Shown piece by piece: positions 1 to 64,000 of a DNA stretch of 64,000 nucleotides (position 1 is the stretch's first letter; every line of letters begins with the position of its first letter). The DNA comes from Rhizobium sp. NFR03 (GTDB taxonomy: Bacteria > Pseudomonadota > Alphaproteobacteria > Rhizobiales > Rhizobiaceae), in contig NZ_FOGR01000002.1 in the NCBI RefSeq assembly GCF_900111275.1, positions 310,001 through 374,000 of the forward strand. Direction: 5' to 3'. The notes under the pieces are model-generated. The model saw only the letters and a program-made list of their open reading frames with translations, was not told the DNA's origin and searched no databases. The translations under genes were made by a program, and so were the position numbers.

Positions 1-1
1 C

Positions 2-1057
2 GATGCCGCGCGAGCTGGTGCGGGAGGCGATCCCGTCTATGGCCGGCAATTGCAGGATAGCGGCGTTCCCGGTCTGCCGGCCGAGGGGCATCTGGCGCTC
101 CATGACGAAGAGATACCGGTAACGCTTGCGGGCGGCGAACGCGTCAGCCTGCGCCGTCCGGTCTACGACATTCAGGACCTCGCCTATGGCCCGCTCGATA
201 GCGCCACCCGCCTGTCGCCGCGCCTTGCGCCACCGATGACCGGCCTCGGCCTGCTGGAGGCGATCGATGTTGCCGATATTCTCGCCCATGCAGACCCCGA
301 TGATCGCGATGGCGACGGGATCAGCGGCCGGCCATCCTGGCTGACATCAGGGGCAGGTGGCGTGTCCGTTCTCGGCCGGTTCGGCTGGAAGGCGCAGGCC
401 CCGACCGTTCGCGCTCAGGCAGCGGACGCCTTCGCGACCGATATCGGAATCTCCACGCCGGACGATATGAGAAGCCACGGCGATTGCACCGACCGGCAGC
501 CGAAATGCCTTGCCATGGAAGACGGCGTGCAGCCAAGATTGGGGACGAGCGAGGCGCCCGATCCCGTGCTCGATCTCGTCGCCTTCTACGCCCGTCACCT
601 CGCGGTGCCGGCGCGGCGGAACGTCGCGGCACCCGCCGTGCTCATGGGCAAGCGGCTCTTCTCCGAGGCCGGTTGCGCCTCCTGCCACGTTCCGAAATTT
701 GTCACCCGCCGCGATCCAACCTCGCCATCCACGGCTTTCCAGCTCATCTGGCCCTATTCCGACCTCCTGCTGCACGACATGGGCGAGGGTCTATCCGATA
801 CCGTCCCGGGGTCCGGCGGCGGAGATGCGGACGCGGCAAAGCCGCTGCCCGGGGAATGGCGCACGCCGCCGCTTTGGGGTATCGGTCTTGCACAAACCGT
901 CGATGCGCGGACGGGCTTCCTGCATGACGGCCGGGCGCGGACGCTGACCGAAGCCGTTCTCTGGCACGGTGGTGAGGCGCAGGCCGCGCGCGATCGTTTC
1001 GTTTCCCTCGACGCCGCGGATCGCCGGGCGTTGCTCGCCTTTCTGGAGTCGCTCTGA
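2..1057 (+). CDS. Di-haem oxidoreductase (DUF1111/thiol oxidoreductase family), 5' end outside window
   Basis: The reading frame is open from the first bases of the window and reads GDPVYGRQLQDSG before the first possible start (TTG at 50), so the gene begins upstream. A haem c motif CASCH lies at 674-688; the family normally has a second CxxCH nearer the N-terminus, which would be outside the window. The C-terminal text (PLWGIGLAQ, FLHDGRARTLTEAVLWHGGEA) is typical of DUF1111 periplasmic di-haem proteins. The stop overlaps the imelysin start by one base (TGATG), so the two are translated together. Members of this family are found with imelysins in iron-responsive loci; a redox role in periplasmic iron handling is inferred from that context. 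Confidence 0.88.
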   Translation, partial: DAARAGAGGDPVYGRQLQDSGVPGLPAEGHLALHDEEIPVTLAGGERVSLRRPVYDIQDLAYGPLDSATRLSPRLAPPMTGLGLLEAIDVADILAHADPDDRDGDGISGRPSWLTSGAGGVSVLGRFGWKAQAPTVRAQAADAFATDIGISTPDDMRSHGDCTDRQPKCLAMEDGVQPRLGTSEAPDPVLDLVAFYARHLAVPARRNVAAPAVLMGKRLFSEAGCASCHVPKFVTRRDPTSPSTAFQLIWPYSDLLLHDMGEGLSDTVPGSGGGDADAAKPLPGEWRTPPLWGIGLAQTVDARTGFLHDGRARTLTEAVLWHGGEAQAARDRFVSLDAADRRALLAFLESL

Positions 1058-2190
1058 TGCGTCTATGGACAGCCTTTCTGCTCACCGCTGCGCTTGCCTC
1101 AGCCACGCCCGCCTTCGCGCAGGAGACGGACGACGATGTCGGCGCTGCCCCGTCGAGCGGTCTGGTGGCAGAGGCCGTGCCCACGGCCATGGCGCGCGCC
1201 GTCGATGGCTTCATCCGCCCCGGTTATCGCGACCTTGTAGAGCGAACGGGCGCGCTGGCCGATCACCTTCGCCCGCTCTGCCATCGCCCATCGCCCCAGT
1301 CGCTCGGCCGCGCCAAGCGCGCGTTTTCAGAGGTGACCGCCTCCTGGTCGCGCATCGAGATCGTGCGCGTCGGACCGGTGCTCGACGATAACCGGTTCGA
1401 GCGTGTCCTCTTCTTCCCCGACCGCAAGAGCACGGGCCTGAAACAGGTTCAGCGCATTCTTGCCGAAAACGACGAGACCGCCACGATCGCGACTTCGCTT
1501 CGCGGCAAGAGCGTCGCGGTGCAGGGGCTCGGCGCGCTGGAATATGTGCTGTTCGGCACCGATGCCGACGAATTGCTCGACGCGCCCGATGGCTTCCGTT
1601 GCCGCTATGCGCGGGCCATCGCCGAAAACCTGACAAGCGTTGCCGCGGAACTGAGCGCGGCCTGGGAAAACCCGCGCGGCGTTCAGGTCGCGTGGAAGAC
1701 GCCGGGGCCGGACAATCCTTTGTACCGGACGGAGGGCGAGGCCGCGACCGAGCTTCTCGGCATCCTCGTCCACGGCGTGGAGAGTCTCCGCGACCAGCGC
1801 CTGCGCCCGATTTTTGCCGGAGCGATCACCCCGGTGCCCTCGCCAGGCCACCCGAAGCTCGCCGTCTACTGGCGCTCCGGCGAGACGATGGACGCGGTTG
1901 CCGGCAATGCCCGTGGCCTCAAGGCCCTGTTCGACACCGCCGGCATGCGCGCGCTTCTGCCACCCGACAAGCAGTCGATCGCCGACTCGATCGACATCGT
2001 CTTCAACGACCTCATCGCCTCGGCCGATGCCGTCCATCAGCCGATCGACAAGGCGCTGATGGACCCCGCCGAACGCGTGAAGCTGCTTCTCGTTCTGCGC
2101 AACGCCAACGATCTCCTGCAACGGCTGAATATGGATTTCGGCGCTGCGATCGGGCTCGGCGCCGGTTTCTCCTTTGCCGATGGCGACTGA
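1057..2190 (+). CDS. Imelysin family periplasmic protein
   Basis: A 377-residue protein with a clear Sec signal peptide (MRLWTAFLLTAALASATPAFA, cleavage after AFA). Near residue 155 it carries GLGALEYVLFG, the local form of the imelysin GxHxxE region, in which the histidine is replaced. Imelysin domains are periplasmic, all-helical and linked to iron uptake through EfeO/IrpA/ICMP relatives. It sits between the di-haem protein (1-base overlap) and the DUF1513 protein (12-base gap), so one operon is likely. The replaced histidine makes proteolysis unlikely and fits a binding or transport accessory role. Confidence 0.87.
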   Translation: MRLWTAFLLTAALASATPAFAQETDDDVGAAPSSGLVAEAVPTAMARAVDGFIRPGYRDLVERTGALADHLRPLCHRPSPQSLGRAKRAFSEVTASWSRIEIVRVGPVLDDNRFERVLFFPDRKSTGLKQVQRILAENDETATIATSLRGKSVAVQGLGALEYVLFGTDADELLDAPDGFRCRYARAIAENLTSVAAELSAAWENPRGVQVAWKTPGPDNPLYRTEGEAATELLGILVHGVESLRDQRLRPIFAGAITPVPSPGHPKLAVYWRSGETMDAVAGNARGLKALFDTAGMRALLPPDKQSIADSIDIVFNDLIASADAVHQPIDKALMDPAERVKLLLVLRNANDLLQRLNMDFGAAIGLGAGFSFADGD

Positions 2191-2202
2191 CGGGGCTGAG
2201 CG

Positions 2203-3312
2203 ATGACGCCTTCCGGCAGACCGGCGCAATCCATGCTTCTCGACAGGCGGGCCTTCCTCTCCATGGCGGGCGCCGCCTGGGCGGCATCCCTCGCGCCTGC
2301 GTCCGCGACAGCCCTCTCGCGAACGGACGCCGTCTTTGCCTCCGCTTTCAGGGCTGGCGATGGTTCCTACGGCATCGCCACCGTCTCCGAGGAAGGCGAG
2401 GTCATCGATCGTCACGTCCTGCCGGATCGCGCTCACGGATTGGCGCATTCGCCGGTATCGGGCCGCACCGTTGCCTTTGCCCGGCGCCCCGGAACCTTCG
2501 CCATGATCCTCGACGGGGCCGCGCGCACGGAGCCCGTCGTCATCACGGCCAGCGAGGGACGGCATTTCTTCGGGCATGGCTGCTTCTCGGCGGACGGCCG
2601 ACTGCTCTACGCGACAGAGAACGACTTTGCCGCCAATCGCGGCATGATCGGCGTCTATGACGGCACGGATGGCTTCCGCCGCGTAAGCGAATTCCCGACC
2701 CATGGCATCGGCCCGCACGATATGACGCTGTCACCGGACGGGCGCCTTCTGGTGGTCGCCAATGGCGGCATCGAGACGCATCCCGACTTCGGGCGGACCA
2801 AGCTGAACCTCGATCACATGGAGCCATCGCTGACGCTCATCGAAACGGCGACCGGCCGGCTGGTGGAGCGTCATGTCATGCCGCCGCATCTCCGGCAGCT
2901 CTCGACGCGCCATGTGGACATCGATGCCAAAGGCCGCATCTGGTTTGCCTGCCAGTACGAGGGCCCTCGCAATGAGCGCCCGCCCGTTGCCGGTGTGTTC
3001 GCCCCCGGTGAGGACATCCGCTTTCTCGACCTGCCGGAGGAAGCCTCCGTGGCGCTCGCCAATTATGTCGGCGCCATCGCCGTCCATCGCGGGCAAGGGC
3101 TGGTCGGTCTCACCTCCCCGAAAGGCGGCGCTGTCGTCACCGTCGATGCCCGCACCGGCGCCCTGGTCCGGCTGGACCGGCTTGCCGATGCCGCCGGCAT
3201 CGCGCCGGCACGAGGCCCGGCTTTCGCCGTCTCGTCCTATGATGGCAGCTTTGCAGGAAGGACCACGCCGATCGCTTGGGACCAGCACATCGTCCGCACG
3301 CGGCCGACCTGA
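2203..3312 (+). CDS. DUF1513 beta-propeller-like exported protein
   Basis: A 369-residue protein. The N-terminus has a twin-arginine signal (LDRRAFLSMAGAAW), so Tat export of a folded protein is predicted. The mature part has repeated strand-like segments such as HDMTLSPDGRLLVVANGG near residue 170, as expected for the DUF1513 fold, which resembles a propeller. It is the third gene of the di-haem/imelysin/DUF1513 operon, 12 bases after the imelysin. Its biochemical role is unknown; association with iron loci is known for the family, and any function beyond that is inference. Confidence 0.85.
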   Translation: MTPSGRPAQSMLLDRRAFLSMAGAAWAASLAPASATALSRTDAVFASAFRAGDGSYGIATVSEEGEVIDRHVLPDRAHGLAHSPVSGRTVAFARRPGTFAMILDGAARTEPVVITASEGRHFFGHGCFSADGRLLYATENDFAANRGMIGVYDGTDGFRRVSEFPTHGIGPHDMTLSPDGRLLVVANGGIETHPDFGRTKLNLDHMEPSLTLIETATGRLVERHVMPPHLRQLSTRHVDIDAKGRIWFACQYEGPRNERPPVAGVFAPGEDIRFLDLPEEASVALANYVGAIAVHRGQGLVGLTSPKGGAVVTVDARTGALVRLDRLADAAGIAPARGPAFAVSSYDGSFAGRTTPIAWDQHIVRTRPT

Positions 3313-3405
3313 CCGTCGCTATGCCGCGCCTCACTGTAAAACACCGGGCTCCGCTCTACGTTTTCGTCGCCCGGCTTGCCGAAACCTCAAGCCCAGTTTC
3401 TCAGC

Positions 3406-3441
3406 TGTCCGGTTCCCAAGCCTTCACGCTCCAGCCGGACA
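3406..3441. promoter_or_regulatory. Inverted repeat upstream of tspO
   Basis: TGTCCGG (3406-3412) and CCGGACA (3435-3441) form a perfect 7-bp inverted repeat with a 22-base spacer, ending 19 bases before the tspO start codon. It could be an operator or an mRNA hairpin. No regulator gene is adjacent, so function is only suggested. Confidence 0.25.
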
Positions 3442-3460
3442 TGCCCATGATCGGACCCTT

Positions 3461-3913
3461 ATGCGCCCTCTCCTGACCTATGCCTTCTTTATCGTCGCCG
3501 TCGTCGCCTGCGGTTTGCTGATCGGAATCAACAATATCCCCGGCGAATGGTACCAGTCCCTCCAGAAGCCGCCGTTCAATCCGCCGAACTGGATCTTCGC
3601 ACCGGTCTGGACCACGCTTTACATCATCATCGGCTTTGTCGGTGCCCGTATTTTCTTGCGGTATCCGCGCTCGCGTGCCATGCGGTTCTGGGGCGCCCAG
3701 ATGGTCTTCAACTTCGCCTGGTCGCCGCTGTTCTTCGGATTTCACGAGATCGCCCTGGCGCTGATCGTCATCCTCGCCCTGCTGATCTCAGTCTACGGTT
3801 TCATCGCCGTATCCTGGCGACAGGATCGCCTCTCGGCATGGCTCTTCGTGCCCTATGCCGCCTGGGTCTCTTTTGCGACCCTGCTCAACGGCTCCATTCT
3901 GCTTCTCAACTGA
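3461..3913 (+). CDS. tspO: TspO/MBR family tryptophan-rich sensory protein
   Basis: A 150-residue integral membrane protein starting at the ATG at 3461; the same frame is open far upstream through the DUF1513 gene, but family similarity begins here. It has five hydrophobic segments and the TspO landmarks GEWYQSLQKPPFNPPNWIF, PVWTTLYIIIGF and FNFAWSPLFFG, including the conserved tryptophans. TspO proteins bind porphyrins and cholesterol-like ligands and in alphaproteobacteria affect tetrapyrrole and stress responses. Length matches the family. It lies 148 bases after the iron-type operon and may be independently transcribed. Confidence 0.92.
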   Translation: MRPLLTYAFFIVAVVACGLLIGINNIPGEWYQSLQKPPFNPPNWIFAPVWTTLYIIIGFVGARIFLRYPRSRAMRFWGAQMVFNFAWSPLFFGFHEIALALIVILALLISVYGFIAVSWRQDRLSAWLFVPYAAWVSFATLLNGSILLLN

Positions 3914-4039
3914 GGATCGGATCGGGAAGCCCTTGCGGGGGAGGGGAAGCGCGTGCCAGTCTCCGCCCGTTCTGAAGGTTCGGCCAGCCGCACAGGTTTG
4001 CCCACGGGCCGGATCGGGTTAGGCAGAGGTGGTGTTGAC

Positions 4040-4492
4040 ATGGCTGAGATGACGGAACCGGACTTTCGCGCCCGTGTCCGCCGGAGTTTCGACCGGCAGG
4101 CCTTCATGCGGACGATCGGCGCGGAACTGACGCGGGTCGAGCAGGGAATGGTGGAAATCGAGCTTCCCTTCGATGAGATGATGACGCAGCAGCATGGCAT
4201 TCTTCATGCCGGTATCATCTCGTCCGCGCTGGAAACCGCCGGCACCTATGCCGGTTACTCGGTGCTGGAACCCGATGCGGGATTGCTGACCATCGAGTTC
4301 AAGGTCAACCTTCTCTCGCCCGGCCGGGGCGAGCGATTTCTGTTTCGCGGCGAAGTGACCAAGCCCGGCACCACCATCATCGTGTCCGACGGCCGCGCCT
4401 ATGCCATGTCGCAGGATGCCCCGCCCAAACTGATCGCCTCGATGACGGCCACCAAAATGGTGGTGCGCGGCCGCGAAGGATTTGCAGAGTGA
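4040..4492 (+). CDS. PaaI/HotDog-fold thioesterase
   Basis: A 150-residue protein. I chose the ATG at 4040 (MAEMTEPDF) over an upstream GTG at 3953 because the extra 29 residues are low-complexity and do not look like family sequence. The HotDog thioesterase core is visible in QQHGILHAGIISSALETAG (catalytic region) and TIEFKVNLLSP. Such enzymes hydrolyse acyl-CoA or phenylacetyl-CoA type thioesters in the cytoplasm; the substrate cannot be told from sequence. The stop overlaps the next start by four bases (GTGA), so translational coupling with the nucleosidase is likely. Confidence 0.85.
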   Translation: MAEMTEPDFRARVRRSFDRQAFMRTIGAELTRVEQGMVEIELPFDEMMTQQHGILHAGIISSALETAGTYAGYSVLEPDAGLLTIEFKVNLLSPGRGERFLFRGEVTKPGTTIIVSDGRAYAMSQDAPPKLIASMTATKMVVRGREGFAE

Positions 4493-5151
4493 GCGAGACG
4501 GTAGACACGACACCCGAGCAGCTGCTCAAGCGGGTTGGTGACAAAGCCATCCTCTATGTCATGGCGGCTGAGGCCGAGTACGGCCCGCATCTGAAAACGC
4601 GGATGACGCCGCTGATGACCGGGGTCGGACCGGTGGAGGCCGCTGTGGCGGTCACACGCGCTTTGTCGCGGTTATCCGTCGCAAACAGGCTTCCGGCACT
4701 CGTCGTCTCTCTCGGCTCGGCAGGTTCCGCCTCGCTGGAGCAGGCGGAGATCTATCAGGCCACCTCCGTTGCCTATCGCGACATGGATGCCTCGCCGCTC
4801 GGCTTCGAGAAGGGCGCGACACCCTTCCTCGATCTGCCCGTCACGGTTCCCTTGTCCCTGCGCATTAGGGGTCTCGCCGAAGCGAGCCTCTCCACCGGCG
4901 GCAATATCGTGTCCAGCACTGCCTATGCCGGGATCGCCGCCGAGATGGTGGATATGGAAACCTTCGCCGTGCTGCGCGCCTGCCAGGCCTTCGGCGTGCC
5001 GCTTGTGGCGCTGCGCGGTATTTCCGATGGCAAGGCCGAGCTTCGCCATGTCTCCGACTGGACGGCTTATCTCCATGTCATCGACGAGAAGCTTGCAGCC
5101 GTCGTCGACAGGCTGGAAACGGCGATGGCAGAGGACAGGCTTGGCCTTTGA
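4489..5151 (+). CDS. 5'-methylthioadenosine/S-adenosylhomocysteine nucleosidase-like protein
   Basis: A 220-residue protein with GTG start overlapping the thioesterase stop. The PNP/UDP phosphorylase superfamily signature is VDMETFAVLRACQAFGVPLVALRGISDGKAEL: the ME pair contacts ribose and the ISD aspartate is the purine-contacting acid of MTAN enzymes. NIVSSTAY and SLGSAGSA are further family positions. MTAN splits adenine from MTA and SAH, recycling methylation by-products. Length is a little short of typical MTAN (about 230), and a phosphorylase-type activity cannot be excluded. It lies directly upstream of guaA, another purine gene. Confidence 0.83.
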   Translation: MSETVDTTPEQLLKRVGDKAILYVMAAEAEYGPHLKTRMTPLMTGVGPVEAAVAVTRALSRLSVANRLPALVVSLGSAGSASLEQAEIYQATSVAYRDMDASPLGFEKGATPFLDLPVTVPLSLRIRGLAEASLSTGGNIVSSTAYAGIAAEMVDMETFAVLRACQAFGVPLVALRGISDGKAELRHVSDWTAYLHVIDEKLAAVVDRLETAMAEDRLGL

Positions 5152-5236
5152 ACGGCCCAAAAGCGGGTTAGACGTTGCACTTGTCGGCCTGTTTATTTAA
5201 AGGCTCGGAATGATCCCGCGCGTGAAAAGGCCAGGC

Positions 5237-6814
5237 ATGACCGAGATAGCCCATCCCGACAGCATCCTCATCATCGATTTCGGCAGCCAGGTGACGCAGC
5301 TCATCGCGCGCCGGGTTCGCGAAGCCGGTGTCTATTGCGAGATCCATCCCTTCAACAATGCCGAGGAAGCCTTTGCCCGCATGGGTCCGAAGGGCGTCAT
5401 CTTCTCCGGTGGCCCGGCCTCCGTTACGGCGGAAGGCAGCCCGCGCGCGCCGCAGGCCGTGTTTGACAGCGGTATCCCGCTGCTCGGCATCTGCTACGGT
5501 CAGCAGACGATGTGCACCCAGCTGGGCGGCACCGTCGAGGGCGGTCATGCCGCCGAGTTCGGTCGTGCCGATGTCGAGATCAAGGCGGCAAGCCCGCTGT
5601 TCGAAGGCCTTTGGGAGGTCGGTGGCCGTTATCCGGTGTGGATGAGCCATGGCGACCGCGTGACGCAGCTGCCGCATGGTTTCGAGGTCATCGCCACCTC
5701 CGAGAACGCGCCGTTTGCCATCGCGGCCGACGAGGGTCGTCGCTACTACACCACCATGTTCCACCCCGAAGTGGTGCACACACCGGATGGCGCCAAGCTC
5801 CTCTCCAACTTCGTGCACAAGATCGTCGGCCTGAAGTCGGACTGGACCATGGCCGCCTATCGCGCCGAGATGATCCGCAAGATCCGCGAAGATGTTGGTG
5901 ACGGCCGGGTGATCTGCGGTCTTTCCGGCGGGGTCGACAGCTCGGTCGCCGCCGTGCTGATCCACGAGGCCATCGGCGACCAGCTGACCTGCGTCTTCGT
6001 CGATCACGGCATGATGCGCCTCAACGAGGCGGACGAAGTGATCAAGATGTTCCGCGATCACTACAATATCCCGCTCGTGCACGTGGATGCTTCGGACCTG
6101 TTCCTGACCGAGCTTGCGGGCGAAGTCGATCCGGAGGTCAAGCGCAAGACCATCGGCCGCCTGTTCATCGACGTGTTCGAGGCTGAAGCCAAGCGCATCG
6201 CCGAAGACGGCAAGGGTGCTCCGGCCTTCCTCGCACAGGGCACGCTCTATCCCGACGTCATCGAAAGCGTGTCCTTCTCGGGCGGCCCGTCCGTCACGAT
6301 CAAGAGCCACCACAATGTCGGCGGTCTGCCGGCGCGCATGAACATGAAGCTGGTCGAGCCGCTGCGCGAACTCTTCAAGGACGAAGTGCGCGTGCTCGGT
6401 CGCGAACTCGGCCTGCCGGAGCGCTTCGTCGGTCGCCATCCCTTCCCGGGTCCGGGCCTTGCCATCCGCTGCCCCGGCGGCGTGACGCGCGAGAAGCTCG
6501 ACATCCTGCGCAAGGCCGATGCCGTCTACCTCGACGAGATCCGCAAGGCCGGCCTCTACGACGTCATCTGGCAGGCCTTCGCCGTGCTCTTGCCCGTGCA
6601 GACCGTCGGCGTCATGGGCGATTATCGCACCTATGACTTCGTCTGCGCCCTGCGCGCCGTCACCTCGGTCGATGGCATGACGGCCGACTTCTACCCCTAC
6701 GACATGAACTTCCTCGGCCGCACGGCAACCCGCATCATCAACGAAGTCCGCGGCATCAATCGGGTCGTCTACGACGTGACGTCGAAGCCGCCCGGCACGA
6801 TCGAGTGGGAATAG
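5237..6814 (+). CDS. guaA: GMP synthase (glutamine-hydrolysing)
   Basis: A 525-residue enzyme that aminates XMP to GMP. The start chosen is ATG 5237 (MTEIAHPDS), matching the usual N-terminus; a start 27 bases upstream would add a basic tail. The N-terminal class I glutaminase has [15 protein letters not shown], the nucleophile Cys86 in GICYGQQ and the His-Glu pair in FHPEVVHT. The ATP pyrophosphatase domain carries the P-loop SGGVDSS, and the C-terminal dimerisation domain ends in [10 protein letters not shown], the standard terminus. Full length and intact. Confidence 0.98.
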
Positions 6815-6823
6815 GACAAACAG

Positions 6824-6859
6824 GCCGGCGCGAAACCGAAGGGTGACGCGCTGGCTTTT
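6824..6859 (+). terminator. Possible rho-independent terminator after guaA
   Basis: GCCGGCGCG (6824-6832) pairs with CGCGCTGGC (6847-6855) apart from one G-T position, followed by TTTT. The 14-base loop is long, so strength is uncertain. The rest of the region up to 7108 shows no gene I can support. Confidence 0.4.
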
Positions 6860-7108
6860 CTGCATGTTTGTGGCCAAAGCGCTTCAAACGCGCGAGGCAT
6901 TGCTCATCCGAAGTCGGATATGTTTCCGCTGAACGCCTCCGCGTGATGCGGGCCTGCGTGATGGCTTCACAGGTAAGCCAGTTCGATCGCTTGAAGATCC
7001 CCGTCTTTTGCGCCATTCACAGTTTTCAGACCATAGAGCTATCGTTCCCTTTTGTTCCTGAAGGGCGCGATGGTTCGGCTATCGTCGCGCGACAGACTGG
7101 AGGCCAGA

Positions 7109-8170
7109 GTGAAGCAGAACGCAATCGTCATTCCCGGAGATACACCAGGGGTTAGCTGGCGGGTTCCGGTGCTCGAATTCTCCGGCACCGAGGCAGCCAC
7201 CAAGCCGAAGACCTATATTCAGGCTGCCTTGCATGCCAACGAGCTTCCGGGCGTCGCGACGCTGCATCGTCTCTGCGCCCGTCTCCGCGAAGCGGAAGCT
7301 GCAGGAGCGATCCTGGGTGACATCACCATTGCGCCGCAGGCCAATCCGATAGGAGCGTCCCAGTCGCATTTCGGCGAGATGCAAGGCCGTTTTGATCTGG
7401 GCTCCCGCGGTAACTACAATCGCGATTTTCCGTTGATCGCGGCCTCCGCTCGCGACGCGCTATTGGTCGATCTAGACCACTATTGCGCGCCGGACCGTCT
7501 GAAGCGGGAACTGCTTTTCCGCGCTCTCGGCGCCGATCTCGTGCTCGACCTGCACTGCGATGACGAATCGCTATCCTATGCCTATATCGACAGCGCCTTC
7601 TGGCCCGAAGCCTCCGACTTGGCGTCTGCCCTGCAGATGGAAGCCGTCTTTCTTTCCGACGGTGAAAGTTCGGCTTTCGAGGAGGCCGTCTCCTACGCCT
7701 GGAAGCAGGACGAGGGCGGTAAAGGTGTCTCGCTGCCCGGTCGCCTCTCCGTCACGGTGGAACTGCGCGGGCGCCGCGATGTCGGTCCGGATGTCGCACA
7801 GCGCGACGCCGATGGACTTTGGGCCTTTCTTAAAGCACGCGGCATCGTTGACGGCGGATCGCCGGCACTTTCTCCCTATGCCGGGTCTGCCTTTGCGCTC
7901 GATACGATTGAAATGATCAAGGCGCCGATCCCCGGCACGATCCTCTTTCATCGCGATATCGGAGATCGTGTCGAGGCCGGGGATCTCCTGGCCGTGATCG
8001 TTCCGCATCCCGGTTTTCCCGAGGATGACGTGGAGGTGCGCGCACCGCAGGCCGGGCTGGTCGTCACACGGTCGTCGGCACGTTTCGCCCGCCGCCGCGA
8101 CGATCTTATGAAGATCGGCTGCGCCGCGATATCGAGAGCGGGCCGCAGGGCCGGAACGCTGGAGGACTGA
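7109..8170 (+). CDS. Succinylglutamate desuccinylase/aspartoacylase family zinc hydrolase
   Basis: About 353 residues. The GTG at 7109 is preceded by GGAGG (7099-7103) with a 5-base gap; an ATG at 7070, preceded by AAGGG, is also possible and would add 13 residues. The zinc-site text is ALHANELPG (His, Glu) and DLHCDDES (second His), with VTVELRG supplying the catalytic glutamate. The C-terminal part (IPGTILFHRDIGDRVEAGDLLAVIV) resembles a biotinyl/lipoyl-like hairpin often fused to this subfamily. Such enzymes cleave N-acyl amino acids, for example N-acetyl-diaminobutyrate in ectoine recycling; the substrate is not determined here. Confidence 0.83.
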   Translation: MKQNAIVIPGDTPGVSWRVPVLEFSGTEAATKPKTYIQAALHANELPGVATLHRLCARLREAEAAGAILGDITIAPQANPIGASQSHFGEMQGRFDLGSRGNYNRDFPLIAASARDALLVDLDHYCAPDRLKRELLFRALGADLVLDLHCDDESLSYAYIDSAFWPEASDLASALQMEAVFLSDGESSAFEEAVSYAWKQDEGGKGVSLPGRLSVTVELRGRRDVGPDVAQRDADGLWAFLKARGIVDGGSPALSPYAGSAFALDTIEMIKAPIPGTILFHRDIGDRVEAGDLLAVIVPHPGFPEDDVEVRAPQAGLVVTRSSARFARRRDDLMKIGCAAISRAGRRAGTLED

Positions 8171-8173
8171 CCC

Positions 8174-8524
8174 ATGTCCACGACCCTTTACGGCATCCGC
8201 AACTGCGACACGATGAAGAAGGCCCGCACTTGGCTGGATGCTCATGCGGTCGAGTACCGTTTTCACGACTACAAGATCGAAGGCATCGACCGCGCGCATC
8301 TATCGGGCTGGTGTGTCGCTCTGGGATGGGAAGCCGTGCTGAACAGGGCAGGGACCACCTTCCGCAAACTACCGGACGCGGAACGAGAGAACCTCGACGG
8401 GGAAAAGGCGATTGCCCTGATGCTGGCCAACCCCTCCATGATCAAACGGCCGATCCTCGACCGCGACGGTGCCCTGACGGCGGGCTTCCGACCGGAGATC
8501 TACGAGACGCTTTTCGGGAACTGA
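8174..8524 (+). CDS. ArsC/Spx family thioredoxin-fold protein (YffB-like)
   Basis: A 116-residue protein with the ArsC-family core GIRNCDTMKKARTWLDAH (single active-site cysteine) and the C-terminal KRPILD. YffB-like members have a glutathione-linked thiol-reductase fold; arsenate reduction is not established for this subgroup. It begins 3 bases after the zinc hydrolase stop and is followed by ybaK after 16 bases, so a three-gene operon is likely. Confidence 0.88.
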   Translation: MSTTLYGIRNCDTMKKARTWLDAHAVEYRFHDYKIEGIDRAHLSGWCVALGWEAVLNRAGTTFRKLPDAERENLDGEKAIALMLANPSMIKRPILDRDGALTAGFRPEIYETLFGN

Positions 8525-8540
8525 GCCAGGGAAACAGGCC

Positions 8541-9014
8541 ATGTCGAAGACGACGCGCGCGACGCAGATGCTGACCAAGGCGGGAACGGCCTTCACCGTC
8601 CATAGCTATGATTACGATCCCTCGGTGGACCGTATCGGCATGGCTGCGGCGCAAGCCATGGGGGAGGCGCCGCAGCGGGTGTTGAAGACGTTGATGGCGG
8701 AGGTCGATGGCAAGCCGGTCTGCGTGGTCGTGCCGTCCGATCGCGAGGTCAGCATGAAGAAGCTCGCCGCTGCCGCTTCGGGCAAGTCTGCCGCGATGAT
8801 GAAGCCGGCCGCCGCCGAGCGACTGACCGGTTACCATGTCGGCGGTATCAGCCCTTTCGGGCAGAAAAAGACGGTGCCGACATTTGTCGAGGAGACCGCG
8901 CTTGCCGAGCCGCTCGTCTATATCAATGGCGGGCAGCGGGGCCTGCAGGTCCAACTTTCTCCCACTGACGCGTTCACGGTTCTCGGCGCGATCGCTGCAC
9001 CGCTCGTGACATAA
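8541..9014 (+). CDS. ybaK: Cys-tRNA(Pro) deacylase YbaK/EbsC
   Basis: A 157-residue protein with the YbaK fold: HSYDYDP near the N-terminus, the RVLKTLMAEVDGKPVCVVVPSD stretch containing the catalytic lysine, KKLAAAASGKSAAMM, GYHVGGISPFGQKK, and YINGGQRGLQVQLSP at the C-terminus. It hydrolyses cysteine wrongly attached to tRNA(Pro), a translation quality-control step. Length matches the family (about 155-160). Good ribosome-binding context (CAGGGAAACAGGCC before the ATG). Confidence 0.93.
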   Translation: MSKTTRATQMLTKAGTAFTVHSYDYDPSVDRIGMAAAQAMGEAPQRVLKTLMAEVDGKPVCVVVPSDREVSMKKLAAAASGKSAAMMKPAAAERLTGYHVGGISPFGQKKTVPTFVEETALAEPLVYINGGQRGLQVQLSPTDAFTVLGAIAAPLVT

Positions 9015-9090
9015 GAGAACAGCAACAAGGCGTTGGAAACGAAGCGTTAACCAAAATCTCCTTACATCGTGTGGCAGAAGGAGAATCGGT

Positions 9091-9414
9091 GTGAACATGA
9101 AAGCAGGACAAGACGCCCGGGAAATGCATGGCGCGATCATCGCATTTCCGCTGTCCGGACGGACAAACCTGATCCGCCGTTGCGCGGCCGAACTGGAGGC
9201 CGTCCATGGTGAAGCTGCCGTGGCCTACTGGCGTACGGCCTGCCGCAGCCTTGCCGATGATCTCGGTGCACTCGGCTGCGATGAAGACGATATCCACCAT
9301 CAGGTCATGGATTTCCAGACCGAAGTTCAGCTTGAAATGATGCGCCGCTACACCGAGCGTCTTGAAGCCGGTGCAGATACCGACCCGGAAGCCGGTCACC
9401 GCGCCCGCACCTGA
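9091..9414 (+). CDS. Small hypothetical protein, DUF6074-like
   Basis: A 107-residue protein with GTG start; AGAAGGAGA lies just upstream (9076-9084), and an in-frame ATG at 9097 is an alternative. The segment IIAFPLSGRTNLIRRCAAELE resembles the opening of DUF6074 proteins common in Rhizobiales, followed by YWRTACRSLADDLGALGC and a charged helical end. No enzymatic motif is visible. It follows ybaK by 76 bases and is convergent with the RNA-ligase-like gene. Function unknown; family assignment is from memory of the motif only. Confidence 0.72.
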   Translation: MNMKAGQDAREMHGAIIAFPLSGRTNLIRRCAAELEAVHGEAAVAYWRTACRSLADDLGALGCDEDDIHHQVMDFQTEVQLEMMRRYTERLEAGADTDPEAGHRART

Positions 9415-9419
9415 CAATG

Positions 9420-9974
9420 TCAGATGATTGGAAAGTCGGCCGCCTTCTCCCAGGGGCCGCCGTCATAGCGCCAGAGACGAAGCCCCGTGACGGTGAAGCT
9501 CCAAGGCATGAAGTCTGCGGATAGTTTCGTCTCAAGCGCACGCGCCGTTTCGGACGAAACCTTGTTCTGAACAGTGACGTGCGGCCTAAATCCCTGCTGA
9601 TCCTGCCGCGTCAGCCATGGCTGAAAACGTCGAGCGAGCGAGGCGCGCAGGCTCTCCAACGCAGGGCTCGACAGCGAAAAGGCGACGCCGTTACCGAGGA
9701 CGCGCACGCTCTCGACCGTAACGGTGAGCGGCCTCAGCCCGGAAGACGCCTGCGCAAGATGCTGCTCGACGGTCTCCCGTTCCTTGCCCGGCAGGGCATG
9801 AAACAGCGTGATATGCGCCGATAGCCAGTTTCGCTCCGATGGAAAATACTGCTGTCGGAGGCAATCAAAATGATTCTGCGCCGCGTTCTCCATGCCGGCG
9901 GTGACAATCAGGGGCCGAAGATCGGTATCCGCTGCGCGACCCTCGTTGCTCTGTCCGTTTTCGCTTTCGGCCAT
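9420..9974 (-). CDS. 2'-5' RNA ligase/2H phosphoesterase family protein
   Basis: A 184-residue protein. The ATG at 9974 (MAESENGQ) has AGGGGAG upstream on its strand; a GTG at 10031 would add 19 residues without family character. The two HxT motifs that define 2H phosphoesterases are HITLFHAL and HVTVQNK, about 90 residues apart. Proteins of this family act on 2'-5' phosphodiester or cyclic phosphate ends of RNA. The real substrate in rhizobia is unknown. It converges on the small gene ending at 9414 and diverges from the metal ATPase. Confidence 0.87.
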   Translation of the reverse strand: MAESENGQSNEGRAADTDLRPLIVTAGMENAAQNHFDCLRQQYFPSERNWLSAHITLFHALPGKERETVEQHLAQASSGLRPLTVTVESVRVLGNGVAFSLSSPALESLRASLARRFQPWLTRQDQQGFRPHVTVQNKVSSETARALETKLSADFMPWSFTVTGLRLWRYDGGPWEKAADFPII

Positions 9975-10058
9975 GGTCTCCCCTATCCTGTCGCCACCTG
10001 TTTTACGCCCGCTTGCCCGACCCGGATGCACGAAACGTATGTTCCGTCATTTTGTGCC

Positions 10059-10089
10059 TTGCAGCTCTAGTCGCTAGAGCCTTTACAAG
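10059..10089 (+). promoter_or_regulatory. MerR-type promoter/operator of the metal ATPase
   Basis: A -35-like TTGCAG (10059-10064) and a -10-like TACAAG (10084-10089) are separated by 19 bases, the long spacing typical of MerR-regulated promoters. Between and slightly overlapping them is a perfect dyad GCTCTAG-TCG-CTAGAGC (10064-10080). The core resembles known ZntR/PbrR/CadR operators, fitting control of a Zn/Cd/Pb exporter. The regulator gene is not in the window. The transcription start would be about 10096, only a few bases before the first ATG. Confidence 0.72.
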
Positions 10090-10103
10090 GGCTCCATCAG
10101 GTT

Positions 10104-12374
10104 ATGGAGATGATGATGGGCGCGTTGCAGCAGACGAGGTTTCAGGTTTCGGGCATGGATTGCGCCTCCTGCGCGTCCAAGATCGATACGGCCGTCCGGC
10201 GCCTTCCCGGCGTCTCCGACGTCGCGGTCTCCGTCACGACGCAGGCCATGACCGTTCACCATGACGAGACGACGGACCTGCCTGCTCTGGCACGCAAGGT
10301 ATCGGGTCTCGGCTACGAGACTGTGGTGGCGAACCGGGTGGCGACAAAACCGCTTGCGCAGCCATCGACCTGCTGCGGTGGTCATGCCCATGACGACAGT
10401 CATCATGACGACCATGCACATGGCGACCATGATCATGGCCGCAATCCGGCCGCGGCAAAGGCGGCTGCCGCTGCTTCCCCCGGCCTGCATGGTCACGATC
10501 ATGGACCCATGTCCGGGCCCTGGTGGGCTTCCGATAAGGGTCGTTTGACGCTTCTGTGCGGCGGTGCTCTCGTGGCTGCCTATGCCGTTGGGCACCTCTT
10601 TCCTCAGTTCGCCTCGGAGGCCTTCCTCGTCGCGCTGCTGGTCGGCCTCGTGCCGATCGGCCGGCGCGCCATCATGGCGGCACTGGCGGGAACGCCATTT
10701 TCCATCGAAATGTTGATGACCATCGCGGCGATCGGCGCCGTCGTCATCGACGCGGGCGAGGAGGCGGCAGCTGTCGTCTTCCTGTTCCTCGTCGGTGAAC
10801 TGCTGGAGGGCGTTGCGGCCAGCCGGGCGCGGCGCAGCATCCAGGCGTTGTCGGACCTCGTACCGAAGACGGCTTTCCTCGATGACAACGGCGCGACACG
10901 CGAGGTTCCGGCCGACACGCTCGTTCCCGGCAACATCATCCGCATCCGCCCCGGCGACCGCATTCCGGCCGATGGCGACATTATCTCCGGCGAAAGCGCG
11001 ATCGACGAGGCGCCAGTTACCGGCGAGAGCGTGCCTGTCCGCAAGACGGTCAACGATGCCGTCTTTGCCGGCACGGTCAACGGCGAAGGCGTGCTGCGGG
11101 TCACGGTAACGGCGGCAGCGGCCGACAACACCATCGCCCGCGTCGTCCGCCTCGTGGAGGAAGCGCAGGAGGCAAAAGCGCCGACCGAGCGCTTCATCGA
11201 CCGTTTCTCGCGTTACTACACGCCGGGCGTGGTCGTGGTCGCCGCGCTGGTCGCCATCCTCCCGCCACTTCTTGCCGGCGGGTCCTGGTCGGAATGGGTC
11301 TATAAAGGCCTTGCCATCCTGCTCATCGGCTGCCCTTGCGCGCTTGTTATCTCGACCCCTGCCGCCATCGCCGCCTCTTTGTCCGCAGGTGCGCGCAGGG
11401 GGCTGTTGGTGAAGGGCGGCGCCGTCCTCGAAAAGCTCGGCACCGTGGATACCGTCGCTTTCGACAAGACAGGCACGTTGACCGAAGGACGTCCCGTCGT
11501 CACCGATATCATCGCCTTCACAGTCGAGAAGAGCGACGTCCTTCGGCTCGCGGCGGCCCTCGACGCCGGCTCGAGCCATCCTCTGGCATTGGCTATTCTG
11601 GCTCGTGCCGAGGCGGATGGGATCGCCTATCCCGCAGCCGAGGCGTCGTCGGCGCTGGGTGGCAAGGGCGTCACGGGCATGGTCGGCCAGCAAAAGCTGT
11701 TCTTCGGCTCGCCGCGTGCCGCAAGCGAGATCGCAGCGCTCTCCGCTGAGCAGTCGGGCGCCATTCAGTTGCTCAATGATGACGGCAAGACCGTATCGGT
11801 GCTCGTCATCGACGCTCAGGTGGCAGGCGCCATCGCCATGCGCGACGAACCGCGCAAGGATGCTCGGCAGGCTCTCGCCGCACTGAAGGCAGGCGGCATC
11901 CGCACCGTCATGCTGACCGGCGACAACAGCCGCGTTGCCGAGGCCGTCGGACGCGATCTCGGCATCGACGTGCGAGCCGAACTCATGCCCGAGGACAAGC
12001 AGACCATCGTGCGCGAACTGAAGGCTGAGGGTGCGATCGTCGCCAAGGTCGGCGACGGCATCAACGACGCGCCGGCGCTGGCGGCGGCCGATATCGGCAT
12101 CGCCATCGGCGGCGGTACGGATGTCGCGCTGGAAACGGCCGACGCCGCCATTCTCCACGGGCGCATCGCCGATGTAGCGGCATTGATCGATCTGTCGAAG
12201 CGCTGCATGGCGAATATCCGTCAGAACATCGCCGTTGCCCTCGGCCTGAAAGCCGTTTTCCTCGTCACGACGGTCGTCGGCATCACCGGCCTCTGGCCGG
12301 CGATCCTGGCGGATACCGGCGCGACCGTGCTTGTCACCATCAACGCCTTGCGCCTCCTGCGGGTCCGCGCCTGA
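10104..12374 (+). CDS. Heavy-metal translocating P1B-type ATPase (Zn/Cd/Pb type)
   Basis: A 756-residue inner-membrane exporter. An N-terminal HMA domain has GMDCASC (residues 17-23), followed by a CC pair and a histidine/aspartate-rich stretch around residues 95-112 that could bind zinc. The membrane metal site is CPC in LLIGCPCALVIS. Catalytic motifs are DKTGTLTEG (phosphorylated Asp), SSHPLALAIL (HP locus) and KVGDGINDAPALA. CPC plus the His-rich loop favours the ZntA/CadA subgroup over copper. Several in-frame ATGs exist (10104, 10110, 10113, 10116); that at 10116 has GGAG six bases upstream and may be the true start given the nearby promoter. Confidence 0.95.
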   Translation: MEMMMGALQQTRFQVSGMDCASCASKIDTAVRRLPGVSDVAVSVTTQAMTVHHDETTDLPALARKVSGLGYETVVANRVATKPLAQPSTCCGGHAHDDSHHDDHAHGDHDHGRNPAAAKAAAAASPGLHGHDHGPMSGPWWASDKGRLTLLCGGALVAAYAVGHLFPQFASEAFLVALLVGLVPIGRRAIMAALAGTPFSIEMLMTIAAIGAVVIDAGEEAAAVVFLFLVGELLEGVAASRARRSIQALSDLVPKTAFLDDNGATREVPADTLVPGNIIRIRPGDRIPADGDIISGESAIDEAPVTGESVPVRKTVNDAVFAGTVNGEGVLRVTVTAAAADNTIARVVRLVEEAQEAKAPTERFIDRFSRYYTPGVVVVAALVAILPPLLAGGSWSEWVYKGLAILLIGCPCALVISTPAAIAASLSAGARRGLLVKGGAVLEKLGTVDTVAFDKTGTLTEGRPVVTDIIAFTVEKSDVLRLAAALDAGSSHPLALAILARAEADGIAYPAAEASSALGGKGVTGMVGQQKLFFGSPRAASEIAALSAEQSGAIQLLNDDGKTVSVLVIDAQVAGAIAMRDEPRKDARQALAALKAGGIRTVMLTGDNSRVAEAVGRDLGIDVRAELMPEDKQTIVRELKAEGAIVAKVGDGINDAPALAAADIGIAIGGGTDVALETADAAILHGRIADVAALIDLSKRCMANIRQNIAVALGLKAVFLVTTVVGITGLWPAILADTGATVLVTINALRLLRVRA

Positions 12375-12383
12375 TCTCCACAC

Positions 12384-12415
12384 ACAAACGCCCGGCATCG
12401 CTGCCGGGCGTTTGT
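12384..12415. terminator. Bidirectional terminator between metal ATPase and rpiB
   Basis: A perfect 14-bp stem (12384-12397 with 12402-12415) and a 4-base TCGC loop lie between two convergent genes. The stem is G+C rich inside with A/T-richer outer pairs on both sides, as expected for a terminator serving both strands. Confidence 0.75.
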
Positions 12416-12461
12416 CTCCGGGGTCGCGAGGGAGGATCTGCGCGACCGGCGGAAGGGGATG

Positions 12462-12899
12462 CTACTTCGCTGTATCGAGGCGGTCGATCGCCTTGACATT
12501 GTCGGCGGAGGAGCCGTTCGGGTCGAATTCCGAGGCAAGCCAGGTGTCGACGATCGCCTTGGCGAGTTCCGGACCGATAACCCGTGCACCCATGGTGATG
12601 ATCTGGGCATTGTTCGACTTTGCGGCGCGCTCTGCCGAGTACGTGTCATGCGTCAGCGCCGCCCGGATGCCGGGGACCTTGTTGGCTGAAATGCTGACGC
12701 CGATGCCGGTGCCGCAGAAGAGGATGCCGCGCTCGTTGTCGCCATCCACAATGGTCTGTGCAAGCTTCTGCGACAGGTCCGCATAGAAGCCCTGCTGACT
12801 AAGATCCGTCACCTGGATATCATTGCGGGTCGCAAGATGCTTGGCGATGACGTCGAGTAACGGTTTGCCGGCGCTGTCGGCTCCAATGGCGATTTTCAT
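12462..12899 (-). CDS. rpiB: Ribose-5-phosphate isomerase B-like sugar-phosphate isomerase (probable EryI)
   Basis: A 145-residue RpiB/LacAB-family protein starting [17 protein letters not shown]. The phosphate-binding and catalytic text is [24 protein letters not shown], containing the anion-hole GTGIGxS, followed by [14 protein letters not shown]. In Brucella and rhizobia the RpiB paralogue linked to a TPI paralogue and a DeoR regulator is EryI, which converts D-erythrulose-4-phosphate to D-erythrose-4-phosphate. The same linkage here supports that role. It is the last gene of the deoR-tpi-rpiB operon, 35 bases after the TPI gene. Plain ribose-5-phosphate isomerase activity is the alternative. 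Confidence 0.88.
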
Positions 12900-12934
12900 G
12901 GCTGTTTCCTTTCAGGCTTTTGTTGATTTTGGTA

Positions 12935-13702
12935 TCAGAGAGCGGATGAAACGCGGGTCAGGATGTCGAGATAACCTGTGACATCCCAGGCGGAACGGCC
13001 GATGAAGAGGCCGTCGATATGGGGCTTGGCGATCAGCTCCGCGCAGTTGCCGGGATTGACGCTGCCGCCATAGAGAACGGGCACGGAAACGCCGAGACAG
13101 GCCTTCGCCACCTCGGCGATGCGGGCGTGGCGGTCGTCGGCATAATCGGCGGATGCGGGAATGCCGTTGACGCCGATGGCCCAGACGGGCTCGTAGGCGA
13201 GAAGCACCGGCTTTTCCCTGTCCGCACCCTGAAGGCCCGCAAGCGCGCCCTCGACCTGCCGCTTCAAGACGGCATCCGCCTCGCCGGCCTCGCGCTCGGA
13301 CAGCGTCTCACCGATGCAGATCAGCGGCGTCAGGCCGTGACGGACGGCGGCTGCCGTTTTCAGGCCGACGGTCCGGTCGGTCTCGCCGAAGTGCTCGCGC
13401 CGCTCGCTATGGCCGAGCTCCACGAGGTCGAGGCCGCAATCGGTGAGCATCGGCGCGGAAATCTCGCCGGTCCATGCGCCGGCATCGTCCCAATGCATAT
13501 TCTGCGCGCCCACCTTGACGCTCGTGCCGGACAGATGCTGCTTGACCTCCCGCACGGCGGTGAAGGGCGGAATGACGAAGCGCTGGATGCGCGGATCCCG
13601 GGCCGCATCGCTTGCAGACAGCCCCTCGGCGAAGCTCATCGCTTCGCGGAGCGTCTTGTTCATCTTCCAGCTCGTTCCCACCCAGATATCGTTCGTTTTC
13701 AC
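12935..13702 (-). CDS. Triosephosphate isomerase paralogue (probable L-erythrulose-1-phosphate isomerase, EryH)
   Basis: A 255-residue TIM-barrel protein with the catalytic set of TPI: Lys13 in SWKMNK, His98 in ELGHSERR and Glu171 in AYEPVW. Loop 6, almost invariant IGTGKTA in true TPI, reads IGVNGIPA here (residues 176-183). That replacement is the pattern I recall for EryH-type enzymes, which isomerise L-erythrulose-1-phosphate to D-erythrulose-4-phosphate. Its neighbours, an RpiB-like isomerase and a DeoR regulator, match the eryR-eryH-eryI group. It is probably not the housekeeping TPI. Confidence 0.9.
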   Translation of the reverse strand: MKTNDIWVGTSWKMNKTLREAMSFAEGLSASDAARDPRIQRFVIPPFTAVREVKQHLSGTSVKVGAQNMHWDDAGAWTGEISAPMLTDCGLDLVELGHSERREHFGETDRTVGLKTAAAVRHGLTPLICIGETLSEREAGEADAVLKRQVEGALAGLQGADREKPVLLAYEPVWAIGVNGIPASADYADDRHARIAEVAKACLGVSVPVLYGGSVNPGNCAELIAKPHIDGLFIGRSAWDVTGYLDILTRVSSAL

Positions 13703-13732
13703 TACATGCTCCTCGTCGTGACGTCCCGGTCT

Positions 13733-14509
13733 TCAGACCTTGATGATCGATATGCCGGCATCGCTCAGTGCCGTCTCGTGACCGGCATCGATGCGGTCGC
13801 TGGTGACGACGGCGCTGAAACCGTCCAGTCCCGTCAGGAAGTGCAGGGCCGGCTTGCCGAATTTTGCGTGATCCACCATGAGGTAGCTGCGGCTGGCCGA
13901 CCGCATCATCTGCCGCTTGGTCTTCACCACTTCCTGGTCCTGGTGATAGGCCGCCGCACCCTGGATGGCGGAGGAGGAGAGAAAGGCGATGTCTGCCCGC
14001 AGCGACGACAGCGTCTCCTCGGTGACGATGCCGAAGAAACCGTTGAACTTGCGGCTGTACTGGCCCCCGAGCGAGATGACCTCGATGCCGGGGATGGCCG
14101 TGAGCTTGACGATGACGGAGAGGTTATTGGTGATCACCGTCAGAGGCCTGATGGTCGCGATATGATCGGCGAGCCCACCGGCTGTCGAGCCGTCATCGAT
14201 GATGATGATCTGCCCGGGCTCGACCAGCGTCGCGGCATGGGCTGCGAGCTGTCGCTTCTCCTCGGACGCCATCTTTTCGCGGTAGCGAAAGTCGCTTTCG
14301 AACTGCGCGCTTGACTGAATGGACGCTCCGCCATGCACCTTGCGCAAAAGTCCGGCCTGTTCGAGATCGTCGAGATCGCGATGAACGGTCATCTTGCTGA
14401 CGGCAAAGCGTGAGGCAAGATCTTCGACGGACGCAGAACCTGCCTCCATCAGAATATCCATGATCTCCTGCCGCCGATCGTCCGGTTTCAAAGCCACCGA
14501 AATCTCCAT
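13733..14509 (-). CDS. DeoR/GlpR family transcriptional repressor (EryR-like)
   Basis: A 258-residue protein. The start at 14509 (MEISVALKPDDRRQEIM) gives the normal DeoR length; the frame runs open further upstream without family sequence. The N-terminal helix-turn-helix is ASVEDLASRFAVSKMTVHRDLDDLEQAGLLRKVHGGA (given in two blocks: recognition helix VSKMTVHRDLDDLE). The C-terminal effector domain has the sugar-phosphate site IIIDDGSTAGGLADHI and TNNL. It precedes the TPI and RpiB genes by 30 bases and probably represses that operon in response to a sugar phosphate. It diverges from pncB. Confidence 0.9.
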   Translation of the reverse strand: MEISVALKPDDRRQEIMDILMEAGSASVEDLASRFAVSKMTVHRDLDDLEQAGLLRKVHGGASIQSSAQFESDFRYREKMASEEKRQLAAHAATLVEPGQIIIIDDGSTAGGLADHIATIRPLTVITNNLSVIVKLTAIPGIEVISLGGQYSRKFNGFFGIVTEETLSSLRADIAFLSSSAIQGAAAYHQDQEVVKTKRQMMRSASRSYLMVDHAKFGKPALHFLTGLDGFSAVVTSDRIDAGHETALSDAGISIIKV

Positions 14510-14540
14510 CCTCGCGATGATATAAACAGTATCGCGCAAA

Positions 14541-14584
14541 GATACAACATTCATGATGAGATTTTGTGACGATCGAATGTTATC
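14541..14584. promoter_or_regulatory. Candidate DeoR operator between deoR-type gene and pncB
   Basis: GATACAACATTC (14541-14552) and GAATGTTATC (14575-14584) are inverted copies sharing AACATTC/GAATGTT exactly, about 29 bp centre to centre, 30-75 bases upstream of the DeoR-type gene. Spaced half-sites of this kind suit DeoR-family repressors. Binding is inferred. Confidence 0.35.
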
Positions 14585-14728
14585 TTTCCATAGATTTTGA
14601 TGCTTCGTCCGTGTTGCAGGCAGCGGCATGGCATGGCATGAAGATGCAGCTCGTTGCGCCATCAAGAGTGCAGCGCCGGAGGAATATCCGCTGCGGTTTT
14701 GCCGTTCACGCGGATGCGAGGATACGGC

Positions 14729-16033
14729 ATGACGAAGACGGATATTGCGCGGCGCGTCTACGACAACGCCTGGAAGCTCGATCCCGTCGTGCGCAGCCTT
14801 CTGGATACGGACTTTTACAAGCTCCTGATGTTGCAGATGATCTGGCGTCTTTACCCGGATGTCGATGCCACCTTCTCGTTGATCAACCGCACCAAGACGG
14901 TGCTTCTGACGGAGGAGATCGACGAGCAGGAATTGCGCGAGCAGCTGGATCACGTCCGCACGGTGCGCTTTACCAAGAAGGAAATGATCTGGCTCGCCGG
15001 TAACACCTTCTACGGCCGCAAGCAGATCTTCTCACCGGATTTCCTTGCGTGGCTCGCAGACTTCCAATTGCCGGATTACGAGCTTTCGCGCCGTCACGGC
15101 CAGTACGAGCTCACTTTCCCCGGCAAATGGACGCATACGAGCATGTGGGAAATTCCCGCGCTCGCCATCGTCAACGAGTTGCGCTCGCGCACGGCCATGA
15201 AGGGCATGGGGCCCTTCGCGCTCGATGTGCTCTATGCCCGCGCCAAGGCGAAGATGTGGTCGAAGGTGGAACAGCTCAGGGCGGTGCCCGACCTGCGCAT
15301 CTCCGACTTCGGCACGCGCCGCCGGCACTCGTTCCTGTGGCAGCGCTGGTGCGTCGAGGCTTTGAAGGAAGGGATCGGCGAATCCTTCTCGGGAACCAGC
15401 AACGTGCTCCTTGCCATGGATACCGATCTTGAAGCGCTCGGCACCAATGCCCATGAACTGCCGATGGTGGCGGCAGCCCTTGCCAAGACCGATGCCGAAC
15501 TTGCGGAAGCGCCCTACAAAGTCCTGCAGGACTGGAACCGGCTTTATGGCGGCAATCTGCTGATCGTCCTGCCGGACGCCTTCGGAACGGCAGCCTTCCT
15601 CAAGAACGCGCCGGACTGGGTCGCCGACTGGACAGGCTTCCGCCCCGATAGCGCCCCGCCGATCGAGGGTGGAGAGCGCATCCTCGACTGGTGGCGCGCC
15701 CATGGTCGCGATCCGAAGGAAAAGCTGTTGATCTTTTCCGACGGGCTGGATGTGGATATGATCATCAAGACCTACCGGCACTTCGAGGGGCAGGTTCGCA
15801 TGAGCTTCGGCTGGGGCACCAACCTGACCAACGATTTCGCCGATTGCGCGCCGACCGAAATCAGTGGCCTCAACCCGATCTCCATCGTCTGCAAGGTCAC
15901 AGACGCCAATGGTCGTCCCGCCGTCAAGCTGTCCGACAATCCCCGCAAGGCAACGGGTGACCCGGCCGAAGTGGAGCGTTACCTGAAGTTCTTCGGAACG
16001 CAGGATTTCGAGGAACTCGCCGTCCGCGTCTGA
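14729..16033 (+). CDS. pncB: Nicotinate phosphoribosyltransferase
   Basis: A 434-residue enzyme starting at ATG 14729 ([15 protein letters not shown]); the frame is open 75 bases further upstream but that part is not family-like. It converts nicotinate and PRPP to nicotinate mononucleotide in NAD salvage. Characteristic text: [18 protein letters not shown] at the N-terminus, TYGRKQ-type [46 protein letters not shown], and [11 protein letters not shown] near the phosphate-binding end. Length agrees with the alphaproteobacterial type. A terminator follows. Confidence 0.96.
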
Positions 16034-16054
16034 CGCTGTCATCCGATCTGACAC

Positions 16055-16091
16055 AAAACCCGGCCGGAGGAGGTCCTTCCGGTCGGGTTTT
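16055..16091 (+). terminator. Rho-independent terminator after pncB
   Basis: AAAACCCGGCCGGA pairs with TTCCGGTCGGGTTTT with one mismatch, and the outer arm supplies the T-run. It starts 22 bases after the pncB stop. The rest of the interval to 16229 shows nothing else I recognise. Confidence 0.7.
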
Positions 16092-16229
16092 CATGTCGCC
16101 CGGGAACAGGGCGTGGCTCACAGGCTCGTTTGAACGAAACCAGCCCGCGAGACGGATATGTTCTATTCTCTTGTTTTCTCCGCATTGTCCGACGCCGAAG
16201 CGATCCCGCTTCGGCTGGAAATGCTCAGC

Positions 16230-16496
16230 CTAGTAGCAGGCAGCGCAGGCGGAGCCGGTGCGTATCGCAAGCGGATGCACCATGGCGAGCAGGCGGCGTT
16301 TCGGCGCGGCCAGAAGCTTGGCCGCATGGGTGCGGGCGCCGCCGGGTTCCGGCTTGGCATGCTCCAGCGCGTTCGCTGCCGAGTAGAGCAGCGTTCTGAA
16401 CTGCGAGGAGGTCACGCCATCAGCCCGCATCACGGCGCGGATCATCGGATCGGTCAGCACCTCGTCCAGGGTCAGATCGTCATGTGCCATGTTCAT
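16230..16496 (-). CDS. Small hypothetical protein, divergent from TetR gene
   Basis: An 88-residue protein. The ATG at 16496 has AAGGAGAAGG directly upstream on its strand; an upstream in-frame start at 16589 would overlap the operator region. The N-terminal half (DDLTLDEVLTDPMIRAVMRADGV) recalls a group of short rhizobial proteins with an LDEVLxDPxIRxVMxxD opening; the end is basic and finishes SACAACY with two cysteines. No known domain. Its divergent placement opposite a TetR regulator with palindromes in between suggests it is the regulated partner. Confidence 0.68.
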   Translation of the reverse strand: MNMAHDDLTLDEVLTDPMIRAVMRADGVTSSQFRTLLYSAANALEHAKPEPGGARTHAAKLLAAPKRRLLAMVHPLAIRTGSACAACY

Positions 16497-16569
16497 GGCC
16501 TTCTCCTTCGTATCGTCCACAGTCGAGGGCAGGCTGGGTTGGGCCTGTCCTTGACCGAAATGCTTTAGC

Positions 16570-16609
16570 GTGTTACCGGTAAGTAACACGTCACTTGTTA
16601 CCGAACGGT
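16570..16609. promoter_or_regulatory. TetR-type operator cluster between divergent genes
   Basis: Overlapping dyads fill the interval: GTGTTAC-CGGTAA-GTAACAC (16570-16589), whose centre contains TTACCGGTAA (16573-16582), a second TTACCG (16598-16603), and ACCGAACGGT (16600-16609). ACCG-NN-CGGT is a frequent TetR-family operator core. The last element lies 7 bases before the TetR start, suggesting autoregulation. Confidence 0.6.
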
Positions 16610-16616
16610 CACACCC

Positions 16617-17276
16617 ATGTCAATCGCTGTCGTGAATAAAAACGCCAAACGTGGCTCTACTGTGAAGCCGGACCGGGAATCGACATCCACCCCTGGTTCG
16701 TCGTCCACAAAGGTCGCCCCGCGGGACAGGATCGTCACCACCGCCTGCGAATTGTTTCGCCAGCATGGCATTCGCGGCATTGGCGTCGATGCCATTGCCG
16801 AGGCGGCATCGACCAACAAGATGACGCTCTACCGGCATTTCGGCTCCAAGGACGATCTCGTCTGCGAGACCCTTCGCGTAAACTCCGAAAAGAGTGGCGC
16901 GATGTGGGCGGACATCGAGACGCGCTTTCCCGACGATGCGAAGGCTCAGCTCGGGGCCTGGGTGACGGCTTTGTCTGACTGTCTGCAGCGCGAGCCGTCC
17001 GGCTGCGACATCGCGAATGCCGCGGTGGAGCTGAAGGAGGCCGACCATCCGGCCCATGCCGTTATCGAGAACTTCAAGATCCTGCAGCGCGGAAAGCTGA
17101 CGGATCTCTGCCGCCGGACCGGCACGCAGGAGCCGGAGACCCTTGCCGATACCTTGCTGCTTCTGCTCGAAGGCGCCCGCGTCAGTCGCCAGGCATCGGG
17201 TCTCGAAGGCCCGGCCCAGTGTTTCCAGCGCGCCTGCCGCAACACGCTGACCGCCTTCGGCGTCAGTACGGCCTGA
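16617..17276 (+). CDS. TetR/AcrR family transcriptional regulator
   Basis: A 219-residue protein. A disordered, Ser/Thr/Lys-rich N-terminal tail of about 35 residues precedes the TetR DNA-binding domain: RDRIVTTACELFRQHGIRGI then VDAIAEAASTNKMTLYRHFGSKDDL, with the recognition helix NKMTLYRHFG. The C-terminal ligand domain (AWVTALSDCLQ, CDIANAAVELKEADHPAHAV) resembles regulators of stress or efflux genes; the inducer cannot be predicted. No clear Shine-Dalgarno precedes the ATG at 16617. Palindromic operators directly upstream suggest self-repression and control of the divergent small gene. Confidence 0.9.
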   Translation: MSIAVVNKNAKRGSTVKPDRESTSTPGSSSTKVAPRDRIVTTACELFRQHGIRGIGVDAIAEAASTNKMTLYRHFGSKDDLVCETLRVNSEKSGAMWADIETRFPDDAKAQLGAWVTALSDCLQREPSGCDIANAAVELKEADHPAHAVIENFKILQRGKLTDLCRRTGTQEPETLADTLLLLLEGARVSRQASGLEGPAQCFQRACRNTLTAFGVSTA

Positions 17277-17308
17277 GCTGCCTCGTCAGTTGTATGTCGT
17301 CCTATAAG

Positions 17309-17343
17309 AAAGAGCCATCGCGACACTGCCGCGATGGCTCTTT
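17309..17343. terminator. Bidirectional terminator between TetR gene and exported protein
   Basis: Perfect 14-bp stem (17309-17322 with 17330-17343), 7-base loop, AAA on one side and TTT on the other, located between convergent genes ending at 17276 and 17370. Confidence 0.78.
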
Positions 17344-17369
17344 GCATTGGGATCAGAAACGGTTCCGGT

Positions 17370-17756
17370 TCACAGCCCGTCGCGCTTGAGGAGGGCGCGA
17401 ACCTCGTCGAAGCGGCGCTTGTTCGCCTCGTTGCGCTCGTTCGGGCCGTAGCATGTGCTGGATACGCAGAAGCGCTGCAAATTGAAGGGCGCGGCCGTGT
17501 TCTGGAATTCACACTCGATGGAATCCACCATGTCCTTCTTCTCCACGCCTTCGCGGGTCGAGAAGGTGAGGCGGGCGCCCGGTGGCTTCAGTTCCGGAAA
17601 GGACTGGATGACGCCGGTCTGGAACGTCTCGGCAAGAAGCAGGTGCTTTGCGACCTGTACGCAGACGTCCTCGATCTTGGGCGTTTGCGCGGCGGCTGGC
17701 GACAGGCCGGCAAAAGCCGATGCAGCGGCAATGGCTAGAACAATCCGTTTTCTCAT
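17370..17756 (-). CDS. Exported hypothetical protein
   Basis: A 128-residue protein starting MRKRIVLAIAAASAFAG with a Sec signal peptide ending at SPAAA-QTP. I chose the start at 17756 because the signal peptide begins there; the frame extends upstream without meaning. The mature part is about 105 residues with four cysteines (DVCVQV, IECEF, RFCVSSTCYG), possibly forming two disulfides. No family recognised. It is a single gene, facing a terminator shared with the TetR gene. Confidence 0.75.
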   Translation of the reverse strand: MRKRIVLAIAAASAFAGLSPAAAQTPKIEDVCVQVAKHLLLAETFQTGVIQSFPELKPPGARLTFSTREGVEKKDMVDSIECEFQNTAAPFNLQRFCVSSTCYGPNERNEANKRRFDEVRALLKRDGL

Positions 17757-17982
17757 GACACACTCCGGAAAGCCGCATGTTGCGGCAGTGACTTGGCGGA
17801 TTCTGCGCGTTGGCACAAAGAGCCTGCGCCGAGACGATCCGTGAGCGCTAGATAGGGCGGTTTTGACCGTCATCCAGCCGTCTTGGCAACCTTACCGTGC
17901 CGAGCGGACATCCTGTCTCCGAGGACACCCGTCGCTCATTCCTTCAGGAGCGCCGGAATACGGAAAATTTCCATCCTGATCT

Positions 17983-18010
17983 GGAACCAAATCGATCCTC
18001 CCTGATTTGG
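17983..18010 (+). promoter_or_regulatory. Candidate EcfG-type promoter and dyad upstream of the DUF2934 gene
   Basis: GGAAC (17983-17987) is followed after 18 bases by TT (18006-18007), a loose match to the alphaproteobacterial general-stress sigma (EcfG/RpoE2) pattern. A perfect 7-bp inverted repeat CCAAATC/GATTTGG (17987-17993, 18004-18010) overlaps it. The -10 half (GATT rather than CGTT) is weak. The remainder of 17757-18046 shows nothing else. Confidence 0.35.
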
Positions 18011-18046
18011 GAGTGGCGGTAGTCCGATTATCAAAGGGAGAAGGCC

Positions 18047-18319
18047 ATGACCGAGAAAGACGAAGACCTGATCAAGAAGCGGGCCTATGCCTTGTGGGAG
18101 TCCGAAGGTCGACCGGAAGGTCGGCATGACGAGCATTGGAGCAAAGCTTATCAGGAGCTTGCCACTGCTGAAAACACCTCCGTGCTGGGTGAACCCGAAG
18201 AGAATGCCGCGCCTGTTGACGAGCCAGCAAAAGCCGACAAGACGAAGCCTCCCCTGTCGGTTCTGGAAGGTGGCGCCGCCGGAAATCCCGGCGCCAAGCG
18301 CAAGCGAAAGACGGTCTGA
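18047..18319 (+). CDS. DUF2934 domain protein
   Basis: A 90-residue acidic/basic mixed protein. The N-terminal DUF2934 signature is IKKRAYALWESEGRPEGRH followed by DEHWSKAYQEL; the C-terminal half is proline- and lysine-rich and ends KRKRKTV, likely disordered. The ATG is preceded by AAAGGGAGAAGG. DUF2934 proteins are common in rhizobia and often stress-induced, but their function is unknown. It stands alone 240 bases upstream of glgA. Confidence 0.9.
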   Translation: MTEKDEDLIKKRAYALWESEGRPEGRHDEHWSKAYQELATAENTSVLGEPEENAAPVDEPAKADKTKPPLSVLEGGAAGNPGAKRKRKTV

Positions 18320-18559
18320 GACCGCACAGGCACCGGCTACGCCCGGTGCCTGATCCTCCCGGCGCGGTAGCTTCTGTCCGAGGTCCCGGCACCCGGTGCG
18401 CCGTCATCGCACTGCACAAGTTTCTCACCTGCTCCGCAATATTTGTGCGGACACGGGGTTCGCTTTCCTCCATCATTGGAGCAAGAGGTGTTTCGCTTTT
18501 CCCCCGACCTCCATTTCAGCCGGCAATCCCACCGGATTGCAAAGAGGAACGTGACCTGC

Positions 18560-20017
18560 GTGAACGTACTGTCTGTGACGTCGGAAATCTTCCCCCTGAT
18601 CAAGACCGGCGGCCTTGCCGACGTGACCGGGGCACTGCCGAAGGTCCTTTCTGCACGCGGGTACCGCACCCGCAGCCTGATCCCCGGCTATACCTCCGTA
18701 CTCGCCGAAGTGAGCGATGCGCGACCCGTGCATTTCTTCCCCGATCTCTTTGGCAACCCGGCCTGGTTGCTCGAAGCGGAGTGTCAGGGTCTCGATCTTC
18801 TCGTCCTGAACGCGCCGGCGCTCTATGATCGCCCGGGCGGCCCCTATGTCGGCGAAGACGGTATCGACCATCCCGACAACTGGAAGCGGTTCGCCGTTCT
18901 CTCCTATGTCGCTTCGGCAGTCGCAGGCGGACTCCTGCCTGAGTGGACGCCCGATCTCGTGCATACCCACGACTGGCAGACGGCGCTGACCTCCGTCTAC
19001 ATGCGCTATTCCAGCAATGCGCGGACGATCCCTTCGGTTCTGACCATCCATAACCTCGCATTCCAGGGCCAGTATTCGGCCGCGCATCTAAAAGATATCG
19101 GTCTTCCGCCCGAGGCGATGTCGATCGATTGTCTCGAATATTATGGGGACATGAGCTACCTCAAGGGCGGCATCCGCACCGCGAGCGCAATCACGACCGT
19201 CAGCCCGACCTATGCCCGCGAGATCGTCTCGCCTGAACTTGGAATGGGTATGGAGGGTGCGCTTCTGTCGCGTCTCGATACGTTCACCGGTATCGTCAAT
19301 GGCATCGACAGCGAGATCTGGGATCCTGCAACCGACCCCTATCTGCCGGCGAAATACGATGTCCGTCACATTCGCAACCGCAGCATCAACAGGGCCCGCC
19401 TGCTCGAAACCTTCCGGCTCGAGGCGGCACCGGGACCGGTTTTTGCCGCCGTTACCCGTCTCACCTGGCAGAAAGGCGGCGACATGCTGGCCGAAGTCGC
19501 CGAGGAGATCGCGGCGCTGGGCGGCAAGCTGATCGTGCTCGGAAAGGGCTCCAAGGACATCGAGACCCAGCTGCTCCTCGCTGCCGGGCGACATCCCGGC
19601 AAGATCGGCGTGCGCATCGGTTACGACGAGGAGACGGCGCATCTGGTGCATGGCGGCACGGATATCATCGTCCAGCCCTCCCGCTTCGAGCCGTGCGGAC
19701 TGACGCAGCTTTACGCCCTTCGCTACGGTGCCGTGCCTGTGGTGTCGCGCACGGGCGGATTGTCGGAAACGATCATTGACGCCAACGACGCCGCCATGTC
19801 GGCGCGCGTCGCCACCGGCTTCCAGTTCCACCCTGCGACGAGCGACAATCTCCGTCTCGCCATCCACAGGGCGTTCCACGCCTATCGCGACCCAAAGAAG
19901 TGGGCTCGCTTGCAGAACCAGGGCATGAAGGCAAACTTCTCCTGGGAACGAAGCGCCGAGCAATATGCGGAACTGTATGGCCGGGTCATTGCGAAGGCGC
20001 AGAAGGCGACAGCCTGA
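18560..20017 (+). CDS. glgA: Glycogen synthase (ADP-glucose)
   Basis: A 485-residue GT5 enzyme adding glucose from ADP-glucose to glycogen. The GTG at 18560 gives the usual N-terminus VNVLSVTSEIFPLIKTGGLA with KTGGL at residues 15-19; an earlier in-frame GTG at 18551 lies closer to AGAGG and is an alternative. The C-terminal nucleotide-sugar site includes SRLTWQKG-type TRLTWQKGGDM and PSRFEPCGLTQLYALRYG. It is not next to glgB/glgC here, but glgX is convergent downstream. Confidence 0.95.
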   Translation: MNVLSVTSEIFPLIKTGGLADVTGALPKVLSARGYRTRSLIPGYTSVLAEVSDARPVHFFPDLFGNPAWLLEAECQGLDLLVLNAPALYDRPGGPYVGEDGIDHPDNWKRFAVLSYVASAVAGGLLPEWTPDLVHTHDWQTALTSVYMRYSSNARTIPSVLTIHNLAFQGQYSAAHLKDIGLPPEAMSIDCLEYYGDMSYLKGGIRTASAITTVSPTYAREIVSPELGMGMEGALLSRLDTFTGIVNGIDSEIWDPATDPYLPAKYDVRHIRNRSINRARLLETFRLEAAPGPVFAAVTRLTWQKGGDMLAEVAEEIAALGGKLIVLGKGSKDIETQLLLAAGRHPGKIGVRIGYDEETAHLVHGGTDIIVQPSRFEPCGLTQLYALRYGAVPVVSRTGGLSETIIDANDAAMSARVATGFQFHPATSDNLRLAIHRAFHAYRDPKKWARLQNQGMKANFSWERSAEQYAELYGRVIAKAQKATA

Positions 20018-20047
20018 TCCTGTTTCAATAGGTTCTCGCATGAACGA

Positions 20048-20084
20048 AAACACCCGGCCTGACATTCCGTCAGGCCGGGTGTTT
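20048..20084. terminator. Bidirectional terminator between glgA and glgX
   Basis: A perfect 16-bp stem (20048-20063 with 20069-20084) and a 5-base ATTCC loop, with AAA/TTT ends, between the convergent glgA and glgX genes. Confidence 0.85.
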
Positions 20085-20142
20085 CTATTTCAATTGACAG
20101 AACAATAGACCGGCCCGCGAGATGCGAGCCGGTCCGAAAGCT

Positions 20143-22233
20143 TCACGCCGGACGAAAGACCGCCAGGCTCCGCGCCTGCATGTCGAACGCCTCTGCCGTA
20201 TCCACAGGCTTTGCTTCGACCTCTGGATCATCCGTTGTCAGTTCCAGCACCCAGCCGCCGCTTGGCGATTCGGGGAGAGCAAAGGGAACGACGCCATCGT
20301 GCGGATTGAAGATCATCAGGATATGCGACCAGATGCCTTCCTTGCCGACAAGGTCTTCGCGGGAGATGAGGGCGCCGATGGTGGTGCCGCCGCCGTCCTG
20401 CCACTGTTCCTCCGTCTGTTCGCCGCCGCCAGCGTTCAGCCAGGTGATGACCATGCCATCACGCCAGTTTTCACGGTGCAGCAGCGGCTGGGCGGCGCGC
20501 AGCGTCGTCAGACGGCGAACGAAATCGCGCAGGACATCGGCGCTTGGCGGCAGATCCTCCCAGTGGATCCAGCTGATATCGCTGTCCTGGCAGTAGCCAT
20601 TGTTGTTACCCATCTGGCTACGGCCGAACTCGTCGCCGCCGAGAATCATCGGCGTTCCGTGCGACAGCAGAAGCGTGGCGAGGAAGTTGCGCTTCTGACG
20701 TTCGCGGGTCGCGTTGATGGTTTCATCGTCCGTCGGACCCTCTGCGCCGTAGTTGAAACTACGGTTGTCGCCATGACCGTCCTTGTTGTCCTCGCCATTC
20801 GCCTCATTGTGCTTCTCGTTGTAGGAAACGAGATCGTTGATTGTGAAACCATCATGCGCAGCAACGAAGTTGACGCTGGCCCAGGGGCGGCGGCCACGCA
20901 GGTCGTAGATATCGCCCGAGCCGAACAAGCGCGCTGCGAAGTCCGGCGCCGTGCCGTCCGTGTCCATCCAGTAGTCGCGGACCGTGTCGCGATACTTGTC
21001 GTTCCATTCGGCCCAGCCAGGCGGGAAACCGCCCACCTGATAACCGCCCGGGCCGATATCCCAGGGTTCGCCCACGAGCTTGACCTTGGAGAGGACCGGG
21101 TCCTGCGAGACCGCGTCGAAGAAGCCGCCCCGCTCGTCGAAGCCTTCCGGCTCGCGACCGAGAATGGTGCCGAGGTCGAAGCGGAAGCCGTCGACATGCA
21201 TCTCCTCGACCCAGTAGCGCAGCGAATCCGTCACCATCTGCAGCACGCGGGGGTGCGAGGTGTTGACCGTATTCCCGGTGCCGGTATCGTTGATGTAGTA
21301 GCGGTGATTGTCCGGCAGGGTGCGATAGTAGGAAAAGTTGTCGATGCCCTTGAAAGAGAGCGTCGGCCCAAGTTCATTCCCTTCGGCCGTGTGGTTGTAC
21401 ACCACGTCGAGAATGACCTCGAGCCCGCCATCATGCAAAGCGCGAACCATATCGCGGAAGCCGTCGAGGGCTCGGGGGCCGTAATAGCGCGTGGCGGGCG
21501 CGAAGAAGCCGAGCGTGTTGTAGCCCCAATAATTATGCAGCCCCTTGTCGACCAGCATGCTGTCGTCCGGGAAGAAGTGGGTCGGCAGCAACTCCACCGA
21601 AGTGATACCGAGGCTCTTCAGATAATCGACGGCGGCCTTATGGCCCATGCCGTCGAACGTGCCGCGCATGTTTTCCGGAATGGCCGGATGCAGCTTCGTG
21701 AAGCCCTTGACGTGCGTCTCGTAGAAGATGGTTTTTGACCAGGGAATCGTCGGGCCGCGGTCGCCCTTCCAATCGTAGGTCTTCGGGTCGATGATGCGGC
21801 CCTTCGGCGTGACCGGCGCGCTGTCGAGTGTGTTGAACGTCAGATCCTTGTCGGTCTCGGCATCCATGTCGTAGGCAAAGTGCGCCTTCGACCATTCCAC
21901 ATCGCCAACCAGTTCGCGGGCATAGGGGTCCACCAGAAGTTTGTTCGGGTTGAAGCGATGGCCATGCTCCGGATCGTACGGGCCATGGACGCGATAGCCG
22001 TAGAGTGCACCGGGTTTCAGGCCGGGTATGTAGCCGTGCCAGATCTCGTTCGTATATTCCGGAAGCTCGATGCGGGCAACTTCGACCGCTCCACTGTCAT
22101 CGAACAGGCAAAGCTCCACCCGTTCGGCATGTGCCGAGAAAATCGCGAAATTGACGCCGTCCTTGTCGGGTGTCGCACCGAGCGTATGCCACGATCCCTG
22201 TTCGATCGCGTACTGATTGACTTTGGCGTCCAT
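20143..22233 (-). CDS. glgX: Glycogen debranching enzyme (isoamylase type)
   Basis: A 696-residue GH13_11 enzyme that removes alpha-1,6 branches from phosphorylase-limit glycogen. The start at 22233 (MDAKVNQYAIEQGSW) has GGGGA eight bases upstream; a start at 22281 would add 16 residues. An N-terminal CBM48 domain (VNFAIFSAHAERVELCLFD) is followed by the barrel with DVVYNHTAEGN, the nucleophile Asp in GFRFDLG, the acid in KLVGEPWD and FVAAHDGFT. Length agrees with bacterial GlgX. It is divergent from treZ and convergent with glgA. Confidence 0.95.
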   Translation of the reverse strand: MDAKVNQYAIEQGSWHTLGATPDKDGVNFAIFSAHAERVELCLFDDSGAVEVARIELPEYTNEIWHGYIPGLKPGALYGYRVHGPYDPEHGHRFNPNKLLVDPYARELVGDVEWSKAHFAYDMDAETDKDLTFNTLDSAPVTPKGRIIDPKTYDWKGDRGPTIPWSKTIFYETHVKGFTKLHPAIPENMRGTFDGMGHKAAVDYLKSLGITSVELLPTHFFPDDSMLVDKGLHNYWGYNTLGFFAPATRYYGPRALDGFRDMVRALHDGGLEVILDVVYNHTAEGNELGPTLSFKGIDNFSYYRTLPDNHRYYINDTGTGNTVNTSHPRVLQMVTDSLRYWVEEMHVDGFRFDLGTILGREPEGFDERGGFFDAVSQDPVLSKVKLVGEPWDIGPGGYQVGGFPPGWAEWNDKYRDTVRDYWMDTDGTAPDFAARLFGSGDIYDLRGRRPWASVNFVAAHDGFTINDLVSYNEKHNEANGEDNKDGHGDNRSFNYGAEGPTDDETINATRERQKRNFLATLLLSHGTPMILGGDEFGRSQMGNNNGYCQDSDISWIHWEDLPPSADVLRDFVRRLTTLRAAQPLLHRENWRDGMVITWLNAGGGEQTEEQWQDGGGTTIGALISREDLVGKEGIWSHILMIFNPHDGVVPFALPESPSGGWVLELTTDDPEVEAKPVDTAEAFDMQARSLAVFRPA

Positions 22234-22619
22234 GAAATCGTCCCCTGTGTTGATCAGACCAGAAATTGTGCGTCGCATCATTTTGTTCCCTACCGGACCG
22301 GAATTCTTCCGTCTTCAGCATGTCCAAACACGTCCGGGTCTACCAATCCGAGACGCATTACGAGCTTGATTGCGATGGTCAGCACATCTGCCCTGCTAAC
22401 TGGCGGAGAATGAACAAGTTCAATCGGCAATAAACATTGCGTGTCCGCCCCGTCATGCACTGGATTTCAGCAGCTTGCGCCGCATCTTCTTCGCAATGCA
22501 GCAGACGGTCATCGCGATCGGAACCTTTGCCCGGATCCGGTTGTTGAAGGGCGGATCGCAGAACCCGCCGGACACGTGGATGCGCCGGAACCGATACCCA
22601 GAACCGAGACGAGGACAGG
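22234..22619. other. Divergent glgX/treZ intergenic region (386 bp)
   Basis: No convincing gene. The interval is less G+C rich around 22380-22440. It holds two GGAAC elements facing outward: on the minus strand at 22289-22285 with AATT reached after 17 bases (toward glgX), and on the plus strand at 22519-22523 with TT at 22543-22544 (toward treZ). Both fit GGAAC-N19-TT, a loose EcfG/RpoE2 stress-promoter pattern, but the CG preceding TT is missing in each. Confidence 0.5.
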
Positions 22620-24422
22620 ATGGACTCCCTGATGACCACCGAGAGCGCACGATCTTCCGCAAGCAGGCAGACGACAGCCTGGGGACCCGAGCTTTTGTCC
22701 GCGGGCGGCGCGCGGTTTCGCCTCTGGGCGCCCGGCGAAGATACGCTGACCTTGCGACTGGATGGCAATGATCATGCCATGCAGAAGGCGGGCGGGGGAT
22801 GGTTCGAGGCGGTTGTTTCCGATGCGAAACCGGGTGCCATCTACGCCTTCGTCCTGCCGGATGGAAAGGTGGTGCCGGACCCGGCGGCGCGTGCGCTTGC
22901 GGAAGATGTTCACGGCCCGGCCGTACTGGTCGATCCCGACGCCTATCAGTGGAAGCATGCCGGATGGACGGGTATGCCCTGGGCGGAAACGATCCTTTAC
23001 GAATTCCATGTCGGCACGTTCACGCCGGAAGGCACCTTCCGCGCGGCCATCGACAAGCTCGCCGATATCGCGGAAACCGGTATCACGGCGGTCGAGATCA
23101 TGCCCGTTTCGCATTTCGGCGGCACGCGGGGTTGGGGCTACGACGGCGTCTACCCCTACGCGCCGCATAACGCCTATGGCTCGCCCGACGATCTCAAGGC
23201 CTTCATCGATGCGGCACATGGACATGGGCTGATGGTCTACATGGATGTCGTCTACAATCACTTCGGGCCCGATGGGAACTATCTGAGCGCCTATGCACCG
23301 GATTTCTTCCGCGAGGGTAAGAAGACGCCCTGGGGCGCGGCCATCGCCTACGACAAGCAGCCGGTGCGCGATTTCTTCGTCGAGAACGCGCTCTACTGGC
23401 TGCGCGAGTTCCGGCTTGACGGCTTGCGCTTCGACGCGATCGACATGATCTTCGATGACGCGGAAACGCACGTCCTGATCGAGATCGCAAGGCGCGCTCG
23501 CTCGGAGTTCGAAGGCCGCCATATCCACCTCGTCACGGAAGATCCGGCAAACCACATCGAACTGCGCCGCAGCGACGACAATGAAGCGCTGCTTTATGAC
23601 GCCGACTGGAACGACGATTATCACCACGCGGCCCATGTGGTCGCCACCGGCGAAGGGAACGGCTACTACGGCAAGTTCATCGACAAGCCGGTCGAGAATC
23701 TTGCCCGTGCGCTCACCGAAGGCTACATCTATCCGGGTCAGGAACCGGTTGAGATGAGCGAGCCGATGCCGATGGAAGCCTTTGTCGGCTTTCTGCAGAA
23801 CCACGACCAGATCGGCAACCGGGCATTCGGGGATCGGCTGATCACGCTGACGACGAAGGAAATGCTCAAGGCGTTGACCGTCGTCACCATGCTCGCGCCG
23901 CATATCCCCATGCTGTTCATGGGCGAGGAATATGGCGAGACGCGCCCCTTCCTGTTCTTCACGGATTATGACGGCGAGCTTGGCAAGGCTGTTCGCGAAG
24001 GACGCCGTACCGACATGGATAATTTCGGCGGCCTGCCGGAAGGCAAATCGGTCGAGGATGTGGCCGACCCCAACGCGATCGAGACGATGGAGAACACGCG
24101 CCTCGACTGGGCCAAGGCCGAGACGGAGGAAGGACAGGCCTGGCGGGCGCTCTATCGCGAGCTGATCGCCATCCGCAAACGTGCCATCATCCCTCTGCTG
24201 GTTGCCGCGCCGAATACGCTTTCGGCCGGCACGGTTCTGACAGCAGAAGGCCGGCTGCTTGCCATCGATTGGCAACTGGGTGACCGACGCCTGCAACTGC
24301 GCGCCAATTTCGGTGAGGCACCTGCGGATCTGCCGCCCGCGACGGGTGAGACGCTCTACGGCACGCACAGCACACAGGGCATGGCGCCTTTCTCCGTCCT
24401 GTTCGCTCTCGACCGCGCGTAA
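22620..24422 (+). CDS. treZ: Malto-oligosyltrehalose trehalohydrolase
   Basis: A 600-residue GH13 enzyme releasing trehalose from maltooligosyl-trehalose. N-terminal CBM48-like domain (GARFRLWAPGEDTLTLRLDG), then barrel motifs: YEFHVGTFTPEGTF, MPVSHFGGTRGWGYDGVYPY, DVVYNHFGPDGNYL, catalytic Asp in GLRFDAIDMI, Glu in HLVTED and QNHDQIGNRAFG. The TreZ-specific GYIYPGQ is present. GAGGACAGG precedes the ATG. The partner TreY that makes the substrate is not in this window; glgX next door could supply linear maltodextrins. Confidence 0.95.
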   Translation: MDSLMTTESARSSASRQTTAWGPELLSAGGARFRLWAPGEDTLTLRLDGNDHAMQKAGGGWFEAVVSDAKPGAIYAFVLPDGKVVPDPAARALAEDVHGPAVLVDPDAYQWKHAGWTGMPWAETILYEFHVGTFTPEGTFRAAIDKLADIAETGITAVEIMPVSHFGGTRGWGYDGVYPYAPHNAYGSPDDLKAFIDAAHGHGLMVYMDVVYNHFGPDGNYLSAYAPDFFREGKKTPWGAAIAYDKQPVRDFFVENALYWLREFRLDGLRFDAIDMIFDDAETHVLIEIARRARSEFEGRHIHLVTEDPANHIELRRSDDNEALLYDADWNDDYHHAAHVVATGEGNGYYGKFIDKPVENLARALTEGYIYPGQEPVEMSEPMPMEAFVGFLQNHDQIGNRAFGDRLITLTTKEMLKALTVVTMLAPHIPMLFMGEEYGETRPFLFFTDYDGELGKAVREGRRTDMDNFGGLPEGKSVEDVADPNAIETMENTRLDWAKAETEEGQAWRALYRELIAIRKRAIIPLLVAAPNTLSAGTVLTAEGRLLAIDWQLGDRRLQLRANFGEAPADLPPATGETLYGTHSTQGMAPFSVLFALDRA

Positions 24423-24436
24423 GGAATGGAGGGCAA

Positions 24437-24463
24437 TCGACGGCGGAGAGGCTCTGCCGTCGA
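24437..24463 (+). terminator. Possible terminator hairpin after treZ
   Basis: TCGACGGC (24437-24444) pairs perfectly with GCCGTCGA (24456-24463), 14 bases after the treZ stop. No T-run follows, so termination is uncertain. Confidence 0.3.
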
Positions 24464-24488
24464 AGTCGTGGAAGTGAACGACGAAACG

Positions 24489-24516
24489 GGATTGTTCTGC
24501 AAATTGAGAACAATCC
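24489..24516. promoter_or_regulatory. 10-bp perfect palindrome upstream of the quinol dioxygenase operon
   Basis: GGATTGTTCT (24489-24498) and AGAACAATCC (24507-24516) are perfect inverted repeats around an 8-base centre. It lies 110 bases before the dioxygenase start. The symmetry suits a dimeric regulator (MarR or LysR type control is usual for quinone-response genes), but a hairpin role is also possible. Confidence 0.4.
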
Positions 24517-24626
24517 GTCCTGCATCGATCCTCTATCGCAACCCGCCCTTCTGCACCATCTTGACCTCATCAGACGCCCGACAGCCCACATAGCGGCAAA
24601 CCATTCGGGCAGGAAAGGATGAGATC

Positions 24627-25556
24627 ATGATCGACCAAATCAGGGGCCTCCATCACGTTACGTCGATGGCAGCGAGCGCGCGCGTGAACAACGCGTTCTT
24701 CACGGATGTTCTCGGCCTCCGCCGCATCAAGAAGACGGTGAACTTCGATGCGCCCGACGTCTACCACCTCTATTATGGCGACGAGATCGGAACGCCCGGC
24801 ACCGTCATGACCTATTTTCCGTTCCCCCACATCGCACGTGGCCGTCCCGGAACCGGTGAAGTGGGAACTACGGTCTTTGCTGTGCCGCAGGGCTCCCTTC
24901 CTTATTGGGCCGATCGCCTGACCAAAAAGGGTGTGACCGGCGTGACGCCGAGCGAGAGCTTCGGCGAAAAGCGGCTTTCCTTTACCGGGCCGGATGGCGA
25001 TGGCTTCGCGCTGGTCGAGACGGCCGACAATCCGCGCACGCCATGGACGGAAGGTGGCATCAGCGAGGATTATGCCATCCGCGGCTTCCACTCCGTCGCC
25101 CTGCGGCTGCGGGATGCCGGCGCCACGTCGGAACTGCTCGGCTTCATGGGCTACGACACGCTGGAAACGCGCGATGGCGTCACACGTCTTCTCGTACCCG
25201 GCGCGCAGGCAGCAGGCGTCCTCGACATCGAGACCCTGTCGGATGCACCCGGTAGCCGTCAAGGAGCAGGGTCCGTTCACCATGTCGCCTTCGCCGTCGA
25301 CAACCGGGCGGCGCAGCTGGAGGTCCGCAAGGCTCTGATGGACACGGGCTATCAGGTAACCCCGGTCATCGACCGTGACTACTTCTGGGCGATCTACTTC
25401 CGCACGCCGGGCGGCGTCCTGTTCGAAATCGCCACCAACGAGCCGGGCTTCGAACGAGACGAGGAGAGGGCGCATCTGGGCGAAGCGCTGAAACTGCCGC
25501 AGCAGCACAAGCACCTGCGGCCCATCCTGGAGCAGAAGCTGGAAAAGCTCGACTGA
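24627..25556 (+). CDS. Ring-cleaving dioxygenase of the VOC superfamily (MhqO-like)
   Basis: A 309-residue protein with two tandem VOC modules. Likely metal ligands are the His in GLHHVTSMA (first module), the His in VHHVAFAVD and the Glu in LFEIATNEPGF (second module). The overall text (FYSDVLGLR-like FFTDVLGLRRIKKTVNFD, TYFPFPHIARGRPGTG) matches hydroquinone-type extradiol dioxygenases such as MhqO/PcpA. It would open a substituted hydroquinone ring in the cytoplasm. The next gene is an MhqD-like hydrolase, the classic partner in quinone detoxification. Confidence 0.88.
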   Translation: MIDQIRGLHHVTSMAASARVNNAFFTDVLGLRRIKKTVNFDAPDVYHLYYGDEIGTPGTVMTYFPFPHIARGRPGTGEVGTTVFAVPQGSLPYWADRLTKKGVTGVTPSESFGEKRLSFTGPDGDGFALVETADNPRTPWTEGGISEDYAIRGFHSVALRLRDAGATSELLGFMGYDTLETRDGVTRLLVPGAQAAGVLDIETLSDAPGSRQGAGSVHHVAFAVDNRAAQLEVRKALMDTGYQVTPVIDRDYFWAIYFRTPGGVLFEIATNEPGFERDEERAHLGEALKLPQQHKHLRPILEQKLEKLD

Positions 25557-25638
25557 GCGCTCCGATCCAGCAATCAAGAACCACACGGAACCGGGGCCGC
25601 CGCAGGAAATGCGGTGGCTGCACCGGAGGAGTTTTGTC

Positions 25639-26241
25639 ATGACCGATACGGATTACAAGCACCTGATCAAACACGGCGAGACAGGCGGGCCGCTGCTCGT
25701 GACGCTGCACGGCACGGGCGGAGACGAGAACCAGTTCTTCACCTTCGCGAGCCAGCTGCGTCCCGACGCAACCATACTATCGCCACGCGGCGATGTCTCG
25801 GAACACGGCGCGGCCCGCTTCTTCCGGCGCACCGGCGAGGGCGTTTACGACATGGCGGATCTCGCACGTGGGACGCAGAAGCTGGGCGACTTCGTGCGAA
25901 AGACGGCCGAGACGGTGGGCGCGTCGGAGATCTTCGGTCTCGGCTTCTCCAACGGCGCGAACATTCTGGCAAATGTGCTGGTGGAGTTTCCCGATCTTTT
26001 CGACCGGGTGGCGCTCCTGCATCCGCTGATCCCGTTTCAGCCGAAGCCTGCGCCGGGTCTCTCCGGCCGTCGGATTCTGGTCACGGCCGGTGAGCGCGAT
26101 CCCATCTGCCCGACGCCGCTGACCATCGCGCTCGCCGACTACTTCACGGCGCAGGGCGCAACGACCCAACTCGCATGGCACAATGGCGGCCATGATATCC
26201 GCGAGAATGAAATAGAGGCGATGCGCACGCTGTTTGCGTGA
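25639..26241 (+). CDS. Alpha/beta hydrolase (MhqD/carboxylesterase-like)
   Basis: A 200-residue serine hydrolase. The start at ATG 25639 follows CCGGAGGAG; an ATG-like start at 25609 lies before that site and is rejected. The triad is visible: nucleophile Ser in GLGFSNGAN, Asp in AGERDPICP, and His in NGGHDI; the oxyanion region is LHGTGGDENQF. Located 82 bases after the MhqO-like dioxygenase, so the pair is probably co-transcribed and used in quinone/hydroquinone detoxification. Its direct substrate is unknown. Confidence 0.88.
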   Translation: MTDTDYKHLIKHGETGGPLLVTLHGTGGDENQFFTFASQLRPDATILSPRGDVSEHGAARFFRRTGEGVYDMADLARGTQKLGDFVRKTAETVGASEIFGLGFSNGANILANVLVEFPDLFDRVALLHPLIPFQPKPAPGLSGRRILVTAGERDPICPTPLTIALADYFTAQGATTQLAWHNGGHDIRENEIEAMRTLFA

Positions 26242-26245
26242 TCGC

Positions 26246-27985
26246 TCAATATCCCCGCGCCGCGCCCGATGCGGCGCGGCTGTCCATGGCGCCGTAATAG
26301 CGTGCGCCTGTCGAACCCTTTGCGGCTTCCGCCGCGGTTTTGCCGCCGACGAGGATGCCGGCGGCCTGGCCCCAGACGGGCCAGTTCTTGTCCAGGCCCA
26401 CATCATGCCCCATGCCCTGAAGCACTTTCAGGGTGTCGGCGGAAAGAGCGAAGGGCTCGATCGCCACCGAATCCGGCATCCATTGATGATGCAGGCGAGG
26501 GGCGTCGATCGCCTCTTGTAGCGTCATGCCGTGGTCGATGACGTTCAGGATGGCTTCGAGCGTGATGGTAATGATGCGCGCGCCACCGGGGCTGCCAATG
26601 ACCATGAAGGGTCTGCCGTCCTTCGTGACGATGGTGGGGCTCATGGAGGAAAGCGGTGTCTTGCCCGGTGCAATCGCATTGGCCTCGCCCTGCACCAGCC
26701 CGTAGAGGTTCGGCGCACCGGGCTTCGAAGTGAAGTCGTCCATCTCGTTGTTGAGCAGGATGCCGGTGCCCGGCGCCACGACGCCGGCGCCGAAGGAGCC
26801 GTTGAGCGTGTAGGTAACCGAAACCGCGTTGCCCTCCGCATCCATGATTGAATAATGCGTCGTCTCATGGCTTTCGCCGAGCCCCTTGGGCGCTAGCTCG
26901 GCGGAGACGCCGGCCTTGTGGAGGTCGATCTTGCCGCGGATCTCCTGCGCATAGGCCTTGTCGAGCAGCTTTTCGACCGGGTTCTTGACGAAATCCGGAT
27001 CCCCGAGCGCCGAATTGCGATCGACATAGGCATAGCGCATGGCCTCGATCATCACATGCGCCGTTGCCGCCGAGCCGGAGCCGAGATCGCCGAGCGGGTA
27101 GCCCTCGAGAATGTTCAGGATCTCGCAGAGGATGACGCCGCCGGAGCTTGGCGGGGGCGAGGAGATGATTTCGTAGCCCCGATAGGTGCAGGTGACCGGC
27201 TTCAGTTCGCGCACTGCATAGCGCTCGAAATCCGCCTTCGTCAGAATGCCGCCTTTCCCGGTGCTGGCCTTGACGATGTCGTCTGCTATCGTGCCTTTGT
27301 AGAACGCGTCCGGCCCTGTCTTCGAGATCGCAGCAAGGCTGCGCGCAAGGTCCGGCTGTACCAATGTCTCGCCGAGCTTCGGGGCCTGCCCGCCGGCGGT
27401 CAGGAAGATCGCGGCGGCGGCAGGGTCGCGGCCGAGTTTCTTCGCGCTGTTGCCGAGCGTGGCGACATCGCCTCCATCGAGGGTAAAGCCCTGCTCTGCC
27501 AGTTTGACCGCAGGCGCCAGAAGCGCCTCGCGTGACATGGTGCCGAAGCGGGTGCGCGCCGTCTCGAATCCGGCCACCGATCCAGGCACGCCGACCGCCA
27601 GATAGCCATCGGTGCTGCGCCCCTTGGCGATGTCGCCCTTGTCGTCGAGATACATGGTCTTGGTCGCGGCAAGCGGCGCCCGCTCGCGGAAATCGAGGAA
27701 GCTGGTGCGGCCGTCTGCAAGGCGCAGCGTCATGAAGCCGCCGCCACCGATATTGCCAGCCGTTGGATAGACCACCGCCAGCGCATATCCGACCGCAACC
27801 GCTGCATCCACCGCATTGCCACCCTGCTTCAGGATATTGACCCCGACATCCGAGGCCAGATGCTGGGCCGTGACGACCATGCCGTTCTCGCCCGCAACCG
27901 GCTGCGGCGATGCCGCTCGCGCAGGGGATACGGCAAGACCGATCATGATGGTCAGGTGCACGAAAGGGGTGCGGATGAGGGTCAT
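26246..27985 (-). CDS. ggt: Gamma-glutamyltransferase
   Basis: A 579-residue exported Ntn hydrolase acting on glutathione and gamma-glutamyl amides in the periplasm. Start at 27985 (MTLIRTPFVHLTIMIGLAVSPARA) preceded by GGAGGAG; the N-terminus is a signal peptide ending PARA-ASP. The large subunit has GGNAVDAAVAVGYAL and GNIGGGGFM; the autoprocessing site is the Thr in ETTHYSIMDAEGNAVS, which becomes the catalytic Thr of the small subunit. GSPGGARI near the C-terminus completes the site. It converges on the hydrolase gene (4 bases apart). Confidence 0.95.
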   Translation of the reverse strand: MTLIRTPFVHLTIMIGLAVSPARAASPQPVAGENGMVVTAQHLASDVGVNILKQGGNAVDAAVAVGYALAVVYPTAGNIGGGGFMTLRLADGRTSFLDFRERAPLAATKTMYLDDKGDIAKGRSTDGYLAVGVPGSVAGFETARTRFGTMSREALLAPAVKLAEQGFTLDGGDVATLGNSAKKLGRDPAAAAIFLTAGGQAPKLGETLVQPDLARSLAAISKTGPDAFYKGTIADDIVKASTGKGGILTKADFERYAVRELKPVTCTYRGYEIISSPPPSSGGVILCEILNILEGYPLGDLGSGSAATAHVMIEAMRYAYVDRNSALGDPDFVKNPVEKLLDKAYAQEIRGKIDLHKAGVSAELAPKGLGESHETTHYSIMDAEGNAVSVTYTLNGSFGAGVVAPGTGILLNNEMDDFTSKPGAPNLYGLVQGEANAIAPGKTPLSSMSPTIVTKDGRPFMVIGSPGGARIITITLEAILNVIDHGMTLQEAIDAPRLHHQWMPDSVAIEPFALSADTLKVLQGMGHDVGLDKNWPVWGQAAGILVGGKTAAEAAKGSTGARYYGAMDSRAASGAARGY

Positions 27986-28071
27986 AAGCGGGCTCCTCCG
28001 GGTCGGCGACCACAGTCGCAAGCCCGCAGGATAGCCCAAACGGCAAGCTGCCGCTTCGGAAAAATGCGTGC

Positions 28072-30018
28072 TCAGCCGTCGATCCGCAACACGCCGTAGG
28101 GGCCGAGCCGAACGTCGCCGCCGCCAAGCGGTTCGGATCTCAGTGTGCCGACCGCAGCATCGATCATCGTGTCCGCATCGAGCCGATATGCGGAGGCATC
28201 CGGCATGATGCCAAGCGCGGAGAGATCGAGCGTCTGCGATAGGGGTGTCAGATTGACCGCCAGGATCGTCCGGCCGGTATGCCTCTCGGCGCACATCGCA
28301 AGAACCTGATCAGGCCTCTCTGAGGCAATGACTGTCGCTTGTGCACCGGCAAGATCCGCGAGCATGGCGACGGCATGGAAGAGCGGTCGTCGGCCACCTT
28401 CGGGAACGGGTTCGTCAGCACCGGCGATCAGTCCGAACGGGCCTGTCAGTGCCGAGAGGGTCAACTGGTCGAGCCTGGCCGGAGCGACCGAGATCGCATA
28501 GCCGATGGCATAGGCAGCGGCGAAAAGACCGTTCTGGCGCGGGTCGCGGTTTGCCATCGGAATCCGGCTTCCGTCCACATTGTCCATGGTCCGGCTGCCA
28601 TAGGGATTCTGGCGCATGGGGATGGTGGAGGGGCCGACACGATAGCGCCGGTCTTCATAGATCGCCCGCACCGAGCGGGCGATGAAGGGCAGAGCCTCCA
28701 GCGTCTGCATGACGCTGCGATCGTCTGCGGCATGAACGATCGGGTTGGTACAATGGCTGATGAAATCGAGAGACGACGCGGGCACGCGCTTGCGGTTCAA
28801 CTCGGTGAAGTAGCTGAGCATGCCGCCGCCGAGCATCTGCGACGGGAACGCTGCACGCGCTGCTGCATAGATGTCCTCGAGCGGAGGGCAGTCGGGCCAG
28901 GCGCTGCCGGGCGGTGTCGATTGCCGATCGACCGCAGGGGACACCATGACGGCATCCGGCGCGAAACCTGCTTTGTCCATCGCGGCGGCTATCGCCCGGA
29001 GTTCATCGCCAAAGGGTTTCCGGCAGGGCAGCGCGATCTCCAGCGTGGTCGAACCCTCGTGTCTTGCTGCAAGAGCCGCGAAGGCAGCGAACGCGGACTC
29101 ATCATGGCCTGCGAGCGGATCGAAGTGGAAAAGCAGCGCCTGCGCCTGTGGACCGAGACCGGCAGCGAGCATCGCTTGCGTCGCTTCCGCTTCCTCAGGC
29201 GTGACGATGACGCCGATGGGCGGCAGCGGCTGTGCGGGAGCCCCCTGAAGCGTCAGTTTTACAGAGGTGTTTGAGTGTGCCTGACGCGAGCCATCGCGGC
29301 GAGAGGGTCGCCCATCGACGATCTGCAACGTGACCTGTTGTGAAACATCGACGCCTGCCTCGATCCGGTAAGGCCAGGGCAAAGCGAGCGGGCGGACATA
29401 GGTCTTGTAGGAGGCATCCGACCAGTTGCGTTGGTCCTCCATCTCGAACGTGTCGCCCTCCATCCGGCATTCGACGCTCACGCCCGGCAGAGCCTGATGC
29501 GTGATGGCACGCATGTCCTTGAAGGGTTGCCAGGGTTCGATGATGTCCGGCAGGACAGTCGCTTCCACAGTCCCATCGACATGCTCGACGCGGACCGGCG
29601 TCCCCGCCACGCCGACGATCGGGTGGAGGACGCAGAAGCCGCAGCGATTGGTCTCGAACCCCGTCCCGGATGACGCCGTGCCGGAAAAGCGCAGTCGACC
29701 CTGATCGTCACTTTCGATACGCGCCTGGATGTCGAGCCGCGTCTCATCCGGGCCGTGGCATGTCGCGCGGTAGGTGACCGTAAAACCGTCCGAGCGCTGA
29801 TCCACCACGAGATCCTCGATGTCGGGATCATAGGTGCCCCAGTCACGGTCGCGCACGAGGAAAGACACGGCGCGGAGCACCTCCACGCCGTCATATCGGA
29901 TGTTGCGCAGCGCGCCGCCGGAGAGCTCGGCCGAGAGACCGCCGGCCGCAAGGACCAGGCTATCCGGCTCACAGCGAACGGTGCCGGTCAGGCGGAAGGC
30001 GAGCGCGTCATCCGTCAT
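28072..30018 (-). CDS. apnL: D-apionolactone lactonase
   Basis: A 648-residue protein without the usual small-lactonase motifs. I assign it as ApnL from its size, N-terminal beta-rich region (LRNIRYDGVEVLRAVSFLVRD, split over the sheet) and especially its setting: its ATG overlaps the apsD stop by four bases, and the kinase and RuBisCO-like genes of the same pathway lie next. ApnL opens D-apionolactone to D-apionate in the cytoplasm. A repeated GDPRQNG-like substrate loop is not assignable by eye. Without the context I would call it a large uncharacterised sugar-related protein. Confidence 0.78.
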   Translation of the reverse strand: MTDDALAFRLTGTVRCEPDSLVLAAGGLSAELSGGALRNIRYDGVEVLRAVSFLVRDRDWGTYDPDIEDLVVDQRSDGFTVTYRATCHGPDETRLDIQARIESDDQGRLRFSGTASSGTGFETNRCGFCVLHPIVGVAGTPVRVEHVDGTVEATVLPDIIEPWQPFKDMRAITHQALPGVSVECRMEGDTFEMEDQRNWSDASYKTYVRPLALPWPYRIEAGVDVSQQVTLQIVDGRPSRRDGSRQAHSNTSVKLTLQGAPAQPLPPIGVIVTPEEAEATQAMLAAGLGPQAQALLFHFDPLAGHDESAFAAFAALAARHEGSTTLEIALPCRKPFGDELRAIAAAMDKAGFAPDAVMVSPAVDRQSTPPGSAWPDCPPLEDIYAAARAAFPSQMLGGGMLSYFTELNRKRVPASSLDFISHCTNPIVHAADDRSVMQTLEALPFIARSVRAIYEDRRYRVGPSTIPMRQNPYGSRTMDNVDGSRIPMANRDPRQNGLFAAAYAIGYAISVAPARLDQLTLSALTGPFGLIAGADEPVPEGGRRPLFHAVAMLADLAGAQATVIASERPDQVLAMCAERHTGRTILAVNLTPLSQTLDLSALGIMPDASAYRLDADTMIDAAVGTLRSEPLGGGDVRLGPYGVLRIDG

Positions 30019-31055
30019 GCGATCAGCGGTCCGATAGCGACCGGCTTTAGCGTTGCGGCACTTTCATACGCCGCCTCCACCAGTGCAAACGTCTTCAGAT
30101 TGTCGGCACCGGAGGTGGATGTTTCCGCGCCGCTCGCCAGTGTCTCCGTCCAGTGCTGCTGGATGGCAAGGACGCTCTCCTGAATATTGTGCCACGGGCG
30201 GGATGCCCAGGGGAGGAGGGCCGGTGATACGTCTTGGATTTTCGTGCCGGACGCATTGGTGATCTCCAGCCGGTATCCCTGCATCAGCCGGAGTGATCCT
30301 TCGGTTCCGTCCAGCTCGATCAGCGTCTCGGGGAAAGGTTCCACGGACGCCTTGGTGGCATAGCTGACATCCACGACCGAGGTCGCGCCGTTCTCGTGAT
30401 CGAGAAGGATCGTCGCGACGTCCTCCCCCTTTATCGCAGGATTGACGCGCGTTGTGCGGGCGGTGAGTGTCGTGACATCGCCAAGGATGTAGCGGGCGAT
30501 GTCGAGCGTGTGGATACCCAGATCCTCGATGATGAAGCGCGCACCTTCTGCCAGATAGGGCTGGCCCGAGAACACGTCATAGCCGGAGCGGAAGGAGAAG
30601 CGCCCCCAGAACGGCGTACCGATCCCAGTGGCATCGAGCGCCTTTCGTACCGCCTGGATCGGCGTCTGCCAGCGAAAATTCTCGTGGATCATCAGGGGCA
30701 CGCCCGCGGCATTGCAGGCGGCGACCATGGCTTTGGCGTCGCCGAGCGTCGGTGCGAAGGGCTTCTGGCAGATGACGGGAAGACGGTGGGAGGCCGCCAT
30801 CTCCACCAGCGCACGGTGGCTGTTGACGGTGGTGGCGATGTCGACGAAGTCGAAACCACCATCCCTCATCATCTCCGCGGCATCGCTGTAGCGGCGCTCG
30901 ATCCCGAACTGGTCGCCGACGACCCGCAGGCGATCCGGATCGCGGTCGCAGATGGCGGCGATCTCGGCGCCCTCCACATCCTGCCAGGCATGCATCTGGT
31001 TGACAGCGAAGAAGCCGCAACCGATCAGCGCTCCTCGAAAGCTTGGCATGGTCAA
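30015..31055 (-). CDS. apsD: D-apiose dehydrogenase (Gfo/Idh/MocA family)
   Basis: A 346-residue NAD(P)-dependent oxidoreductase. Rossmann start FRGALIGCGFFAVNQMHAW (GxGxxG variant IGCGFF), then VDIATTVNSHRALVEMAA, the EKP-equivalent CQKPFAPTLGDAK, and the catalytic region EDLGIHTLDIARYILGD with the conserved His. ApsD oxidises D-apiose to D-apionolactone, the first step of apiose use; similarity to the R. etli enzyme and linkage to apnL and the kinase/RLP genes support this over a generic inositol-type dehydrogenase. A candidate GntR operator lies 64 bases upstream. Confidence 0.8.
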   Translation of the reverse strand: MTMPSFRGALIGCGFFAVNQMHAWQDVEGAEIAAICDRDPDRLRVVGDQFGIERRYSDAAEMMRDGGFDFVDIATTVNSHRALVEMAASHRLPVICQKPFAPTLGDAKAMVAACNAAGVPLMIHENFRWQTPIQAVRKALDATGIGTPFWGRFSFRSGYDVFSGQPYLAEGARFIIEDLGIHTLDIARYILGDVTTLTARTTRVNPAIKGEDVATILLDHENGATSVVDVSYATKASVEPFPETLIELDGTEGSLRLMQGYRLEITNASGTKIQDVSPALLPWASRPWHNIQESVLAIQQHWTETLASGAETSTSGADNLKTFALVEAAYESAATLKPVAIGPLIA

Positions 31056-31118
31056 TGTCCTTGAGAAAGTGGCATTCAGGATCCGACCGGGACGATCAGG
31101 TCACGTTATGTAAGGCCG

Positions 31119-31141
31119 ACTGGTATAATGAGTCAACCAGT
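31119..31141. promoter_or_regulatory. Candidate GntR operator upstream of apsD-apnL
   Basis: The 15-mer ACTGGTATAATGAGT (31119-31133) is identical to one upstream of oiaX and contains GGTATA, the NanR half-site. Here it is also part of a dyad ACTGGT-N11-ACCAGT (31119-31141). The site overlaps the oiaK stop region and sits 64 bases before the apsD start. Confidence 0.65.
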
Positions 31142-32485
31142 TGATGTCTGGCGCCCGTCGCGTATCTGGGCAAAATATCCATCGCGTCCCACCTGTCCCC
31201 CTTTCAGAGCGATCTGTAGTCCGTTGGTCGGCGCATGCAGCCCGTGAGCTGTGCAGAGCGGCGATCCCGGTGTCTCCGGCAAAGGCAGCAGCGTTGTCAG
31301 CGCATCGACCTTCAAAGCCCCAAGAGCGTGGCTCGACGTGTCGCCGCCCGCGATCACCGCACGGCCGAGACCTTGCTTTTCGATAAGGCTCAGGAGAATC
31401 CGGCCAAGCATCTGGCCCAGCCGATGCCGGCTGCCCGTCACACGGTCGATTTCGCCGCCACGATCGGCCTGCGGGCCGAGGGCCGTGTGCAGGATGACGC
31501 TGCGGCCGGCAGCAAGGCTCGCCTGTCCATCCTGAATGGCCCGGCCGATAACGCTCTCGCCGTCTTCTCCCAGAAGAGCCAGAGGATCGAGCGGCACGCC
31601 GTCGAACCCGTCGGCGGACGTCGCCTGCCGGATCTGCCGCTCGGTGGTCGGGGAAACGCTGCCGGAGACCACAGCGATCCGATCGGCCTTGCCGGGAGAA
31701 GGGAAGGCACGCACGCCCGCGGCATCGCCTTTTTCGCACCACGCCTGAAGGAGTGCATATTCGATGCCGGAGGAGCCCGCCATGAACCGCGAACCGGCCC
31801 CGGCAAGCCGCAGAAGCTGTGCGCCTGCCGCCTTTTGCGTTTCCGCTCCATCGACGTCCAGCATCAGAATGCCCTTGCTGGCAAGGGTCGCGGCGCGTGC
31901 ATCGACCTGCGCATCCGTCAGCATGGTGAGATCGGCAAGCGCAACGGGCAGCCTGGTCTGCAGCCCGAGATGCCGCGTAAGATCCGCCTCCGTCATCGGT
32001 GTCACCGGATGCCGGCTCATGACCGGGTGCCGATCGATGCGAAAGATGTCGCCTTGATAGCCGGCGAACAAATTGCCGAAGGCGGTGTAGCGCTTCAGCT
32101 GCGGCGCGCCGACGACGAGGGGGGCGATACGCTGCTCGAAGACCTGAAGCCCGATTTCGATTGCCCGGCCGATATTGCCGACAGCAGGCGCGGAATCGAA
32201 GGTGGAGCAGACCTTGTAGTGGCAGACGGCTGCCTCGCGCGCTCTTAGCCATGCAAAGATCGGCGCCAGTTCCTGGTTCATCCAGTCCGGGGTTTCGCTG
32301 CGGCTGGTGCCTGCGATGCCGATGGCGCGGCAATGGGCAAAGCGCTGCAGCAGTGCATCGTCGGGAATGCGCAGAAAGAGCACGGTCTCCACGCCATGGG
32401 AGGTCAGCGCCTCCATGACATCGGTCGAGCCGGTGAAATCGTCGCCGTAATAGCTCAGGAGCAGGGGCGCAGCCATGTCAGGCAT
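31133..32485 (-). CDS. oiaK: 3-oxo-isoapionate kinase (DUF1537 four-carbon acid sugar kinase family)
   Basis: A 450-residue two-domain kinase. The N-terminal substrate domain has YYGDDFTGSTDV, the family signature DDxTG; CHYKVCSTFDSAPAVGNIG follows. The C-terminal nucleotide domain has VIAGGDTSSHAL. In D-apiose catabolism OiaK phosphorylates 3-oxo-isoapionate to the 4-phosphate, the substrate of the RuBisCO-like enzyme encoded directly upstream. The start at 32485 overlaps the oiaX stop by eight bases; an in-frame ATG at 32476 is an alternative. Other DUF1537 kinases act on threonate or erythronate, so the specificity rests on the neighbours. Confidence 0.85.
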   Translation of the reverse strand: MPDMAAPLLLSYYGDDFTGSTDVMEALTSHGVETVLFLRIPDDALLQRFAHCRAIGIAGTSRSETPDWMNQELAPIFAWLRAREAAVCHYKVCSTFDSAPAVGNIGRAIEIGLQVFEQRIAPLVVGAPQLKRYTAFGNLFAGYQGDIFRIDRHPVMSRHPVTPMTEADLTRHLGLQTRLPVALADLTMLTDAQVDARAATLASKGILMLDVDGAETQKAAGAQLLRLAGAGSRFMAGSSGIEYALLQAWCEKGDAAGVRAFPSPGKADRIAVVSGSVSPTTERQIRQATSADGFDGVPLDPLALLGEDGESVIGRAIQDGQASLAAGRSVILHTALGPQADRGGEIDRVTGSRHRLGQMLGRILLSLIEKQGLGRAVIAGGDTSSHALGALKVDALTTLLPLPETPGSPLCTAHGLHAPTNGLQIALKGGQVGRDGYFAQIRDGRQTSTG

Positions 32486-33731
32486 CCTTTCCGCCGAAGG
32501 TTTTCAAGGATGCGGCAAGCTCGGGGTGGTCGAGCGCGTAGGTCTCGAGCGGGATGTCGGCGACCGCTGCCTCCCACGCCTGCTGCACGGCATGCACGCC
32601 GGCCGCCGGGCCGCCGGGGTGGCTGACGATGCCGCCGCCGCAGAGGTAGAGCAGATCGGTCGTGCGCCCCGTTCGGCGATAGGTTTCGGGGGCCTGCCCA
32701 CCCCATTGCCCGGAGCCGGCGACCGGAAGCGGGCAATCTGCTGGGGAGAACAGCGGCGTGGAAACGGCCTTGAAGGATTCCACGAAGCTCTCGTCCGGCT
32801 CCCAGTATTTCACGCCGATGCCGTTGATCTGGAACTGATCGACGCCGAGCAGCCGCCAGAACTGCTGCCAGACCTTGAAGTCGAAGCCGATGCCGGGGTG
32901 CCGGGTGAGGACGTCCCAGCCGTTGCGATGCGCATGCAGCACAAGACCGGAGCGCTTGCGCAGGAAGGCCATGCCGCCCATGCCGATCGAGTTGATGTTG
33001 ACGACGGCACAATTGCCGCCGGCCGCCAGCACCATGTCGTGGTTGCGCATCATCTCGTCGGGGTCCGTGTGCGAAATACCAAAGGCATACATGACCTTCT
33101 TGCCGGTCTTCTGCTCGTGATCGAGGATCAGCGGCATGATGGCCGCGACGCGCTCCTTGAGCGGAGAATAGGCCGGGCTCATCAGCTTCTCGTCATCCTT
33201 GATGAAATCGACGCCGGAGCCGATCAGTTCGCCGACCAGTTCTGCCGTTTCCATCGGTCGAAGCCCGAGCGCGGGCTTGACGATGGTGCCGATGATCGGC
33301 CGACCCTCGACACCCGTCAGCCGCCGGCTGCCCGGCATGCCGAACTGGGGGCCGGGATAGGCCGCGCCATATTCCGGCGGTAGCTTGAGATCCACGACGC
33401 GAAGCCCCGTCATCCCCTTGATGGAGAAGATGCCGCCGATGGCGATCGTCATCAGCGCGGAGAGGTCTGTGCCCACGGCATCGAGCGGAAAGGCGATCTC
33501 CACATCGGCCCGGTGGATGGTTCCGTGATCCACGGGCGCCTCCGGCCAACTCGGTGTTTTCGCGGGTTCGAGCGGTCGGATCGCACCGACCCGCGCGGCA
33601 ACCCTGGCCTTCAACGCTTCCGTCTCGCCGGGAACCGGGACGAATGTCCCCGTCGACTGGTCACTGGCGATTTTCGCAGCCATGGCCTCGACGCTGCCTG
33701 TCGTCTCGATGCGATAGGTCACGGTGATCAT
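32478..33731 (-). CDS. oiaX: 3-oxo-isoapionate-4-phosphate decarboxylase (RuBisCO-like protein)
   Basis: A 417-residue RuBisCO-like protein. The frame is open far upstream, but the RuBisCO fold starts at 33731 (MITVTYRIETTG). It keeps GTIVKPALGL (Lys152) and the carbamylation/metal motif DFIKDDE (Lys178, Asp180, Glu181), plus HAHRNG (residues 266-271). The loop 6 lysine needed by true RuBisCO is absent (VAGSGQWGGQ), so CO2 fixation is not expected. OiaX decarboxylates 3-oxo-isoapionate-4-phosphate to L-erythrulose-1-phosphate. It is the first gene of oiaX-oiaK, divergent from the GntR gene. Confidence 0.88.
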   Translation of the reverse strand: MITVTYRIETTGSVEAMAAKIASDQSTGTFVPVPGETEALKARVAARVGAIRPLEPAKTPSWPEAPVDHGTIHRADVEIAFPLDAVGTDLSALMTIAIGGIFSIKGMTGLRVVDLKLPPEYGAAYPGPQFGMPGSRRLTGVEGRPIIGTIVKPALGLRPMETAELVGELIGSGVDFIKDDEKLMSPAYSPLKERVAAIMPLILDHEQKTGKKVMYAFGISHTDPDEMMRNHDMVLAAGGNCAVVNINSIGMGGMAFLRKRSGLVLHAHRNGWDVLTRHPGIGFDFKVWQQFWRLLGVDQFQINGIGVKYWEPDESFVESFKAVSTPLFSPADCPLPVAGSGQWGGQAPETYRRTGRTTDLLYLCGGGIVSHPGGPAAGVHAVQQAWEAAVADIPLETYALDHPELAASLKTFGGKDA

Positions 33732-33783
33732 CGGCTCGTCCTCCCGTCTCGAACGATCTGCTCCGTTAGATCGCCATTGATGA

Positions 33784-33803
33784 ACTGGTATAATGAGTAT
33801 AAC
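33784..33803. promoter_or_regulatory. Candidate GntR operator between oiaX and the regulator gene
   Basis: The 15-mer ACTGGTATAATGAGT recurs at 33784-33798; with the next bases it forms an imperfect dyad GGTATA-ATGAG-TATAAC (33787-33803). It is 53 bases before the oiaX start, in the same orientation as the apsD site, and about 150 bases before the GntR start. Confidence 0.65.
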
Positions 33804-33947
33804 AATGAAGCAAGCCTCGGTCCGCTGAAAATGCGCGGGCCCGGAGACCGTTGCGACGGCGCCGAAAGCGATGCATATGAGCGTTTCCCTTTTCCAAGCG
33901 CGTTGCGGCATGCGAAGATGCAGGATCGAACAACCGTCCGGAATCTC

Positions 33948-34661
33948 ATGAACCAGCCGACCGAACCCATCACGCGCCGAAAACTGTCCGACGAGGTCTT
34001 TTCCCGCCTGCAGGCGATGATCACGTCCGGCGAGTTGAACCCCGGCGACGAGATGCCCTCCGAGCGGGAGCTGATGGAGCGTTTCGGCGTCGGCCGGCCC
34101 GCGATCCGGGAGGCGATGCAGGCGCTGGCCAATATGGGCCTCGTCGTCATCTCGCATGGCGAGCGTGCCCGTGTGCTGGAACTTACCGCCCGGTCGATCC
34201 TGCGTCAGGTGGATACGACGGCGCAGATGATGCTCGCGAAATCCGCCGACACGCTGGAGCATCTGAAGAGCGCCCGCATCTTCTTCGAGCGAGGCATGGC
34301 ACGGGAAGCGGCAGTCAAGGCAACGGAAGGCGATATCGCGGACCTCAGGGCGATCCTCGTCCGCCAGCAGGCAGCGCTGGATAATGCGGCGGCCTTTATC
34401 GCCGCCGACATGGAGTTTCACAGCCGCATCGCCCGTATCTCCGGCAATCCGATCTATATTGCCGTCAGCGAGGCCATGCTGGCCTGGTTGCGCGGTTACC
34501 ACACGCATATGCTGATCTGGACCGGCAAGGAAACCGTGACGCTCTCCGAGCACCGGTCCATCATCGACTGCATCGTCGCCCACGACGCCGATGCCACGGA
34601 ACAGGCCATGCTGCGCCACCTCGAACGCTCCCGCGCGCTCTACACGTCGAAGGACATGTAA
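33948..34661 (+). CDS. GntR family regulator, FCD subfamily (probable apiose-pathway regulator)
   Basis: A 237-residue protein starting at ATG 33948 (MNQPTEPITRRKLSDEVF); an in-frame ATG at 33918 is possible. The N-terminal winged helix is PGDEMPSERELMERFGVGRP followed by AIREAMQALANMGLV. The FCD ligand domain shows the metal/effector residues Asp-x3-His in ADMEFHSRIARISGN and His in EHRSIIDCIV. It is divergent from oiaX and is the natural candidate regulator of the apiose operons. The effector is probably an intermediate of the pathway. Confidence 0.9.
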   Translation: MNQPTEPITRRKLSDEVFSRLQAMITSGELNPGDEMPSERELMERFGVGRPAIREAMQALANMGLVVISHGERARVLELTARSILRQVDTTAQMMLAKSADTLEHLKSARIFFERGMAREAAVKATEGDIADLRAILVRQQAALDNAAAFIAADMEFHSRIARISGNPIYIAVSEAMLAWLRGYHTHMLIWTGKETVTLSEHRSIIDCIVAHDADATEQAMLRHLERSRALYTSKDM

Positions 34662-34833
34662 CCGCCCTCGTTCCATGTTCGTCAGGTCTTGCCGAATTCG
34701 GGCTAAAAACGATTCCGGTTTGCAGGAATATGCAGTAGAACCCGCGCTCGCGAAGAATCTCCTGCCCTTCCGTTTCGAAGCCCAGGGTCCGGGAACCGCA
34801 GCATCAAGACGACGGGTACAGGGAGTGGCGGAC

Positions 34834-36054
34834 ATGGACGCAAGCGAAATCGCACGCATCTCCGCATGGCTGACGACACAGGGCCTCAAGGGCTCCGACG
34901 AGATGGAGATCATGCGCGGCTTCTGCGAGCATCTGCGCGATGCCGGGCTGCCGCTCGACAGGGGGCTTGCACTCATCGACACCCTCCATCCGGTCTATGA
35001 AGGGCGCGCTTTCCAGTGGGACAGCCGCGAGCCGGGCAAGGGCATGTTCGAATACGGTCCGACGAACGAGGGCGTTTCGGAGGAGAACTGGAAGCGATCG
35101 CCGTTCTATCACCTGCGTGAAACCAACGGCAACGAACTGCGCCGCCGGATCGGCTTTGGAGATCCCACCGATTTCTATGCGCTGGACACCTTGCTGGCGG
35201 CGGGTCATCGCGACTACATCGCCATGATCCACCGGTTCTCGCCGGACACGCATATCGGCGACATGGACTGCTTCTATTCGCACTGGACGACCGCGGACGA
35301 GGGCGGCTTCTCGGATCAGGGTGTCGATGCGCTGCGCTCACTGGTTCCCGTCCTCGCGCTTGCCATCAAGGCAGGATCGCTCAATCGCGTGACGCGCACG
35401 ATTGCAGAAGTCTATCTCGGCGAAGATGCTGCAAGCCATGTGCTGGAAGGCCGTATCACCCGGGGGAAGGCCGAGCGCATATCCGCCGTGCTCTGGTTTT
35501 CCGATTTGCAGAACTACACCCGTATCACCGAGAGTCTCGCGCCGGACGAGATCATTCCGTTTCTCAACGACTATGCCGATGCCGTCATCACCTCGATCCA
35601 CGAGGCCGGCGGAAACGTGCTGAAGCTGATCGGCGACGGCACGCTCGCGATCTTCAAGGCGGAAGAGCGAGAGGATGCCTGTCGCCGTGCACTGGATGCC
35701 GAGCGACGTCTGCGGGGCAAGCTCGCCGACCTCAACGCACGTCGCGCCATGGAAGGCCGTCCGACCACGGAAGTCTATCTCGGACTGCACATCGGGGATG
35801 TTTTCTATGGCAATATCGGCAGCGCCGATCGCCTCGATTTCACGGTCATCGGGCCCGCTGTCAACGAGGTCAGCCGCATTGCGTCCCTCTGCCGCTTCGT
35901 CGATCGCACGGTCGTCATGTCTTCCCCCTTCGTGGCCGCCGCACCGCCGCCCGGCGACAGGGAGGTGGTGTCCATCGGCCGCTACGCGCTGCGGGGCGTG
36001 AAGCTCGCGCAGGAGCTTTTCACGCTCATGCCGGTGCCGGAAGCGGACGCCTGA
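34834..36054 (+). CDS. Class III adenylate/guanylate cyclase
   Basis: A 406-residue soluble protein; ATG 34834 is preceded by GGGAG. The first ~200 residues form an uncharacterised domain seen in many rhizobial cyclases (HPVYEGRAFQWDSREPG, DMDCFYSHWTTADEGGFSD). The catalytic domain has the metal Asp in VLWFSDLQNYT, the second metal Asp in KLIGDGTLAIF, GLHIGDVFYGNIGSADRLDFTV (split) and GPAVNEVSRIASL, where the usual NxxxR transition-state pair is NEVSR. All key positions are present, so it should make a cyclic nucleotide; cAMP is more likely than cGMP but not proven. It follows the GntR gene but is separated by 172 bases. Confidence 0.9.
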   Translation: MDASEIARISAWLTTQGLKGSDEMEIMRGFCEHLRDAGLPLDRGLALIDTLHPVYEGRAFQWDSREPGKGMFEYGPTNEGVSEENWKRSPFYHLRETNGNELRRRIGFGDPTDFYALDTLLAAGHRDYIAMIHRFSPDTHIGDMDCFYSHWTTADEGGFSDQGVDALRSLVPVLALAIKAGSLNRVTRTIAEVYLGEDAASHVLEGRITRGKAERISAVLWFSDLQNYTRITESLAPDEIIPFLNDYADAVITSIHEAGGNVLKLIGDGTLAIFKAEEREDACRRALDAERRLRGKLADLNARRAMEGRPTTEVYLGLHIGDVFYGNIGSADRLDFTVIGPAVNEVSRIASLCRFVDRTVVMSSPFVAAAPPPGDREVVSIGRYALRGVKLAQELFTLMPVPEADA

Positions 36055-36079
36055 ACGACACGAGGGGGCGACAACCGAA

Positions 36080-36098
36080 GGTTCCGGCATCCGGAACC
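36080..36098 (+). terminator. Hairpin after the cyclase gene
   Basis: GGTTCCGG-CAT-CCGGAACC is a perfect 8-bp stem 25 bases after the cyclase stop. No T-run follows, so it may be a weak terminator or a stability element. Confidence 0.35.
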
Positions 36099-36146
36099 TC
36101 CGCAGGAAGCCTTCCGATTTCCACCCTATTCGTTACATAGAATCCG

Positions 36147-36165
36147 CCGAACCATCGAGGTTCGG
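36147..36165 (+). other. Hairpin in the leader of the first pyruvyltransferase gene
   Basis: CCGAACC-ATCGA-GGTTCGG, a perfect 7-bp stem with 5-base loop, ends 18 bases before the ATG at 36184, just upstream of the AGGAAAGG ribosome-binding site. It could tune translation; no homologue recognised. Confidence 0.3.
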
Positions 36166-36183
36166 AACAGGAAAGGTCGATAG

Positions 36184-37245
36184 ATGAAGATGAACAGGCT
36201 TGCCGAGCAGGTCCGCCAGACAGGCTCCGTGCCGCTCTCCTGGGCGGGTTCGACGATGGCGATGGATTACCTCAACATCGGCGATGCTCTGAGCCCCGTC
36301 ATGGTGGCGCTCCTGAGCGGCCGGCCGGTCCATCGGGTCCCCTCCCGCTCGAAGACCATGCGCATGGCCTGCGTCGGCACGATCGCGCATGGTTTCGCCG
36401 ATGGCGAAGCCTGGTTCTGGGGCACGGGATCCTCGCGCTGGACCAATCCGTCTGCGGCGAAGGACGAGCTGATCCCGTTCCGGCCCTCGGCCGAATCGAC
36501 GTTCCATGTCACGGCGACGCGCGGTCCCCTGTCGGAAGCCCTGATCACCGGCGTGGCCGAGGGGTCGGTCGGGGTTTATGGCGATCCCGTCTGGCTGCTG
36601 CCGCGGTTCTATGCGCCGCCCGCCGAGAAGACGTGGAAACTCGGTGTCATCGTCCACTTGTCGGAACTGTCCGATCGCGATCCCGAAGCACATCTCAAGG
36701 AAACTCTGCTGCGTTATAGAATACCGGAAGCGTTCGCGCCGCATATCCGCCTGATCAACACGGTCACATCGATCGAGATGAATGCGATGAAGGCGCGGAT
36801 CGATGATATCCTTGCCTGCGAACGCATCGTCTCCACCAGCCTGCACGGCATGGTGTTTGCCGAAAGCTACAACATTCCCTGCCTGCACTTCGCGACCCAT
36901 GGCCCGGTGAAGGGGCTGCACACGCGAACGCTGGATGGCACCTGCGATCTCGACGCCCGCGTTGTCGACCTGTATCGTGGCCTCGGCCTCACCGAACTGC
37001 CGGTCTATGCCTGGCCGCATGCGGAGCCGACCGACTGGGACGATCTCATCTCGGCCATCGACCGCGCCTGGACGCCGAAGGCATTCGACGCAGAGGCCCT
37101 GATCGCGGCCTTCCCGCTCGATGTGGAGCCTCTGGAAGCCCGCCCGGGCGAAACCATCTGGGATCACCCGGTGCTTCAGGGACTGGTGCTGCAGCACGAC
37201 GTGAAGGAACTCAACCTGGCGGACAGGCTGCGCAACAAGGCGTGA
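36184..37245 (+). CDS. Polysaccharide pyruvyl transferase family protein (paralogue 1)
   Basis: A 353-residue protein of the pyruvyltransferase superfamily that adds ketal pyruvate to surface sugars from PEP. Motifs shared with the two paralogues at 42871 and 43967: NIGDALSPVMVALLSG, CVGTIAH, FWGTG, GDPVWLLPRFY, LGVIVHLSEL and STSLHGMVFAESYNIPC (the SLHG core). It is alone on the plus strand at the edge of the capsule locus, facing the leftward biosynthesis operon. Acceptor sugar unknown. Confidence 0.87.
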   Translation: MKMNRLAEQVRQTGSVPLSWAGSTMAMDYLNIGDALSPVMVALLSGRPVHRVPSRSKTMRMACVGTIAHGFADGEAWFWGTGSSRWTNPSAAKDELIPFRPSAESTFHVTATRGPLSEALITGVAEGSVGVYGDPVWLLPRFYAPPAEKTWKLGVIVHLSELSDRDPEAHLKETLLRYRIPEAFAPHIRLINTVTSIEMNAMKARIDDILACERIVSTSLHGMVFAESYNIPCLHFATHGPVKGLHTRTLDGTCDLDARVVDLYRGLGLTELPVYAWPHAEPTDWDDLISAIDRAWTPKAFDAEALIAAFPLDVEPLEARPGETIWDHPVLQGLVLQHDVKELNLADRLRNKA

Positions 37246-37280
37246 ACGCCGGAGAGCATCCAGCAAGGTGACGTCTGGCG

Positions 37281-37955
37281 TCAGCGCCCCTTGCTGGTCT
37301 CGATCAGCGTGAGAACGAGAGCAGACAGCAGCGCCAGAGGTGGGGTCGGCGCCGTCTGTGGTTTCGAGCTCTGCGCCGGCGAAAGCCCGACCTTGCCCAC
37401 CGGCTGATCGCTGGCATTGATGCCGCTATTGCCGAGCGTCCACCAGCCGTCGCGCAGGATACGCTCCAGAATGAATGTGATGACGTCGAGCGACCGGGAC
37501 GGAGATCCTGGCGGCAGGATATCGGCGGCTGTCGGATTGCGCTCGTTCATGACGGAATAATAGATCCGCTTCAGGTCGTCATCGATATCGTCGGAGCCTT
37601 CGGTGGCCGTATTGACCTTCTGGCGCAACCGCCGCAGGTCGGCAACCGTTACAGGTTCACCGCCCGCCACCTTCAGCACTTCATTTGCGAAGGCTTCGGG
37701 ATCGGCGTTGGCCGAGGAGAGAAGGTCGCCGAGGGGTGAGCCGGGGGTTGCCTGGCGATTGCGGATGACCTTGGCTGCTCCGCGTATGCCTTCGCGGAAA
37801 GCCTCGCGACGAACGCTCTCTTCGCCACCGCGCACTGCATCGAGAGCCGCTGCCATATCGAGGAGAACGGCCGAGATCTCCGGGCTGGCGCCGGAAATTG
37901 CCGTCTCGCGCGCACGTGCCACGAGACCGTCCAGCCGAGCCTTTTCGTCACTCAT
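37281..37955 (-). CDS. Hypothetical protein at the end of the capsule operon
   Basis: A 224-residue protein I do not recognise. The first ~120 residues are charged and helical (RARETAISGASPEISAVLLD, DDIDDDLKRIYYSVMNERN), then a region with WWTLGNSGI, a Pro/Ala/Thr-rich linker and a hydrophobic tail PPLALLSALVLTLIE that could be a membrane anchor at the very C-terminus. No signal peptide. It lies 31 bases after the glycosyltransferase gene and is the last gene of the leftward capsule operon, so a structural or regulatory role in polysaccharide assembly is inferred. Confidence 0.7.
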   Translation of the reverse strand: MSDEKARLDGLVARARETAISGASPEISAVLLDMAAALDAVRGGEESVRREAFREGIRGAAKVIRNRQATPGSPLGDLLSSANADPEAFANEVLKVAGGEPVTVADLRRLRQKVNTATEGSDDIDDDLKRIYYSVMNERNPTAADILPPGSPSRSLDVITFILERILRDGWWTLGNSGINASDQPVGKVGLSPAQSSKPQTAPTPPLALLSALVLTLIETSKGR

Positions 37956-37986
37956 CGCTGTTCTTTCGTATCCACTGCATCAAGGG

Positions 37987-39306
37987 TTACTTCAATCTGG
38001 TGTAGAGCGAATCGAGCCGCTCTGCATAGCGCTCCGGCGAAAACAATTTCGCTCTTTCAAGGCCTTCCGCCTCGTAATATCGCATCAGGGCATCGTCATG
38101 GGCGACATCGCGAATGGCCTGTGCGATCGCATTGACGTCATAAGGATCGACCACGATGGCGCTGTCGCCGGCAATCTCCGGATTGGCGCCCTCGCTGCCG
38201 GTGATGACAGCCGTTCCCAGCTGCATGGCTTCGAGGATCGGCAGGCCGAATCCTTCGTACAGCGAAGGAAAGACGACAGAACGCGCACAACGGATCAACG
38301 ACGTCAGCAGGCTCAGCGGCAGATATTCGAGACGCATGATCGAGGAGGAGCGCGTTATGTGACCCACCGTCGGGTCGTACACGTCCGTCTTCTTGCCGCC
38401 GCCGGGAACGCCCAGCAGCCTGAGGTCATTGGCGTTCTTCCAGACCAGTTGTCCGACGATGACGAGGGGATAGCTGACCTGGCTTGCCAGATAGGCCTCG
38501 ATGATCCGCCCGATATTCTTCTTGGGCTCGATGGCGCCGAAAAACAGGAAGAATTTCTTGTGCTCCAGCCCGAAGATCGAAGCAACCTCGTTGCGCACCT
38601 CGTCCTCGTCGCGGTTGAGGATATGGCTCGGCAGGTTGACGGCCTGATAGGTGTTGGTCACGCGGCGTTCATCGACGCCAAGCAGTTCGATGATATCGCG
38701 CTTGGAGACTTCCGAGACCGTAACGATGTGATCGGCCTTGTCGGCGATGGTGCGGACGGTCTTCAGGAACTCGCGTTTGTTGTCGAGGGTCGCATAGGGC
38801 AGGCGCAGCGGCACGAGATCGTGGATCGTGTAGATGTTCGCCGCGTCTTTCAGCTTGATCGGCAGGGGATACGTCCAGTGGGCGATGTCTGCCGCCTGAT
38901 CGTAGCTCGTCTGCATGAACCGGCCGTAGGTGCGGAAGTGCCAGCGCGAAATCGTATAGAGGTTGCGGAAGTTGAAGATGCGCTCATGCTTCGGCAGTCC
39001 GCCCGGCACATGCCGCGCAATGACCTTGCCCGTAATCGGGACCTGACGCGCCGTGGTCCCGAGCGGCGATGTCGCCAGCCGCTTGATGACCTCCGTCGGC
39101 TTCAGCGCACGCGTCGACGGATCGAAGAAACCGACTTCCGAAAGAAGAGGGTTTTTCCCGACCGACGCGCGAACGCCGTAGAGAAGGTCGATGGGATAGC
39201 CGAGTTCGGATAGGTGCCCGCTGAGATTGCGGGCATAGGTGGCGATGCCCGTCCCCTTTTCCAGGGCAAGATTGTAACCGTCGATCATCACGCGGGGCTT
39301 GGTCAT
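37987..39306 (-). CDS. GT4-type glycosyltransferase
   Basis: A 439-residue retaining GT-B transferase. N-terminus MIDGYNLALEKGTGIATYARN (glycine-rich loop), middle HDLVPLRLP and VSEVSKRDIIELL, and the nucleotide-sugar site FFLFFGAIEPKKNIGRIIEA then FPSLYEGFGLPILEAMQLG with the E-x7-E pair. No transmembrane segment, so it acts at the cytoplasmic face. The donor sugar is unknown. A 120-base gap separates it from the KpsC-like gene, so it may have its own promoter. Confidence 0.92.
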   Translation of the reverse strand: MTKPRVMIDGYNLALEKGTGIATYARNLSGHLSELGYPIDLLYGVRASVGKNPLLSEVGFFDPSTRALKPTEVIKRLATSPLGTTARQVPITGKVIARHVPGGLPKHERIFNFRNLYTISRWHFRTYGRFMQTSYDQAADIAHWTYPLPIKLKDAANIYTIHDLVPLRLPYATLDNKREFLKTVRTIADKADHIVTVSEVSKRDIIELLGVDERRVTNTYQAVNLPSHILNRDEDEVRNEVASIFGLEHKKFFLFFGAIEPKKNIGRIIEAYLASQVSYPLVIVGQLVWKNANDLRLLGVPGGGKKTDVYDPTVGHITRSSSIMRLEYLPLSLLTSLIRCARSVVFPSLYEGFGLPILEAMQLGTAVITGSEGANPEIAGDSAIVVDPYDVNAIAQAIRDVAHDDALMRYYEAEGLERAKLFSPERYAERLDSLYTRLK

Positions 39307-39426
39307 CGAATGCTTATCGTCCTGTCTTCGTCCCCTCTTAAGTGATGCGGCAATAAGCCTGTCTCTTTGAGGGGAGATGTGTCTTTAAGGATGGGAAGAC
39401 CGCGTCCTGAAGCGAAACTGCGTTGG

Positions 39427-40773
39427 CTATCTAGGCGATTGACCTTCCGGAAGCAACCGGAAGGGTGCATCGCTCTGTTGGCCCGGCCTTTCATCGAAAG
39501 GATAAAGGAGACGTCCAATGGTGCGGAAGGCGCGTTCGGGCCGCTCGCGGAAGAAGTCGATCGGGTAATGCCGGTAGTAATCTGCGTCTTCGGACGTCGC
39601 TATCCGCCGGACGGCAGCGGCGACGATCGGAGTCAGCGCGTGGCGCCAACCCAGAACTCCGTAGGGACCGGAGGCCTGCCACGAAAGTGGTTTCCGATAG
39701 GAGAAGGCCGGCGCGGCAGGGCGACGGAGATCGCCGATGACCGCCTCGAACGTCGTCGTCTCGCCCGTCCGCGGTTCGAAATACCGGGGATATAACAGAT
39801 AGGTCGCGGCGAAAACCTGCTCGACGGTCAGGCGGCGCTGCCTGCGCGCCGTCGTCTGCCGATCGTCCGTCAGTCCCCATCCGGCATAGAAGGGTAGCCC
39901 CAGGACGGTCACCGGCAGCCGCCGCAGCAGCGCTTCGAACCCGGCAAGGGAGGTCATGGTGTACACATGGTCGATCGTTTCGAAAGCGCGCGCCATGGGA
40001 ATGCGGTCCGTCAGAACGGTGCATATGCGCGCAAGTTCGGACAGGTCCGCCGAAGAGCTTCGAACGCCGCTCAGCACGTCCGGGTGAGGCTTGTAGATGA
40101 CTTCGGCATCCGGGTTTTCGGCAACCGCCTGCCGCACCATGTCCTCGTTGGTCACGGGCCGCGGGCAGCCGAAGCGGATCGAGGCATCGCCATCAACCTG
40201 GCCCAGCGCGAGCACGCGCCGCTTGCGCTTTGGCCCGTATGGCAAGGCGACCTCACGCGCGGGTGCATTGTACTTGCTGATCCCCGTCGAAAGAAGCAGC
40301 GCCATCCCCTGATGCGCCCGCTCCATCAGGGCAGGGTCACCGTCGAAGTCGTAACGGAGCAGCAGGTCTTCGAGATCGGAGGCGGTCCGGCTGTCGAAAT
40401 AGGCGGTCTGCCTGTCCACGATCAGCGACAGCGGTGGCGTGCGACCGGCATGCGGTACGGCCGAGCGGATGAAGCCATCCTCCACGACATGGACGGGGAT
40501 CGCGTTGCGACGTGCGAATGCCTGAACCGTCTCCGGCAGGTTCAGGCTCCAGACGAAAATCTCGGGCGAAGTTGAGAGATCGATCCGGTCCAGCCAATCC
40601 GCCCGAAGCTGCGTCTCGTTCAGGAAGAAGGGAACGAAGACAAAGGTGCGCTCTGGAAAATAACGGCGCAGCACCTCCCGCTTCCAGGCCTGCATGTGAA
40701 ATGCATAGGTGAGAACCGGCTGTCTGATGGTGCCGGTTTTACCCGTCCTCCGTGGGTCTGCGGCCGGTCTCAT
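39427..40773 (-). CDS. Capsule polysaccharide biosynthesis/export protein, KpsC/KpsS-like Kdo transferase
   Basis: A 448-residue protein of the capsule synthesis family. Diagnostic text: VHVVEDGFIRS, PYGPKRKRRVLALGQVDGD, VIYKPHPDVLSG and LGLPFYAGWGLTDDR. In ABC-exported capsules KpsC/KpsS build the poly-Kdo linker on phosphatidylglycerol. KpsC usually carries two such modules; only one is present here, giving about KpsS size. The start overlaps the ATPase stop by ATGA. Preceded in the operon by the KpsT-like ATPase, consistent with coupling of linker synthesis and export. Confidence 0.87.
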   Translation of the reverse strand: MRPAADPRRTGKTGTIRQPVLTYAFHMQAWKREVLRRYFPERTFVFVPFFLNETQLRADWLDRIDLSTSPEIFVWSLNLPETVQAFARRNAIPVHVVEDGFIRSAVPHAGRTPPLSLIVDRQTAYFDSRTASDLEDLLLRYDFDGDPALMERAHQGMALLLSTGISKYNAPAREVALPYGPKRKRRVLALGQVDGDASIRFGCPRPVTNEDMVRQAVAENPDAEVIYKPHPDVLSGVRSSSADLSELARICTVLTDRIPMARAFETIDHVYTMTSLAGFEALLRRLPVTVLGLPFYAGWGLTDDRQTTARRQRRLTVEQVFAATYLLYPRYFEPRTGETTTFEAVIGDLRRPAAPAFSYRKPLSWQASGPYGVLGWRHALTPIVAAAVRRIATSEDADYYRHYPIDFFRERPERAFRTIGRLLYPFDERPGQQSDAPFRLLPEGQSPR

Positions 40774-41495
40774 CCGGGGTTGATCACGGACGTATCGTCG
40801 CTGCTCTCGTCGATGCCTTCGATATCGCCGGCGCCGAACTTCAGGCGATCCTCGCCGATGGCGGCAATGGCATCGTCGGTGCTGTCCATTGGCGTAATTT
40901 TCATGCGGTCAATGGTGAAGAATTCATTGCAATAGCGGCGCAGCAGGACCGGTGACGACGTGAAGATCAGGAAACCCGATGTCTGCATCCTCTCCTCGAC
41001 CAGCTCTACACACCGCTCGCGGAACGCACCGCGGCCGCCCAGCAGCGTCTCGTCGACGATATAGGTCTCGAACGGAATCGCATAGGCCGAGGTGAACAGC
41101 AGGCGCGTGCGTTCGTCGCGGTTCAGCAGCTTCATCGGCTTGTCGATCGCCTTGCCCACCTCGGCAAAGTCGATCACGAAACGGATGATCGGCAGGGGAT
41201 CGAAGCCGAAGACGCGGCAGAGGAAGGCCAGGTTTTCGCGTCCGGTCAGCGCATTGTTGAACACACCGCCTCCGGCGACCGGAAAGGAAACGAGAGATTC
41301 TCGCCGCACGCTGCCCATATCGGGACGAAGCTTGCCCGTTGTCAGCTGCACGCTGGTCGTCTTTCCGCCGCCGGGCGGAGACAAAATTCCGGTAATCTTG
41401 TCGCCGGGGAACACCGCACTGGCATCTTCCAGCACTTTGGTCTTCTCGTTTTTCTGACGAAGCGTCTTGTGCACATTCTTGAAGGTAACGCTCAC
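40770..41495 (-). CDS. KpsT-like polysaccharide ABC transporter ATPase with degenerate motifs
   Basis: A 241-residue ABC-type protein with GTG start (41495) overlapping the upstream glycosyltransferase stop. Walker A reads ILSPPGGGKTT, keeping GK[ST] but losing the first glycine. The stretch where KpsT has YSSGM is LLNRDERTR (about residues 123-131), so the LSGGQ-type Ser-Gly is gone. Walker B with its glutamate is intact (YIVDE). Opening SVTFKNVHKTL and length are KpsT-like. It should pair with the KpsM-like permease at 47831. Activity is uncertain given the altered motifs. Confidence 0.82.
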   Translation of the reverse strand: MSVTFKNVHKTLRQKNEKTKVLEDASAVFPGDKITGILSPPGGGKTTSVQLTTGKLRPDMGSVRRESLVSFPVAGGGVFNNALTGRENLAFLCRVFGFDPLPIIRFVIDFAEVGKAIDKPMKLLNRDERTRLLFTSAYAIPFETYIVDETLLGGRGAFRERCVELVEERMQTSGFLIFTSSPVLLRRYCNEFFTIDRMKITPMDSTDDAIAAIGEDRLKFGAGDIEGIDESSDDTSVINPG

Positions 41496-42673
41496 GTCTG
41501 GTCTTCCGTCTCGTTTGTGGCGCTTTCCCCGCTTCGGGCAAGGATCTCGCGCATCCATCCCAAGCCGTCGATCGGGTTGAGAAAGACAGTATCCGAAGGC
41601 GCTATCTCGTGGAACACCGGAATGTCCGACACGATGGCGGGAACGCCGAGGGCTCCCGCTTCGAGAAGCGGAATGCCGAGCCCTTCCGCAAAGGAGGGAA
41701 AGAGCAGAGCTCTCGCACCCTTGAGCAGCAGTTGAACCTCGTGATCGCCGAGATCGCCGAACTCCACCACATGCTCTTGGATCGTCGGTGACCGCTCCAG
41801 CATGTCGATGACGTTCTCGTTTTCCCATCCGCGCTTGCCGATGATGCAGAGACGCGGCATCTGCTTCTGGTCCGCCATCATGCGCCAGATCTCGAGCAGG
41901 AGAAGATGGTTTTTTCTGGGTTCGATGGTACCCAGCGTCACGAAATAAGGACGTACATCCTCGATCACGGCGCGAACGGAGGGGTCTACCGGCGCCGAAG
42001 CGGCTGAACCGAATGTCAGAGTCGGAATGATCACCTGCGTACCCGAAAGCGTCATATCGTGTGCCGAGGCATGGGCCTGCATCCGCGATGCCGTGTCCCT
42101 GGAATTTGCGACGACCTGCACCGGCGCATCGAAAAGCTCATCGAGATAGGCGACGAACTGCTTATAGGTCTGCGGACGCTGATATTCCGGAAAATCGATC
42201 GGAATGAGATCGTGTATATAAACGACCCTCTTCATCTCCGCCTTCGGATCAAGCCGCTTCATGCCACCCTTCACCTTGCCCAGGCCGGAATGGGAGGCGA
42301 CGACATAGGTCGTCTGCTGGTTGATGATCGAGCGGGGAAAGCGATGCGCCACGCGATCGACGAAGGGCATGACGGAGAGCCGCCAATCGTCACTCTTCCC
42401 CATGTGTTCACTGGAACTGCCGTTCCATACGGCATCCAGATGGCTGAGGACGGCACGGCCGAGGGAATGCTCGAGCCGGCAGATGCCGTGAATGCCTGCG
42501 TGCAGGAAATGGCAATCTGCACCGAAGCGCGCGACAAGATCGAGCCCTATGGCCAGATCGATGCGATCGACGCCGGTGCCGAACGGCTTGTGGCGACTGC
42601 GAACCAGTCGCGAAAGATCGAAGAGCACACTCGGCGTCTCGATCGTCAGCGGCGTCATGGAAAGGCGGTACAT
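41492..42673 (-). CDS. GT4-type glycosyltransferase
   Basis: A 393-residue GT-B transferase, first gene of the leftward capsule operon. Motifs: FGTGVDRIDLA at the glycine loop, YIHDLIPIDFPEYQ, VVANSRDTASRM, FVTLGTIEPRKNHLLLLEIW and FPSFAEGLGIPLLEAGALG (E-x7-E). An ATG at 42658 is an alternative start. It may be a mannosyl- or similar transferase; the sugar cannot be read. Its stop is within the start region of the KpsT-like gene, showing tight coupling. Confidence 0.92.
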   Translation of the reverse strand: MYRLSMTPLTIETPSVLFDLSRLVRSRHKPFGTGVDRIDLAIGLDLVARFGADCHFLHAGIHGICRLEHSLGRAVLSHLDAVWNGSSSEHMGKSDDWRLSVMPFVDRVAHRFPRSIINQQTTYVVASHSGLGKVKGGMKRLDPKAEMKRVVYIHDLIPIDFPEYQRPQTYKQFVAYLDELFDAPVQVVANSRDTASRMQAHASAHDMTLSGTQVIIPTLTFGSAASAPVDPSVRAVIEDVRPYFVTLGTIEPRKNHLLLLEIWRMMADQKQMPRLCIIGKRGWENENVIDMLERSPTIQEHVVEFGDLGDHEVQLLLKGARALLFPSFAEGLGIPLLEAGALGVPAIVSDIPVFHEIAPSDTVFLNPIDGLGWMREILARSGESATNETEDQT

Positions 42674-42870
42674 GAAATCTCGTCAGACGTTGCGGATACG
42701 CGCCCGCCGGGGCGCAAAGCCGGCATGGGAAGCACGGAATCACCCCGCAAGGATGGGCTTACTCGCGCCACTTTCGCACACTAATCGCCTATGGTATACG
42801 CTCGCCTCAAGGGCCCAGGCGATACCGGGCGGCCGGTAAGCCCAATTCAGTAAAGCCGCGATGGTGGAAT

Positions 42871-43965
42871 TTGTCTCAAGAACTTATTGATATTGTTAAA
42901 GCGGAGGGCAGTATTCCGCTCTCTTGGGTGACCACGACCGGTAAGGAATCCTATCTCAACCTCGGTGATGCCCTGTCGGCCGTTATCGTTTCGATGATGT
43001 CGGGTCTACCGGTGTATCACATGGCTGCCAAATCCCAAGCCACGCGATTGGCGGCGGTCGGAACGATCGGTCACATGTTTGCGGGCGGTGACGTCTCGTT
43101 CTGGGGAACGGGCACGTCTCCCAACCTCAATCCGCATCAGGGCGACAAGCCGAAGATTGCCTATCAGACGCCTGCGGATACCCGGATCACGACCTATGCG
43201 ACGCGCGGCCCCTTCAGTCGCCGCCTTCTGGCGCCTGATGCGGAAGGGGCTGGCGTGTTCGGCGATCCGCTCTGGCTGCTGCCGCGTTTTCACACCGCAC
43301 CGGTCGAAAAGACCTGCGAACTCGGCGTTATCCTGCATCTGTCCGAGCTGGAGGACCGCGCCTACGAGGCGCACCCCAAGCCCGAATCGCTGCGCCACCA
43401 GGTATCGGACGCCGACCGCTCGAGCGTTCGCCTGATCAATACGGTGACCCCGATATCCGTTGGCGCGCTGCGCGAACGGCTCGACGAGATTCTGTCCTGC
43501 AAGCGTATCGTTTCCACCAGCCTCCACGGCATGGTCTTCGCGGAATCCTACGGCATTCCCTGTCTTTACTTTTCTCCCCGCGCGGCACAGGCCGGGCTCG
43601 GGAAGATCGATCTGAAGGAGGAGGAGGGGCTCGACCTCCGCTTTGTCGATCTTTATCAGGGGATCGGCCAGGAAAGTCTCGATGTCTGGTACCAGCCGCG
43701 CCGCGCGGCAACGGACTGGGATGCACTGATTGGGGCGATCGACGATATCTGGTACCCCAAGACGTTTACCGGAGAGGACCTGATCGACGCCTTTCCCTTG
43801 CCCCGGAATATGCTCGACAAGGGCCCGACGGGCAGCGCCTTCGATCATCCTCTGATTGCTTCGCTTCCCATGGAGCGTCATCGGCCGCCAACCGAAGGCG
43901 TGCCGCCATCGCGCGGCTGGCTTTCGAAACTGGCGGCCCATGCCCGTGGCCTGAGCGGAGTTTGA
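42871..43965 (+). CDS. Polysaccharide pyruvyl transferase family protein (paralogue 2)
   Basis: A 364-residue paralogue of the gene at 36184, with NLGDALSAVIVSMMSG, VGTIGHMF, FWGTG, GDPLWLLPRFH, LGVILHLSEL and STSLHGMVFAESYGIPC. The start appears to be TTG at 42871, since no ATG/GTG is in frame nearby and GGTGGA lies just upstream; that start is uncertain. It is followed with one base gap by paralogue 3, giving a tandem pair divergent from the glycosyltransferase operon. Confidence 0.85.
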   Translation: MSQELIDIVKAEGSIPLSWVTTTGKESYLNLGDALSAVIVSMMSGLPVYHMAAKSQATRLAAVGTIGHMFAGGDVSFWGTGTSPNLNPHQGDKPKIAYQTPADTRITTYATRGPFSRRLLAPDAEGAGVFGDPLWLLPRFHTAPVEKTCELGVILHLSELEDRAYEAHPKPESLRHQVSDADRSSVRLINTVTPISVGALRERLDEILSCKRIVSTSLHGMVFAESYGIPCLYFSPRAAQAGLGKIDLKEEEGLDLRFVDLYQGIGQESLDVWYQPRRAATDWDALIGAIDDIWYPKTFTGEDLIDAFPLPRNMLDKGPTGSAFDHPLIASLPMERHRPPTEGVPPSRGWLSKLAAHARGLSGV

Positions 43966-43966
43966 C

Positions 43967-45022
43967 GTGCCCCTGAAAGCAGCAAAAAGACTTTTCCGTC
44001 GTTCCGTCTCACCCGACAGATCGCCAGCTTCCGGCGCCTTGGTGACAAGCGACCGCGGCGTGGCCGAAGCCGTGCGTCTCTCCTGGGTCTGGACGACGGA
44101 TCGGCATCCCGATGCCAATCTGGGCGATGCCCTGAGCGCGGTGGTCGTTTCCGTCATGTCCGGCCTGCGTATCGAACCGGCGGCCTTCGATCAGTCGAAG
44201 GAAAGACTGGCAGCCGTCGGCACCATAGGGCACGCCCAGCAGGGCGCGCGCGTGCATCTTTGGGGCACGGGGTTCGACCTGAACCGCGGACCCTCCGGCG
44301 CGCTTGCGCCTTACGCCGTGCCGCCGACAACGGAACTCGTCGTGCACGCGGTTCGCGGGCGCCAAACGGCTGCCGGTCTGCGGGCTCTGGGTCTGGATGT
44401 GCCGAATGTCTTTGGCGACCCCGTCTGGTTTCTGCCGCGTATCTTTCCCTTTCCAGATCTTGCGAAGCGGCATGAGTTGGGCGTCATCGTCCATATCTCG
44501 GAGCTTGATGAGGCGACGGCGGCTGCGACCGTCAAGGCTCAACTGACACGGTATGCCATTCCGCCGGAGCTGGCCGACGACATTACGATCATCAATACGT
44601 ACACGGATGCGGGCATGGAAGGTTTCGAACGCAAGGTTCGCGAGATTGCCGCCTGCCGCCGGATTCTCTCCACCAGTCTTCACGGTTTGGTCATAGCTGA
44701 AACCTACAACATTCCTTGCGCCTGGTTCTCGACCGGTCGCGGAGAGGCTGCAGCCTTGCCTTTCGACGGCCCGCAGCCGATCGATCATCGCATGATCGAC
44801 TTTTATGGCGGTGCCGATCGCGAGACCGTGCTGAGCTATCTTCAGCCTTTGATGGAACCAACCGACTGGGCCGACGCCATCGGCTTTATTGATCGAAACT
44901 GGAAGGGACTGACCTATACCGGAGAGGCTTTGTTCAAGGCGTTTCCGCTTCGCAAAGCCGTCAAATTCAAGGATTCCGTGTGGACCTGTCCGCCCGAGAT
45001 CCTCAAGTCCAACCGATACTGA
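43967..45022 (+). CDS. Polysaccharide pyruvyl transferase family protein (paralogue 3)
   Basis: A 351-residue paralogue with GTG start one base after paralogue 2. It has an extra ~35-residue basic N-terminal extension (LKAAKRLFRRSVSPDRS) absent from the others. Core motifs are NLGDALSAVVVSVMSG, AVGTIGH, LWGTGFD, GDPVWFLPRIF, LGVIVHISEL and STSLHGLVIAETYNIPC. More diverged than paralogues 1 and 2 from each other, suggesting an older duplication and possibly a different acceptor. Confidence 0.85.
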   Translation: MPLKAAKRLFRRSVSPDRSPASGALVTSDRGVAEAVRLSWVWTTDRHPDANLGDALSAVVVSVMSGLRIEPAAFDQSKERLAAVGTIGHAQQGARVHLWGTGFDLNRGPSGALAPYAVPPTTELVVHAVRGRQTAAGLRALGLDVPNVFGDPVWFLPRIFPFPDLAKRHELGVIVHISELDEATAAATVKAQLTRYAIPPELADDITIINTYTDAGMEGFERKVREIAACRRILSTSLHGLVIAETYNIPCAWFSTGRGEAAALPFDGPQPIDHRMIDFYGGADRETVLSYLQPLMEPTDWADAIGFIDRNWKGLTYTGEALFKAFPLRKAVKFKDSVWTCPPEILKSNRY

Positions 45023-45140
45023 ACGCTGGCACTGTGCCCTTTTTGCAGATGCCGGTTTGTTTTTGTTCGGTACGGCTTTGAAGTCATTGTTTACCAGTTG
45101 GTGTTGAGATAACCAAAACGACGCCGCTATTTCGGGGGAG

Positions 45141-45166
45141 CAGATCATCCTTATCGGAAGGATCTG
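45141..45166 (+). other. Leader hairpin upstream of the polysaccharide export lipoprotein
   Basis: CAGATC(AT)CCTT pairs with AAGGATCTG across a short loop, ending 15 bases before the ATG at 45182 and just ahead of GAGGG. It may influence translation of the export operon. The 159-base interval also holds GGCA-CTG-TGCC with a T-run (45032-45047), a small terminator-like element after paralogue 3. Confidence 0.3.
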
Positions 45167-45181
45167 CGCTTGAGGGTGCCC

Positions 45182-46339
45182 ATGCCGTTCTTGACCAAAT
45201 TCACCAGTTTGTCGCTGGCCGCTATCTGCCTGACCACCACGTCCTGCACGGTCATGCCGAGCTCCGGACCAAGCTCCGGGCAGATTCTTCAGGAAGCCAA
45301 GGATAGCTATTCTCCTTATACGGTCATTCCCGTCACGCCGGGCATCGTGTCGCTTCTCTCCACCAGCCTCGACACGCAGCTCGCCGAAACCTTGGGAAAC
45401 ACGCGTAAGCGCAGCTCGTCGATCATCGGTGTCGGCGATACCGTCGTCGTTTCCATCTGGGAAGCCTCGCCTGACGGGCTCTTCTCCGGCGGCTCCGCCA
45501 GGGGCGGCGGAACGCAGATACCGGAACAGCCGGTTTCCGAATCCGGCACGATCTCCGTTCCCTATGCCGGCACCGTGCAGGCTGCCAACCGCACTCCGCA
45601 GCAGGTCAAGGCCGCCATCGAGAACGCGCTTGCGCGCATCGCCATCCAGCCGCAGGTTCTCGTCAGCGTCGTCAAGAACGTTTCCAACACGGTGACCGTA
45701 ACGGGCGAAGTCGCCAGCAGTGGCCGTATCGCTCTGTCTCCGCGTGGCGAAAAATTGCTCGACGTCATCGCCATGGCTGGCGGACCGCGTATCGAATCCC
45801 ACCAGCTCTCCGTCCAGATCACGCGTGGACGCAGGACAGAAACCGTGCCGATGGAGCGGCTGATCTCGGACCCGAGCGAAAACATCTACGTCCAGTCGGA
45901 TGACGTGATCGCACTCATCCGTCAGCCGCGCAGCTTCACCGTGTTCGGTGCCGCGACGGCCAATGCCTCCATCCAGTTCGACGAATCGCAGCTCTTCCTC
46001 AACCAGGCACTTGCCAAGGTCGGCGGTCTGAACGACGAGCGGGCCAATGCGCGCGGCGTCTTCATCTACCGCACGGAGCCGACCTCGCTCGTGCAGCGGA
46101 TGGTGCCGGGTAAGGTTGCATCGTCCGGGGCGACGACCAATGTCATCTACCAGATCGACCTGAAGGACCCGAACGGCTTCTTCCTTCTCAAGGGCTTCAG
46201 CCTGCGAAACCGTGACCTGATCTATATTGCCAACTCGTCGCTCGCAGAAGTGCGCAAGTTCGCAACGCTGGTCAGTTCGACCGCTGCGCCCGTGGCGCAG
46301 GCAGCGTCTGTCGGCAGCACGCTGAACAACTTCAAGTAG
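45182..46339 (+). CDS. Polysaccharide export outer-membrane protein (Wza/KpsD family)
   Basis: A 385-residue envelope protein starting at ATG 45182 with GAGGG upstream. The N-terminus is a signal peptide ending in a possible lipobox TTSC (CLTTTSCTVMPSSG), though the -3 residue is Thr, not Leu. The polysaccharide export domain shows IGVGDTVVVSIWEAS and SGTISVPYAGTVQAANRT, followed by soluble-ligand-binding repeats (NTVTVTGEVASSGRIALSP, FTVFGAATANASIQF). It should form the periplasmic/outer-membrane channel for the capsule. First gene of the export group with the KpsE- and KpsM-like genes. Confidence 0.88.
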   Translation: MPFLTKFTSLSLAAICLTTTSCTVMPSSGPSSGQILQEAKDSYSPYTVIPVTPGIVSLLSTSLDTQLAETLGNTRKRSSSIIGVGDTVVVSIWEASPDGLFSGGSARGGGTQIPEQPVSESGTISVPYAGTVQAANRTPQQVKAAIENALARIAIQPQVLVSVVKNVSNTVTVTGEVASSGRIALSPRGEKLLDVIAMAGGPRIESHQLSVQITRGRRTETVPMERLISDPSENIYVQSDDVIALIRQPRSFTVFGAATANASIQFDESQLFLNQALAKVGGLNDERANARGVFIYRTEPTSLVQRMVPGKVASSGATTNVIYQIDLKDPNGFFLLKGFSLRNRDLIYIANSSLAEVRKFATLVSSTAAPVAQAASVGSTLNNFK

Positions 46340-46501
46340 CAGATAAGAGAAGGTATTGTTGCGCCGCAATAATGCCTTCATCTTCGGGCAAAAGTTGCCT
46401 CTGGACAGGATCGCAACGCATCGTCGCGGCGATCTTCCGAATGGCTGTAAGGCATGGTATACATGCTGCGAACCAGGCCGAAGACCCCTTCAGGAGTGCC
46501 A

Positions 46502-47806
46502 ATGAGCGACGCGTCCAAGACCGCGAGAGCCGACAAGCTGAAATCACGGCAGGAAGATGGCGCACTTGTTCTGAGGCTGGATGAGGTTCGACCGAACCGC
46601 CAGGTGGCGATGCCGAAGCGCATGCCTGACCTGCCGGCAAAGCCGACAAAACCGGTTCGGAAGACGACGGTTACGTATAAATCCGAAAAGATGACCGGCT
46701 TCGTCACAAAGGCGAAGAGTGGCTTTTCGGGCGCCAAGCTCGCTTTTCTTCTCCTCGTCATCGTACCAACCGTCATCGGCGGTATCTACTACGCCGCTTT
46801 CGCGTCTCCGCGCTATGTTTCCGAATTTCGCTTCTCCGTCCGTCCGGGCGAGGGGGGAACTGGCTCAAGCGCTGCAGAACTCGCCCTGACGATGTCAAAC
46901 AGTTACATCGTGTCGGATTACGCGATGAGCCGCGACGCTGTGGAATCGCTTGAAAAGGAAGTCGGGTTGCGGGAAATCTACTCCCGTCCAGACGTCGATT
47001 TTCTGTCACGTCTCAGCTCCGACGTCTCTCTCGAAGGTCTGGTCAGATACTGGAACAACCGGCTGTCGACCAGCTACGACCTGACCACAGGCATCAATAC
47101 GATCGAAGTCGCGGCATTCTCGCCGCAGGACGCGTTCCGTATCTCGACGGCGCTGAAGGAGCTCTGCGAAAAGCTGGTCAACGATTTATCCGAAAAGGCG
47201 CGTCAGGCTCAACTTGCTTTCGCCAAGGCTGAGCTCGATCGCTCCGAGGCCCGGCTGACGAATGTACGCAGCCAGGAAACTGAATTGCGGACCGGTCAGA
47301 AGAGCATCGACGCTCGCAAGGAGGCCGACGGCAAGATCCAGTTGATCACCAAGCTGCACGGCAGCCTCGCGGACCTTCAGGCTCAGTACACGGCGCTCGG
47401 CAGCTATATGGACGCCAAGTCCCCGCGTCTGACCGTGCTGAAATCCCAGATCAATGCGACGCAGCAGGAACTCGATCGTCTCCAGTCCCAGGTTCGGTCT
47501 ACGGGCGACAATGGCTCGAACACCGCCATGTTGGCAGATGCTCAGTTGATGACGCAGTATGACAAGATCCAGAGCGATCTCGACATCGCGACGAAGCTCT
47601 ACACATCGTCGCTGACCAACTACGAAAATGCACGGATGCTCGCCAGCAACAACCAGATCTACCTTGCAACCTATGTCCAGCCAGGGATGGCGCAGATTGC
47701 GGCCTATCCAAAGGTGGTTTTCGACACATTCCTCGTGTTCCTCTCGGCGCTCGGTCTCTGGATTGTTATGACTCTCGTCTATTACAGCATCAGAGACCAC
47801 GCGTAG
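46502..47806 (+). CDS. Capsule export inner-membrane protein (KpsE-like, polysaccharide co-polymerase)
   Basis: A 434-residue protein; ATG 46502 (MSDASKTARAD) has AGGAG five bases upstream. A basic, proline-rich cytoplasmic tail of ~75 residues leads to a transmembrane segment (LAFLLLVIVPTVIGGIYYAAF), a periplasmic coiled-coil region (KAELDRSEARLTNVRSQETE, INATQQELDRLQSQV) and a second transmembrane segment near the C-terminus (FLVFLSALGLWIVMTLVYY). This is the KpsE/CtrB/RkpR topology linking the inner-membrane transporter to the outer-membrane channel. 162 bases after the KpsD-like gene and 24 before KpsM-like. Confidence 0.9.
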   Translation: MSDASKTARADKLKSRQEDGALVLRLDEVRPNRQVAMPKRMPDLPAKPTKPVRKTTVTYKSEKMTGFVTKAKSGFSGAKLAFLLLVIVPTVIGGIYYAAFASPRYVSEFRFSVRPGEGGTGSSAAELALTMSNSYIVSDYAMSRDAVESLEKEVGLREIYSRPDVDFLSRLSSDVSLEGLVRYWNNRLSTSYDLTTGINTIEVAAFSPQDAFRISTALKELCEKLVNDLSEKARQAQLAFAKAELDRSEARLTNVRSQETELRTGQKSIDARKEADGKIQLITKLHGSLADLQAQYTALGSYMDAKSPRLTVLKSQINATQQELDRLQSQVRSTGDNGSNTAMLADAQLMTQYDKIQSDLDIATKLYTSSLTNYENARMLASNNQIYLATYVQPGMAQIAAYPKVVFDTFLVFLSALGLWIVMTLVYYSIRDHA

Positions 47807-47830
47807 TTTGGCGCGACGGGAGAGCTGCCA

Positions 47831-48625
47831 ATGAGCATGGGTGTTATTCCTGTCGGCGTCTCGCGACAGATCCGTATCGTCAGTGCATTGACGATACGAG
47901 AGGTTCGCCTGCGCAACAGCAAGCACGCGTTCGGTCAGCTCTTCGATCTGCTGGAGGCGATTGTCTTCATCGTCATCCACTGGGCAATCTTCACGTTTAT
48001 GCACAGGCATCTGCTCATCGGAGACAGCTTGCTCCTGTTTATTAGTACAGGCATTCTGCCTGTTCTGTTTTTTCGCACGATTAGCATCAAAACCGCTTCA
48101 GCGCTGGAAGCCGCCAAGTCGGTCACCAGCATCCCGTATGTCGAGGCGATGGATTATGCCTTGGCACGCGGTTTCGTGGAGCTTCTTTCTTTCACGATGA
48201 TGTTCGGGCTGGGTTTTGTGATGATTTACGCGCTGGGGTTATCCCGGTTCGCTATCCCTTACGATTTCACGCCTGTCATCGTCTGCATATTGATGCTGAC
48301 CGTCTTTTCGTTCGGGATCGGCCTCGTCAACTCATTCATCACGTTCCTCTTCCATCCGTGGAAGTTGTTCTGGGGCTTCTTTTCCCGCGTTCAGATTTTC
48401 TTGAGCGCTGTGTTTTTCATTCCCGAATACATGCCACCCGAATTGCGGAACATCGTCGCCTATAACCCGATGATGCACTTCGTTTCGCTGTTCCGCACTG
48501 GATTCTATCCGACCTATCCGACCCATCTCCTTTCCGTAACCTATATCGCTTGCTGGACGGTGGGCCTGCTCATTGTTGGCCTCGCTTTGGAGCGGGCCCT
48601 TCGAAACCACCGCGCGGGTCACTGA
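47831..48625 (+). CDS. Capsular polysaccharide ABC transporter permease (KpsM-like)
   Basis: A 264-residue ABC-2 type permease with six predicted membrane segments. Text such as REVRLRNSKHAFGQLFDLLEA at the N-terminus and FISTGILPVLFF and IPEYMPPELRNIVAYNPMMHF near the C-terminus is KpsM/Wzm-like. It should pair with the KpsT-like ATPase at 40770 to flip the polymer across the inner membrane. Permease and ATPase are in separate operons here. Last gene of the export group. Confidence 0.92.
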   Translation: MSMGVIPVGVSRQIRIVSALTIREVRLRNSKHAFGQLFDLLEAIVFIVIHWAIFTFMHRHLLIGDSLLLFISTGILPVLFFRTISIKTASALEAAKSVTSIPYVEAMDYALARGFVELLSFTMMFGLGFVMIYALGLSRFAIPYDFTPVIVCILMLTVFSFGIGLVNSFITFLFHPWKLFWGFFSRVQIFLSAVFFIPEYMPPELRNIVAYNPMMHFVSLFRTGFYPTYPTHLLSVTYIACWTVGLLIVGLALERALRNHRAGH

Positions 48626-48693
48626 TCCCCCTCTATGCCTCTTCAAATCGGCGCTCTCATGCCCTAACTTCGAACCTCGTTTCCCAGTGAAAG

Positions 48694-49956
48694 ATGTTCG
48701 ACATGCCAGCACCTGCGACAGACACTCAGCCCATCGACGCCCGGAAACTCGAAAAGCTCGCCGAAGTGGCCGTCAGGATCGGCCTCGGTCTGGAGCGGGG
48801 CCAGGATCTGGTCATCACGGCGCCGATTGCGGCTTTGCCGATGGTCCGATTGATCACGAAGCACGCTTATCTCGCCGGTGCCGGCCTCGTCACGACATTC
48901 TATTCCGATGAGGAAAGCACGCTGGCACGCTACGAGCATGCGCCTGACGAAAGCTTCGATCGCGCAAGCAACTGGCTCTATGAAGGTATGGCGAAGGCCT
49001 ATGCCGGCAATGCGGCGCGGCTGGCGATCTCCGGAGACAATCCCATGCTGCTGGCCGCTCAGGATCCGTCGAAGGTCGCGCGGGCGAACAAGGCGATGTC
49101 GATGGCCTACAAGCCGGCGCTGGAGAAGATCTCGAACTTTGACATCAACTGGAACATCGTCTCCTACCCAAATCCCTCCTGGGCCAGGCAGATGTTTCCC
49201 GACGATCCAGAGAACGTGGCTGTCGAAAAACTGGCCAACGCCATCTTCGCGGCATCGCGTGTCGATGTCGAGGATCCGGTCGCCGCGTGGACGGAGCACA
49301 ACGCCAACCTGCGCAAGCGCTCGACCTGGCTGAACGGCGAACATTTTTCGGCACTCCACTTCACGGGACCGGGAACGGATCTCACTGTCGGTCTGGCTGA
49401 CGGGCATGAGTGGCACGGCGGCGCATCGATGGCGAAAAACGGCATCATCTGCAATCCCAATATCCCGACGGAAGAGGTCTTCACCACGCCCCATGCACTG
49501 CGCGTCGAAGGTCACGTTTCCAGCACGAAGCCGCTATCGCATCAGGGGACGCTGATCGATGACATACAGGTGCGTTTCGAGGCTGGCCGGATTGTCGAAG
49601 CCAAGGCGTCCAGGGGCGAATCGGTTCTGAACAAGGTGCTGGATACGGACGAAGGCGCCCGGCGTCTGGGCGAGGTTGCCCTCGTGCCGCATTCGTCGCC
49701 GATTTCCGCCAGCGGCATCCTGTTCTACAACACGCTTTTTGACGAGAATGCGTCGTGCCATATCGCGCTCGGCCAGTGCTACTCGAAATGCTTCATCGAC
49801 GGTGCCTCCCTCAGTCAGGAGCAGATCGCGGCTCAGGGGGGTAATTCCAGCCTCATCCACATCGACTGGATGATTGGTTCCGACAAGGTCGATATCGACG
49901 GGATTCGGGACGATGGCACGAAGGTGCCGGTGATGCGCGGCGGCGAGTGGGCCTGA
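48694..49956 (+). CDS. M29 family aminopeptidase
   Basis: A 420-residue cytoplasmic metallo-aminopeptidase (AmpS/AmpT family). Family text includes EKLAEVAVRIGLGLERGQDL at the N-terminus, RSTWLNGEHF and FTGPGTDLTVGLADGHEW, the metal-binding glutamates in NIPTEEVFTTP, SCHIALGQCYSKC with a ligand His, and HIDWMIGSDKVDIDG with His and Asp at the C-terminus. An ATG at 48703 is an alternative start. It follows the capsule genes but is functionally separate. Confidence 0.93.
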   Translation: MFDMPAPATDTQPIDARKLEKLAEVAVRIGLGLERGQDLVITAPIAALPMVRLITKHAYLAGAGLVTTFYSDEESTLARYEHAPDESFDRASNWLYEGMAKAYAGNAARLAISGDNPMLLAAQDPSKVARANKAMSMAYKPALEKISNFDINWNIVSYPNPSWARQMFPDDPENVAVEKLANAIFAASRVDVEDPVAAWTEHNANLRKRSTWLNGEHFSALHFTGPGTDLTVGLADGHEWHGGASMAKNGIICNPNIPTEEVFTTPHALRVEGHVSSTKPLSHQGTLIDDIQVRFEAGRIVEAKASRGESVLNKVLDTDEGARRLGEVALVPHSSPISASGILFYNTLFDENASCHIALGQCYSKCFIDGASLSQEQIAAQGGNSSLIHIDWMIGSDKVDIDGIRDDGTKVPVMRGGEWA

Positions 49957-50005
49957 GTGTCTGGCGACCGGCCTCAGGGCCGGTCACCACTGCGGGATGC
50001 CTTGC

Positions 50006-51181
50006 TTAGCAGGCGAGGTCGGCGACCACGGCGTCGAGGATCAGCATCCCCGATGGCGTGCAGCGGAGCCGGGAATTGCCGATCCGCTCGATAAAGCCGT
50101 GCTCGATCAGAAAGCGTTCCTTCTCCGGATCAGGCGGCCGGCCGGACAGCGCTTCCCAGCGCACAAGGTCAATACCCTCCTTGAGGCGCAGCCCCATCAG
50201 CAGCAGTTCGTCGGACTGCTCGTCATAACCCAGCACCTCCTGATCGATCATCCCGTGACCATTGGCCTCGACCAGATCGAGCCAGGTCTCCGGCTTGCGC
50301 TCGGTTGCCGTCGCGAGCTTCTCCCGGCCGATGGTCAAGCGCCCATGGGCGCCGGGGCCGATGCCGGCATAATCGCCGTAGCGCCAATAGGTAAGGTTGT
50401 GGCGACTTTCTGCACCGGGCACCGCATGGTTGGAAACCTCGTAGGCAGGCATGCCGATCGAAGCCGTGATGTCCTGTGTCGCCTCGTAAAGAAGCGCGGA
50501 CTGGTCACCGTCGGGCACGACAAGCTTGCCGGCCTTGTGTAGGCCGAAGAAGGGCGTGCCCTCCTCGATCGTCAACTGGTAGAGCGAGAGATGGTCGACG
50601 GCATAGGAGACGGCCTGCTTCAGCTCCGCTTCCCACTCCTCGACGGTCTGGTTCGGCCGGGCATAGATCAGGTCGAAGGACATACGCGGAAAGATATCGC
50701 GCGCAAGACCTATCGCCTTCAGCGCATCTTCCACATTGTGAAGCCGCCCGAGGAACTTGAGGTCGCGGTCGTTCAGCGCCTGAACGCCGAGGGACACGCG
50801 GTTGACGCCCGCGGCGCGATAGCCGCGAAACCGGGTCGCCTCCACGCTCGATGGGTTGGCTTCCAGCGTGATCTCGATGCCGTCAGGCACATGCCAGAAG
50901 CGCGCTATGCCGTTCATGATGGCGTCCACCGTCGCCGGATCCATCAGCGAAGGGGTGCCGCCGCCAAGAAAGATGCTGGTCACGGTGCGCGGTCCCGACA
51001 GCCGCCGCGCTTCCTCCATCTCTTTTAGAAAAGCGGAGACGTAGCGTGCCTGATCGACACCCTGATGCCGCACATGGCTGTTGAAGTCGCAATAAGGGCA
51101 CTTCGCCGCGCAGAACGGCCAATGCACGTAGACCCCGAAACCGGGGTCCGTCTTGTCGCCGATAAAGGAGAAATCAGCCAT
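50006..51181 (-). CDS. hemW: Radical SAM protein HemW (haem chaperone)
   Basis: A 391-residue protein related to coproporphyrinogen III oxidase HemN. The radical SAM cluster motif is FCAAKCPYCDFNSH (CxxxCxxC with the HemW-type phenylalanine after CxxC), followed by FLGGGTPSLMDP and SLGVQALNDRDLKFLGR. The C-terminal HemW domain is present (AGIGPGAHGR). HemW proteins bind haem and probably insert it into respiratory enzymes rather than oxidise coproporphyrinogen. It follows rdgB by 5 bases in the rph-VOC-rdgB-hemW operon. Confidence 0.93.
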   Translation of the reverse strand: MADFSFIGDKTDPGFGVYVHWPFCAAKCPYCDFNSHVRHQGVDQARYVSAFLKEMEEARRLSGPRTVTSIFLGGGTPSLMDPATVDAIMNGIARFWHVPDGIEITLEANPSSVEATRFRGYRAAGVNRVSLGVQALNDRDLKFLGRLHNVEDALKAIGLARDIFPRMSFDLIYARPNQTVEEWEAELKQAVSYAVDHLSLYQLTIEEGTPFFGLHKAGKLVVPDGDQSALLYEATQDITASIGMPAYEVSNHAVPGAESRHNLTYWRYGDYAGIGPGAHGRLTIGREKLATATERKPETWLDLVEANGHGMIDQEVLGYDEQSDELLLMGLRLKEGIDLVRWEALSGRPPDPEKERFLIEHGFIERIGNSRLRCTPSGMLILDAVVADLAC

Positions 51182-51186
51182 ATCCG

Positions 51187-51837
51187 TCAGGCGCCGAGGC
51201 AGGTCTCGGCAAACACCTTGAAGGCGCGGGCGCGATGCGAGAGGGCGTCAGCATCGCCCGGCTTCCAGCCGTGCTTTTCGTCCGCGCTCATTTCGCCGAA
51301 CGTCCGTTCATGGCCCTCAGGCTGGAAGATAGGGTCATAGCCGAAACCTTGGCTGCCGCGTGGGGGCCAGACAACGGTGCCCTCGACTTCGCCGCGGAAG
51401 AGTTCCACATGGCCATCCGGCCAGGCAAGGCAGAGCACGGACACGAAGCGGGCGGAACGTGTTGCCGGCGTCGCCGCGCCGACCTCTTGCAGGGCCGTTT
51501 CCACCTTGTGCATGGCCATTGCAAAGTCGCGCGTACCATCGGCGGTTTCGGCCCAGTTGGCCGTGTAAACGCCGGGATCGCCACCGAGTGCGTCCACGAC
51601 CAGCCCGGAATCGTCCGACAGGGCCGGCAGGCCAGAGGCCTGTGCGGAGGCCAGTGCCTTGATGGTCGCATTCTCCTCGAACGTCGTTCCGGTCTCGTCC
51701 GGTTCGATGAAGTTCAGGTCGGCGGCGGATTTGGCGGAAAAGCCGAGCGGGCCGATCAGGTCGCGAATTTCGCGGATCTTGCCGGCATTATGGCTGGCGA
51801 CGATCAGGGTCTTGTCGTCAAGCGTGCGTGTCATCAT
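51187..51837 (-). CDS. rdgB: Non-canonical purine NTP pyrophosphatase (dITP/XTP)
   Basis: A 216-residue Ham1/RdgB-family protein. Substrate motifs: [17 protein letters not shown] (SHNxGK), [28 protein letters not shown], the Asp of FGYDPIFQP, and [18 protein letters not shown] (SHRxxA) at the C-terminus. It removes deaminated purine nucleotides (dITP, XTP) from the pool. Length is at the upper end of the family. It sits between the VOC gene and hemW. Confidence 0.95.
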
Positions 51838-51954
51838 GGGTCTCGAAAGGTCAACCGGAGGGCGTTGAGACGCCGCGGAAACATGGGCTCGGTAAATATG
51901 GGTCGTCCGATCCGCAAACGCGATCGGTCGGCGGACGGCATGGAGAAGAACAGT

Positions 51955-52380
51955 TCAGTCGATGGACCAGAGGCCCGGTTCGGCGCATTCCAGGCTGTTG
52001 CCGGCCGGGTCGCGAAAATAAAAGGATCTCGCGCCCGTCGGCCAGGTGATGTCACTTTCGATCATCACGCCATCCGCCGCAAGTCTCTCCCGCAGGGATG
52101 TCAGATTGTCGCGCGATACGCGGAAGCAGGCATGGCCGGGACCGGTCGCCCCGTGAACGGGGACAGGCAGGGCAGAGCCTTCGGCCGGCTTCAGCGTCTC
52201 CGTCGGATTGAAGATCAGGAGAACGCCCTGCCCGCAGCGAAAGAACAGGTGGCGGCCATCGACGCGGGCGATGCGCTCCAGTCCGAGCACATCGCCGTAG
52301 AAGCGATCGGCCGCATCCAGATCCGCTGCATACAGTGCCGTTTCCAGAACACCTTCGAGAACCCGCGTCCTATCCGACAC
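51955..52380 (-). CDS. VOC family (glyoxalase/bleomycin-resistance fold) protein
   Basis: A 141-residue single-chain VOC protein with paired beta-alpha-beta-beta-beta modules. Likely metal or substrate residues are the Glu in LETALYAADL, His in GHACFRVS and Glu in NSLECAEPG. FYGDVLGL and FYFRDPAGNSLE are the usual VOC landmarks. The substrate is unknown. It is inserted between rph (16-base gap) and rdgB (117-base gap) in an otherwise conserved order. Confidence 0.88.
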   Translation of the reverse strand: MSDRTRVLEGVLETALYAADLDAADRFYGDVLGLERIARVDGRHLFFRCGQGVLLIFNPTETLKPAEGSALPVPVHGATGPGHACFRVSRDNLTSLRERLAADGVMIESDITWPTGARSFYFRDPAGNSLECAEPGLWSID

Positions 52381-52396
52381 CGTCCGCCTCCGTCTT

Positions 52397-53113
52397 TTAA
52401 GCGATCGTCTGCTTCTGCAAGGCGACCAGTTCCGAGATGCCGTTCTTCGCCAGCCCCATGAGGCTTGCGAATTCCGCTTCCGAGAAGGGTTTGCCTTCGG
52501 CCGTACCCTGAATTTCCACGATTCCGCCGGAGCCGGTCATGACGAAGTTTGCATCCGTCTCGGCGGCGCTGTCTTCGAGATAGTCGAGATCGATCACGGT
52601 CTGGTCGGCGAAGATGCCACAGGAAATGGCCGCGACATGATCTTTCAATACGCGCTCGACCTTCGTCATGTTGCGCGCTTCCATCCACTTCAGGCAGTCG
52701 TGCAGCGCGATCCATGCGCCGGTGATGGACGCCGTGCGAGTGCCGCCATCGGCCTGGATCACGTCGCAGTCGAGCGAGATCTGGCGCTCGCCAAGGGCCT
52801 GCAGATCGACGACCGAGCGGAGCGAGCGGCCGATGAGGCGCTGGATCTCCTGCGTGCGGCCGCTCTGCTTGCCGGTTGCGGCTTCGCGCTTCATGCGGTC
52901 GCCGGTCGCGCGCGGCAGCATGCCGTATTCCGCGGTCACCCAGCCCTTGCCGCTGTTGCGCAGCCATGGTGGCGTTTTTTCCTCAAGGCTCGCGGTGCAC
53001 AGCACATGGGTATCGCCGAACTTGACGAGACAGGAGCCTTCGGCATGCTTGGAGACGTTGCGCTCGAAGGTGACCTTGCGCATCTGATCTGTTTTTCTTC
53101 CGGACGGCCGCAT
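52397..53113 (-). CDS. rph: Ribonuclease PH
   Basis: A 238-residue phosphorolytic 3'-5' exoribonuclease that trims tRNA 3' ends. Motifs: [20 protein letters not shown] at the N-terminus, [36 protein letters not shown] (basic tRNA-binding stretch), [20 protein letters not shown], and [17 protein letters not shown] with the catalytic Asp. Length is standard. It is divergent from hrcA, the usual rhizobial arrangement. Confidence 0.97.
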
Positions 53114-53234
53114 CGGGGACTCCTTGGGTCTTCAGTTGCGTGCCTTCTAGCCTATGTTGCCGCGCAAAGGAAATGCGGGGCGTAAAATAGGACTGTCAAA
53201 GTCGTGCGGCGGCGCGCGAAAGCCAATTTTCCCT

Positions 53235-53263
53235 TTGTCGTTCCGCCGGCCTCTCCCTATATT
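53235..53263 (+). promoter_or_regulatory. Candidate hrcA promoter
   Basis: TTGTCG (53235-53240) and TATATT (53258-53263) are 17 bases apart. Transcription would start close to the ATG at 53270, so hrcA may have a very short or no leader. No CIRCE operator is visible between rph and hrcA. Confidence 0.4.
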
Positions 53264-53269
53264 TCAGCC

Positions 53270-54379
53270 ATGGCACAAAAGGAAAGATCCGCCGAAACGG
53301 CGGCGCTGACATCGGCAATGCGCGACAGGCTCTCGGCTCTCGACGAGCGCTCCGGCGAGGTCTTCCGTCGCATCGTCGAAAGCTATCTCGACAGCGGCGA
53401 GCCGCTGGGCTCCCGCAGCCTGTCGCGCCTTCTGCCGATGTCGCTGTCGCCGGCATCCGTGCGCAACGTGATGAGCGATCTCGAGGATCTCGGGCTGATC
53501 TATTCCCCACACGTCAGCGCCGGGCGCTTGCCGACGCAGATCGGGCTTCGCTTCTTTGTCGACGCCTTCATGCAGGTCGGTAATCTCTCTGCCGAAGATC
53601 GCGCCTCGATCGACCGTCAGGTGAGGCGGAGCGACCGGGATCAGCCCGTGGAGCAATTGTTCAACGAAGCAAGCCAGGTTCTGTCCGGCATGTCGCGCGG
53701 GGCGGGCCTTGTCATCACGGCAAAGAACGACCCTGTCCTCAAGCATGTCGAGTTCATGCGTCTTGCTCCGACAAAGGCATTGGCCGTGCTGGTCGGCGAG
53801 CACGATCAGGTGGAAAACCGGATCATCGAGCTTCCCGCGGGCGTCACGAGTTCGCAGCTGACGGAGGCTGCGAATTTCCTGAACGCGCATTTGGCCGGCC
53901 AGACGCTCGCCGAGGTGCGCGGGCAGTTGCAGAAGGTCAAGGAAACCGTGCGGACCGAGCTCGACGTTCTGTCGCAGGATCTGGTCGAGCGCGGTCTTGC
54001 TAGCTGGTCCGGCGGCGATGCCGACGACAAGAACCCGACGCAGCTGATCGTTCGCGGCCGCGCCAATCTTCTCGAAGGTCTGGCTGGCGCTGAGGATATC
54101 GATCGCCTGCGCATGCTGTTTGATGACCTTGAGAAGAAGGACAGCATGATCGAGCTTCTCAGTCTCGCGGAGACGGGGCCGGGTGTGCGGATCTTCATCG
54201 GGTCGGAGAACAAGCTGTTCTCGCTTTCCGGCTCGTCCCTGATCGTTGCGCCCTACAGGGATGGCGACGACAGGATCATCGGTGCTGTCGGCGTTATCGG
54301 CCCGACGCGGCTGAATTACGCGCGGATCGTTCCCATGGTGGACTATACGGCTCAGCTCATGTCACGTCTTTCACGATAG
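53270..54379 (+). CDS. hrcA: Heat-inducible transcription repressor HrcA
   Basis: A 369-residue repressor of class I heat-shock genes. The start at ATG 53270 ([10 protein letters not shown]) is chosen over upstream starts, which add non-conserved residues. The winged-helix domain contains [40 protein letters not shown] and [23 protein letters not shown]. The C-terminal dimerisation/GAF-like part includes [19 protein letters not shown] and [23 protein letters not shown]. HrcA binds CIRCE operators elsewhere, usually upstream of groESL. 116 bases upstream of grpE. Confidence 0.96.
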
Positions 54380-54495
54380 CCGGACCCGATGATGCCCGGG
54401 ACGGCGGGTCGTCGGGCGCAACACCCTTGATTTTTGGCGCCCGAACCTCGATATCGGCATCAAATTCCCGAAACGATCTTGAATGCGGAGACGTC

Positions 54496-55131
54496 ATGAC
54501 CGACGAAACGAACAAACACGGTGCCGAAGCCAGCAAGCCGGCGGAAGATATCGTCACGCCGGCCGAGGCAGATGTGCAAGACATGTTTGAAGACGCCGAT
54601 GAGGCGGCGCAGGCCGAATCCGAAGAGCTGGAGGCCGCAAAGGCGGAAGCGGCAGATTTCCGCGACCGATACATGCGGCTCGCCGCCGATATGGACAATC
54701 TGCGCCGTCGCACGGAGCGCGAGGTCAAGGACGCCAAGTCCTACTCCGTCGCCGGTTTTGCCCGCGACATGCTGGCCGTCTCAGACAATCTCCGGCGCGC
54801 GCTGGATGCTATTCCCGCAGACGTGCGGGCCGGCGCCGATGCGGGCCTCAGCACTCTGATCGAAGGTGTCGAGCTGACCGAGCGCTCCATGCTGTCGGCG
54901 CTTGAGCGCCACGGCGTTCGCAAGCTTGAGCCCGAAGGCCAGAAGTTCGATCCGAACTTCCATCAGGCGATGTTCGAGATCCCCAACCCTGACGTGCCTC
55001 ACAACACGGTCGTTCAGGTCGTCCAGGCCGGCTTCACCATCGGCGAGCGCGTTCTGCGTCCTGCCATGGTCGGCGTCGCCAAGGGCGGACCGAAGGTTGC
55101 CGCTGCCGAAGGCGAAGCCTCGGCCAGCTGA
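54496..55131 (+). CDS. grpE: Nucleotide exchange factor GrpE
   Basis: A 211-residue DnaK co-chaperone. ATG 54496 ([11 protein letters not shown]) follows GCGGAGACGTC; the upstream in-frame extension is rejected. An acidic N-terminal tail leads to the long coiled coil ([39 protein letters not shown]), then the C-terminal beta domain with [14 protein letters not shown] and [19 protein letters not shown]. GrpE releases ADP from DnaK. Linked to hrcA as in other rhizobia. Confidence 0.97.
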
Positions 55132-55206
55132 TGATCCACGGAGGCCGGGGAGGGGTGAACAACCTCTCCGGCTTCCAATCTGCCCGCGCTCCTTGCCCTG
55201 GTGCGT

Positions 55207-56457
55207 TTACCCGAACAGCTGCCGAAGGTGGTCGTTGAGAAACACGCCACCGGGATCGAGCTTCTCCCGTAGGGCCTTGAAGTCGCCGGCTTTGGGATAG
55301 AGTTCCGTCACGTCATCGCCTGTCAGAAAGTGCAGCTTTCCCCAGTGCGGCCGCGAGCCGAACTGCCGCAGGATGGCATCGACGTCCGAAAGATACGCCC
55401 AGTAGTCGGTTCCGGGCTCGCCGGAGACGGAGAGGGTGATCGAATCCTGTTCGAAGAACGGGCTGATCCAGCCGGGATCGCCAGCCGTGAAGCGATATTC
55501 GATCGGATAGATGCATGTCGGGTGTTTGGTGAGCATCAGCTCGCGCACCGCCCGGCAGGCCTCCTTGCCGTGTTGCACGGGCACGGCATATTCCAGCTCG
55601 TGGAAATTCGGCACATATTCGATCGGATAGATTTCCGAGGAATAGGCGATCTTCTCGAATCCCCGTTCCATCGGTTCCGCGTTCGTGATGTCGATGACCT
55701 TCATCTCGCAGACGTCGGAAACGCTTTGCGTGGTCGAGACCGGTGCGGTGTCCGGCAGGCAGTAGCAGTGCCGGCTCTCCGGCACAGGGCACCAGAAGAA
55801 GCCGAAATGCCGATGCCGGGCGGCGAGGTCGTCATGTTGCTCCATGCATTCGTCGAAGGTGCAGCGCCAGAGCGTCTCGTGCAGGCGGTAGCTGTCCATG
55901 GCCTGCAGAGTGATCTCCGAGATCACGCCCAGCATTCCGATAGAAACACGAGCAGCGTTCAGAAGGTCTGGATTGCTTTCGTCCGCGATCAGGATGCTGC
56001 CATCCGGCTGGACGATCCGCATGCCAACGATCTGCGACGCCATGTTGCCGAGCGTTGCACCGGTGCCATGCGTGCCGGTCGTAAGAGCGCCCGCCAGCGC
56101 TTGGCTGTCGATGTCGCCCTGGTTTATCAGCGAGAGGCCGTTCTCCTTCAGCACCTTGCCGAGCGCGTTGATGGTGGTTCCTGCCGAAACGGAGACGCGC
56201 TTGCGCTCCCGGTCGATACCCGTCACCCCCTGCATGCCCGACAGCGTCAGGTGGAGGCCGCTGGTGAGGGCTACGGGCGTGAAAGAGTGGCCGGAGCCGG
56301 CGCAGCGCACAGCCATTCCCTCTCCTGCTGCCGTCCGCACCATGTCCGAGAGTTCCGCCTCGCTGCCGGGTGCGCCACGGGCTCGCACCACGCAGGCCTG
56401 ATTTCCGACCCAGTTGCGCCAGAGGCCACCGGTCTGTCTCGATATCGTCGTGTCCAT
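55207..56457 (-). CDS. FAD-binding oxidoreductase of the D-arabinono-1,4-lactone oxidase family
   Basis: A 416-residue protein starting at 56457 (MDTTISRQTGGLW); the frame is open upstream inside the SDR gene. The VAO-type FAD domain has GMAVRCAGSGHSFTPVALTSG, where the His of GSGHS is the usual site of covalent flavin attachment, then GTHGTGATLGNMASQI. The C-terminal ALO domain shows GSRPHWGKLHF, the family signature. Such enzymes oxidise aldono-lactones or alditols with O2. The exact substrate is unknown. It follows the SDR gene by 11 bases. Confidence 0.9.
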   Translation of the reverse strand: MDTTISRQTGGLWRNWVGNQACVVRARGAPGSEAELSDMVRTAAGEGMAVRCAGSGHSFTPVALTSGLHLTLSGMQGVTGIDRERKRVSVSAGTTINALGKVLKENGLSLINQGDIDSQALAGALTTGTHGTGATLGNMASQIVGMRIVQPDGSILIADESNPDLLNAARVSIGMLGVISEITLQAMDSYRLHETLWRCTFDECMEQHDDLAARHRHFGFFWCPVPESRHCYCLPDTAPVSTTQSVSDVCEMKVIDITNAEPMERGFEKIAYSSEIYPIEYVPNFHELEYAVPVQHGKEACRAVRELMLTKHPTCIYPIEYRFTAGDPGWISPFFEQDSITLSVSGEPGTDYWAYLSDVDAILRQFGSRPHWGKLHFLTGDDVTELYPKAGDFKALREKLDPGGVFLNDHLRQLFG

Positions 56458-56468
56458 GACGGGTCCTT

Positions 56469-57248
56469 TCAGACGGCGGTGAAGCCATTGTCGACGAAGA
56501 GATGCGTGCCGTTGATGAAGCTTGCCTCGTCGCTGGCGAGAAACAATGCGGCGCGCGCCACCTCGATCGGCTCGCAGAGGCGCCCTTGCTGCGCGGCGAT
56601 GGCGGCATCCGAGACGTCGATTCCATACTTGGCGAGTCCGACCAGTTCGCGCTTGCCATGGTCGGTGGCGATGAAGCCCGGGCAGACGGCGTTGGAGCGG
56701 ATGTTCCGGTCGCGGAATTCCACCGCGATGGCGCGGGCAAACATATGGCAGGCGCCCTTCGTCGTGTCGTAGAGCACCTCCATCGGCGTCGCGGCAACGG
56801 CTGATATCGATGAGGTCGAGACGATGCTGCCGCCGCCAGCCGCGATCATGCCCGGTAGCACGGCCTTGGTCATCAGGAACATGGAGCGGACGTTGACCGC
56901 CATCAGCCGGTCCCATTCGTCCTCCTCCGTTTCGAGAAACGGTCCGACGGCGAGGATGCCGGCATGATTGAAGAGAACGGTGATCGCTCCGAAAGCGGCC
57001 TCGACGGCTTTGACCGCCGCGGTGACGTCGCGTGAGACGGACACGTCGGCCGGCGCGAAGATCGCTTCACCACCGGCGGCACGAATGCCCGCAGCAACCT
57101 CTTCGCCGCGGCTCGACGGCAGATCGACGATGCCGACCTTAGCCCCTTCCCGAGCGAAGAGCTCCGACGCCGCAAGGCCGCAGCCGCCGGCACCGCCGCT
57201 GATGAGGGCAATCTTGCCCGCCAATCGTCCCGAACCCGTTCCGGCCAT
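56469..57248 (-). CDS. Short-chain dehydrogenase/reductase
   Basis: A 259-residue classical SDR. Cofactor motif ISGGAGGCGLAASELF (GGxxGxG), NHAGIL (NAG-type), catalytic Ser in IVSTSSISAVAA and the YxxxK pair in YDTTKGACHMFARA. VDLP at the end of beta-2 suggests NAD rather than NADP. The C-terminus FINGTHLFVDNGFTAV is standard. It is the first gene of a pair with the lactone-oxidase-like flavoprotein, so the two may oxidise a sugar or polyol in sequence. Confidence 0.93.
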   Translation of the reverse strand: MAGTGSGRLAGKIALISGGAGGCGLAASELFAREGAKVGIVDLPSSRGEEVAAGIRAAGGEAIFAPADVSVSRDVTAAVKAVEAAFGAITVLFNHAGILAVGPFLETEEDEWDRLMAVNVRSMFLMTKAVLPGMIAAGGGSIVSTSSISAVAATPMEVLYDTTKGACHMFARAIAVEFRDRNIRSNAVCPGFIATDHGKRELVGLAKYGIDVSDAAIAAQQGRLCEPIEVARAALFLASDEASFINGTHLFVDNGFTAV

Positions 57249-57357
57249 GCGCTCTCGTCTCCCGTTTGTCGAACGGGAGTATTCACCCGGAGCCGGGCGC
57301 TGTCGATATCAACGTGGAGGCAGGACGAAAAAGATCAGACCAAGCCTGCGTCGAACA

Positions 57358-57822
57358 TCAGGCCGCGTTGGAGGTCTGGTCGTCGCTGAGGAATGTGTAG
57401 ATGGCCGAGGCGGACTCGGTACCACGCAGGCGGGCGACCATGTCGGGATCGCGCAACACGCGTGCAATACGCGACAGCGCCTTCAGGTGGTCGGCACCAG
57501 CGCCTTCCGGAGCAAGCAGCAGGAAGACGAGGTCGACCGGTTGATCGTCCAGTGCCTCGAAATCCACGGGCGTTTCAAGCCGCGCGAAAATGCCGACGAT
57601 GGCGGTAACGCCGGGAAGCTTGCCATGCGGAATGGCGATGCCATTACCGACACCCGTCGAGCCCAGCCGCTCGCGCTGCAGAATGACGTCGAAGATCTCG
57701 CGCTCGGGCAGGCCGGTCAGCTTGGAAGCCTTGATGGCCAGTTCCTGAAGCAATTGCTTCTTGGACTGGACCCGAACGCTCGGAAATATCGCATCTTGCT
57801 GCAGCAGACCTGCCAATGCCAT
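57358..57822 (-). CDS. ptsN: Nitrogen-related PTS enzyme IIA (EIIA-Ntr)
   Basis: A 154-residue EIIA of the fructose/mannitol superfamily. The phosphorylated histidine lies in GNGIAIPHGKLPGV; SKKQLLQELAIKASKLTGL and VDLVFLLLAPEGAGADHLKAL are further family stretches. It ends a regulatory phosphorelay (EI-Ntr, NPr) that controls potassium and nitrogen/carbon responses and does not transport sugar. Conserved rpoN-hpf-ptsN order supports the call. 259 bases separate it from hpf. Confidence 0.96.
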   Translation of the reverse strand: MALAGLLQQDAIFPSVRVQSKKQLLQELAIKASKLTGLPEREIFDVILQRERLGSTGVGNGIAIPHGKLPGVTAIVGIFARLETPVDFEALDDQPVDLVFLLLAPEGAGADHLKALSRIARVLRDPDMVARLRGTESASAIYTFLSDDQTSNAA

Positions 57823-57938
57823 GTTGTCTTACCTTGTTGACAGGGTCGCATCAGGCGGCACGACGTGCCGGCCCTGCGGCCCATTTCCCTCGATGCTCGA
57901 CAGGCTTCTCCCCGTGCCTGCCGTTCACCGTCGATAAC

Positions 57939-57966
57939 GAGGCGGCCGCTTCTCGCGCGCCGCCTC
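57939..57966 (-). terminator. Hairpin between hpf and ptsN
   Basis: GAGGCGGC (57939-57946) and GCCGCCTC (57959-57966) form a perfect 8-bp stem with a 12-base loop. No T-run on the transcribed side, so it may partially attenuate read-through into ptsN. The rest of 57823-58081 shows nothing else. Confidence 0.3.
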
Positions 57967-58081
57967 GCTTGTCATGACCGGCTGCCGTAAGACGAAATGT
58001 CCCGGGCTGGCGCGATCTCTGTTTCATGCTCCGTCCAGATCGCCGTGTCGTGGCGATCCGGAAGCGGCGCTTTGTGCTACG

Positions 58082-58654
58082 TCAGTTCTTCATGCTGGCG
58101 GCGTCGATCCAGCCGATATTCCCATCCGTCCGGCGATAGACGATGTTGAGTTCGTCATTGCCCGGATTGCGGAACATCAGCACCGGATTGTCCGTCATAT
58201 CGAGCGCCATGACGGCATTCGCCACCGACATGGTCCGGATCTGCTTGGAGCTTTCCGCAACGATCGTCGGTGCGTAATCCTCCGGCAGTTCGTCCTCTTC
58301 GTCCGGCACGGAGTCCATCACGGTATAGGCGACTTCGAGGCCCGCATGACCACTGCCATTGTGGTGATCCTTCAGCCTGCGCTTGTACCGCCGAATGCGC
58401 TTTGCGATCCGTTCCGATGCCGCGTCGAATGCGGCCTGCGGCTCGGTCGCCTCGCCGTTCGCATGCAACGTAGCGCCCGTGTCGAGGTGGATCATGCAGT
58501 CCGCGCTGAAACGCGGTCCCGACTTCACCACCGTGACCTGGCTCGAATACCCTCCGTCAAAATACTTGGTGACCGCCTGAGCGATCTGGTCCTCGATTCG
58601 AAGACGAAAGCTCTCGCCGATTTCCATATGTTTACCGGATACACGCACACTCAT
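58082..58654 (-). CDS. hpf: Ribosome hibernation promoting factor, long form
   Basis: A 190-residue protein starting MSVRVSGKHMEIGESFRLRI. The N-terminal ~100 residues form the S30AE/YfiA domain that binds the 30S decoding site (AFDAASERIAKRIRRYKRRL basic helix). The C-terminal ~60 residues (SVANAVMALDMTDNPVLMFR, GNIGWIDAAS) are the long-form dimerisation domain that pairs 70S ribosomes into 100S. It lies between rpoN and ptsN, the conserved order. Expected to be stationary-phase induced. Confidence 0.96.
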   Translation of the reverse strand: MSVRVSGKHMEIGESFRLRIEDQIAQAVTKYFDGGYSSQVTVVKSGPRFSADCMIHLDTGATLHANGEATEPQAAFDAASERIAKRIRRYKRRLKDHHNGSGHAGLEVAYTVMDSVPDEEDELPEDYAPTIVAESSKQIRTMSVANAVMALDMTDNPVLMFRNPGNDELNIVYRRTDGNIGWIDAASMKN

Positions 58655-58895
58655 GGAGTTTCCTCTCTTTCATGATTTGCGCATCCAGTTTATTCCAAGC
58701 GCCTTCTACCTCCAAGCCTTTCACGCAGCCGTTTTCACTTTGCATGTGATCGGCGATGTCAGGGGAGGGGAAAATGGAGCCCATCATTCATGACTGTCGG
58801 CGCGCCCTATAAGCGGGCTGCCGCTAAATGTCAATGAAAGCTTAACATCCGCTGCGTGTCGTCGGTGCTGCAGTGCACGCGGCTGATCTCTTCGG

Positions 58896-60437
58896 TCAGG
58901 CGGAAGCCTTTGCCATGGCGCGTTTTTCCCGCCGACGCTGCACGGACGAGGGGATATTCATCGCTTCACGATATTTTGCGACCGTCCGACGTGCGAGATC
59001 GACACCACCCTTCTTGAGGATCTCCACGATGTCGTCATCCGACAGCACGGCTTCCGGGCTCTCAAGGACGATCATGTTGCGGATACGGTGGCGAACAGAC
59101 TCCGCCGAATGCCCGTCTCCACCCTCTGCCGAGCCGATCGAGACCGTGAAGAAATATTTCAGCTCGAACAGGCCGCGCGGCGTCAGCATATATTTATTGG
59201 AGGTGACGCGGCTGACGGTCGACTCGTGCATCTTGATCGCGTCGGCGATGGTCTTGAGGTTGAGCGGACGCAGGTGATCGACGCCGTTGACAAGGAAGGC
59301 GTCCTGCTGGCGGACGATTTCGGTTGCCACCTTCATGATGGTCTTGGCTCGCTGGTCGAGGCTTCGGGTCAGCCAGTTGGCGGTCTGGAGGCACTCGGAC
59401 AGGAAGGCATGGTCGCCGCTGTTCTTCGGTGCATGCCGCGAAACCGTCGTGTAGTAGACCTGATTGACGAGCACCCGCGGCAGTGTCTCCGGGTTCAGTT
59501 CAACGGCCCATGTTCCGTCCGGCGCGGCGCGCACGACAATGTCCGGCACGATCGCCTCGCAGGGCGTCATCTCGAAGCTGGTGCCGGGCTTTGGATCGAG
59601 CTTGCGGATTTCGCCCAGCATATCGATCAGGTCTTCCTCGTCGACGCCGCAAAGCTTCTTCAGCGTCGCGAAATCCCGTCGGGCGAGCAGTTCGAGATTG
59701 CCGATAAGGGCCGACATCGCCGGATCAAGCCGGTTCTTCTGGCGCAGCTGGATCGCCAGACACTCGCTGAGGCTGCGGGCGAAGACACCGGGCGGATCGA
59801 ACCGCTGCAGGGTGGCGAGCACCGCCTCGACATCGCATGCCGTGCAGCCGAGCCGGTCGGCCGTTTCGGCCATATCCGCATGCAGATAGCCCGCATCATC
59901 AAGCTGGTCGATCAGCGTTTGTGCGATCAGCCGGTCGCGGGCGCCGTGAATGCTGAGGATCAGCTGCTCGTTCAGGACGTCGCGCAAGGTCAGCCTGTTG
60001 GCGACGAAATCCTCAAGGTCGTAGCCGTCGCTGGTCTCCCCGTCTCCCCCGCCGGACATGGATTTCCACTGGCTGAGCAGCTCCGGCGCATCGGCGCGCT
60101 GCGGGGCTGTGTCGTCCGGGAAGACGTTTTCGAAACTGGCGTCGAGCGTCTCGCTCATACGCAGGGAATCGTCGCGCGTCGTGCCGTCATAGACGTCGGT
60201 CAGGCCGGAAAAATTGTCGGTCTCGCGGCTCTCGGTCGGCATGTCCTCGCGCAGTCCTTCGACCGGCTGGTCGGCTTCCGAGATGAATTCGAGGAGGGGG
60301 TTCTTCTCGACCTCCTGCTCGATGAACTGCGTCAGTTCGAAATGCGTCATCTGCAGCAGCTGGATCGACTGCATCAGCTGCGGCGTCATGGCCAGTGTCT
60401 GGGACTGGCGCAGATACAGGCTGGCCGAAAGTGCCAT
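58896..60437 (-). CDS. rpoN: RNA polymerase sigma-54 factor
   Basis: A 513-residue sigma-54. Region I is the Gln/Leu-rich activator-binding segment (LRQSQTLAMTPQLMQSIQLL), region II is acidic, and region III contains the core-binding part and the HTH (LKTIADAIKMHESTVSRVTSNKYM, split). The RpoN box ARRTVAKYRE near the C-terminus is intact and recognises the -24 element. Full length for alphaproteobacteria. It would transcribe nitrogen, dicarboxylate and other enhancer-dependent genes. 241 bases separate it from hpf. Confidence 0.98.
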   Translation of the reverse strand: MALSASLYLRQSQTLAMTPQLMQSIQLLQMTHFELTQFIEQEVEKNPLLEFISEADQPVEGLREDMPTESRETDNFSGLTDVYDGTTRDDSLRMSETLDASFENVFPDDTAPQRADAPELLSQWKSMSGGGDGETSDGYDLEDFVANRLTLRDVLNEQLILSIHGARDRLIAQTLIDQLDDAGYLHADMAETADRLGCTACDVEAVLATLQRFDPPGVFARSLSECLAIQLRQKNRLDPAMSALIGNLELLARRDFATLKKLCGVDEEDLIDMLGEIRKLDPKPGTSFEMTPCEAIVPDIVVRAAPDGTWAVELNPETLPRVLVNQVYYTTVSRHAPKNSGDHAFLSECLQTANWLTRSLDQRAKTIMKVATEIVRQQDAFLVNGVDHLRPLNLKTIADAIKMHESTVSRVTSNKYMLTPRGLFELKYFFTVSIGSAEGGDGHSAESVRHRIRNMIVLESPEAVLSDDDIVEILKKGGVDLARRTVAKYREAMNIPSSVQRRREKRAMAKASA

Positions 60438-60968
60438 AAACGCAAAACTCCCCTACCGCAGACATCTCAAGACCGGAAACGGCCTTGTGACCTGTCTATC
60501 AGCTCAAAGCGATGAAGCCGTCTCGCCGTCGTGAAGGAGGTCGATCAGCGGTCCCGATATCCGGTGCACTGCTCGCTCTGACGCAAAATCTTGCCCTGCT
60601 CTCTAAACTGGCCCGAAAATTGCCTATTAAAAAGGTTTGGTCAAGCGGCTGTCGTAAATTTGATAAGATTGCCGCCTGTAAGAGCATCTTCCCGGAGCAA
60701 AACAGCGTAGCGCCTGGATCGTGTGATCCGATGTGCACCGTGGTCTCCGTCGCTGCCAACAAAGCGTCAAGGACGCCAAGGCATCGGAAGATGTTGGAAC
60801 ATTTTATATCCGATGGCGCGGCCCCCCGCGTCATCGATGGATGAACGTCGCCCAATCGCCATGCAACGTCAAGGGGGAGGCAGCGTCAATGAAGAATTGC
60901 AGCAGCGCCTCGCGCGGGCACGGGAAAGCCAGCCTCGGCAATGCGGAAGAGTGCGGCACGCACGGTCC
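60438..60968. other. Intergenic region upstream of rpoN (531 bp)
   Basis: No gene I can support. Short open frames here have no family features. An A/T-rich patch at 60610-60645 stands out from the G+C-rich surroundings; on the minus strand it reads TTGACC (60643-60638) and, 17 bases on, AATTTT (60620-60615), a possible rpoN promoter about 180 bases upstream of the start codon. No terminator for lptB was recognised. Confidence 0.45.
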
Positions 60969-61805
60969 CTAAAGGCTGAAATTATCGCCGAGATAGAGCC
61001 GGCGCACATCCGGATTGTTGACGATATCGTTGGCACGACCATGGGTGAGCACTTCGCCCGCATGGATGATATAGGCACGGTCGATCAGGCCCAGCGTCTC
61101 CCGGACATTGTGGTCCGTGATAAGAACCCCGATGCCCCGCGAGGTGAGATGGCGCACCAGCGCCTGAATGTCTGCGACCGAGATGGGATCGACACCTGCA
61201 AAGGGTTCGTCGAGCAGCATGAAGGTCGGGTCCGTCGCAAGCGCGCGCGCAATTTCCAGCCGCCGCCGTTCGCCGCCCGACAGCGAGATCGCGGCCGCCT
61301 TGCGCAGATGCGTGATGTTGAATTCGTCGAGCAGCGCGTTCAGCTTGGCGTCCTGCGCTGCACGTTTGGGCTCGTGCAGCTCCAGCACGGCGCGGATATT
61401 GTCCTCCACCGAGAGCCCACGGAATATCGAGGCTTCCTGCGGCAGATAGCCGACGCCGAGCCGCGCCCGGCGATACATCGGCATGGAGGTGACGTTGTTG
61501 CCGTTGATCTCGATGGTGCCCTCGTCAACAGGAACAAGGCCGGTGATCATGTAGAAACAGGTGGTTTTGCCGGCACCGTTCGGCCCGAGAAGGCCGACGG
61601 CCTCGCCGCGCCGCACCACCAGGGACACGCCGTTCACCACCCTGCGGTCGCGATAGCTCTTGGTCAGGCCACGCGCGATCAGCGTGCCGTCGTAGCGTGC
61701 CTTGTCCTCGGGTGACCTGTCATCGAAGACGGCGGTGCCGGGATCCTTGGCATGGGAGATGTCGGCCGGCTCGGCGCCGCGCTTGCGCTTGAAGGAAATG
61801 TTCAC
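60969..61805 (-). CDS. lptB: LPS export ABC transporter ATP-binding protein
   Basis: A 278-residue ATPase. The GTG at 61805 (VNISFKRKRGAE) avoids overlap with lptA, which ends 14 bases upstream; it lacks a clear Shine-Dalgarno site, so coupling is likely. After a ~35-residue rhizobial N-terminal extension, the domain has Walker A GPNGAGKTT, Q-loop LPQEASIFRGL, signature LSGGERRR, Walker B FMLLDEPFAGVD and the switch His in ITDHNVRET. LptB2FGC drives lipopolysaccharide from the inner membrane. Confidence 0.96.
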   Translation of the reverse strand: MNISFKRKRGAEPADISHAKDPGTAVFDDRSPEDKARYDGTLIARGLTKSYRDRRVVNGVSLVVRRGEAVGLLGPNGAGKTTCFYMITGLVPVDEGTIEINGNNVTSMPMYRRARLGVGYLPQEASIFRGLSVEDNIRAVLELHEPKRAAQDAKLNALLDEFNITHLRKAAAISLSGGERRRLEIARALATDPTFMLLDEPFAGVDPISVADIQALVRHLTSRGIGVLITDHNVRETLGLIDRAYIIHAGEVLTHGRANDIVNNPDVRRLYLGDNFSL

Positions 61806-61819
61806 GGTCTGGGGCTGCG

Positions 61820-62398
61820 TCAGTTGGTCTTCTGGGATTTCGGATCGAGCTGGATCTGGACGCGGCCGCCGCAGGAATCGAGCTGAGCCTCTCCGGTTTC
61901 CATCTGCACATTCAGCTGGCACCCGCTGAACACGTTCTTGCCTTCCGACAGCACGACCTGCTTGCCCTTGAGCACGAGCGTCTGCGCGGCCATGTTGAAC
62001 TGGCCACTATCGGCCGTGGCCTGCTGCGTACCCGACTGCAGGAACACCTTGTTGTCGACCTCGATCCGGTCGATTTCGGCATTGCCGCCTGAAATCGAAC
62101 CGCCGCCGGACTTGTAATAGACAACCATGCTGCCCGCCTGCAGCGTCGTCGCGCCCTGCACGACCTTCACGTTACCGGTGAAGATCGCCTTGCTCTCGGG
62201 ATCCTTGATTTCGAGCTTGTCGCTCTCGATCTGGATCGGCTGATCGTTGGAAAGCTTCATGCCGCTCATCCGGCTTTTCTGCTGGGCAGACGCCGGAGCG
62301 AGGGTCAGGCAGAGACAGGCCAGCGATGATGCGAGGAGGCCGGCGAGGGGAAGGCTGCGGCGGGGGAGGGAGGCATGGAGGGTCGACATGGGCTGCAC
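61820..62398 (-). CDS. lptA: LPS transport periplasmic protein LptA
   Basis: A 192-residue periplasmic protein with a signal peptide (PLAGLLASSLACLCLTLAPASA). The GTG at 62398 is chosen because AGGA lies just upstream; an ATG at 62389 is an alternative. The OstA-type beta-jellyroll shows PIQIESDKLEIKDPESKAIFTG and NVKVVQGATTLQAGSMVVYY, with two Cys (FSGCQ, DSCGG) toward the end. LptA bridges LptC and LptD to carry LPS across the periplasm. 6 bases after lptC. Confidence 0.93.
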   Translation of the reverse strand: MQPMSTLHASLPRRSLPLAGLLASSLACLCLTLAPASAQQKSRMSGMKLSNDQPIQIESDKLEIKDPESKAIFTGNVKVVQGATTLQAGSMVVYYKSGGGSISGGNAEIDRIEVDNKVFLQSGTQQATADSGQFNMAAQTLVLKGKQVVLSEGKNVFSGCQLNVQMETGEAQLDSCGGRVQIQLDPKSQKTN

Positions 62399-62404
62399 CG
62401 GGTC

Positions 62405-63073
62405 CTAATTTGCGTTCTTGCGTATGGTGCTCGGCTCGACGACGACCTTCACCATGCCTTCAAAGGAAATAACCCGCCCTTTATCCGTCATTCTCATCTC
62501 TTGCGCAACAATCGAACCACCGGACATCCGGATGGCGATCGGCTTCTTGCTCTGCATCTCGCCCGCATTGATATCCAGATAGGCGGCCTGGAAATCGGCG
62601 ATCACGCCATTGTTCATGGAGATGGTAAAGGGAGCGTTCATATCGAGCGTATTGCCGCCACGATCGTAAAGTCCGCTCGTCGCGTCCACGGTCGCGATCG
62701 TCGTGTCGTTGACCGGCATTTCCGCGTGGATCTTCTCAAGCGTGATGAGGTCCGGATTGGCGATGTCCTGCAGCGCCCGCTCCGCCTTCATCGAATAGCT
62801 GATGTCCTGCTTGTTGCGCCCCGATATCGCGGGGTTCTGCATGACGATCTTGCCGTTCTCGATCGTCGCATTCTCGATATGCAGCTCTTCCGGCAGCATG
62901 GTGCGCACAATGGAGACGGCAGCAAAGATGACGGCTATGACGACGGCGACGATCGGCAGGACGATCTTCAAACGCTTCACACGACGCGAATGCCGCGCGG
63001 CACGCTCATAGGCGTCGTTGACCGTCGGCCCTGTATGCGGCAGGGCGCCGGGAAAATGCACATCGTTCGCCAT
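62405..63073 (-). CDS. lptC: LPS export protein LptC
   Basis: A 222-residue protein. I chose the ATG at 63073 (MANDVHFPGALPHTG), since the 54 upstream residues in frame look random. A short cytoplasmic part with a basic stretch (RRVKRLKI) precedes one transmembrane segment (VLPIVAVVIAVIFAAVSIV), then the periplasmic LptC fold (HIENATIENGKIVMQNPAIS, GRNKQDISYSMKAERALQD). It anchors LptA to the LptBFG transporter. First gene of lptC-lptA-lptB. Confidence 0.9.
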   Translation of the reverse strand: MANDVHFPGALPHTGPTVNDAYERAARHSRRVKRLKIVLPIVAVVIAVIFAAVSIVRTMLPEELHIENATIENGKIVMQNPAISGRNKQDISYSMKAERALQDIANPDLITLEKIHAEMPVNDTTIATVDATSGLYDRGGNTLDMNAPFTISMNNGVIADFQAAYLDINAGEMQSKKPIAIRMSGGSIVAQEMRMTDKGRVISFEGMVKVVVEPSTIRKNAN

Positions 63074-63374
63074 GAGCGGTTCCGTAAATCCAGGGGCCTT
63101 GACGAAGCCGGCGTCCGGGCTGCGTCGGCCGATGGTGTCAAGAAAGACGAATATGGAGATTTTTATGTCGCCGTACAATGGAGGCTTGAAATTCTTTGTT
63201 GCTAAGCCGGGCATTCGTCGGTCTGTGCTGTCCAAAGCCGCATGACCGGCTGTTGATTGCGGTGGAAATTTTGCTGGCGCGCCGATACCGGTTCGCGCTG
63301 ATATGCAGTAGGAGTCTTCGTCGAAACAGACGGCGCCGGCTTACCCTGCCGCGCGCCGAACAGGGAAATGTGGA
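63074..63374. other. Divergent lptC/sppA intergenic region (301 bp)
   Basis: No gene is supported; open frames here are extensions of lptC or lie antisense to sppA. The interval must hold the divergent promoters of lptC and sppA, but I see no strong consensus element. CAGGGAAA ahead of the sppA ATG supplies its ribosome-binding site. Confidence 0.45.
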
Positions 63375-64000
63375 ATGGATCCTCTCGCATTCGTCGATCG
63401 GCGGCAGCTTCGCCGCAAGCTTGGCTTCTGGCGCCTCGTGGCGATCGGCCTCATCGTCCTCGTGGCCATCGGCGCCTATCTCGGCATCACGCAATCGCGC
63501 TCGGGTGTGCTCGGAGCGAGCCAGATCGCACGCGTCACGATCTCCGGCGTCATCCTCGATGATCGCGAGCTGATCGAAAGGCTCGACCGCATTGCCAAGG
63601 CCGATCAGGTCAAGGGCCTGATTGTCAGCATCAACTCGCCGGGCGGCTCCACCTTCGGCGGCGAGACGCTCTACGATGCCATCCGCAAGGTTGCCGAGAA
63701 GAAGCCTGTTGTCTCCGACGTCCGCACGCTTGCCGCATCGGCTGGCTATATGGTCGCGCTCGCCGGCGACCGGATCATCGCCGGCGACACCTCGATCACG
63801 GGCTCCATCGGCGTCCTCTTCCAGTATCCGCAGGTCAAGACGCTGCTCGACAAGCTCGGCGTATCGCTCGAGGAGATCAAGTCCGCGCCGCTGAAGGCCG
63901 AGCCGTCGCCGTTCCATCCTCCGAGCGATGCGGCGAAGGCCGTGATCCAGTCGATGATCGACGACAGCTATGCCTGGTTCGTCGATCTCGTCGCGGAACG
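63375..64000 (+). CDS. sppA: Signal peptide peptidase SppA (S49), 3' end outside window
   Basis: The first 208 codons of an S49 membrane serine protease; the frame is open to the window end. ATG 63375 (MDPLAFVDRRQLRRKLG) follows AGGGA at 8 bases. An N-terminal membrane anchor (LVAIGLIVLVAIGAYLGIT) leads to the protease domain: LIVSINSPGGSTFGG, the nucleophile Ser in RTLAASAGYMVAL, TSITGSIGVLFQ, and the likely catalytic Lys in the KSAPLKAEPSP region. SppA degrades cleaved signal peptides in the membrane. Confidence 0.93.
   Translation, partial: MDPLAFVDRRQLRRKLGFWRLVAIGLIVLVAIGAYLGITQSRSGVLGASQIARVTISGVILDDRELIERLDRIAKADQVKGLIVSINSPGGSTFGGETLYDAIRKVAEKKPVVSDVRTLAASAGYMVALAGDRIIAGDTSITGSIGVLFQYPQVKTLLDKLGVSLEEIKSAPLKAEPSPFHPPSDAAKAVIQSMIDDSYAWFVDLVAE

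Follow-up and report, generated by a model that had tools for sequence, protein, structure and literature searches.

The oxidative pathway for the plant sugar D-apiose – apsD, apnL, apnO, oiaK and oiaX – was reportedly described by Carter et al. in Nat Chem Biol in 2018. Regulators of the NanR type, which belong to the GntR/FCD family, use GGTATA repeats as their site. PMC6302742 cites the RuBisCO-like enzymes of Carter et al. 2018, and Rhodobacteraceae strain LCG007, according to PMC11747546, grows on D-apiose and carries the enzyme set in one cluster. The stretch analysed here (the window, 64 kb) comes from a draft assembly of 34 contigs, designated G000, and contains the core of such a cluster at 28072-34661 (Table 1). 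From gene content and order, shared copies of a 15-bp element, comparison with congeners and trees, we consider it very probable that the D-apiose catabolic regulon of this genome is split between two places, and that the split arose within the genus by relocation of a block of genes.

The core comprises apnL, apsD, oiaK, oiaX and a divergent GntR gene, all open. The initial annotation had named these five genes in this order and was right to do so, with ApnL and OiaX scoring over the cut-offs of their family models. Two open reading frames as listed are over-long: 32478-34982 extends beyond oiaX proper, and 33513-34661 beyond the GntR gene. ApnL, ApsD and OiaK each have a match in all of the 80 related loci that were fetched, OiaX in 79; the median identity of ApsD is 78%. 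Homologues of the regulator, which has Pfam GntR and FCD domains and scores 349.3 bits against NF003011 (cut-off 260), are present in 62. OiaK reaches 438.8 bits, under the curated cut-off of 700, as likewise do the OiaK proteins of three other clusters (L028, L074 and L097; 458-477 bits). No specific NCBIfam model matched ApsD over its own cut-off, and ApnL had no related solved structure at E 0.1.

Table 1. Features of the core cluster, the downstream isomerase genes and the second locus (window positions unless a contig is named).
Feature	Position	Strand	Evidence or remark
RpiB-like D-erythrulose-4-phosphate isomerase (DerI/EryI), probable	12462..12899	-	NF051858 256.5 bits, cut-off 240
Triose-phosphate-isomerase homologue	12935..13702	-	Pfam TIM
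DeoR-family regulator beside the two isomerase genes	13733..14527	-	start approximate
apnL, D-apionate lactonase (family name)	28072..30018	-	NF049900 956.9 bits, cut-off 750
apsD, Gfo/Idh/MocA predicted D-apiose dehydrogenase	30015..31049	-	Pfam domains; 80/80 related loci
15-bp element copy 2, oiaK-apsD junction	31119..31133	-	exact ACTCATTATACCAGT
oiaK, SBD_N/NBD_C (DUF1537-type) 3-oxo-isoapionate kinase (family name)	31133..32485	-	best model NF042436
oiaX, RuBisCO-like 3-oxo-isoapionate-4-phosphate decarboxylase (family name)	32478..33731	-	NF042437 775.4 bits, cut-off 700
15-bp element copy 1, GntR-oiaX intergenic	33784..33798	-	exact ACTCATTATACCAGT
GntR/FCD-family regulator, NanR-like subfamily model	33948..34661	+	divergent from oiaX; start codon predicted, ~33948
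ApnO-like PGDH_C dehydrogenase gene	C10:125772-126599		single PGDH_C gene of G000

Neither an ApnO candidate nor a matching importer was found in the window, just as the initial annotation had stated. The sole genome-wide match to PGDH_C (E up to 0.001), the domain that we take to be the mark of ApnO, lies on contig C10, outside the contig of the window. There, a five-gene block (C10:125772-130997) encodes an ApnO-like PGDH_C dehydrogenase, a ribose-type binding protein, a DUF2291 lipoprotein, an ABC ATPase and a permease, with the apnO-like gene directly 5′ of the sugar ABC importer genes. When the five block proteins were compared with the window by tblastn, the only match was between the ATPase and an ABC ATPase at about 61 kb (28%). 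The block proteins show median identities of 55-87% to related loci; we infer that the dehydrogenase is ApnO from Pfam PGDH_C and the context of the cluster. A cluster 'lacking' its oxidoisomerase and transporter is thus a fair description of the site and a mistaken one for the genome: the suggestion that these lie elsewhere is supported, and the proposed genome search for an ApnO homologue and an ABC importer behind the 15-bp element returned one such locus, that on C10. The pathway enzymes are encoded at two loci on different contigs; a single cluster is the usual arrangement, for which there is no catalytic need.

Comparison with relatives defines what is absent from the core. In 69 of the 80 related loci the same five genes stand in the same order just upstream of apsD-apnL (in one of these, L015, with an extra ORF between), and 34 of the 69 have oiaK directly before the block. 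Within the genus, G005 has an undivided cluster between the same flanking genes as the core of G000, while in five of the seven genomes (G000, G001, G002, G004 and G006) oiaK adjoins apsD and the block occupies a shared second site. G003 looks intermediate: its importer seems to have moved, with apnO at both sites, the in-cluster copy appearing damaged. In G006 the block is carried on a repC-bearing contig of 1.17 Mb and the core on one of 3.67 Mb. The two halves in G000, though on different contigs, could still share one replicon. Beyond the genus, we considered whether a relocated importer might be a wider habit and rejected the idea: eight genomes without ABC genes in the cluster (L018, L035, L039, L057, L059, L062, L064 and L082) were searched with an E threshold of 1e-80, and in each a single match to the binding protein turned up, at 49-50% identity, so that in these genomes the importer seems to have been lost or replaced, not moved.

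A second line of evidence is the element ACTCATTATACCAGT, of which there are three exact copies in the whole G000 genome: the two in Table 1 and one before apnO on C10. Each proposed transcription unit – oiaX-oiaK, apsD-apnL and the C10 block – has an exact element upstream. All six genomes with the split or intermediate arrangement have three exact copies each, and G005 has two; a backward control gave 0. Across the 80 loci, with up to two mismatches, we counted 161 matches, whereas 20 shuffled motifs gave 0-5 apiece. The element lies within 300 nt upstream of oiaX in 63 of the 64 relatives' genes having at least 300 nt of upstream sequence. Of 78 testable relatives, 17 lack it in the 300 nt ahead of apnO: 12 of these carry it directly behind apnO, ahead of the gene for the binding protein, and 5 at neither place. 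The statistical weight of the element rests on exact copies counted genome-wide, since allowing mismatches within single sequences gives numbers near chance. When a 12-base core was sought in the window only, two sites were found at up to two mismatches versus 1.19 expected, which is not beyond chance. A scan of two elements (C10 apnO and the oiaK-apsD junction) found no consensus promoter. The site at G000:C15:536539, which has one mismatch, was rejected as marking a further member of the regulon; it falls within a predicted 454-aa gene.

Around the copy at the oiaK-apsD junction, 29 nt share 86% identity with the sequence preceding apnO on C10; in undivided G005 the element precedes apnO, and the 4-nt gap between permease and apsD has none. 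We read this copy as the putative scar of the absent block.

Might a non-homologous enzyme have replaced ApnO, with the C10 block serving another sugar? The gap between oiaK and apsD in the window has no apnO, and no NCBIfam model for ApnO names the C10 protein. That protein is, however, 90% identical to the in-cluster apnO product of G005 (median 84% against 78 other clusters), its neighbouring importer genes match those of related clusters, and its gene carries the same 15-bp element. With so close a homologue in the genome, replacement – the other option of the initial annotation – is highly improbable. We are confident that the apnO and importer genes are neither missing nor replaced, and that this is the known pathway in a split arrangement. 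That the split is an artefact of assembly, as a draft of 34 contigs might lead one to suspect, is scarcely credible: the same two junctions recur in five of the seven genus genomes, including G006 with its large contigs, and in the loci read they lie within contigs.

The origin of the block on C10 is a separate matter, for it could have been acquired by horizontal transfer, with a separate loss of the original middle block. Synteny at the second site does not extend to G005: no empty site was found there, and in 19.5 kb around its EamA homologue (74%) the only other match to the C10 neighbours was one of 43% to the permease. Branch lengths, moreover, show that within the genus the block proteins have diverged less than the core proteins. 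Against this, the block tree sets the six genomes beside the in-cluster block of G005 and repeats the topology of the core tree – (G005,(G003,other five)) – with both the genus and the six supported at 1.0; the apnO that represents G003 in the block tree is the damaged-looking copy from its cluster. Because core and block trees both place G005 beside the other six, a move within the lineage is favoured, and we regard transfer as unlikely. On the preferred reading, relocation, an ancestral ten-gene cluster would have given up its contiguous middle block inside the genus. The apnO promoter region and element may have ended on both halves, and apsD-apnL would therefore have kept a copy.

Substrates and reaction steps can be proposed from family names and the established pathway. 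The ribose-type ABC importer of C10, with its DUF2291 lipoprotein, would import D-apiose, which ApsD would oxidise to a lactone and ApnL open to D-apionate; ApnO from C10 would then yield 3-oxo-isoapionate, to be phosphorylated by OiaK, the product of which OiaX would decarboxylate to L-erythrulose 1-phosphate. Two isomerases at 12462-13702 may convert this to D-erythrose 4-phosphate. The triose-phosphate-isomerase homologue, the lower-scoring of two TIM genes in G000 (homologues in 22 of the 80 loci), is probably an L-erythrulose-1-phosphate isomerase (LerI/EryH), although of the NCBIfam models over cut-off it is ordinary triose-phosphate isomerase that fits its product best; the RpiB-like enzyme (24 loci have a homologue at 40% identity or more) is the probable last step. 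DeoR-type NCBIfam models match the adjacent regulator, none over its own cut-off, and its homologues occur in 6 loci. As judged from the sequence, one GntR regulator probably controls all three transcription units by way of the 15-bp element, which is identical before each of them and is a putative operator, at which the regulator would bind and mediate induction.

We give even chances to a broader proposal, that the genus preserves a graded series of operon splitting – undivided in G005, intermediate in G003, full in G000, G001, G002, G004 and G006 – in which the apnO promoter and 15-bp operator were duplicated onto both halves and one GntR regulator keeps common control across a chromosome and a repABC-type replicon. 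If true, the genus would offer a natural series for studying how an operon can divide and yet stay under the same regulation. From the element one can also predict additional members of the regulon in relatives, for example an enzyme of the apiosidase family together with an importer of its own; the apiosidase family PF13204 has matches in five of the seven genus genomes, and none in G000 or G006. More generally, a step 'missing' at one site can be an effect of arrangement, solved by a genome-wide search for the family and the shared element.

Among the titles and abstract openings searched, we found no split apiose cluster. The system of Carter et al. has the same enzyme families, and its gene set is that of the undivided clusters of relatives, whereas G000 has apnO and the ABC importer at a second locus. 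As described in PMC11747546, the LCG007 cluster is alike in having a lactonase, dehydrogenase, oxidoisomerase, kinase and decarboxylase; there they are reported to stand together, and in G000 they are split. G005 (L097) and Rhizobium johnstonii 3841 pRL12 (L028) have all ten genes, undivided, with the block between oiaK and apsD and the 15-bp element, with 0-1 mismatch, before oiaX and apnO; G005 also has the flanks of the G000 core. Finally, the regulator resembles NanR in scoring over that subfamily's cut-off, and GGTATA can be read on the reverse strand of the element, but in G000 the putative operator is attached to apiose genes.

The enzyme and transporter that the initial annotation reported lacking from the apiose cluster have candidates elsewhere in the same genome (G000; 5.4 Mb, 34 contigs, 99.99% complete). 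A whole-genome Pfam search for PGDH_C, which we take to be the domain of ApnO, gave a single match, on contig C10 (see table), and directly after this gene come those for a ribose-type periplasmic binding protein, a DUF2291 lipoprotein, a sugar ABC ATPase and a permease (block, C10:125772-130997). The block is preceded by the 15-bp element that the annotation had proposed to look for: an exact copy of ACTCATTATACCAGT heads the block, starting 52 nt ahead of the apnO start. No NCBIfam ApnO model matched the C10 protein. Among 25 listed of 251 matching plasmid records, those with annotation label such genes "phosphogluconate dehydrogenase C-terminal domain-containing protein" or with a comparably unspecific term; the probable identity as ApnO is thus based on family, background knowledge of the domain and gene context.

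Coordinates of the genes discussed (window positions unless prefixed C10)
Feature	Position	Strand	Remark
D-erythrulose-4-phosphate isomerase	12462-12899		NF051858 over cut-off
Triose-phosphate-isomerase homologue	12935-13702		lower-scoring of two in genome
apnL	28072-30018	-	NCBIfam curated cut-off passed
apsD	30015-31049	-	core cluster
oiaK	31133-32485	-	best model OiaK, 438.8 against cut-off 700
oiaX	32478-33731	-	NCBIfam curated cut-off passed
GntR/FCD regulator	~33948-34661		divergent from the minus-strand genes
apnO-like gene	C10:125772-126599		275 aa; PGDH_C match

Within the window, the earlier calls of oiaX, oiaK, apsD, apnL and the GntR regulator hold. The importer is indeed absent there, since tblastn with the five block proteins returned a sole match of 28%, in which the ATPase aligned with an ABC ATPase at around 61 kb. 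The low OiaK score seems to be a trait of a subgroup, because the OiaK proteins of three other clusters score 477.3 (L028), 467.4 (L074) and 458.5 (L097, from G005) with the same model.

Evidence that the window cluster is a divided form of a common arrangement came from 80 related loci, the best 80 of at least 559 confirmed with ApnL. Because 69 of these carry the same five genes, contiguous and immediately upstream of apsD-apnL, the window cluster is the common cluster minus a contiguous middle block – a block that is intact on C10. Directly before the five genes stands oiaK in 34 of the 69; in the remainder isomerase or other ORFs intervene, or the order is permuted, with oiaX-oiaK after apnL. 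In L015 one additional ORF separates the block from apsD-apnL; in nine of the 80, apnO is present and the interval from it to apsD lacks ABC genes; contig ends interrupt two. ApnO was matched in 78. In eight clusters from other genera (L035, L039, L057, L059, L062, L064, L082, L018) apnO is present and the ABC importer genes are missing from the cluster, and a search of their genomes for the importer gave a binding protein of 49-50% identity only (E up to 1e-80).

ApnL and PGDH_C were both found in all seven genus genomes, G000 included. G005 has an undivided ten-gene cluster, flanked as in the window by a cyclase-domain gene and gamma-glutamyltransferase. In G000, G001, G002, G004 (whose oiaX was misread by the gene caller) and G006, apsD comes immediately after oiaK, and the block occupies a common second site, with a 185-aa gene on one side and an EamA transporter gene on the other. 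In G003, identified by sequence containment as Rhizobium sp. Leaf371, the importer is confined to the second site and each of the two sites carries apnO. Its apnO pieces (L095:8500-10040 and L101:7596-8539) contain repeated, overlapping segments, with single Ns at the second site; since both look scrambled, the latter around those Ns, we read them as probable products of faulty assembly where two near-identical copies exist, and give them little weight. In G006 the contig that holds the core (3.67 Mb) has no RepC match, and the contig that holds the block (1.17 Mb) does have one; the G003 block contig also has a RepC match, and none was found on the block contigs of G001, G002, G004 and G000.

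The block may have moved within the lineage or come from outside. Trees of concatenated core (OiaX, OiaK, ApsD, ApnL) and block (ApnO, binding protein, ATPase, permease) proteins, built from the 71 of 86 taxa with all eight, agree: each groups the genus, with G005 outside the other six (support 1.0 throughout), and this agreement favours relocation over transfer. G003, represented in the block tree by its in-cluster apnO, falls outside the remaining five (support 0.91 in the core tree and 0.84 in the block tree). It may be a true intermediate, or its in-cluster apnO may have been regained by recombination; the promoter stretches of its two apnO copies hardly differ from one another. An empty second site could not be demonstrated in G005, because synteny there is not conserved.

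Three exact copies of the 15-mer occur in G000 (before oiaX, at the oiaK-apsD junction and before C10 apnO), as in each split or intermediate genus member, and two in G005; the backward-read pattern has zero copies across the seven genomes. A 29-nt stretch at the window junction shares 86% identity with the C10 copy and, given that the permease-apsD gap of G005 is 4 nt without a site, the apnO promoter is the likeliest source of the junction copy. The 80 loci contain 161 sites (up to 2 mismatches), compared with 0-5 per motif for 20 shuffled versions. A site lies within 300 nt upstream in 63 of the 64 oiaX genes and 61 of the 78 apnO genes that could be tested. Among the 17 apnO genes without one, 12 (Mesorhizobium loci) have the element immediately past apnO and ahead of the gene for the binding protein; five have it in neither place. 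From its position and the resemblance of its GGTATA to NanR sites, we infer a putative GntR operator. In 26 relatives a CUT1-type sugar-binding protein gene lies near the cluster, with the element (1-2 mismatches) within 200 nt upstream in 18 (e.g. L028:13571-18324), and all 26 loci hold a homologue of the L028 enzyme matching Apiosidase (PF13204). Uptake and cleavage of apiosides probably belong to the regulon in these Rhizobium.

The window also holds two predicted isomerase genes adjoined by a DeoR-type regulator. An isomerase pair of this type converts L-erythrulose 1-phosphate to D-erythrose 4-phosphate. Homologues occur in 24 (D-erythrulose-4-phosphate isomerase) and 22 (triose-phosphate-isomerase homologue) of the 80 loci; in some relatives the cluster itself includes TIM-like and RpiB-like isomerase genes, placed between oiaK and apnO (L016:2454-3700, L022:2439-3679). 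Elsewhere in the window, three predicted proteins (36184-37245, 42928-45022) have a common N(L/I)GDALS stretch near the start and are perhaps paralogues.

Among the open-access papers listed, no title or abstract beginning describes a split apiose cluster. The apiose pathway itself is known and, as judged from predicted gene content, complete in G000; the new features are its division between two loci with copies of the element on each half, and the series of arrangements across the genus.
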